Assembly (NCBI GenBank): GCA_018334165.1
Contig: JAGXTB010000039.1
Span: forward strand, 1-32,301
Source of the DNA: Sphingomonadales bacterium
GTDB lineage: Bacteria > Pseudomonadota > Alphaproteobacteria > Sphingomonadales > Sphingomonadaceae
DNA length: 32,301 nucleotides
Reading direction: 5' to 3'
Both the position numbers and the translations under genes were made by a program. The notes beneath the pieces are model-generated. The model had not been told where the DNA came from, ran no database searches, and worked only from the letters and a program-made list of their open reading frames with translations. How positions within the stretch are numbered: position 1 is the first letter of the stretch; each line of letters starts with the position of its first letter. Of this stretch, positions 1 through 32,301 are shown piece after piece.

Positions 1-773
1 CCCCGCCACACCGGTGGGCGGCCTTCTGCGAAGGCACGGGGGCCTTCTTCGGCATCTTCGGAATGGATCGCGCGCTGGTAGCTGGGGATGCTGCCGCTGC
101 GCATTGCGGCATAGCCCGCTTCGACATCGAGATTGGCGGTGGCGCGGATCACGTCCTTGGCGGCCTGGATCGCCAAAGGCGCGCTGGCGGCGATCGCGCG
201 GGCGAGGTCGAGTGCGGTTTCGATCAACGCTTCGGGTGCGGCAACCCGGCTGGCCAGGCCGAAGTGCAGGGCTTCGACGGCGGAGAGGCGGCGGGCAGTG
301 TAGATCATCTCGGTCGCCAGCCGTTCGGGCAGGCATTTGGGCAGGCGCAGCAGGCCGCCAGAATCCGGCAGAATTCCCAGCTGCGCTTCGGGCAGCCAGA
401 ACTGCGCGCTCTCGCTCGCGACGATCAGGTCGGCAGCCAGCGCCAGCTCAAATCCGCCGCCCACCGCCAGGCCATTGACTGCGGCGATCACCGGCTTGGT
501 CAGGCTGAAGTATTCGGTCAGCCCGGCAAAGCCGCCGGGGCTGTGGACCGCGTCAACGGCCTCGCCCTCGTTTGCCGCGCCCAGATCCCACCCGGCCGAG
601 AAGAACCTTCCGGTCCCGGTGATGATCCCCACCCGCAGTGACGGGTCCTCGTCAAGTTCCTTGAACGCGGCATAGAGCTCCATGCTGGTGGCCACGTCGA
701 TGGCATTGGCCTTGGGCCGATCCAGCGTGATGACCAGCACCGTGTCTTCGCGGTGGGTGGTAACGGCGGCCAT
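1..773 (-). CDS. caiD: Crotonobetainyl-CoA hydratase (carnitinyl-CoA dehydratase), CaiD-like, 3' end cut by the window
   Basis: This crotonase-fold enzyme would add water to crotonobetainyl-CoA to give L-carnitinyl-CoA in the cytoplasm. The reading from ATG at 773 gives 257 complete residues. It carries the CaiD signatures [33 protein letters not shown] and PDSGG, which agree residue for residue with what I recall of E. coli CaiD (261 aa). The two crotonase acids are Glu109 (GGGFELA) and Glu129 (LPEA). The last visible residues, PVWR, match the CaiD C-terminus, so only a few residues are missing. The stop codon of the upstream acyl-CoA synthetase lies 2 nt before the start, and a Shine-Dalgarno AAGGAG sits 8 nt upstream inside that gene's end, so the two are coupled. 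The family call is strong. Use on carnitine rather than a generic enoyl-CoA is supported by both the sequence match and the neighbours. Confidence 0.9.
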
Positions 774-775
774 GG

Positions 776-2860
776 TTAGTGCTCCTTAATCCGGACCAGC
801 GCATCGACTGCCACGGCGCCCTTGGGCAAGGCAAGCAGCGGATTGACGTCGAGTTCGTAGAGGTGGGCCTCGTTCTGCTGCGCAAACCGCGCAATGGCCT
901 CGATTGCATCGATCAGGGCAGGAATGTCCGCCGGGGCTGAGCCGCGATAGCCGGCCAGCAGCGGGTAGAACGGCAGGCTTTCCAGCGCGCGGGCAATGTC
1001 GTCGCGGGTGGCGGGAAGGAGGACCTGTGCGGACTGGCGCAGCAGTTCGACCAGCACTCCGCCTGCGCCGATCGTCAGATAGAGCCCGAACTGCGGGTCA
1101 CGGGACAGGCCGACGATCAGTTCGGCCAGCGCCCCGCCGACCATTTCCTCGAGCAGAAAGGTTTCGCCGATTGGGCGCATTCTCTCTGCTTCGGCAAGCA
1201 CTTGGGCCTTGCTCTTCAGGTTCAGGCTTACCCCGCCCAGATCACTCTTGTGGGCGATTGAGGCGCTGACGACCTTGAGCACCAGCGGGAAGGGGATGGG
1301 CAGTTCGGCGCTGTCATCGCGGCATAGCTTGGCCAGATCTTCAAATGAGAGCTTTGCACCGAGCGGTACGCGCAGCCCGGCCTGGGCAAGCGCTGCCTTG
1401 CTGGCCCTTTCGTCCCAGCTCGCCACGCTTGCGGGATCGAGCGGAGCGGGATCGGAAAGCGGAGCCGGTTCGGGGCGTTTCAGTGATTCCGCCAGCCTTG
1501 CAGAAGCTGCAATCGCCCCGAGCGCCTCGGGAAATCCCATCATCGGAACGATTCCGGCATCGAGCAAATTGGCGGCAACGCCTTCGGGCAGGTTCTCGGG
1601 CAGCGAACTGACCACGATCCGGGCCTGTCCCGGCTCTGGCGGGACCTGCCGGTGCGCGGCGACAAAGGCATCGAGCGTAGTGCCCCAATCGCCGTCATCG
1701 CACAGGTCCGCGCGCGGATAATCGAGCGCGAGCAGCGAGGCAGTGAACCCGGCTCTCATCATCCCGGCAAAGCAGGCGGTCTGCGCTGGGCCATCGCCCC
1801 AGATGTGGGTGTGGTAATCGAGCGGGTTGGAGACTGAAACCAGCGGGCCAAGCACCGATTCCAGTTCATCCTGCACCGGCGCGGGAAAGTCCGGCGTATC
1901 CAGTCCGCGCCGTTCGGCCAGGTCCGCAATCAGGCTGGCCTCGCCGCCAGAGCAACTGGCGCTGGTTATAGTGCGTCCGCTCAGCGGCCCGAAGATATGA
2001 AGCAACTTCAGTGTTTCGATGAACTGCGCGGGATCGGTGGCCCGGGCCACGCCAAAGCGGTCGAACAGCGCATCGTAGAGCGCATCCGGCCCGGCCAGCG
2101 AGCTGGTGTGCGATAGGGTCAGCTTCGCGCCGCGTTCGGAAGCTCCGGTCTTGAGCGCCACCAGCGGTATCCCGGCGCGCCGTGCGGCGAGGCAGGCCTG
2201 CGAGAAGCGCGCGACCGATTTGAGCCCTTCGATATGCAGCCCGATCGCGCTGACCCGCTCGTCCTGCACCAGGGCCTCGATCAGAACGCCCGCATCGACA
2301 TCGGCGGCATTGCCGATCGCGATCATGGTGCCTAGCGGCAAGCCGCGGCGCTGCATGGTGAAGTTGAGGCCCAGGTTGCCGCTCTGCGTGATAATCGCCA
2401 CGCCGCGTCCTTCGAGCGGAGAGCAACCATGCTGGTCGGGCCAGAGCCCGGCACAGTCGAATGCGTTGAGCATACCGTAGCAGTTCGGCCCGATCAGCGG
2501 CATGTCGCCCGATGCGGCGGTCAGGCGGGCCTGGCGTTCAGCGCCGTGGTCCCCGGCTTCAGCGAAGTCTGAGGCGTAGCAAACCGTGCCGCCAGCGCCC
2601 ATCGCCGCAAGCTGGCGAACCATGTCGATGCTGGCTTCGGCGGGGACTGCGAGGAACACCGCATCGGGCGCGCCGGGCAGGCTGGCGAGGTCGGCGAAGC
2701 AGGGGGCGCCGGCCATTTCCGTACGGCGCGGATTGACCGGCCACATCTCACCAGCAAAGCCCAGCTTGCGGCACTGGCGCAGCGCTTCTTCCGCATGCCG
2801 ACCGCCGATGAAGGCGATCGAACGCGGCTGCAGTAGCCGGTTTAGAGATTTTCCGCTCAT
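776..2860 (-). CDS. ADP-forming acyl-CoA synthetase (Acd type), probable gamma-butyrobetaine/crotonobetaine CoA ligase
   Basis: A 694-aa single-chain synthetase of the NDP-forming (acetyl-CoA synthetase/succinyl-CoA ligase) superfamily. An N-terminal CoA-binding Rossmann domain (about 1-135) is followed by flavodoxin-like ligase domains (about 145-450) and a C-terminal ATP-grasp domain (about 470-694). His251 in LSHTSSLAG is the expected phosphorylated histidine, and [18 protein letters not shown] is the usual ATP-grasp entry segment. These enzymes make an acyl-CoA from acid, CoA and ATP, releasing ADP. It lies between CaiD and an acyl-CoA dehydrogenase and overlaps the latter by ATGA, so I infer activation of gamma-butyrobetaine, crotonobetaine or carnitine. 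E. coli uses the unrelated AMP-forming CaiC and CoA-transferase CaiB for this step. The domain call is firm; the substrate is an inference from context. Confidence 0.85.
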
Positions 2861-4008
2861 GCCTCGAACGGGCGCAGCATGGCGCGGCTGATGATGTGGC
2901 GCTGGATTTCGCTGGTACCGTCCCAGATCCGCTCGACCCGGGCATCGCGCCAGAAGCGTTCGATCGGCAGCTCATCCATCAGCCCCATACCGCCGAAGAT
3001 CTGCAAGGCATTGTCGGTGATCCGGGCGAGGGCTTCGGAGGCAAACAGCTTGGCCATCGCCGCGTCGGTATCGGTCATGGTGCCCTGGTCGTCCTTCCAG
3101 GCGGCGCGCAGGGTGAGGAGTTCCGCGGCTTCCAGTTCGGTCTTCATGTCGGCCAGCTTGAAGGCGGTGCCCTGGAACTTGCCGATCGTCTGGCCGAACT
3201 GTTTGCGGGTCGCGGCCCACTGGGTTGCCATCTCGATCACTCGCTGCCCGCGCCCGACCGAGGTTGTGGCGACCTGCAGGCGGGTCGAGCCGAGCCATTG
3301 GCCCATCAGGTCAAAACCCTTGTCGAGTTCACCCAGGAGGTTGCGGGCCGGGACCCGGCAGTCTTCGAACACCAGCTCGCACTGGTGATAGCCGCGATGC
3401 GAGACGCACTTCGGGCCGCGGCGGCGGGTGAGGCCGGGGGTGCCAAAATCAACCAGTAAGCAGCTGATCGAGCGCTTGCCCCCAGGCAAGTCACCGGTCG
3501 CAGCGCAGAGGATCACGAAATCTGCCATATCGGCATGGCTGATGAAATGCTTGGTCCCGTTGATCACGAAATCGTTGCCGTCGCGACGGGCGAAGGTGCG
3601 CATCGACCTAACATCGGACCCGGCATCGGGTTCAGTCATCGCCAGACAATCGTGGCGTTCGCCGCGGATCGAGGGCAGCAGATATTCCTCCACCTGGCCG
3701 CCCTCGCACCCGCGCAGGATGTTGCTGGGCCGCGCAACCAGCATTTGCAGGCCATAGCTCGCCCGGCCCAGTTCACGCTCCATGAGGGTGGTGTCGAATG
3801 TGCCGAGGCCCCCGCCGCCCAGCTCTGCGGGCATGTTGACCGCATAGAGCCCGAGTTCGAGCGACTTGCGGCGAATCTCGGCGGCCAGATCGAGCGGAAT
3901 ATCGTCGGTCTTTTCGACCAGATCCTCGTGCGGGTAGAGCTCGGTCTCGACGAATTTGCGGACCGTTTGGGTCAGCATTTCCTGTTCGTGGGTCAGCGCG
4001 AAATGCAT
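2857..4008 (-). CDS. Acyl-CoA dehydrogenase, probable gamma-butyrobetainyl-CoA dehydrogenase
   Basis: A 383-aa flavoprotein with the normal acyl-CoA dehydrogenase layout: N-terminal helical domain, middle beta domain with AMTEPDAGSDV, and C-terminal helical domain with ATRKQFGQTIGKFQ and the closing GTSEIQRHIISRAML. It would oxidise an acyl-CoA to the 2-enoyl-CoA and pass electrons to ETF. With CaiD downstream and carnitine dehydrogenase in the same block, the likely substrate is gamma-butyrobetainyl-CoA, giving crotonobetainyl-CoA. At the position where medium-chain enzymes have the catalytic Glu (YEGT), this protein has Asp363 (IWDGTSE). Start ATG 4008 is preceded by GAGG 8 nt upstream. The 3' end overlaps the synthetase start by ATGA, and the thioesterase stop is 15 nt upstream. 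The family is certain; the substrate and reaction direction are inferred. Confidence 0.85.
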   Translation of the reverse strand: MHFALTHEQEMLTQTVRKFVETELYPHEDLVEKTDDIPLDLAAEIRRKSLELGLYAVNMPAELGGGGLGTFDTTLMERELGRASYGLQMLVARPSNILRGCEGGQVEEYLLPSIRGERHDCLAMTEPDAGSDVRSMRTFARRDGNDFVINGTKHFISHADMADFVILCAATGDLPGGKRSISCLLVDFGTPGLTRRRGPKCVSHRGYHQCELVFEDCRVPARNLLGELDKGFDLMGQWLGSTRLQVATTSVGRGQRVIEMATQWAATRKQFGQTIGKFQGTAFKLADMKTELEAAELLTLRAAWKDDQGTMTDTDAAMAKLFASEALARITDNALQIFGGMGLMDELPIERFWRDARVERIWDGTSEIQRHIISRAMLRPFEA

Positions 4009-4023
4009 CCGGAAAGCCTCGTT

Positions 4024-4590
4024 TCAGCCGCGCCGGATCGCGATGTTGCGACCGGCCTGCGCGGGCAGGGGAAGGACGGCATGGGCCTGGCGGATTGCCA
4101 TGACCTTGCGGTAAAGTTCGGGCGGCATCGGGCAGCTCTTGCCCGCGACCATGTCAACGTGGACCAGCATCTGCTCGCCGGTCGCCAGCAGTTCGCCGGT
4201 CTCGCGGTGGTGCATGGTGTGGAAGATATGCAGCCGCTTTTCATCGGCATCGAGCAAGTGCAGCGCCAGCACCAGCGGATCGCCCAGGCGCGCTTCGGCC
4301 AGATTGAAGATCATCGTCTGGACCGTGAACAGCGAGTGTCCGCCGGCGCGGTAGTCTTCGTCGATCCCGATCAGGCGAAAGAAGGCGTCGGACTGGTCGC
4401 CGAATACCAGCAGATAGCAGCTTTCGCTCATGTGGCCGTTATAATCGACCCACTCCTGACCGACCACTGGCGCGATCAGCTGCAGCGGTGCGTGGATCAC
4501 GGCGGCGTCGTCCCAGGGCAGGGCTTTTTCTCCCTCAAGCGGTGTGCGCAAGCCGTGTCCGGGTGACGGGCCATCATTGGGCAGTGACAT
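4024..4590 (-). CDS. Hotdog-fold acyl-CoA thioesterase, CdhB-like
   Basis: A 188-aa 4HBT-type thioesterase with the conserved segment EWVDYNGHMSES (Asp49-Tyr50-Asn51), a predicted hotdog core at about 35-160 and GEQMLVHVD near its end. The domain is clearly paralogous to the thioesterase half of the carnitine dehydrogenase fusion at 9640-11115: both share DYN-H, ESCYL, FGD, RLH-FH and ATGE-MLVHVD. CdhB of Pseudomonas hydrolyses betainyl-CoA. Because one such domain is already fused to the dehydrogenase, I infer that this free copy may instead release carnitine from carnitinyl-CoA next to CaiD, although betainyl-CoA is also possible. ATG 4590 has AAGGAG about 12 nt upstream. It opens the acyl-CoA part of the block, after a 128-bp gap containing an inverted repeat. 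Confidence 0.8.
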   Translation of the reverse strand: MSLPNDGPSPGHGLRTPLEGEKALPWDDAAVIHAPLQLIAPVVGQEWVDYNGHMSESCYLLVFGDQSDAFFRLIGIDEDYRAGGHSLFTVQTMIFNLAEARLGDPLVLALHLLDADEKRLHIFHTMHHRETGELLATGEQMLVHVDMVAGKSCPMPPELYRKVMAIRQAHAVLPLPAQAGRNIAIRRG

Positions 4591-4634
4591 TGTGCCGAAT
4601 TGCTCCTTGGGACCAGGTCAAAAGCAAGGCCGGG

Positions 4635-4666
4635 GAAAGCGCCGAAGATTGATCCGCGGCGCTTTC
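4635..4666. terminator. Perfect 10-bp inverted repeat between the receptor gene and the thioesterase gene
   Basis: GAAAGCGCCG (4635-4644) and CGGCGCTTTC (4657-4666) pair perfectly across a 12-nt loop. The repeat lies in the 128-bp gap after the stop of the TonB-dependent receptor and before the thioesterase. There is no T-tract on the minus strand after the stem, so it is not a textbook intrinsic terminator. It may attenuate read-through or protect an mRNA 3' end. Confidence 0.45.
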
Positions 4667-4718
4667 ACCCAGCCCATGATGCCTGTGTGGGAGGGCAGGC
4701 CCTCACACGGGCACCGGT

Positions 4719-6998
4719 TTAGAAGCGCTTGCGCAGTGAAATGTAAAACTGCTGCGGAGCGCCGACCAGCATCGACTGAAGGTTGCCGCCCGGATCAGAG
4801 AAGGTCAGACCGTTCTGGCCCAGAGTGGCAATGTACTTCTTGTCGAACAGGTTGGTCGCGTTGAACTGCACTTCCAGATCCGACAGCGCCCCGGCTTCGG
4901 GCCCGAACCGGTAGCCCAGCATGGCGTCGACCAGCGTGCGCCCGGGAACCGAATTGTCGTTGATGTAAGTGTAGTAACGCTTGCTTTGGACGTTGGCCCC
5001 GATCTTGGCCATGAAGTGGCCGTCGTCATAGGCCAGTTCGGCGTTGAACAGATGCTTGGGCGTATCGACCACTTCCTTGTCCTTGGTCGCCCAGAGCGTG
5101 CCGCTCAGCACGTCCTGGTCGTATTTCGCGTCGGTGTAGGAATAGGACGCGAACAGCGAGACGCTGGGCGTGACCTTGTAAGTGCCGGCCATTTCGAAGC
5201 CGTTTGTCGTCACCGAACCGACGTTGGACAGCACGCTGGCGCAGCCAACCACGATCTGACACGGCTGGACCGAGAGCAGGCGGTTGCTGAACTTGACGTG
5301 ATAGGCCGCGATCGAACCCTTGAACCCGCCGGTATTGAATCGCAGCCCGCCTTCGACCGTCCACGAGGTTTCCGGCTTGATCGTATTCTGGATCGCCTGG
5401 AACCCGGCCCGGTTGGTCAGGAACGGCTGGGTGGTGAAGGCGCGCAGGTTCTCGGCATAGGAAGCGAAGGCTTCCACGCTGTCCGAGAATTCATAATTCA
5501 TGCCGACCTGCGGCAAGAACATGTCCTTCGAACGCAGCTTGCCGGTGGTATCGCGCGCCGCCAGGCTGGACGTGCTGGTTACGTCATAGACGTTGTCGAT
5601 ATCGACCTGCAGCCCCTTGAAGCCCGCGGTGATCTTGAAGGCATCGCTGACCTGCAAGGTGTCCTGGACGAAGTACTGATAGGTCTTGAAGTTCATCAGA
5701 TAGTGGAACGGCATCGAGAACGGCGCCATCTGCGGCCATTCACGCGGGCCAATGCTCGAGGAGGTGGTCGCGGTCAGCGGATAGTGGACGCGCGACAGAT
5801 CGTGGTCGTTGTTTTCATACCAGCCGCCGATCTTCAGCTCGTTCGACCCGAACTTGAAGGTGAAGGCAGTGGTGAAACCGCCGCGATCGATCTTGTAGCG
5901 GGTTGAGCGGACCGAGAGCCGCGCCCCGCCCGGAGTGGGCACATACGGCGTCCACCAGGTCCCAAGACCCCGGTTGGAGTGGTAGTAGGGGGTCAGTTCG
6001 AACGAGATCGCATCGCTGAAATCGACGTTCAGATTGGCACCCGCCAGCAAGTCCTTACGCAGACCATAGCCGTCGTAATAGGTATCGTCGCCGCAGATCG
6101 TTTGCGAATAGCCCGGATAGTTGGCGCAATAGGGTCCGGTCTGCAGGTTGGTGGCGATGGCCAGTGCGGTCGGGTAATCGTTGCGGATATAGTCCCAGTC
6201 CCAGCCGTATTTGGCGATCAGGGCCGGCGACGTATCCATGTAGTCGTCGTCCTTGAAGTTCGAATAGTTCAGGAACGCCGTGAGCGATCCGCTGCCGCCC
6301 AGCGGGATCGACAGCTTGGAATTGAATTGCCAGGCTTCCTGCTTGCCCTGGCCCTTCCATTTGGGGGCATCGATCCGAACCGCGCTGAGGTAGCCTTTGA
6401 CCCCGCCGCCCAGATCGCCGGTGTCGATCCGGCCGAACACCCGGTAAGCACTTTCGCTGCCGAAGCTGCCTTGCAGGTCCATCCCGAAATCGTTCGAAGG
6501 CGTGCGGCTGCCGAATTCGAGCGTGCCTCCCAGGTTCGAACTGGACGGGGTGTCAAGCGCACCGGCACCCTGGTTCAGGGTCGTACGGCCGATGTTTTCC
6601 GAGGAAATCGCGCGGCTGATGTGCAGGCCGTTGAAGTTGCCATAACTCATGTCGCCCAGCGGCACGCCATCGAGCGTGAAGCCCAGCTGGTTCTGGTTGA
6701 AGCCGCGCACCGAAATGCGGGTTGACCATTCGTTGGTGCCAAGCGCATTGGCCGACTGGAACGAGACGCTGGGCAGCTTTTGCAGCACTTTGAGCGCGCT
6801 GGTTCCGGCCGGAGCCTCTGAAATGTCATCGGCGCTGAGCGACTGGACCTGACGGGTTTCACCCTTGCCATAGACAACCAGTTCACCGGCCGCGACTTCC
6901 TCGTCAGCGGGGGCTGCCTGTGCAAAAGCGGGGGTAGCAATGGCGGATGCCAACACCAGGCCGGCGGCACTGGTGAGCAGTCGATTGAGTTTAGGCAT
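4719..6998 (-). CDS. TonB-dependent receptor of the carnitine block
   Basis: A 759-aa outer-membrane receptor. A signal peptide is evident (Lys/Arg-containing N-terminus, hydrophobic stretch, AFAQA cleavage context near residue 26). A TonB-box-like ELVVYGKGE follows, then a plug domain (about 45-165) with VLQKLPSVSF, RISVRGFNQNQ and TLDGVPLGD. A long 22-strand-type barrel ends in the aromatic terminus YISLRKRF. It would bring a ligand across the outer membrane using TonB energy. It sits inside a run of carnitine genes on the same strand, so a betaine or acyl-betaine ligand is inferred; iron-complex uptake cannot be excluded from sequence. The start is firm: ATG 6998 has a strong AAGGAGGG 5 nt upstream. 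A 152-bp upstream gap with a candidate promoter suggests partly independent expression. Confidence 0.9.
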   Translation of the reverse strand: MPKLNRLLTSAAGLVLASAIATPAFAQAAPADEEVAAGELVVYGKGETRQVQSLSADDISEAPAGTSALKVLQKLPSVSFQSANALGTNEWSTRISVRGFNQNQLGFTLDGVPLGDMSYGNFNGLHISRAISSENIGRTTLNQGAGALDTPSSSNLGGTLEFGSRTPSNDFGMDLQGSFGSESAYRVFGRIDTGDLGGGVKGYLSAVRIDAPKWKGQGKQEAWQFNSKLSIPLGGSGSLTAFLNYSNFKDDDYMDTSPALIAKYGWDWDYIRNDYPTALAIATNLQTGPYCANYPGYSQTICGDDTYYDGYGLRKDLLAGANLNVDFSDAISFELTPYYHSNRGLGTWWTPYVPTPGGARLSVRSTRYKIDRGGFTTAFTFKFGSNELKIGGWYENNDHDLSRVHYPLTATTSSSIGPREWPQMAPFSMPFHYLMNFKTYQYFVQDTLQVSDAFKITAGFKGLQVDIDNVYDVTSTSSLAARDTTGKLRSKDMFLPQVGMNYEFSDSVEAFASYAENLRAFTTQPFLTNRAGFQAIQNTIKPETSWTVEGGLRFNTGGFKGSIAAYHVKFSNRLLSVQPCQIVVGCASVLSNVGSVTTNGFEMAGTYKVTPSVSLFASYSYTDAKYDQDVLSGTLWATKDKEVVDTPKHLFNAELAYDDGHFMAKIGANVQSKRYYTYINDNSVPGRTLVDAMLGYRFGPEAGALSDLEVQFNATNLFDKKYIATLGQNGLTFSDPGGNLQSMLVGAPQQFYISLRKRF

Positions 6999-7048
6999 AT
7001 TCCCTCCTTGTTGCTCTTGTTTTTGTTGCTGGAAATTCGTGTCAACCT

Positions 7049-7076
7049 CTTATAATCAATGGATATTCTACGACAA
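7049..7076 (-). promoter_or_regulatory. Candidate promoter of the TonB-dependent receptor gene
   Basis: On the minus strand TTGTCG (7071-7076) and TATAAG (7049-7054) are separated by 16 bp, in the 152-bp gap before the receptor start at 6998. Both hexamers resemble sigma70 elements. The plus-strand octamer CGACAAAA at 7071-7078 also occurs at 12066-12073 upstream of the carnitine operon, in the same orientation relative to the gene, so it may be an activator half-site instead of a -35 box. Confidence 0.35.
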
Positions 7077-7099
7077 AAACACTTGGCCCGGCTTGCATT

Positions 7100-7116
7100 C
7101 CTTCCCGGGTGGAAGG
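7100..7116. terminator. Short hairpin after the alpha/beta hydrolase gene
   Basis: CCTTCC (7100-7105) and GGAAGG (7111-7116) form a 6-bp stem with a 5-nt loop, about 35 nt beyond the hydrolase stop codon on the minus strand. There is no T-run, so termination here is only a possibility. Confidence 0.25.
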
Positions 7117-7150
7117 TTGGGATTAATCCTGTGTGGGTGAAGGATCGTAG

Positions 7151-8209
7151 TCATGGCTTGCCTCCCCGCTGCCAGGCGCAGACCCCCAGGCTGCGGCCGG
7201 CGGGCAGGCGTGCGGGATCAACCTGGCCCTTGACCAGGTGGGCGCGGCCATTGTCGCAGACCAGGGTGCTGGCACCGTGACCGGCAACGTCGAGCAATAG
7301 CTGGTCCCAGTGGCGGTACTGCACGTCATGACCTTCGCCCGGATAGCGCCGGAAGGTGACCTTGCCCCTGACTTTCCCGGCCCAGAACTCGCCGTGGCTG
7401 GGCGGCACCAGCGCGTCGTTCTCGCCATAGTAGAAAAACGCAGGGGCGGAGAACTTCGAGACATCGGCGGGCGGCAGGCAGAACCGCTTGGATTCGGCCG
7501 CCATCCCGCGCGGATCGCCCATCTGTCCGCCGATGAAAAAGGCATGCGCGCCTTCGTCGGCAGTGCGATCGGCAAAGCCGCGGACCTTGGCCGAGACGCC
7601 GTCCTTGGGCATGTCCCACCAGACCCGCGGCGACTGGACCTGCGGAGCCAGCGCCTTGGCCAGGGTCGCTTCATCCACCGAACAGCTCTGGCGGTTGCTG
7701 TGCGCGGTCGAGACGGCGGCCAGCATGTGCCAGGAATCGATCCGTTCGGGCATCGCCGCCACGACATGCCCGGCATAGGCCCCGCCGCCCGAGATCGCCG
7801 CCAGCGAGAAGCGGTCGATCCTGAGGTGCGCCAAAACTTGCCGCACTTCGCTGACATAGTCGGCAAAGGTCCAGCCCGGATCGAACGCGGTATCGCCCAG
7901 GCCATTGCGCTCTACCGCCACGATCCGCACCTTGAGGCGGCGACGCATGGTATCGAGGAATGCGACCAGCTCCGGCGCGCGGGCGCTGGTGCCGGCCCCG
8001 CCGATGAACACCATCGTCCGCCAGCCGGCCTCTCCGGTATCGGTAAAGTGGACCTTGCGGCCTTCCTTGGTGACCAGCGACTGGACCGGCGTGCCGATCG
8101 GATCGAACCGGTCGGGGAAGACGATCGGCGCGGCTGGGGCCTTGGCCACGAGCGCTTGCGGTGCGGCCAGCGCAGCCAGAGCGGTGAACACGGCGAGGAG
8201 ACGGATCAT
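7151..8209 (-). CDS. Exported alpha/beta hydrolase
   Basis: A 352-aa alpha/beta-hydrolase-fold protein. The first 22 or so residues form a signal peptide (MIRLLAVF, hydrophobic core, then ALVAKAPA), so it is probably periplasmic. The triad is visible: nucleophile Ser140 in AISGGGA, Asp265 in YGENDALV and His294 in GEGHDVQ; FIGGAGTS is a plausible oxyanion segment. Its ATG overlaps the permease stop codon (ATGA), so it is translated with the transporter. In this setting an esterase that frees carnitine or choline from acyl esters before uptake is attractive. Pseudomonas has a short-chain acylcarnitine hydrolase, HocS, but I cannot establish homology to it by eye. Fold and export are well supported; substrate is speculative. 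Confidence 0.8.
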   Translation of the reverse strand: MIRLLAVFTALAALAAPQALVAKAPAAPIVFPDRFDPIGTPVQSLVTKEGRKVHFTDTGEAGWRTMVFIGGAGTSARAPELVAFLDTMRRRLKVRIVAVERNGLGDTAFDPGWTFADYVSEVRQVLAHLRIDRFSLAAISGGGAYAGHVVAAMPERIDSWHMLAAVSTAHSNRQSCSVDEATLAKALAPQVQSPRVWWDMPKDGVSAKVRGFADRTADEGAHAFFIGGQMGDPRGMAAESKRFCLPPADVSKFSAPAFFYYGENDALVPPSHGEFWAGKVRGKVTFRRYPGEGHDVQYRHWDQLLLDVAGHGASTLVCDNGRAHLVKGQVDPARLPAGRSLGVCAWQRGGKP

Positions 8210-9615
8210 CGCACAGGCTCCGTTTCCAGATCGCGGTCAAGCTCGTCGATGCGGGCAAATTCGCTGGCGAGGTCGAGATCGCGGCACAGCAACATATAGA
8301 CCCCGGCCGAAACCGGCAGGCCGATCAGCATCGAGATATCGGCCTTGCCCAGCGCCTCGGCCACGGGCCCAGTGTAAAGCGCGGTCTTGAAGAACGGGAT
8401 CATCGAAGCAAAACCGATGAAGTAGGAGACGAGGCCCCGCCAGTTCCACTTGCCGTAAAGCCCGTCGGCCATGAACATCGCCCGGATCGAATAGCGCCCT
8501 TTGCGCACGAAGAAGAAGTCGACCAGGTTGATCGCGGTCCAGGGGGTGAACAGATAGGCGAGCACGCCCAGGAACGCCTCGAACCCGTGCAATGCATCGC
8601 CGCTGACCACCAGCGACAACGCAAGCGCAACCGCGAAGACCGCGAACAGCGAATAGAGCCGGGCATTGACCCCCAGCTTGATCTTGGTCAGGCTGTCAAC
8701 CACGCTCAGCAGCGTCAGCGAGGCTCCGTAGAAATTGAGCGAAGTGATCGTGATCAGGCCCAGGAAACTGGTGACCAGCATGACCACGCCAAAGCCCGGA
8801 TAGATTGCATCCGAACTGTCGCGCAGCGCGGCGACGATTCCGTCGGGACTGGCGAAGGCGGCAGCGGCGAAAGTGCCCACCAGCATCATCCATGCCCCGC
8901 CGATGAAGGCCCCCCAGAAAGTCCAGAAAAAGCTTTCGCGAATGCCGACTTCCTTGGGCAGATAGCGCGAGTAGTCGGACACGTAGATCGACCAGCTGAG
9001 CTGATAAGCCGCTGCTGCAAAGAACTGCACCAGGAACGGCGTCGGCTTGAATTCACCTGGTGCCAGCAGAGCGGCAAAATCGACAACGCCGAACGCGCCG
9101 ACAGTGAAGATCGCCAGTACCACCAGCATGGCATAGGCCAGCCACCGCTGTGCCTTGTGGATCAGGTCATAGCCCATAACCGCCACCAGCACGGCAATGA
9201 TCGAGAACACGATCACGGTTGGTCCATGCGGCAAGCCCGCCAGCTCCTTTGCCGTATCGGCGGCAAGGGTCTGGTTGAGGGCATTGAAACCGATGTAGGT
9301 GAACAGCGCGACGACCCAGACCAGCAGCGCACCCAGATAGCCAAATTGCGGGCGCGACTGGATCATCTGCGGCAGGCCCAGGTGCGGCCCCTGGGTGCAG
9401 TGGAAGGCCATCAGCACGGTGCCCAGCACACAGCCGCCGATAACCGCCAGCGCCGACCATAACAGGCTGAGCCCGGCCGCGACGCTGATCGCCCCGGTGG
9501 CCAAGGTCGCCAGGTGGGCATCGCCGGTGAACCAGATCGGCCAGAGGTGCCAGACCTTGCCGTGGCGCTCCTTCAGGGGGACGTAGTCGATTGATCTTTG
9601 TTCGATCAGTGCCAC
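8206..9615 (-). CDS. NCS1-family (cytosine/purine permease-like) inner-membrane transporter
   Basis: A 469-aa polytopic protein with about 12 hydrophobic segments. It has the hallmarks of nucleobase:cation symporter-1 proteins: WPIWFTGDAHLATLATGA at TM1, GLSLLWSALAVIGG, GPHLGLPQMIQSRPQFG, SWSIYVSDYSRYLP, LLSVVDSLTKIK, and FTPWTAINLVDFFFVRKGRYS. Classic members carry cytosine, allantoin, hydantoins or thiamine. Here it lies between carnitine dehydrogenase (24 bp upstream) and the exported hydrolase (ATGA overlap), and no BCCT or ABC betaine transporter is in the window. I infer that it may carry carnitine or a related betaine, which would be an unusual substrate for this family. The start is GTG 9615, preceded by a GGGGGAG Shine-Dalgarno about 10 nt upstream. 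Family call strong, substrate unknown. Confidence 0.85.
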   Translation of the reverse strand: MALIEQRSIDYVPLKERHGKVWHLWPIWFTGDAHLATLATGAISVAAGLSLLWSALAVIGGCVLGTVLMAFHCTQGPHLGLPQMIQSRPQFGYLGALLVWVVALFTYIGFNALNQTLAADTAKELAGLPHGPTVIVFSIIAVLVAVMGYDLIHKAQRWLAYAMLVVLAIFTVGAFGVVDFAALLAPGEFKPTPFLVQFFAAAAYQLSWSIYVSDYSRYLPKEVGIRESFFWTFWGAFIGGAWMMLVGTFAAAAFASPDGIVAALRDSSDAIYPGFGVVMLVTSFLGLITITSLNFYGASLTLLSVVDSLTKIKLGVNARLYSLFAVFAVALALSLVVSGDALHGFEAFLGVLAYLFTPWTAINLVDFFFVRKGRYSIRAMFMADGLYGKWNWRGLVSYFIGFASMIPFFKTALYTGPVAEALGKADISMLIGLPVSAGVYMLLCRDLDLASEFARIDELDRDLETEPVR

Positions 9616-9639
9616 TGGCCGTTTCTCCCCCTCATGCCG

Positions 9640-11115
9640 CTAGCCCGGCATTCTTATGCTGCGACCGGCACCGTCGGGTGGTGCCAGATGTTGCTGTTCG
9701 TCGGCAAGCCCGCGGATTGCTGCGGCGATTGATTCCGGTGCAGAAGCCGATCGTTCGGCCTTGGCATCGACATGGACCAGCATGTGTTCGCCAGTCGCGA
9801 TCAGCGTTCCTGTGTCGAGATTTGTCATCGCGTGGAACAAGTGCAGCCGCTTGCCATCGCTGCCCAGCACCCTGCTGCGAACTTCGACCTTCTGGCCAAG
9901 CCGGGCCTGGCCCAGGTGGCGGATGTGGGTTTCGACGGTGTAGAAACTGAAACCGCTGGCGACATAGTCCGGCCCTGCACCGATCCGGGCGAGCACCACA
10001 TCGGTCGCATCGCCGAACAGCTTGAGATAGCAGCTTTCGGTCAGGTGATCGTTGTAGTCGATCCATTCGGGCATGACCGGCGTGTGGCAGGTCAGCAAGT
10101 GTCCATCGCCGCAGTCACTGCCCAGCTTGACCGCTTCCTTACCCGCCAGGCTTTCGCGATAGGCCTTGGCCACCGCGCCTGCGGCGAAATCGCTGCGTTC
10201 CAGCGCATGGATCACATCGACCAGGCAATTGTCGCGCAGCGCCTCGTATTCGCGCAGGCCGATCCCGGCCGCCTGCTCGTCCGACTGGGCGGCGACCGTG
10301 TCGATCAGCTCGTCAGTCAGTTTGGGGCCGACCAGTTTGGTCCAGGGCCATTCCATCGACGGGCCGAACTGGTGGAGGAAGTGCCGCATCCCGGCTTCCC
10401 CGCCTGCCAGCCGGTAGGTCAGGAAGGTGCCCATGAACGACCAGCGCAGCCCCGCGCCAAAGCGGATCGCGTCGTCAATTTCGGCGGCGGTGGCGATCCC
10501 GTCGTTGATCAGCCACAGCGCCTCGCGCCAGACAGCCTCCAGCAAGCGGTCGGCGATGAAGCCGTCGATCTCGTGCCGGACATGCAGCACTTTCATGCCG
10601 ATGCGGGTGTAGAGCGCGCTGGCAATGTCGATGGTCTGCTGGCTGGTCTGGTCGCCGCCGCAGACTTCGACCAGCGGGAGCAGGTAAACCGGGTTGAAAG
10701 GGTGGCCCACTATCAGCCGGTCGGGCCGCTTCATGACGCTTTGCAGCTTGGTGGGGAGCAGGCCCGAAGTGGACGAACCGATCACCGCATGGGCGGGCAT
10801 GGCTGCATCGATTTCGGCCAGTACCCGCTGTTTGAGGTCTTCGCGCTCGGGCAGGCTTTCCTGGATGAAGTCGGCCTGGCTGACGGCTTCGGCCACGCTG
10901 GCCGCGAAGCTCAGCTTGCCCTCGGCAGGCAGCGCCGCGCCGTGGAGGCGGGTCTGTGCGCGGCGGGCATTGGCGAGGACTTCGAGGGTCTTGCGCTCCA
11001 CCTCCGGGTCGGGATCGAACAAGGCAACGTCGATCCCATTGAGCAGGAACCGCGCCGCCCAGGCCGCGCCGATCACGCCGCCGCCGACGATCCCGACTGC
11101 GCCCACCTCGGCCAT
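9640..11115 (-). CDS. cdhAB: L-carnitine dehydrogenase fused to a betainyl-CoA-type thioesterase
   Basis: A 491-aa bifunctional protein. Residues 1-330 are a 3-hydroxyacyl-CoA-dehydrogenase-like NAD enzyme: Rossmann motif GIVGGGVIG at 8-16, the GHPFNPVYLLPLVEV active-site region at 137-151, and FMGTFLTYRLAGGEAGMRHF, which is characteristic of carnitine 3-dehydrogenase. Residues about 340-470 form a hotdog thioesterase (EWIDYNDH, ATGEHMLVHVD) related to CdhB. The first half oxidises L-carnitine to 3-dehydrocarnitine; the second probably hydrolyses betainyl-CoA produced by the BKACE enzyme encoded immediately upstream (1-bp gap). In Pseudomonas these functions are separate cdhA and cdhB genes, while long carnitine dehydrogenases with this tail are known from other bacteria. 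The gene symbol is a composite used here for clarity. ATG 11115 lacks a strong Shine-Dalgarno and probably relies on coupling. Confidence 0.9.
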   Translation of the reverse strand: MAEVGAVGIVGGGVIGAAWAARFLLNGIDVALFDPDPEVERKTLEVLANARRAQTRLHGAALPAEGKLSFAASVAEAVSQADFIQESLPEREDLKQRVLAEIDAAMPAHAVIGSSTSGLLPTKLQSVMKRPDRLIVGHPFNPVYLLPLVEVCGGDQTSQQTIDIASALYTRIGMKVLHVRHEIDGFIADRLLEAVWREALWLINDGIATAAEIDDAIRFGAGLRWSFMGTFLTYRLAGGEAGMRHFLHQFGPSMEWPWTKLVGPKLTDELIDTVAAQSDEQAAGIGLREYEALRDNCLVDVIHALERSDFAAGAVAKAYRESLAGKEAVKLGSDCGDGHLLTCHTPVMPEWIDYNDHLTESCYLKLFGDATDVVLARIGAGPDYVASGFSFYTVETHIRHLGQARLGQKVEVRSRVLGSDGKRLHLFHAMTNLDTGTLIATGEHMLVHVDAKAERSASAPESIAAAIRGLADEQQHLAPPDGAGRSIRMPG

Positions 11116-11116
11116 G

Positions 11117-12007
11117 TCAGCGCTTTACCAGCTTGAGCTTGGCGCGCACTTCGGCCGGACCCAGGATCTTCGCGCCCATTCCGGTCAGCACCTGCACCGC
11201 GCGTTCGACCAACTGGCCGTTCGAGGCGAACTGGCCCTTGGCAAGGTAGAGGTTGTCCTCCAGCCCCACGCGGACGTTGCCGCCCGCCAGCGCTGCCATG
11301 GCCACGAAGGGCAGCTGGTTGCGGCTGATCGAGAACCCGCTGAATATCCCGCCCGGCGGCATTTGGTGGACCATCGCCATGGTGGTCAGCGGATCGTCGG
11401 GCGCGCCATAGGGGATACCCAGGCACAGCTGGATCATCACCGGATCGTCGAGCAGGCCGTCGCGGATCAGCTCCTTGACGAAGACCAGGTGTCCGGTGTC
11501 AAACACTTCCAGCTCGGGCCGCACGCCCAGCCGCTGCACTTCGGCGGCCATGGTCCGCAGCATGCCGGGGGTGTTGGTCATCACATAGTCGGCTTCGGCA
11601 AAATTCATCGTCCCGCAATCGAGCGTGCAGATTTCGGGCAGCAGTTGCTGGACGTGGGCCAGCCGCTCCAGCGGGCCAACCATGTCGGTCCCGGCGGGAT
11701 CGAGGGGTAGGGGTGCCTCTCCGGGACCGAACACGATGTCGCCGCCCATTCCGGCAGTGAAGTTGATGATCACGTCGGTGTCGCTGGCGCGGATCCGTTC
11801 CTTGACCTCGCGGTAAAGCGCCACGTCGCGGCAGCCTTTGCCGGTTTCGGGATCGCGCACGTGGATATGGGCAATCGCTGCTCCGGCCCGGGCCGCCTCG
11901 ATCGCCGCATTGGCGATCTGTTCGGGAGTGATCGGCAGATCCGGGTGCAGACCTTGGGTATTGCCCGATCCGGTCACCGCGCAGGTAATGAACGGCTCAA
12001 AATTCAT
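11117..12007 (-). CDS. cdhC: BKACE-family 3-dehydrocarnitine:acetyl-CoA cleavage enzyme, CdhC-like
   Basis: A 296-aa TIM-barrel beta-keto acid cleavage enzyme (former DUF849). The zinc ligands are visible as His47 and His49 in HIHVRD and Glu250 in [16 protein letters not shown] and ISRNQLPF are further family segments. BKACE enzymes condense a beta-keto acid with acetyl-CoA, giving acetoacetate and a new CoA ester. For dehydrocarnitine the product is betainyl-CoA. Tight linkage to carnitine dehydrogenase (1-bp gap) and to a CdhR-type regulator makes dehydrocarnitine the best substrate prediction. I start at ATG 12007 because it is followed by the conserved [13 protein letters not shown] and preceded by AGGGAGAGAG; a longer reading to 12091 would run through the operator region. 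Confidence 0.9.
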
Positions 12008-12064
12008 CGCTCTCTCCCTGACGGGGAGCTTATGGGCGAATCGGCCTGACACAAACGGCGTTTC

Positions 12065-12091
12065 GCGACAAAAGATTGCGAGTTGCGACAA
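12065..12091. promoter_or_regulatory. Direct repeat GCGACAA, candidate AraC/GlxA-type operator
   Basis: GCGACAA occurs at 12065-12071 and again at 12085-12091, exactly 20 bp apart (about two helical turns), in the 103-bp gap between the divergent cdhC and cdhR starts. Same-face direct repeats of about this spacing are the usual operator form for AraC/XylS-type activators. I infer a CdhR-like binding site controlling the carnitine operon and possibly the regulator itself. Confidence 0.5.
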
Positions 12092-12110
12092 GACTGCCTA
12101 GACTGGCTTG

Positions 12111-13040
12111 GTGGAAGAACTGGCCTTTCTGCTGCTCCCCGGATTTTCGGCGATGGCGTTTTTCTCAGCCGTAGAGCCGCTGCGGATCGCCAATCGGCTG
12201 GCCGGGCGAGAGCTTTATCGCTGGAGCGTCCATGTCGCCCGGGGCGATCATGCCGAAGCGTCCAACGGCCTGCAGATTCGTGGGGAAGGGCCAATCGACG
12301 AAGCGACCAAGACTCTGGTGGTCTGTGCTGGGTTCAATCCACTGGCGCTGGCCGATCCGCGGCTGCTGGGGCAATTGCGCCGGGTCTGGCGGCGCGGCGG
12401 CAGTGTGGGCGCGATCGATACCGGGGCTTTCTTGCTGGCCGAGGCCGGCATCCTGGGGCGCGATCCGATCACACTGCACTGGGAAGCCGCGAGTGAATTC
12501 GCGCTGCGCTATCCGCAGATCCCGGTCTCCACCGAACTGTTCGAGCGGCACGCCCGGCTGTTCACTTGCGCCGGCGGCACCGCGGCGATGGACTTGATGC
12601 TTGAAGCGATTGCCTTTGCCCACGGTGGGGTTCTGGCCAAGGCGGTCTCGGATCAGTTGATCCACGACCGGATCCGCTCACCGGGGGAAGCCCAGCGCGG
12701 GCTGGACCCGGCCTTTGTCCGCCATCCGCTGCTGGCGCAGGTGGTGCGGATCATGGAGAGCAACCTGGCCGAGCCGCTTTCGATCGAGCGTCTGGCCGAA
12801 GTAGCCGGGCATGACCGGCGGCTGATCGAACGCCAGTTCCAGCGCGTGCTGGGTCAGGCTCCGGGGCACTACTACCGCGAACTTCGGCTGCACCACGCGC
12901 TGACCCAGATCCGCAAGCAAGGCTTGGCGGTCCACCGCGCTGCGGCCTTGGCCGGGTTCTCGTCGCAGCCGGTGTTCAGCCGGGCTTGCCGAGCCCACTT
13001 CGGCAAAAGCCCGCGCGAAGTGCTGGCTTCAGGCGCGTGA
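12111..13040 (+). CDS. cdhR: GlxA-type AraC family transcriptional regulator, CdhR-like
   Basis: A protein of about 309 aa with an N-terminal DJ-1/PfpI-like amidotransferase domain (about 1-165; AFLLLPGFSAMAFFSAVEPLR, GAFLLAEAGIL, TCAGGTAAMDLML) and a C-terminal AraC helix-turn-helix pair (about 210-305; EPLSIERLAEVAGHDRRLIERQFQ and SQPVFSRACRAHFGKSPREVL). This is the architecture of CdhR and GbdR, the carnitine and glycine betaine activators of Pseudomonas. Its divergent position beside cdhC and the carnitine dehydrogenase fusion favours CdhR. An in-frame TAG lies just upstream at 12099-12101, leaving only TTG 12108 or GTG 12111 as starts; I prefer GTG. Its 3' end overlaps the convergent homocysteine methyltransferase gene by 12 bp. 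Confidence 0.85.
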   Translation: MEELAFLLLPGFSAMAFFSAVEPLRIANRLAGRELYRWSVHVARGDHAEASNGLQIRGEGPIDEATKTLVVCAGFNPLALADPRLLGQLRRVWRRGGSVGAIDTGAFLLAEAGILGRDPITLHWEAASEFALRYPQIPVSTELFERHARLFTCAGGTAAMDLMLEAIAFAHGGVLAKAVSDQLIHDRIRSPGEAQRGLDPAFVRHPLLAQVVRIMESNLAEPLSIERLAEVAGHDRRLIERQFQRVLGQAPGHYYRELRLHHALTQIRKQGLAVHRAAALAGFSSQPVFSRACRAHFGKSPREVLASGA

Positions 13041-13910
13041 GGCGGCAATCGCGGCGATGTGCTCAGGCCCGATCCCGCAGCATCCGCCGATGATTGTTGC
13101 GCCCTGGTCCAGCCATTCCCGAACCCAGCCAAGGTAGCCCGCAGGGTCCAGATCCTCGCGGATCGGCAGCAGCGTTTCGTTGGCGGTGGCCTCCTCGCTC
13201 TGCGGCGGGAAGGCGTTGGCATAGACCCCGATCGGGATCGCGGCGCTGGCTACCTGCCGAACCGCGGCACTCATCACTTCGGGCTGGCTGCAATTGAACA
13301 GCAGCGCCGCTGCGCCGGCTTCCAGTGCCAGCGCAGCGGCCAGTTCGACCGGTTCGCCCGAGCGCAAGCGCGCCTTGGTGGCGGCATCAGGAGCGCCGTC
13401 CTCCAGCGTGAAGGACAGCCACAAGGGCCGCTCGTCGCCGGCCAGCAGGTCGGCAATCACCCGCGCTTCCTCGGTCGCCGAGAGCGTTTCTGCCAGCCAC
13501 AGGTCGGCATGCGGAGCAAGCCCGGCGATCAAAGGCACAAGCATTCGCCGTGCCTCAACTGCATCGAACAGGTCGGGGCGATAGGACCCACAGACCGGCG
13601 GCAGGCTGGCTGCCACCCGGACCTTGCGGCCCCCCTCATCGGCGGCCTGCCGCGCGACCTGTCCGGCCCGGTCCGCCAGGGCTTGCCCCTGACCGGCAAA
13701 CCGCTCCTCGCCAATATGGAACGGGACCAGCGCATAGGAGTTTGTGGTGATCACTTCGGCCCCGGCGGCAATGTACGCGCGGTGCACCGCCAGCACCGCC
13801 TCGGGTGCCTCGATCATCGCCAAGGCCGACCATTCGGGCTGCCGGAACGGCGCGCCGATCCGCTTAAGCTCGCGGCCCAGACCGCCGTCGAGGAGCTGAA
13901 ACGCGGTCAT
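13029..13910 (-). CDS. Homocysteine S-methyltransferase (BHMT/MmuM family)
   Basis: A 293-aa zinc methyltransferase. The N-terminal LLDGGLGRELKRIGAPF and the three zinc-binding cysteines Cys207 (FNCSQPE) and Cys277-Cys278 (GGCCGIGPEH) define the family. Members move a methyl group from S-methylmethionine, betaine or similar donors to homocysteine, giving methionine. In this locus glycine betaine is a plausible donor, giving dimethylglycine; S-methylmethionine (MmuM) is the alternative, and the length fits MmuM-type proteins better than the longer animal BHMT. I use ATG 13910 (MTAFQLLDGG) because it begins at the family's normal N-terminus; an upstream TTG at 13952 adds unconserved residues. 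It is divergent from the crotonase/DmdA-like pair and convergent with cdhR. Confidence 0.85.
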   Translation of the reverse strand: MTAFQLLDGGLGRELKRIGAPFRQPEWSALAMIEAPEAVLAVHRAYIAAGAEVITTNSYALVPFHIGEERFAGQGQALADRAGQVARQAADEGGRKVRVAASLPPVCGSYRPDLFDAVEARRMLVPLIAGLAPHADLWLAETLSATEEARVIADLLAGDERPLWLSFTLEDGAPDAATKARLRSGEPVELAAALALEAGAAALLFNCSQPEVMSAAVRQVASAAIPIGVYANAFPPQSEEATANETLLPIREDLDPAGYLGWVREWLDQGATIIGGCCGIGPEHIAAIAASRA

Positions 13911-14080
13911 GCTCTTTGCACCGAATGCCAAAATGTCATTGCTGGTTCTCAATTCGATTTGCGGTCACAATTGGGTTTCCTTGAAATCAGCGAACGGGCT
14001 AGCACCGCCGCATCTGCAAGCTTGCGCGCCATTTTTCAACGTGCAAGTCCGAAGTCTGTTTCGCATTGGGGAGGTGCGCG
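13911..14080. other. Divergent intergenic region between the homocysteine methyltransferase and the crotonase
   Basis: This 170-bp gap must hold promoters for both flanking genes. Visible structures are a perfect 10-bp palindrome GCAAGCTTGC at 14016-14025 and a further GTGCAAG at 14041-14047, which pairs imperfectly with CTTGCGC at 14021-14027. I cannot pick convincing -35/-10 boxes. Position 14068-14074 holds the strong Shine-Dalgarno that sets the crotonase start. Confidence 0.35.
14068..14074 (+). promoter_or_regulatory. Ribosome binding site that selects a TTG start
   Basis: GGGGAGG at 14068-14074 is followed by a 6-nt spacer and TTG at 14081. No ATG is available nearby except 14117, which lies inside the family's N-terminal region and has no Shine-Dalgarno. 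This makes TTG 14081 the best start for the crotonase. Confidence 0.65.
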
Positions 14081-14884
14081 TTGCCAAAGGCCGATTCCGT
14101 TCCGTCGCTTGAATTCATGCAGGTCGAAGCCCAGGGCGAAGTGCTGGTGGTCACGCTTGATCGCGCGGACAAACGCAATGCCCTGTCGGCCGCCTTCATT
14201 GAAGAGATTTTCGACCTGTTCGAATGGGTCCGCCGGGCCGATAGCGTGCGGGCCGTGGTCATGCGGGCGGAAGGTAGCGTATTCTGCGCCGGGCTCGATC
14301 TGATCGAGCATCATCTGGAAGATCGCTCGGCAACCGACTTCATGTACATCTGCCGCCGCTGGCATGCCGCCTTTGATGCGATCCAGCATTGCGGCAAGCC
14401 GGTGGTCGGTGCGCTCAACGGCGCAGTCGTGGGCGGCGGGCTGGAGCTCGCTTCCGCGTTCCATATCCGGGTGGCCGATCCGACCACTTACTTTGCCTTG
14501 CCTGAAGGCCAGCGCGGGATCTTCACCGGCGGCGGGGCTACGGTGCGGGTCGCCGGGCTGGTGGGTGAGGCGCGGATGATCGACATGATGCTGACCGGCC
14601 GGGTCTATTCGGGTGAGGAAGCGGTTTCGGTTGGCCTGTGCCAATACCTCACCGATGGGCCCAGTCTGGACAGGGCGATGGAGATCGCTCGCACAGCCGC
14701 GCAGAACCCGCCGCTGTCGAACTTTGCGATCACTTCTGGCATTGCCCACATCGGCAACATGGCCTCCGCCGATGCCTTCTATGCCGAAGCCTTCATCGCC
14801 GGGATCACCAACACCCAGCCGGCCTCAAAAGAGCGGCTGGCTTCGTTCATGAACAAGACCGCCGCCAAAGTGCTCAAGTCCTGA
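14081..14884 (+). CDS. Enoyl-CoA hydratase/isomerase (crotonase) family protein
   Basis: A 267-aa crotonase. It has the N-terminal strand [16 protein letters not shown], the oxyanion-hole segments SVFCAGLDL and [16 protein letters not shown], and both candidate catalytic acids: Glu122 (GGGLELA) and Glu142 (LPEGQRG). After the second acid it reads [12 protein letters not shown] instead of the common IPGAGGTQRL, so it is a different subfamily from CaiD at the left end. It lies 66 bp upstream of, and on the same strand as, the DmdA-like gene. Hydration of a betaine-derived or sulfonium-derived enoyl-CoA is possible; DmdD, which acts on methylthioacryloyl-CoA in DMSP breakdown, is also a crotonase. 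I cannot assign the substrate. The TTG start is chosen from the GGGGAGG site 6 nt upstream. Confidence 0.75.
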
Positions 14885-14950
14885 TTCAGGCATGAGCGCT
14901 GCACATGCCCCGCGCCACTGGCATGGCTAGAGTTCGGCAAGGAGAGACCC

Positions 14951-16054
14951 ATGGTTGCAGTATTCCCCACCGCGCGGCTGCGGACTTCGCCGTTTTACGA
15001 TTCCGCGGTCGCCGAAGGCATGACGGCGGCGAGCATCTATAACCGGATGATCATGCCGACCTCCTACGGCGATCCCGAGGCCGAGTACTGGCGGATCATC
15101 GAAGGCGTTTCGCAGTGGGATGTCGGGGTTGAGCGGCAAGTCCAGCTCAAGGGCCGCGATGCCGGGCGTCTGGCCCAGATCCTGGCCGCGCGCGACTTGT
15201 CCAGATGCAAGCACGGGCAGGGCAAGTATGTGCCGATCTGCAATCACCGCGGCACGGTGTTCAACGACCCGATCCTGCTCAAGCACTCCGACGACCTCTA
15301 CTGGTTTTCGATTGCCGACAACGATTTGTGGCTGTGGGCCAATGCGATCGTCGCCGAGCGCGGGCTGGATGTTGAGGTTAGCGAGCCCGACGTTTCGCCG
15401 ATGGCACTCCAGGGCCCCAAGGCCGAGGATGTGGTCGCATCGGTGCTGGGCGACTGGGTGCGCGAGCTCAAGTACTTCTGGTTCCGCGACAGCGAGATTG
15501 AGGGCATTCCCATCACTGTCCAGCGGTCCGGGTGGTCAAAGCAGGGCGGCTTTGAGATCTACCTCAAGGACGGGACCAAAGGCACGCAGCTCTGGAACAT
15601 CTTCAAGGAGGCCGGACAGCCCTATGGGATTGGCCCTGGCGCGCCGGCAACCGCAGAACGCACCGAAAGCGGACTGGTCTCGGTCGGCGGTGATACGGAT
15701 GCCGATACCAATCCGTTCGAAGTGCGGATGGGGAGCTACGTCAGTCTGGATGTGCCCGACGATACGCTGGGCATTGCCGCGCTGCGGCGGATTGCCAGCG
15801 AGGGGCCGAAGCGGCACCAGCTGGGCCTGATCCTCGAAGGCTCAACCCCTGAGCCGCTTGGCTTCAGCTGGGAGGACATCCGGGTGAACGGCAAGACGGC
15901 GGGCCATATGACCAACTGCGTCTGGTCGCCGCGGATGAAGGCCAATATCGGTTATGCGCTGATCGGAGTTGAGCAGCAGGCCGGAGGCACGGTGGAGATC
16001 GACCGCAAATCCGGGCCTTGCGCGGCCCGGCTGGTCGAACTGCCGTTCCTTTGA
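14951..16054 (+). CDS. DmdA-like tetrahydrofolate-dependent demethylase (GcvT fold)
   Basis: A 367-aa aminomethyltransferase-fold protein. Segments YNRMIMPTSY, VSQWDVGVERQVQLKG, NDPILLK, WFSIADNDLWLWA, ALQGPKAEDV, RSGWSKQGGFEIY (about 192-204) and GIGPGAP agree, as far as I recall the family, more closely with DMSP demethylase DmdA than with GcvT. DmdA moves a methyl group from dimethylsulfoniopropionate to THF. Glycine betaine and DMSP are close structural analogues, and all surrounding genes deal with quaternary amines and THF one-carbon units. The real substrate could therefore be glycine betaine, dimethylglycine or DMSP. Start ATG 14951 has AAGGAG 6 nt upstream. A crotonase precedes it on the same strand. 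Family well supported; substrate unresolved and worth testing. Confidence 0.75.
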   Translation: MVAVFPTARLRTSPFYDSAVAEGMTAASIYNRMIMPTSYGDPEAEYWRIIEGVSQWDVGVERQVQLKGRDAGRLAQILAARDLSRCKHGQGKYVPICNHRGTVFNDPILLKHSDDLYWFSIADNDLWLWANAIVAERGLDVEVSEPDVSPMALQGPKAEDVVASVLGDWVRELKYFWFRDSEIEGIPITVQRSGWSKQGGFEIYLKDGTKGTQLWNIFKEAGQPYGIGPGAPATAERTESGLVSVGGDTDADTNPFEVRMGSYVSLDVPDDTLGIAALRRIASEGPKRHQLGLILEGSTPEPLGFSWEDIRVNGKTAGHMTNCVWSPRMKANIGYALIGVEQQAGGTVEIDRKSGPCAARLVELPFL

Positions 16055-16055
16055 T

Positions 16056-16235
16056 CTAGAGCCTGAAAGCACTGCTTCGAATTGCATAGCCCTTCCCCTG
16101 TGGGGAAGGGTTGGGATGGGGGTACGACGCCAGCGTGGGAACCCCCACCCCGCGTTCTTAGACAAGTGGCTAAGAATGGCCCTCCCCACAGGGGAGGGGA
16201 GAGCATCGTCTCAACCCAAATCCATCAGGCTCTAG
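16056..16235. repeat. 180-bp palindromic intergenic element with 11-bp terminal inverted repeats
   Basis: CTAGAGCCTGA at 16056-16066 is repeated inverted at 16225-16235. Inside are four nested hairpins: CCCTTCCCC/GGGGAAGGG (16090-16110), TGGGGGT/ACCCCCA (16117-16147), TTCTTAG/CTAAGAA (16155-16176) and CCCTCCCC/GGGGAGGG (16180-16198). The element fills the gap between the convergent DmdA-like gene (stop 16052-16054) and the MttB-like gene, whose TAG stop (16232-16234) lies in the right terminal repeat. CTAG flanks both sides and could be either part of the repeats or a target duplication. It encodes nothing. It looks like a MITE or REP-type insertion and may act as a two-way terminator. Confidence 0.75.
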
Positions 16236-17791
16236 TAGTTCGCGTCGGGCATCTGCCCTTTGCGGCGCTTGATATAGGCTTCCAGCTCTTCGCGCACGCC
16301 GGGATCGAGCGCGGGGTCTTCGTGTTCGGCCAGGGTCTTCTTCCAGGCCGCGTTGGCGCGGACCTGGATGTCCTTGGCGCCTTCGGCATCCCACTGTTCC
16401 CAGCTGGCATAGTCGGCCAAGGGCGAGCGGTAGAAGGCGTTCTCGAAATTGGCCTGGGTGTGGGCGCAGCCGAAGAAGTGCTTGCCCGGGCCAACCTCGC
16501 GGATCGCGTCCATCGCCTGGCCGTTTTCGGACAGGTCATAGCCGTTCAGCAGGACATGCATCATGCCCAGCTGATCGCAGTCCATCATGAACTTCTCGTA
16601 ACCGGTGACCAGCCCGCCTTCGAGCCAGCCGGCCGATTGCAGCACAAAGCTGGCCCCGCCCAGCGCGGTGGTTTGCAGGGTCTGCGCGCTTTCGTAAGCG
16701 GCCTGAGCGTCGGCGATCTTGGACGCGCAAAGGCTGCCGCCCGAACGGGAAGGCACCCCTAGCCGCCGCGCCAATGCCAGCAGCGCATTGATGATCAACG
16801 AGCATTCGGGCGTGCCATAGGTCGGCGCGCCGCTTTGCATCGAAAGCGTGGTGACGAAGCTGCCGAAGATCACTGGCGCGCCCGGCTTGACCAGTTGAAG
16901 AAAGGCCATCCCGGCCATCGCTTCGGCCAGAGTCACCGCGATCGCCCCCGCCAAGCCAGTCGGCGCCATCGCGCCCGCCATGATGAACGGGGTGACCAGC
17001 ACGCCCTGGTTGGCGCGGGCCAAAGCCTTGGCTGCGCCCAGCATGGTCGCGTCATAGGTCAGCGGCGAATTGCCGTTCATCACCCCCATCAGGCAAGTGG
17101 CGTTCTCTCCGGTCAGCGGATCGACAAAGCGGTCCCCGAACAGGATCTGCGCCATCTCGATGCAGTCATCGGTCCGGCTGGGCTGCGAAACCGCGCTGAA
17201 GAACGGCTTGTCGGTGTGGATCGCATTGCCCAGAAACATGTCGAAGTGGCGCTTGTTGACCGGCAGATCGACCGGCTCGCACATCGCGGTCGATGAGCTG
17301 TGCAGCCAGGGCGAGGCCTGGGTCAGCTTGGCGAAATTGTTGAAGTCCTCGATCGTGCCATAGCGGCGCCCTTTGTCGAGACAGCGCACGAACGGCGGCC
17401 CGGCGGTGGGGGCAAAGACCGTGCGCTTGCCGCCAATCGTGGTGCTGCGCGCCGGGTTGCGGGCCTGGTGGGTAAACTCGCGTGGCGCATGGTCCTGGAT
17501 CAGCTTGCGGCACATGCCCTTCGGCATTCGAACCAGTTCGCCGGTCACTTCGGCCCCGGCCGCGCGCCAGATTTCGAGCGCCTCGGGATCGTCGCGGAAT
17601 TCGCAGCCGATCTCGGAGAGAATCTGCTCGGCGTTGGCTTCGATCAGGCTCAATCCCTCTTCGCCGAGCAGTTCGACATAGGGGATTCTGCGGCTGATAT
17701 AGGGCGCCGAAGAGGTGTTGCCGGCAAGACGCGCCGCGCGCTTCGCATCGCGCCCGCCGCGCGCACGAGAAGGGGAGGACATGTCGTTCAT
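16232..17791 (-). CDS. MttB-family (trimethylamine methyltransferase-like) protein, non-pyrrolysine
   Basis: A 519-aa member of the MttB superfamily, at full family length. Landmarks are AEQILSEIGCEFRDDPEAL, TVFAPTAGPPFV, SSTAMCEPVDLP, LVKPGAPVIFGSFVTT and the segment RRLGVPSRSGGSLCASKIADAQAAYES. The frame is open throughout, with no internal TAG, so no pyrrolysine is needed. Non-pyrrolysine members such as MtgB demethylate glycine betaine, and others use carnitine, gamma-butyrobetaine or proline betaine, passing the methyl to a corrinoid protein. A betaine substrate fits this locus. It is the last gene of the run that begins with formate-THF ligase. ATG 17791 lacks a clear Shine-Dalgarno; ATG 17782 is an alternative start. 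Its stop codon lies inside the flanking palindromic element. Confidence 0.85.
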   Translation of the reverse strand: MNDMSSPSRARGGRDAKRAARLAGNTSSAPYISRRIPYVELLGEEGLSLIEANAEQILSEIGCEFRDDPEALEIWRAAGAEVTGELVRMPKGMCRKLIQDHAPREFTHQARNPARSTTIGGKRTVFAPTAGPPFVRCLDKGRRYGTIEDFNNFAKLTQASPWLHSSSTAMCEPVDLPVNKRHFDMFLGNAIHTDKPFFSAVSQPSRTDDCIEMAQILFGDRFVDPLTGENATCLMGVMNGNSPLTYDATMLGAAKALARANQGVLVTPFIMAGAMAPTGLAGAIAVTLAEAMAGMAFLQLVKPGAPVIFGSFVTTLSMQSGAPTYGTPECSLIINALLALARRLGVPSRSGGSLCASKIADAQAAYESAQTLQTTALGGASFVLQSAGWLEGGLVTGYEKFMMDCDQLGMMHVLLNGYDLSENGQAMDAIREVGPGKHFFGCAHTQANFENAFYRSPLADYASWEQWDAEGAKDIQVRANAAWKKTLAEHEDPALDPGVREELEAYIKRRKGQMPDANY

Positions 17792-17795
17792 GATG

Positions 17796-17810
17796 CTTGC
17801 TTATCGCAAG
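17796..17810. promoter_or_regulatory. 15-bp dyad just upstream of the MttB-like gene
   Basis: CTTGC (17796-17800) and GCAAG (17806-17810) are separated by 5 bp, giving a T-N11-A arrangement typical of LysR-type boxes, only a few bases upstream of the ATG at 17791. A TTGACA hexamer on the minus strand (17828-17833) lies further upstream, but no well-spaced -10 box is evident. A LysR gene lies upstream in the same run, so it is a candidate partner, though its own upstream dyad differs. Confidence 0.3.
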
Positions 17811-17861
17811 GCGGGGCAGGGCCAACATGTCAAATCTTCATGCTGGCATGACTGGCAAGGG

Positions 17862-19052
17862 CTAGTGCCCGGCCGGAGCCCCTCCGGTGCGGGCCTTGGC
17901 CGGGTCTGCATCGAAGCGCCGCGCCAATGGCCAGGCCACCGCAATCGCCGCCACACAGGTCAGCGCGCCGAGCGGTCCGATCGGAGCATAGCCGCCAAAG
18001 CTCTGCGCGATTGCGCCCGCCGCCAGCGAGCCGAAAGACTGCGCGAGCAGCCAGGTTCCGGTGGTCATCACCGCCAACCGGCCGCTGCTGTCACAGTCAT
18101 AGGCAAGGCCCAGCAGCATCGGATAGGTCAGGAACCAGCTGACGTAGTAGCCGATGAAAGCAGCGGCGAATGCGGGTGCCGAGCCGACCGTGGTGAGCAG
18201 GGCGCAAGCAATGCCGCAGGCGCCCAGCACCGCGGCCATCGGCACGGCCCGGGTCAACCGCGCGGACACGGCGGCAAGTATCGTATTACCCAGTGCCGAG
18301 GCCAGGGTAGCCAGCGCCTGGTAGCGCCCGAACTCTGTTGCAGGGACGCCGATTGCGTGGGCAGTGCGTTCGATAAACGGCCACAGCGCCAGAGTGCCGA
18401 ATGCGAACAAGGCCATCGCGATCAGCACCCGCCGGCCATCAGCGCCGACCGGTGGATTGGGCTGATGTGCCGTGCTGGCTTCGGGGTCCTTGCCGCCCGG
18501 AAGCAGCATCGACATCAGCCCCAGCACGGCCGAAAGGGCTGCCAGTGCCAGGAACATGCCGGTGACGCCGTGGTCCGCGCCGACTTGCGGCAGGCCCAGT
18601 GCGATCCCGGCGAACAGCACGGTCTGGAACGCGATCCCCAGCGAGATCCACCGCGCCGGGTGGCTGGTCCGCCCGGCGGCAAGGTTTACCGCAGCATTGA
18701 GAATGCCAAAGCCCAGCCCGGTCCCGATCCGCCCGGCAAGCAATAGCGCATAATTGCCAGTCAGCGCCGATCCGGCTTGCGCGGCGATCACCAGCGCGCT
18801 GGCCACCAGGGCCAGCACCCGCGCATCGAGCTGGCGTGCCCGCGGGGCGATCAGGAACATCGCCGCGGCATAGCTCAGCGTCTCGGCCATACTCCACGCG
18901 CCCATCGCGAAGGGCGTGAACTGGTACTTGTCGATCAGTCCGCCGACCAGGTAGGTGGTGAAATTGTTGCCCAGATGCGCTGCAGTACTGGCCGCACCGA
19001 TCCCGATCAGGGTGAAGGCGAAGGGCCGATCGATCTTTGCGCCCCCGGTCAC
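17862..19052 (-). CDS. Major facilitator superfamily transporter
   Basis: A 396-aa protein with about 12 hydrophobic segments in two halves and a central polar loop (about 205-225, GGKDPEASTAHQPNPPVGADG). LAGRIGTGLGFGILNAAVNLAAG and SWFLTYPMLLGLAYD are MFS-like. It starts with GTG 19052, 2 bp after the choline sulfatase stop, so the two are translationally coupled. The neighbour suggests import of choline-O-sulfate, choline or a betaine, or export of a product; no sequence motif decides this. About 70 bp separate its stop codon from the next gene, the MttB-like protein. Confidence 0.8.
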   Translation of the reverse strand: MTGGAKIDRPFAFTLIGIGAASTAAHLGNNFTTYLVGGLIDKYQFTPFAMGAWSMAETLSYAAAMFLIAPRARQLDARVLALVASALVIAAQAGSALTGNYALLLAGRIGTGLGFGILNAAVNLAAGRTSHPARWISLGIAFQTVLFAGIALGLPQVGADHGVTGMFLALAALSAVLGLMSMLLPGGKDPEASTAHQPNPPVGADGRRVLIAMALFAFGTLALWPFIERTAHAIGVPATEFGRYQALATLASALGNTILAAVSARLTRAVPMAAVLGACGIACALLTTVGSAPAFAAAFIGYYVSWFLTYPMLLGLAYDCDSSGRLAVMTTGTWLLAQSFGSLAAGAIAQSFGGYAPIGPLGALTCVAAIAVAWPLARRFDADPAKARTGGAPAGH

Positions 19053-19054
19053 GC

Positions 19055-20566
19055 TCAGCGCACTCGCGGGAAGCGGGCCATCGCCTCCAAATCCTCAAGG
19101 TCCATATGGGCGCGGACGTATTGTTCGCCGGCGTTGGCGGGCGGTTGATAGTCCCACGGGCTGGTCTTGCCGACAGCATTGGCTGCCCCGACCAGGCGGC
19201 GCGAGCGCTGGCTGGCAATGACCCGTTCGGTGATAGCGTCGAAATCCCAGCGCTGAGCCACTTCGGCGCGCAGCGCGGCCACCATCTCGGCCAGAGCGGG
19301 ATCGGCGGCGCGGTTGCTCAGCTCATGCGGGTCGTCGATCAGGTTGAACAGCAAGTCGGGATCGACCCGCGAATGGATGTACTTCCAAGGCCCTCGGCGG
19401 ATCATCACCAAGGGCGCGATGGTGCCTTCGCCCATGTATTCGCCGATCACTTCGTCATGCCCGCCAGTGCCGGTGCAATGCGGTACCAGGCTGCGCCCAT
19501 CAAAGGGCAGGGCGGGCTCGACATCGACCCCGGCGATGTCGAGCAGGGTCGGGACCAGATCGACCAGCGAGACGCTCGCGTCGATCCGGGCCGGCTTGTA
19601 GCGCCCGGGCGCATGGACGATCAGAGGAATTCGCGCTGCGCCTTCGAAGTAGTGCATCTTGTACCACAGCCCGCGCTCACCCATCATGTCGCCGTGATCG
19701 CCGCAGACGATGACCACGGTGTTGTCAGCCATGCCGCATTCGCGCAGCGTTTCCAGGATTGCGCCGAACTGATCATCAACGAAACTGATCGAGCCGAAGT
19801 AGGCCCGCCGCGCGGTGCGGATCATCTCGTCGGTGACCGGCGCGGCGTCGAGATCGCAGACGTGGCGCAGGCGCTCGGAATGCGGGTCCTTCGGAGCCAA
19901 GCTGTGCGGCACTGTGGGCAGCGGGATTTCCACGCCCTCATAGCGGTTCCAGTAGTCCTCGTGGATCGCATAGGGATCGTGCGGGTGGGTCAGCGAGACC
20001 GTCATGAAGAACGGCCGTTCGTCCTTGTCGCGGGCGATGTCGTAGAGCTTGCGCCGCGCAGTGAAGACCACTTCCTCATCGAAATCGATCTGGTTGGTGC
20101 GCACCGTCGGCCCGGCACCCAGCACCGAATCGAGCGAATGGTACCAGGTCGGGCGGGTCGGGAAATCGGTCCAGTCGGGGGTCCAGCCGAAGTCGGCGGG
20201 GTAGATGTCGGTCGACAGGCGTTCTTCGTAGCCGTGGAGCTGATCAGGCCCGGCAAAATGCATCTTGCCGGTCAGGATCGTGCGGTATCCGCCCAGCCGC
20301 AGGTAATGCGCCATGGTCGGGGTGGATGCCGGGAATTCGCTGGCATTGTCATAGGCCCCGATCCGCGAAGGCAGTTGGCCCGACTGCATCGTGAAGCGCG
20401 CGGGCGCGCAAAGCGGAGAGTTGCTGTAGGCCGAAGTGAACAGCACGCCTTCCGCTGCCAGCCGCGCCAAAGTGGGCGCTTTGACCGGGGAGGGGCCATA
20501 GAACGGCAGGAACGGCGCGGCCATCTGGTCGGCCATCAGGATCAGGATGTTGGGTTGGTCAGCCAT
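19055..20566 (-). CDS. betC: Choline sulfatase
   Basis: A 503-aa type I sulfatase. Cys53 in PLCAPARF fits the C-x-P-x-R signature, in which the Cys becomes formylglycine. Metal-binding motifs are NILILMADQ near the N-terminus and VCGDHGDMMGERGLWYK. The C-terminal stretch TSPWDYQP with HMDLEDLE is the tail diagnostic of BetC. The enzyme cleaves choline-O-sulfate into choline and sulfate; no signal peptide is visible, consistent with cytoplasmic BetC. Choline would then feed the BetIB/BetA operon further right. I use ATG 20566 (MADQPNIL), the normal sulfatase N-terminus; the frame extends to a TTG at 20602 with unconserved residues. It is followed at 2 bp by an MFS transporter. Confidence 0.9.
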   Translation of the reverse strand: MADQPNILILMADQMAAPFLPFYGPSPVKAPTLARLAAEGVLFTSAYSNSPLCAPARFTMQSGQLPSRIGAYDNASEFPASTPTMAHYLRLGGYRTILTGKMHFAGPDQLHGYEERLSTDIYPADFGWTPDWTDFPTRPTWYHSLDSVLGAGPTVRTNQIDFDEEVVFTARRKLYDIARDKDERPFFMTVSLTHPHDPYAIHEDYWNRYEGVEIPLPTVPHSLAPKDPHSERLRHVCDLDAAPVTDEMIRTARRAYFGSISFVDDQFGAILETLRECGMADNTVVIVCGDHGDMMGERGLWYKMHYFEGAARIPLIVHAPGRYKPARIDASVSLVDLVPTLLDIAGVDVEPALPFDGRSLVPHCTGTGGHDEVIGEYMGEGTIAPLVMIRRGPWKYIHSRVDPDLLFNLIDDPHELSNRAADPALAEMVAALRAEVAQRWDFDAITERVIASQRSRRLVGAANAVGKTSPWDYQPPANAGEQYVRAHMDLEDLEAMARFPRVR

Positions 20567-20625
20567 GCCCCGAATGTGAGACAGGCCGGGGCGCTTGTCC
20601 AAATATTGCCGCGCCCCCAGTCGAA

Positions 20626-20642
20626 CTAATCTTTTCGATTAG
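20626..20642. promoter_or_regulatory. Dyad CTAATC-N5-GATTAG upstream of betC
   Basis: CTAATC (20626-20631) and GATTAG (20637-20642) form a perfect 6-bp inverted repeat with a 5-nt centre in the 101-bp gap between the MttB-like stop and betC. It could be an operator about 60 bp upstream of betC or a weak terminator stem after the upstream gene. There is no T-tract. Confidence 0.3.
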
Positions 20643-20667
20643 CCCGGCTGATTGCACCGGTTTCGGT

Positions 20668-22212
20668 TCAGGCCGCGAAAGCGATGTTGAACTTGTCGCG
20701 CACGGCCTGATCGATCACCGGATCGATCACGCAGCGGGCCTGGCGCAGGATCGAATCCTTGCGGGCACGCGCGCCGTCCAGCAACAGCGGCTTTTGCGCC
20801 TCGTTCCACTCCTTGGGGCTCATCCGGTTGCCGACTGCGGGATAGACATAGTCGGTCTGCATCAGGCTCATGGTCTGTTCGGAGCCCAGGTAGTGGCCGG
20901 GTCCGCCAAGGCAGACCTGCTTCATGACGTCGAGGTTCATCTTGTCCTCGGTCACTTCGATCCCGCGCACCGCGCGCTGGGCCTGGCCCAGGATGTCGTC
21001 GCCCAGGATCAGGCTTTCGAACGAGAAGCCCAAGAGCGAGGCCTGCATGCCGACCGATTCATAGACCATGTTGAGGCCCGCAAGGCCCGCCATCACGTTG
21101 ATGATGCCCTGTTCCCAGCCGCACTGCATGTCGGGCAGCTTGCTGTCGGTCATGCCGCCGGCGGCGCCGCCGGGCAGGCCATAGAAGCGGTGCATCTGCG
21201 CGCAGCCCGCGGTCAGCAGGCCCTGTTCCGCGCTGCCGCCCGACATCGATCCGGTCCGCAGGTCCGAAACGAACGGCCAGGTCCCAAAGATCGCCGGAGC
21301 GCCCGGCGTGATCGCGTTGACATAGACCACGCCCGCCAGACACTCGGCCACAGCCTGCGTGATCGCCAGCGCAATCGAGGCGGGGGCAGTGGCCCCGGCT
21401 TGCCCGGCCGAGAGCAGCAGCATCGGCATACCGGCGCGCACGCAGGCTTCCATCGTGATGCAGCTTTCCTCGGCGAATTTCATCGGCGGGACCACGAAGC
21501 AGTTCGAATTGGAAACGAACGGGCGCCTCCGCCATTCGGCCTCGCCGCCTGCGACCATGTGCAGCATTTCGAAGCCCGGCTCGACGCTGATCGGATCGGA
21601 GAACGAGGTGCCGACGTGCTTGGTGGTGCCGGACAGGCACGCGTAGAGCGTGTTCATGTCCATATCGACCAGGTCCTTCACATCGCGGCAGACCATCATC
21701 CGCTGGAAGAAGTGCACATTGTCGAGGTTGTTGACGATTTTCGCCGCCTCATAGAGGTCCTTGGCGGTGGAATCGCGGTAGTCGTTGGTTTCGAGATCGA
21801 CCACATGGACCGCGGCCCCGGCGGTGCCATAGTGGACCTTGTTGCCCGACAGGTGCAGGTCATGCTTGGGATCGCGGGCGAACAGCGTGATATCGCGCGC
21901 GGCGATTGCCAGCATGTCTTCCACCAGCGCGCGGGGGAAGCGGATCCGGCCGTCATCGCCCAGCACCGCACCTGCACCGGTCAGGATTTCCACGCCCGAT
22001 GCCGGAGCATTGGCGAGGCCGATCTGCTCCAGCGCATCGAGCGCGCCCTGGTGGATGCGCTGCACCCCGGCATCGGTCAGCGGCTTGTACTGGCCGCCTT
22101 CAAGCCCGGCACGGATAGGGCGCAGGTCTTCAGCGAGCGGAGCGGCGCGCAGGGCCTGGCGGGCGGCACGGCCGCCCGCGCGGCGATTGGGGGTTCCGGA
22201 TTCGTCGTTCAT
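20668..22212 (-). CDS. Second MttB-family methyltransferase, non-pyrrolysine
   Basis: A 514-aa MttB-superfamily protein only distantly similar to the one at 16232-17791. Shared landmarks are ITPGAPAIFGTWPFVSDLRTG and GGMTDSKLPDMQCGWEQ, which correspond to PGAPVIFG and SKIADAQAAYE in the other copy. Other family segments are LVEDMLAIAARDITLFARDP and CLGGPGHYLGSEQT. There is no in-frame TAG, hence no pyrrolysine. It lies 19 bp downstream of formate-THF ligase with a GGGGGA ribosome site about 7 nt before ATG 22212. This close pairing with a THF enzyme suggests that the methyl group ends on THF and then as formate. Substrate candidates are glycine betaine, carnitine and trimethylamine; the sequence alone cannot choose. 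No corrinoid protein gene is nearby. Confidence 0.85.
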   Translation of the reverse strand: MNDESGTPNRRAGGRAARQALRAAPLAEDLRPIRAGLEGGQYKPLTDAGVQRIHQGALDALEQIGLANAPASGVEILTGAGAVLGDDGRIRFPRALVEDMLAIAARDITLFARDPKHDLHLSGNKVHYGTAGAAVHVVDLETNDYRDSTAKDLYEAAKIVNNLDNVHFFQRMMVCRDVKDLVDMDMNTLYACLSGTTKHVGTSFSDPISVEPGFEMLHMVAGGEAEWRRRPFVSNSNCFVVPPMKFAEESCITMEACVRAGMPMLLLSAGQAGATAPASIALAITQAVAECLAGVVYVNAITPGAPAIFGTWPFVSDLRTGSMSGGSAEQGLLTAGCAQMHRFYGLPGGAAGGMTDSKLPDMQCGWEQGIINVMAGLAGLNMVYESVGMQASLLGFSFESLILGDDILGQAQRAVRGIEVTEDKMNLDVMKQVCLGGPGHYLGSEQTMSLMQTDYVYPAVGNRMSPKEWNEAQKPLLLDGARARKDSILRQARCVIDPVIDQAVRDKFNIAFAA

Positions 22213-22231
22213 TCAGTTCCCCCAATCACCT

Positions 22232-23932
22232 CTAAGCCAGCCCGACGATATTGCCGTCGTCGTCGAGGCCGATTTCGTTCGAAGCCGGGCGACGCGGCAG
22301 CCCCGGCATGGTCATGATATCGCCGCAGACCGCAACGATGAACCCGGCACCCGCAGACAGGCGCACTTCGCGCACTTCCAGCGTGTGCCCGGTCGGCGCA
22401 CCGCTCTTGGCCGGATCGGTCGAGAAGCTGTACTGCGTCTTGGCGATGCAGACCGGCAGTTTGCCGTAGCCCAGCTTTTCATAGTCCTTGAGCGTATTGG
22501 CGGTCGAACCGGTCAGCGTGATCCCATCGGCGCGGTAGATTTCGCGCGCGATGGTGGCGATCTTCTCGGCCAGCGGCATGTCGTCCGGGTAGAGCAGCTT
22601 GACCTCGGCCTGGCCTTCGTCGAGCTGGGCCTTGACCTGGTGCGCCAGTTCTTCCGCGCCCTTGCCGCCTTCGGCCCAGTGCTTGGCCAGCGCGACGCGC
22701 GCGCCGTACTTGCCGCAGACCGCCTTGAGCGCTTCGAGCTCTTCCTCGGTGTCCTTGATGAAGTGGTTGATCGCCACCACCGGGGTCAGGCCGAACTTCT
22801 GCAGGTTCTGGATGTGGCGTTCCAGATTGACCGCGCCGCGCATCAGCGCATCGACATCGGGATTGCCCAGATCGTCCTTCTTGACGCCGCCCTGCATCTT
22901 GAGCGCGCGCACCGTCGCAACCAGCACCACCGCATCGGGGCGCAGGCCGGAATGGCGGCACTTGATGTCGAGGAACTTCTCGGCCCCCAGGTCGGCACCG
23001 AAACCGGCCTCGGTCACCACCACATCGGCGAGCTTGAGCGCGGTCTGGGTTGCCATCACCGAGTTGCAGCCGTGGGCGATGTTGGCAAACGGGCCGCCGT
23101 GGATGAAGGCCGGGTTGTGCTCGATTGACTGGACCAGGTTGGGCTGGATCGCATCGCGCAGCAGCACGGCCATCGCGCCATCGGCCTTGAGGTCACGCGC
23201 GGTCACCGGGGTCTTGTCGTAAGTGCGGGCCACGATGATGTCGCCCAAACGGCGCTGGAGGTCCTTGATGTCGGTCGCCAGGCACAGGATTGCCATGATT
23301 TCCGAGGCGACAGTGATGTCGAACCCGGTTTCACGCGGCACGCCGTGGGTTACGCCGCCAAGGCCAACGTTGATGTTGCGCAGCGCGCGGTCGTTCATAT
23401 CGACCACCCGGCGCCAGACGACGCGGCGCGGATCGATGTTGAGCTCGTTGCCCCACTGCAGGTGGTTGTCGAGCAGCGCTGCCAGCAGCGAGTGCGCCGA
23501 CGTGATCGCGTGGAAATCGCCGTTGAAGTGGAGGTTGATGTCCTCCATCGGGATGACCTGCGCGCGCCCGCCACCGGCAGCGCCGCCCTTCATGCCGAAG
23601 CACGGACCCAGCGACGGCTCGCGCAGGCAGACGATCGACTTGATCCCGATCAGGTTGAGCCCGTCGTTGAGGCCGACCGAAGTGGTGGTCTTGCCTTCGC
23701 CGGCCGGGGTTGGGGTGATCGCGGTGACCAGCACCAGCTTGCCGTTGGGGCGATCCTGCAGCGAAGCGATGTATTCGAGGCTGACCTTGGCCTTGAAGTG
23801 GCCATAAGGGACCAGCGCTTCGGGAGCGATGCCCAGCCGCGCTTCGGCGAGCGGAAGAATCGGCGCCATCTTGGCAGCGCGGGCGATCTCGATGTCCGGG
23901 GCACCCGGCGGTGGCAGTTGATTCTCTTGCAT
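22232..23932 (-). CDS. fhs: Formate-tetrahydrofolate ligase
   Basis: A 566-aa cytoplasmic enzyme, close to the family's usual length of about 560. The ATP-binding segment [17 protein letters not shown] lies at about 72-88, followed by [53 protein letters not shown] and [12 protein letters not shown] near the C-terminus. It interconverts formate plus THF and 10-formyl-THF with ATP/ADP. In a demethylation locus it could run toward formate and ATP, clearing methyl-derived one-carbon units, or supply formyl-THF for biosynthesis. I start at ATG 23932 ([10 protein letters not shown]), next to an AAAAGGGG purine run; upstream in-frame starts at 24007 and 24052 add unconserved residues. The 174-bp gap to the LysR stop may carry a promoter but shows no riboswitch that I recognise. 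Confidence 0.93.
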
Positions 23933-24106
23933 CCCCTTTTCAAGAGCGCAAAGGCCCTTGCCTCTCAATGTCAGAGTTTTTGGCGACTGGTAAACGAAGC
24001 TCATGCCGCGCCCCAGCGGGGCGGATTTCTGCCAAGTCGGGCCAATGCACAAGCGGGGTGCGAAAAATCATCGCTACCATGACCAGCGGTAATAACCCCT
24101 GGTGGC

Positions 24107-25078
24107 TCAGTCCTCGCCGACCTTGAAGGCCCCTTCGAGCCAGGGCAGGTGGGTGAGCACTTGCGGGAAGACCTCTTCTTCGAGGATGGTGCGGCATTCA
24201 TCGACGATCACTCGCGGCGCGGTGCCTAACGTTTGCTGGCGCGCCAGCAGGGTCATCCGCCGCCCGAACTTGCCGCGAAGGATCGGGTGGATCGACAGCT
24301 GCTCGAACGCCCAGGGCACCTGGAACAGGCACAGCGGCGTGGTGATCCCCCAACCCAGGCCATAGGATACCGCTGTCGCATGGCCGACGATCGAATCGAA
24401 TTCGATGTTCGAGGGGTACTTGAGCTGGAGCCGGTTGAGCTGCGCCTCGGTCTGGCGGCCCATCGAGCTGCGCAGCGAAAAGCGGATAAACGGGCTGTCG
24501 GCCAGATGCTGGCCAAGTTCGGGAGCAAGGGCGAACTTCTTCGGGAAAATCAGTACATAAGGCTCGGTAAACAGGTTGAACCGGTCCACGTCGAGCATGT
24601 CCGAGGTGTTGCTTTCCTCGGTGATCATGATGTCGGCGGCGTGGGTGTTGAACTTGGCCCGCTGGTCCGGCATCAGCCCGTTCGAAATCCGCCAGTTGCG
24701 CGCCAGATCGCCCTTGCGGCGGTAGAGCCGGGGGCCGAGCACGTTGGCCAGGCTTTCGGGCATGGCGATATTGAGCGAGGCGAGCTCTCCGCTCTCACTC
24801 TCGGTTGCCTCGACGAACGCGGAGTTGAGATCGCCGAGGATCTTCTGGCCCTGGCGCAGCAGCACCTGGCCAACCTTGGTCAGCACGATTGGACGGATCG
24901 AGCGGTCGAACAGCTGGCGTCCGACCGATTCCTCCAGCCCCGCGATGATCTGCGAAACGCCCGACTGGGTCAGCCCCAGGACCTTGGCAGCCTGGGTCAT
25001 GCTGCCCTGTTCGGCCGTCACCACAAAGACTTGCAGCGCGCGAAATTCGAACCCCGAGGGGAGCTGGCCCTTGTTCAT
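24107..25078 (-). CDS. LysR-family transcriptional regulator
   Basis: A 323-aa LysR-type regulator with an N-terminal winged helix-turn-helix (about 11-70; FRALQVFVVTAEQGSMTQAA, GLTQSGVSQIIAGLEE, LFDRS) and a C-terminal periplasmic-binding-like effector domain (about 98-300). It is encoded directly upstream of, and on the same strand as, formate-THF ligase, two MttB-like genes, betC and an MFS gene. It is therefore the natural candidate regulator of that run. A T-N11-A dyad 43-59 bp upstream of its own start suggests autoregulation. The inducer cannot be read from sequence; a betaine, choline sulfate or a one-carbon intermediate are guesses. ATG 25078 has a CAGGGG stretch upstream. Confidence 0.88.
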   Translation of the reverse strand: MNKGQLPSGFEFRALQVFVVTAEQGSMTQAAKVLGLTQSGVSQIIAGLEESVGRQLFDRSIRPIVLTKVGQVLLRQGQKILGDLNSAFVEATESESGELASLNIAMPESLANVLGPRLYRRKGDLARNWRISNGLMPDQRAKFNTHAADIMITEESNTSDMLDVDRFNLFTEPYVLIFPKKFALAPELGQHLADSPFIRFSLRSSMGRQTEAQLNRLQLKYPSNIEFDSIVGHATAVSYGLGWGITTPLCLFQVPWAFEQLSIHPILRGKFGRRMTLLARQQTLGTAPRVIVDECRTILEEEVFPQVLTHLPWLEGAFKVGED

Positions 25079-25120
25079 CTGCGCTGTACCCCTGTGCCTC
25101 GCACCAGTAGAGTGCGTTAT

Positions 25121-25137
25121 TATAAGTGGGGCTTATA
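25121..25137. promoter_or_regulatory. LysR-type box (T-N11-A dyad) upstream of the LysR gene
   Basis: TATAAG (25121-25126) and CTTATA (25132-25137) form a perfect 6-bp inverted repeat with a 5-bp centre; T25123 and A25135 give the classical T-N11-A spacing. It lies 43-59 bp upstream of the LysR start and overlaps a TATAAT-like hexamer on the minus strand, as expected for an autoregulatory site. There is no gene on the other side before the hairpin, so control of a divergent gene is not evident. Confidence 0.5.
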
Positions 25138-25231
25138 CACGAGGGGCGTGGAAGGGCCAAGCTTATCCCGTCACTTCTCAACCTCTCGGATGGGTCTGCG
25201 TGATGAGGCTCTCAGATCACCCGAACTCCAG

Positions 25232-25346
25232 CCCCAAAAACCCGTCTATGCTGAGCTTGTCGAAGCACTGTCCTGTTCTTCGTGCCGCATTGCGCAACCG
25301 CAAGAAGGACAATCCTTCGACAAGCTCAGGACAGACGGGTTTGGGG
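25232..25346. repeat. 115-bp long hairpin of the sphingomonad CTTCGACAAGCTCAG repeat type
   Basis: CTGAGCTTGTCGAAG (25251-25265) pairs perfectly with CTTCGACAAGCTCAG (25315-25329). The stem extends outward through CCCGTCT/AGACGGG (25241-25247 and 25333-25339) and CCCCAAA/TTTGGGG. It extends inward through TGTCC..TTCTT paired with AAGAA GGACA (25269-25280 and 25302-25311). This core is one I recognise as a frequent dispersed intergenic repeat in sphingomonad genomes. It sits after the last gene of the bet operon (stop 25368) and probably ends that transcript. The rest of the gap (25079-25231) contains only the LysR regulatory dyad. Confidence 0.75.
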
Positions 25347-25367
25347 GTAGGTGGGGTTCGATAAGGG

Positions 25368-26732
25368 CTAGTCGATCCGCGCGCCCTGGCGGCGCAGTTC
25401 GGTCTGGACTGCGGCGATATCGACCGAGCCGAAGTCCTGCCCGGTCTTGATCGCAATCGCCGCTGCCGTACCTGCGCCTTGCCCGGCCACCGCGCAACAC
25501 ATCATGTTGCGCACCGCCGCGTGGCTGACTTTGTCGCCGCCGATGGTCCGACCAGTGACGATCAGGTTCTTGACCTGCTTTGGCAGCATCGAGCGGAAAG
25601 GCACGTGGAAATAGCGCCCGGTCGTGGGGATGATGAGGATGCCATAACCGTCGATGAATTCGGGGAAGATGCCGATCGAATCCTCGAACCGGCCTTCGCC
25701 TTGGACATCGGCGGCGGTCATGTTGTACATGGCGTCGATCTTGCGGGTGTCGCGGATCCCCAGCGTCATCCCGAAATTGCGCAGCTTGGCGTTCTCGCAG
25801 CCGGGCTGGAATTGCTGGAGCGCCGCAATCGCCTGCATCGCCTGGCGGCGGCCCTCGATCTCGCCGTGGGTCAGATCGTCAGGATCGGTCCCGTCGAGCG
25901 TCATGTGAACCATGTTGAGGTAGGTCAGATCGCCCTGGTCGCTGACCGTACCCCAGGTCCCGGCAATAGTCTTGAGATTGTCGGGCAGCAGGCCCGCCTT
26001 GTGCGCCTGCTGGAAGGGCTTGCGCAGGAAGGGCGAGAACATTGCGTCCTCCTTGCCGCTGGTCGTTACCGACCATTCGCCGTCCTTGGCCCAGTCGGCA
26101 TAGGTCTGCGGATCAGCCTTCACCGCGTCGATGAACTTGGCCTTGTCGACCCCGCACATCGAGAACATGACCGAGACCGACATCATCTCGGCCTTGGGGT
26201 GCATGTGGGTGGGGGCTCCGGCGCGGTGGGCGACATCGGCATCGCCGCTGGCATCGACCACCAGCCTGGCCAGGATCGCCTCGCGCCCGGCCTTGCTTTC
26301 GACGATCACCCCGCGGATCGTATCTCCCTCCATGATCGGGGCGACGAACATGCGGTGCAGCATCGGGATCACCCCGGCTTCCTCAACCAGGCAATCGGCG
26401 ACATACTTGAACGCCTCGGCATCGAGTGCGTGACTGATCGATTGCGGTTCGGGGATTGCTGCGCCCATGGTCCTGGCGCGGTCCTCGAACTCGCGGCCAA
26501 TGCCTTCGCTGTCGATGGTCTTTGGGTGGCGGTACCAGGCAAAGCCCTCCACCCCGACCTGGGTGATGTTGCCGCCAAAGCAGCCATAGCGTTCGACGAG
26601 CGTCGTCTTGACTCCGGCGCGGGCCGAAGCGAGCGCGGCGGCAAGGCCCCCGGGCCCCGACCCAATCACCAGCACATCGGTTTCGTGAACCACGGGCACT
26701 TCGCGCGCGGGTTCGGCAATCGTGCGGGTCAT
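25368..26732 (-). CDS. FAD-dependent oxidoreductase of unknown substrate
   Basis: A 454-aa flavoprotein. A Rossmann FAD motif [21 protein letters not shown] is followed by [13 protein letters not shown], the pattern of the FAD_oxidored (PF12831-like) group, and by [16 protein letters not shown] and [19 protein letters not shown] near the C-terminal FAD contact. Its ATG (26732) overlaps the betA stop by ATGA, so it is part of the betIB-betA operon. It is not recognisable as dimethylglycine or sarcosine dehydrogenase. A role in downstream oxidation of a choline or betaine catabolite is inferred only from linkage. The frame is open further upstream to 26978 inside betA, but conservation begins at 26732. 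The operon ends at the hairpin downstream. Confidence 0.75.
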
Positions 26733-28396
26733 CGCTGCGAAGCCTCCCAGTTGGGCGCGACGTAATAGGGCAGGTTGGAAGGGGCGAGCAGGCCCTTGCC
26801 GAGCACGTGGTCCGCGCCCTTTTCGCCGATCATGATCGTCGGCGCGTTGAGGTTGCCGGTGGTGATTGAGGGCATCACCGAACTGTCGATCACCCGCAGG
26901 CCTTCGACCCCGATCACCTTGAGTTCGGGATCGACCACCGCCATCGGATCGTCCTTCGCGCCCATCTTGCAAGTGCACGAAGGGTGCAGCGCGCTTTCGA
27001 CGTGATCGGCGATGAAGGCGTCGATCTGCTCATCGGTCACGCAGTCCGCACCCGGCTGAATCTCGCGCCCGCGCCAGGGGGCGAAGGCATCCTGCTGGAA
27101 AATCTCGCGGGTCAGCCGAACGCAGGCGCGCATTTCTTCCCAGTCGTCGGGGTGGCTCATGTAGTTGAACAGGATTTTGGGATGCTCGCGCGGGTCCTTG
27201 CTGCGCAGCGTCACGCTGCCCCGGCTCTTCGAGCGCATCGGGCCGACGTGGGCCTGGAAACCGTGCTCGGTAGCGAGCGAAGAGCCATCATAATTGATCG
27301 CCATCGGGAAGAAATGGTACTGGATGTCGGGGTACTTGATCCCGGCCTTGCTGCGAATGAAGCCGCAGCTTTCAAACTGGTTTGAAGCCCCGATCCCGCG
27401 CCGCAGGAACAGCCATTCAGCTCCGACCAGTGCCTTGCCCAACAGGTTGGCCTGGCCGAACAGGGTGATCGGCTTGGTGCAGGCCATCTGGAAGTAGAAT
27501 TCCAGGTGATCCTGCAAGTTGGCGCCAACGCCGGGGCGGTCAGCTAGCACGTCGATCCCGACGCTTTTCAGTTCCTCAGCAGGGCCGATCCCTGACAGCT
27601 TGAGCAGTTGCACCGAATTGATCGAGCCGCCCGACAGCAGCACTTCGCGGGTGGCACGGACCTGATGGAGCTTGCCGCCTTTCTCAAACTCGATCCCGAC
27701 CGCGCGCTTGCCTTCGAACAGCACGCGATTGGCCAGCGCATGCTGGATCACGGTCAGGTTGGACCGCTTGCGCGCCGGATAGAGATAGGCCTTGGCCGCG
27801 CTGCAGCGCGTGCCCTTGCGCACGGTCATGTCCATCCGCCCGAAGCCTTCCTGGCGGAAACCGTTGTAGTCTTCGGTGAGGTCATACCCGGCCTGCGCTG
27901 CGGCATCGAGCCAGGCCTGGTTGAGCGGGTTCTTGAGCGTGCCGTAAGTGGTCGAAAGCGGGCCGTCTCCGCCGCGATACTCGTTGCCGCCCTCAGCGCG
28001 GGTCTCGGCGCGTTTGAAATAGGGCAGCACATCGCCGTAACCCCAGCCGGCCGCGCCCAGTTCGTCCTTCCAGTGTTCGAAATCGAGCGGGTTGCCGCGC
28101 ACGTAGACCAGGCCGTTGATCGAGCTCGATCCGCCCAGACCTAGCCCGCGCGGGCAGTGCAGGCGGCGGTTGCCCAGATGCGGTTCGGGTTCCGAGTAAT
28201 AGCCCCAGTTCCACCGCTTGGTGTTCATCGGATAGGCCAGCGCGGCGGGCATCTGGATGAAGATCGAACGATCCGAGCCGCCAGCCTCAAGCAGCAGCAC
28301 CTTGTTCTGCCCGTCTGCACTCAGCCGGTCAGCCAGCACGCAGCCTGCCGAACCTGCACCAACGACAATGAAATCGAACTCGTCAGTATGGGGCAT
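26729..28396 (-). CDS. betA: Choline dehydrogenase
   Basis: A 555-aa GMC oxidoreductase, the same length as E. coli BetA. It has the FAD motif [18 protein letters not shown] at 10-27, LLLEAGG, the [23 protein letters not shown] signature, and the catalytic His471 (HPSCTCKMG) and Asn517 ([11 protein letters not shown]). It oxidises choline to betaine aldehyde, and possibly on to betaine, passing electrons to the membrane chain. It overlaps the 3' end of the BetI-BetB fusion by 14 bp and the downstream FAD oxidoreductase by ATGA. The order repressor, aldehyde dehydrogenase, choline dehydrogenase matches betIBA of E. coli. The assignment is strong. Confidence 0.93.
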
Positions 28397-30404
28397 CGAT
28401 CGGCTCCATCGCCACGTAGACGCTCTTCAGCTGGGTGAAATACTCGATCGCCGCCTTGCCGTTTTCGCGGCCCAGGCCCGACTGCTTGTTGCCACCGAAC
28501 GGCAGTTCGATCGGCGTGATGTTGTAGGTGTTGATCCAGCAGGTCCCGGCCTCCAGCGCAGCGATCACGCGATGCGCGCGGGTCAGGTCGTTGGTGAAGA
28601 TCCCGGCGGCAAGGCCAAGGTCGGTGGCATTCGCGCGGGCGACCACTTCGGCCTCGTCATCGAAGTCGAGCACCGACATCACCGGACCAAAGATTTCCTC
28701 GCGGACAATCGCCATCTCGTCGGAGCAATGGGTGAAAATCGTCGGCTCGACGAAAGCGCCCTTGGCCAATGCGCCCGTTGTCACGCGCTTGCCGCCGGTC
28801 AGCAAGGTTGCGCCTTGTTGCTGGCCAAGCTGGATATAGCCTAGCACCTTTTCCATGTGCGCCTGCGAAATCAGCGCGCCCATCTGCGTGGCGGGATCGA
28901 GCGGATCGCCAACCACCATCGCCTCGGTCCGCGCCTTGAGCTTGGCGAGGAAGGCGTCGCGGACTTTGCGGTGCACGAACACCCGCGTGCCGTTGGTGCA
29001 GACTTCGCCCGCCGAATAGAAATTGGCGAGCAGTGCGCCTGATACGGCCTCGTCCAGATCGGCATCCTCGAACACGATCAGCGCCGATTTGCCGCCCAGT
29101 TCGAGCGTCACGACTTTCAATGTCGCGGAGGCATCGGCCATGACTTTCTTGCCGGTACCGACTTCGCCGGTCAGCGAAACCTTGGCGATGCCGGGGTGGC
29201 GCGAAAGGAGCCGGCCGGTGTCGGCCTTGCCCTGGACCACCTGGAACAGCCCATCGGGCAGGCCAGCGTCGCAGTAGGCCTTCTCCAGCTCGATCGCGGT
29301 CAAGGGAGTCAGTTCGGCCGGCTTGAACAGCATCGCATTGCCGCAGGCCAGCGCGGGCGCGCTTTTCCAGCAGGCGATCTGGATCGGATAGTTCCACGCC
29401 CCGATCCCCGCGACCACGCCCAGCGGTTCGCGGCGGGTATAGCCGAAAGCGCCGGGCCCCAGATCGAAATGTTCGCCCGAAAGCGTGCGGGCAAGGCCGG
29501 CGAAATACTCGATTGCGTCCGCGCCTGAGAGCACGTCGACAGCGATCGTCTCCTGAATCGGCTTGCCGGTGTCTTGCGCTTCGAGCCGGGCGATGGCTTC
29601 GTTGCGCTCGGTCAGCAGCTGAGCGGCGCGACCCAGGATCCGCCCGCGTTCGGCGCCGGGTGTTCGGGCCCACAGCTTCTGTGCTTCGGCAGCGCGGCCC
29701 ACGGCCTTGTCTACCTCGGCCTTGCCGTCGATCGTGATCGTGGCGAGCACTTCGCCGGTTGCGGGGTTGAGGGTGTCGAAAGTGCCGCTGGCTTCGACAG
29801 CGCCGCTGGCGGGCAGCCGCGCGGCGGCGATATCACGGTCGATTGCTTCAAAGATCCAGTCGACCGGGATTTGGGCGTCGGGCTTCCAGGCGCTGGCGAG
29901 CGCAGCGCGCAGCCAGAACCCGTCGATCAGCGCACCAATCGTCTCGGCGATCCGGTTCACCGCATCGGGCACGACGATGGCGCGCAATTCGTGCTTGAGG
30001 TTGGAGACCATCCGCTCCTGATGCACGCGCTGCAGCCGGGCGAGGGCGGGGGTGTAGAGCGCCAGCCCCCAGAACGAGAGCCAGGCGCGCGAGCTTTCCG
30101 AACTGAGCTCGCCCGGATCGAGGTGCGCGATCACGAAAGCCCGCAGCCGGTCCTCAGGCTCCTCGCCTTGCGCCAGCGCCTTCATTGGCAGGGTGGTGAC
30201 GCGTTCCACCAACTGGCGGAAAGTCGCCTCGATCAGCTTGTCGCGATCGCCGAAGTAGTGGACCACCAAGGCGGGCGAAACGTCAGCCCGGCGCGCGACT
30301 TCGGCCATGGTGAACTGCTCGATCCCGGTTTCCGCGAGCGCGGCCAGCGCCGCCTTGAGCAACTGGACCTTGCGGTCTTCCGGTTCGCGTCGGCGCATCG
30401 GCAT
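28383..30404 (-). CDS. betIB: BetI-BetB fusion: TetR-type choline repressor joined to betaine aldehyde dehydrogenase
   Basis: A single 673-aa open frame. Residues 1-195 are a TetR regulator closely resembling Bet[34 protein letters not shown] (about 31-60), then [20 protein letters not shown] and [13 protein letters not shown], as in BetI. From about residue 205 it is betaine aldehyde dehydrogenase: [31 protein letters not shown] with Asn338, Glu435 in LELGGKS, nucleophile Cys469 in [13 protein letters not shown], and [12 protein letters not shown]. The linker is about ten residues ([11 protein letters not shown]), and the first short strand of free BetB is absent. No in-frame ATG or GTG lies near the junction to start BetB alone. 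Start ATG 30404 ([11 protein letters not shown]) has AAAGGGA directly upstream. The product probably both represses in response to choline and oxidises betaine aldehyde with NAD(P). Confidence 0.9.
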
Positions 30405-30421
30405 TCCCTTTCCCAAGCGTC

Positions 30422-30437
30422 TTGAACATACGTTCAA
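30422..30437. promoter_or_regulatory. Candidate BetI operator, copy 1 (upstream of betIB)
   Basis: TTGAAC-ATAC-GTTCAA is an inverted repeat with 6-bp perfect arms, ending 17 nt before the betIB start codon. The position suits repression by a TetR-family protein, and such palindromes are the usual TetR-type operator form. A second copy matching at 13 of 16 positions lies at 30649-30664. Confidence 0.6.
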
Positions 30438-30648
30438 TAGCAAGCGAAAGGCGTCTCCGCCACGAGATTCATGACCGGCGGGGCTTTTCATTAGTTGAAT
30501 TGATAAGGTGCATAAGCCTGCGGCAGATGCGATCTCTGCTCGAAGAAAACACACCTAAACGCTGGCTTTTCCAAGGACATCTCGATGCGCGAACGGGATG
30601 CGCGGACAGGAGCGGTTGGGACTGACGGTATGCAGCGGAGAAGCCCTC

Positions 30649-30664
30649 TTGCACGCACGTTCAA
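30649..30664. promoter_or_regulatory. Candidate BetI operator, copy 2 (upstream of the receptor gene)
   Basis: TTGCAC-GCAC-GTTCAA matches copy 1 at 13 of 16 positions. It lies about 95 bp upstream of the TonB-dependent receptor start and abuts a TATATAT run. This suggests that the BetI-BetB fusion also represses the receptor, making it part of the choline regulon. Confidence 0.55.
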
Positions 30665-30758
30665 TATATATCATTCTCGGTCAAGGATTGAGGTCGAGAG
30701 GTGGCCACCCGTTTGGCAGCGACAAAGCCAGGGGCCGCCCAATAACCGGGAGGGTACC

Positions 30759-32301
30759 ATGGCCGTTCGTTCGCATTCATCGAGATTCACCGCTGTGCTT
30801 CGTGCGGGCGCTTCGCTTGCGATTGTCGCTGGCGGCTTGGCGGGTACCGCCGCTCAGGCGCAGACCGCGCCCGAAGCCGAGGAGGCTGAAACCACCGACA
30901 TCGTGGTTACCGCGCAGCGGCGCGAACAGAAGCTGCAGGATGTCGGCATCGCAGTGTCGGTGCTGGGCAAGGAAGAGCTGAAGAACCGCTCGATCAACAG
31001 CGCCACCGATGTCGTCTCGGCGATCCCGAACCTGAAATACAACGCCTATTCGTCCTCGCAGGTGGTGTTCAACATGCGCGGGGTTTCGCAGAACGATTAT
31101 GGCGACCAGCAGGAGCCGCCGGTCGCGGTCTATCAGGATGACAGCTACGCCAGCTCGATCACCACGGCCAGCTTCCCGGTGTTCGATCTGGCCCGGGTTG
31201 AGGCGCTGCGCGGGCCGCAAGGCACGCTGTTTGGCCGCAACGCCACCGGCGGCGCGGTCCAGTTCGTGTCCAGCCAGCCCACCTCGTCGCTCGATGGCTA
31301 TGTCAAAGCCACTTACGGCCGCTACAACCAGACCATCTTCGAAGGCGCGGTTTCCGGACCGCTGGGCGATACGCTGAGCGCGCGTATCTCGGGCGTCTAC
31401 AACCGCGATGACGGCTATATGGAGAATATCACCCCGGGCGAAAAGGATCGCGGGGCCAACAACCACTGGGCGGTGCGCGGGATCTTCCTGCTGGAGCCGT
31501 CGAACAGCTTCAAGGCCAAGCTGACCCTGCGCTATTCGCAGGCCGACAAGGAACGCCAGGCCGGGATCTACAATTATGCTCCGGCTTGCCCTAACGGGCA
31601 GTTCCAGGGTGAGTTCATGTCGCCGACCGATACTTGCGGCTATTGGGGTACCACTGGCACCGCCGGACCTGGCTACTTCAACCCCTCGATCACGGCCTCG
31701 CAAGGCGGCAGCCCGTGGAAAACGGCGGGCACAGGCGATGCATACGTTGATCGCAAAATGTTTGGCGCGACCTTGCGTTTCGATGCGCAGATCGGCTCAT
31801 TCGATGTCGTTTCGATCACCGACTACCAGCACCTTAAAAAGTTCTACATCGAAAGCGGCAACGGTCAGCCTGAAATCCCTTATGTCGAAAACGTGACGCC
31901 GCCGGCCACGGCACCGTGCCCGGCACCGGCCAGCAGCGTAACCTGCTATGCCTCGGGCACGGTGTTCTATCAGGATGCCAAGGTGAACCAGGTCACCCAG
32001 GAACTGCGTTTCTCGCGAAGCACGGACAACAATTTCCTGACCTTCGGCGCTTTCGGGATGATCATCGACGGTGACTACCGGGCCAAGTATGCGGTGCCGT
32101 TCATCGCCTATGACCCGCGCGTCAACTTTACCCAGCGGACTGAAAGCTTTGCTTTCTTCCTGCAGGACGAATTCAAGCTCACCGACAATCTCAAGCTGAT
32201 TGGCGGGATCCGCTACTGGCGCGATAGCAAGGAAGGCGATTACACCGCAGTTCACACCCTTGCGCCTTGGGCCCTGTCGTTGAACTTCGGTCCTGGCGGG
32301 G
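30759..32301 (+). CDS. TonB-dependent receptor of the choline block, 3' end beyond the window
   Basis: The first 514 codons are open to the window edge. The protein begins MAVRSHSSRF with a hydrophobic stretch and an AQAQT cleavage context near residue 35, so it is exported. DIVVTAQRREQKLQDVGIAVSV is the TonB-box and plug entry seen in many sphingomonad receptors; VEALRGPQGTLFGRNATGGAV is the plug-domain signature. Beta-barrel repeats follow, including LQDEFKLTDNLKLIGGIRYW at the end of the visible part. It would import a ligand across the outer membrane. The shared upstream region with betIB and the second palindrome suggest control by BetI, hence a choline-type ligand, but receptors of this class are diverse. 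ATG 30759 has GGGAGG about 5 nt upstream. Confidence 0.9.
   Translation, partial: MAVRSHSSRFTAVLRAGASLAIVAGGLAGTAAQAQTAPEAEEAETTDIVVTAQRREQKLQDVGIAVSVLGKEELKNRSINSATDVVSAIPNLKYNAYSSSQVVFNMRGVSQNDYGDQQEPPVAVYQDDSYASSITTASFPVFDLARVEALRGPQGTLFGRNATGGAVQFVSSQPTSSLDGYVKATYGRYNQTIFEGAVSGPLGDTLSARISGVYNRDDGYMENITPGEKDRGANNHWAVRGIFLLEPSNSFKAKLTLRYSQADKERQAGIYNYAPACPNGQFQGEFMSPTDTCGYWGTTGTAGPGYFNPSITASQGGSPWKTAGTGDAYVDRKMFGATLRFDAQIGSFDVVSITDYQHLKKFYIESGNGQPEIPYVENVTPPATAPCPAPASSVTCYASGTVFYQDAKVNQVTQELRFSRSTDNNFLTFGAFGMIIDGDYRAKYAVPFIAYDPRVNFTQRTESFAFFLQDEFKLTDNLKLIGGIRYWRDSKEGDYTAVHTLAPWALSLNFGPGG

Follow-up and report, generated by a model that had tools for sequence, protein, structure and literature searches.

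The locus

The stretch of DNA analysed here (the window) comprises 32,301 nucleotides of contig JAGXTB010000039.1 from a Sphingomonadales bacterium. Near its end, a minus-strand frame without a stop codon throughout encodes a BetI-type TetR repressor joined to betaine aldehyde dehydrogenase, BetB (Table 1). A preliminary description of this DNA had read the frame as one uninterrupted BetI-BetB polypeptide. This is borne out by the open frame, by the many relatives described below and by a domain search, which the description had proposed; in the 673-amino-acid product, Pfam finds TetR_N (residues 15-60), TetR_C_6 (83-178) and Aldedh (206-662). BetI is therefore not present here as a stand-alone protein of ∼200 residues. 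The true start may be Met3, the Met common to near relatives, which would give a product of 671 amino acids.

Table 1. Features of the betI-betB locus in the window.
Feature	Position	Strand	Evidence and remarks
betA, choline dehydrogenase	26729..28396	-	TIGR01810, 836.8 bits (cut-off 732.1); 14-base overlap with the end of the fusion gene
betI-betB fusion gene	28383..30404	-	673 amino acids; open frame, Pfam and NCBIfam; start may be Met3 (30398)
Betaine aldehyde dehydrogenase half, residues 206-673	28383..29789	-	PRK13252, 762.4 bits; structure match to 6wsa; usual first ∼19 residues absent
Interdomain linker, about residues 187-205	29790..29846	-	No in-frame start codon
TetR_C_6, BetI-type ligand/dimer domain, residues 83-178	29871..30158	-	Pfam PF13977, 2.8e-22; W108, W112, D161, G162 and W164 conserved
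TetR_N helix-turn-helix, residues 15-60	30225..30362	-	Pfam PF00440, 1.3e-11; model helices 33-40 and 44-51
Putative BetI operator, TTGAAC-ATAC-GTTCAA	30422..30437		Exact match; 17 bases upstream of the ATG at 30404
Second operator-like dyad	30649..30664		One mismatch; on the side of the divergent receptor gene; similar sites in loci L049, L050 and L022
Divergent TonB-dependent receptor gene	30759..32301	+	Pfam Plug and TonB_dep_Rec_b-barrel; extends beyond the window

The window as a whole is a quaternary-amine island. It also encodes a choline sulfatase, two MTTB-family proteins, a formate-tetrahydrofolate ligase, a carnitine 3-dehydrogenase (668.7 bits; cut-off 592), a beta-keto acid cleavage enzyme and others.

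The position of betA is largely conserved among the fused loci. It lies at most 200 bases downstream of the fusion in 72 of the 76 loci whose flank is long enough; it is further away in two and absent from the stretch examined in the other two. The divergent gene varies. A ChoX-like gene occupies this position in 50 of 77 loci (the ChoX reference passes the cut-off for choline ABC binding proteins, 455.4 vs 379.05), and a TonB receptor resembling that of the window is found in four of 77, all within the window's clade.

Domains, family scores and the junction

The BetI half passes the equivalog cut-off of PRK00767 (164.1 bits vs 118) and is below that of TIGR03384 (172.5 bits vs 201.3). Other fused BetI halves that were scanned fall on both sides of the latter cut-off: L056 (206.8) and G519 (locus L127; 218.9) pass, L051 (199.2) and L021 (177.2) fall short. 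The dehydrogenase half likewise passes PRK13252 (762.4 bits vs 593) and is below TIGR01804 (652.8 bits vs 668.6). Its identity to the closest solved BetBs, among the matches listed, is 56-59%. The structure model (pLDDT 77.7) displays an all-helical BetI half and a dehydrogenase fold; the structure matches listed are aldehyde dehydrogenases, so the fold comparison bears on the dehydrogenase half.

The BADH profile match of the dehydrogenase half begins at position 20 of 488, and the predicted structure matches BetB 6wsa (Z 46.2, rmsd 1.9, 423 aligned residues) from chain residue 19. The N-terminus of the BetB half is therefore incomplete, and the linker stands in for the usual first residues. 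The preliminary description had assigned a full set of catalytic residues to this half; N338, E435 and C469 are indeed present, but the usual N-terminal ∼19 residues of the enzyme are missing.

No in-frame ATG, GTG or TTG is found in the window gene (locus L017) between residues 172 and 213, in keeping with the earlier statement that the junction has no credible internal start. This bears on the possibility that the gene yields two proteins, with internal initiation or proteolysis releasing free BetB (and BetI) beside the fusion. Some loci lend themselves to such a reading: 12 of 14 Ancylobacter-named loci retain an ATG at the apparent old betB start, ahead of BetB's usual N-terminal strand, with GGA within the preceding 18 bases in 11 of the 12, and stand-alone BetBs that lack the first strand do exist in the window's genus. 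However, AGGA, GGAG or GAGG occurs in the 18 bases before none of the 12 Ancylobacter ATGs, the window and seven other loci (8 of 92) have no ATG, GTG or TTG at all in the linker, and a free BetB from the window gene would be without its first strand. Two products from one gene are thus rather improbable.

Distribution of the fusion

The preliminary description had treated the fusion as something seen in one genome. It is instead widespread, in many environmental bacteria: both halves lie in one frame in 92 of 110 loci examined. These 92 represent 87 distinct places, as five are the same contig stretch counted twice, and a few of the 92 end at contig ends. The 110 loci consist of the best 80 of 127 relatives from a collection of species genomes, all 80 of which have the one-frame fusion, and of 30 loci from 195 genomes of the window's genus, 12 of which have it. 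As the 127 relatives were found with patterns from the fused alignment and ranked by a fused query, the 80 of 80 carries no frequency information.

Frequencies come from other samples and are lower bounds, with at most 8 to 11 candidates scored per genome (8 or 9 in the class and phylum samples). A survey of the kind proposed earlier finds a fused match in 12 of 195 genomes of the genus, the window's own counted; in G197 and G209, both among the 12, the contig ends within the BetB half. The window's own genome has one copy. With that genome again counted, the intact fused form is present in at least three of 385 genomes in an even sample of the class and in at least five of 398 in an even sample of the phylum.

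By record title, isolates or strains with the fusion belong to Novosphingobium, Ancylobacter, Azorhizobium, Aureimonas, Kaistia, Bosea, Methylobrevis, Faunimonas, Rhodomicrobium, Acidisoma and Stakelama, and metagenome-assembled genomes (MAGs) to Caulobacterales and Gammaproteobacteria, including Steroidobacteraceae. A plasmid gene deposited from Komagataeibacter has all three domains and carries only the name betB. Nine other long frames with BetI-like matches were fetched, and BetB similarity was detectable in none; together with the loci already assessed for fusion, these nine cover the listed frames of at least 600 residues.

In four same-genus relatives the frame stays open at 86-98% identity in BetI and 92-96% in BetB, with linkers of 48-53 residues between fixed points; one of these loci ends with its contig inside BetB. 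The window frame is therefore not a chance open frame. Linker length overall ranges from 45 to 74 residues between fixed points. The window's genome is a 247-contig assembly, and a base or assembly error at the junction had been raised as a concern. That explanation is already refuted by the presence of the fusion, with differing linkers, in independent isolate and MAG assemblies of many genera.

Conservation of the two halves

Compared with the four nearest relatives (L046-L049), pN/pS is 0 to 0.10 in the helix-turn-helix (HTH), 0.03 to 0.16 in the BetI C-domain, 0.07 to 0.12 in BetB and 0.16 to 0.68 in the linker (residues 187-209). Values are higher against the more distant L050 and L022, at 0.23 and 0.28 for the HTH and 0.89 and 0.98 for the linker. 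Four other pairs give HTH values of 0.03 to 0.04 (two pairs), 0.16 and 0.27. Constraint is thus not invariably strongest in the HTH: in the pair L023/L024 its pN/pS (0.27) exceeds that of BetB (0.14).

Residues N338, K361, E435 and C469, which we take to be the catalytic Asn, Lys, Glu and Cys, are the same in all 23 aligned fusions. Fused and unfused BetI alike conserve W108, W112, D161, G162 and W164, and some of these ligand-domain residues presumably bind choline. By these sequence criteria both halves look functional.

A search of 20 genomes (17 with the fusion, G519, and G412 and G281 with split genes) revealed no second BetI above 111 bits. Further dehydrogenases at E 1e-110 in these genomes have only 42-45% identity, and none in the 17 fused genomes exceeds 44%; G209, where the contig ends inside the BetB half, contributes no dehydrogenase match. 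That the BetI half is a dead passenger is very improbable: its HTH is under constraint, the upstream dyad described below is conserved, and the same genomes have no other BetI above 111 bits. Such a reading could draw on the long BetI branch in the window's lineage and on the apparent ability of BetB to manage without BetI, as 18 same-genus BetBs have none attached or detected within 0.9-1.5 kb upstream.

Operator-like dyads

The window fusion has a BetI-like palindrome upstream of its own gene (Table 1). Within the window alone the excess of such dyads is weak, with four matches at two or fewer mismatches where 1.57 are expected, so that support for a putative operator comes from its recurrence in other loci. 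The exact form TTGAA-N6-TTCAA is found upstream of fused genes in 44 of 93 regions and in 0 of 276 coding stretches. The broader form TTGA-N8-TCAA occurs in 74 of the 93 regions (shuffle mean 0.09) and in 50 of 60 non-redundant ones, for which chance gives a mean of 0.23 and a maximum of 2 in 300 resamples. The exact dyad is absent from 10 of the 60 non-redundant loci and from 19 of 93 overall. Of the four relatives nearest to the window, L046 and L049 are among these 19. At one mismatch or fewer, the window's genome has 20 matching places vs five for the reversed pattern. Besides the two next to the fusion, one place was inspected; it falls within a gene for an M13 peptidase.

The dyad of fused genes differs from that of free repressors. 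An N4 core (TTGA-N4-TCAA) is present in four of 60 fused regions vs 29 of 47 unfused BetI regions; the unfused regions have the N8 form in 30 of 47, mostly overlapping N4. Fused forms typically have P44, V47 and A48 in the recognition helix; the window has P44 and V47 but V48. Fused repressors thus seem to have exchanged a composite site for a single wider dyad, with accompanying differences in the recognition helix, although lineage and fusion are confounded in this comparison. In Ruegeria, ATTGACG-CGTCAAT is bound by free BetI1, whose effector is choline (PMC12442346).

If a rigid tetramer looped the DNA, paired operators might be expected to show helical phasing. None is seen in the 10 of 60 loci with two exact sites more than 30 bases apart (Rayleigh p about 0.92).

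Origin and later changes

Quick trees, built after removal of near-copies and with SH-aLRT as the only support measure, place the fused genes together. Of the 103 rows in the BetI tree, 63 fused ones and that of G519 lie on one side of a branch with support 97; in the BetB tree (93 rows kept, with 65 near-copies dropped and short rows excluded), 63 fused rows and five same-genus unfused rows lie on one side of a branch with support 98. The fusion seems to trace to one old event, and the family is widespread and apparently old. Near the fused clade but outside it are two split betI-betB pairs, one in G412 with 21 bases between the genes and one in G281 with genes that are adjacent or overlapping. 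Both have a divergent gene of choline ABC binding protein type (by TIGR03414 in the case of G412).

Eighteen unfused BetBs of the window's genus start close before a truncated core, and no BetI was detected within 1.5 kb upstream of them (0.9 kb for L035). Some of these BetBs appear to have lost the BetI half from a fused gene. Since a BetB clade of fused members only, separate from the unfused ones of the same genus, is not rejected by an AU test (p 0.104), this reading rests mainly on the missing N-terminal strand of the unfused enzymes.

A different change is found in G519. Here an intact BetI half, accompanied by two operator-like sites, is still joined to a dehydrogenase half that is shrunken and lacks the catalytic Cys. 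The BetI half is predicted with high confidence in the structure model, in contrast to roughly the last 115 residues. No BetB-grade enzyme is found elsewhere in this genome, where the best match has 42-45% identity.

The locus of G909, with 88% identity to the window in BetB and 45% in BetI, was considered as an independent fusion or a BetI swap. Although both branches are long, the BetI tree places it beside the window's clade (support 99), and a rapidly evolving BetI is then the simpler explanation. The window's BetI half itself sits on a long branch. This, with a TIGR03384 score under the cut-off, suggests that its inducer may have shifted.

Proposed function

The single conserved frame, the conserved dyad, the constraint on both halves and the catalytic residues are features of the family as observed. 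The chain has DNA-binding and catalytic domains and an operator-like site upstream of its gene, which is the layout of a repressor-enzyme (trigger enzyme). We infer that the fusion is probably an autogenous, choline-responsive repressor tethered to its own enzyme. The N-terminal BetI half would dimerise and bind TTGAAC-N4-GTTCAA upstream of its own betIB-betA operon, and would probably also control the divergent uptake gene. Incoming choline would occupy the BetI ligand domain and release the DNA. The same chain, as a dimer or tetramer, would then serve as a cytosolic betaine aldehyde dehydrogenase and catalyse the second step from choline to glycine betaine. Fusion would set repressor and enzyme at 1:1, so that making the enzyme would restore repression once choline is consumed. 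An enzyme is usually required in far more copies than its repressor, and the over-repression to be expected at 1:1 counts against this tethered model. A flexible linker would join halves that mostly act independently; such a loose tether is favoured because the linker is rich in indels.

A tighter connection, in which betaine aldehyde or NAD+ in the dehydrogenase half alters DNA binding by the BetI half so that flux is read directly, is a less likely alternative. The principle is known from PutA (PMC5293562), the one-chain form has been retained for long according to both trees, and G519 keeps a shrunken, Cys-less dehydrogenase half on an intact BetI, as if for sensing or assembly. However, the linker varies in length and drifts in sequence, choline sensing is already present in free BetI, and the G519 remnant may merely be decaying.

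With about the same low probability, the protein may be a switch with two inputs. Its BetI half would read choline, and a dimeric or tetrameric dehydrogenase core with several repressor heads would read betaine aldehyde or NAD+ and might bridge both operators in the divergent promoter region; the enzyme of certain lineages, such as that of G519, would now be purely regulatory.

Comparison with known systems

As in BetI of betIBA operons (PRK00767, TIGR03384), TetR_N, TetR_C_6 and conserved ligand-domain residues are present, TTGA/TCAA palindromes lie upstream and betB and betA are next door; unlike it, the fused BetI carries BetB on its C-terminus and mostly has TTGA-N8-TCAA without the N4 core. 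The catalytic fold and residues are those of NAD(P)-dependent BetB (e.g. PDB 6wsa and 2wme), except that the BetI linker replaces the first ∼19 residues and a DNA-binding domain is found at the N-terminus.

To our knowledge, few transcription factors fused to a working enzyme of their own pathway are known; PutA is the textbook case. In trifunctional (type C) PutA, a DNA-binding domain sits at the N-terminus of a catabolic enzyme, one part of which is an aldehyde dehydrogenase. PutA is an autogenous repressor of its own operon and transporter, and an enzyme with its own repressor domain is thus known as a kind (PMC5293562). The two differ in that PutA has a ribbon-helix-helix domain, PRODH and P5CDH, and flavin-driven membrane switching, whereas the fusion has a TetR domain and no flavin domain; a Pfam search found TetR_N, TetR_C_6 and Aldedh only, and neither the RHH nor the proline dehydrogenase domain of type C PutA. 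MocR/GabR regulators also place a DNA-binding domain on an enzyme fold, with a GntR winged helix and an aminotransferase fold that serves as sensor. Unlike these, the fused BetB keeps its catalytic residues, with the exception of G519.

The arrangement had been put forward as undescribed, which agrees with our searches of the open-access literature, where no description of a BetI/TetR-aldehyde dehydrogenase fusion was found. Fused methyltransferases, not BetI-BetB, are discussed with bet genes in passages of PMC7824335, and no NCBIfam model of the fusion is among the best 25 listed of 55 families. As a whole, the interpretation given in the preliminary description is partly supported: its structural part agrees with the sequence and with many relatives, and its functional part, PutA-like control of expression by intermediate flux, is a less likely possibility.

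The choline regulator of such bacteria may be missed, as annotation may read betB alone, as it does in the one deposited record mentioned above. With split relatives, members that have apparently lost the repressor and the catalysis-loss form of G519 all at hand, the origin and use of the fusion can be tested stepwise. The family adds a TetR-type example to the repressor-enzyme fusions and lets an enzyme and the switch of its own gene be studied in one molecule.

Forms related to the fusion

In two genomes (loci L131 and L130), betI and betB form split pairs, separated in L131 by an intergenic gap of 21 bases, with a divergent gene of the choline-binding-protein type beside them. These pairs are likely to be near the pre-fusion state. 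Eighteen stand-alone BetBs from the window's genus (L028-L045) start just ahead of the truncated BetB core and lack the usual N-terminal strand. They look as if descended from the fusion through loss of BetI.

Of interest is a gene in genome G519 in which BetI is attached to a shrunken aldehyde dehydrogenase remnant that lacks the catalytic Cys. betA is still found downstream and operator-like sites upstream, and the gene possibly represents an enzyme turned regulator. A 644-residue open frame at L214 (G416:C12) displays a TetR-like domain near its beginning; no BetB similarity was detected in it, and it may be merely an open frame.

Upstream of the fusion in three gammaproteobacterial loci (L092, L113 and L122), the operator dyad overlaps a candidate start codon (TCAATG). 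Either this arrangement would put the repressor over the start site, or translation in fact begins at another position.

Neighboring genes

Features discussed and their positions
Feature	Position	Strand	Remarks
BetI with aldehyde dehydrogenase remnant (G519)	L182:1743-3239	-	
Same gene	L127:556-2052		
Carnitine 3-dehydrogenase fused to thioesterase-like domain	within window 9640-13040		PRK07531, 668.7 bits (cut-off 592)
Two MTTB-family proteins and GcvT-like protein	window 16232-17791 and 20668-24052; 14951-16054		
FAD-dependent oxidoreductase, longest frame	window 25368-26978	-	overlaps betA by 250 bases

The oxidoreductase domain runs from residue 101 onward, and the true start is thus probably internal to the longest frame. 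The carnitine 3-dehydrogenase fusion is adjoined by genes for a beta-keto acid cleavage enzyme and an AraC-type regulator, the latter nearest to GbdR but not called as such (240.5 against a cut-off of 480). This is a carnitine cluster neighboring the choline genes. One of the two MTTB-family proteins is adjoined by formate-tetrahydrofolate ligase, and the GcvT-like protein is nearest to DMSP demethylase, below the cut-off (344.6 vs 410). Together, these predicted functions suggest betaine demethylation linked to one-carbon metabolism.
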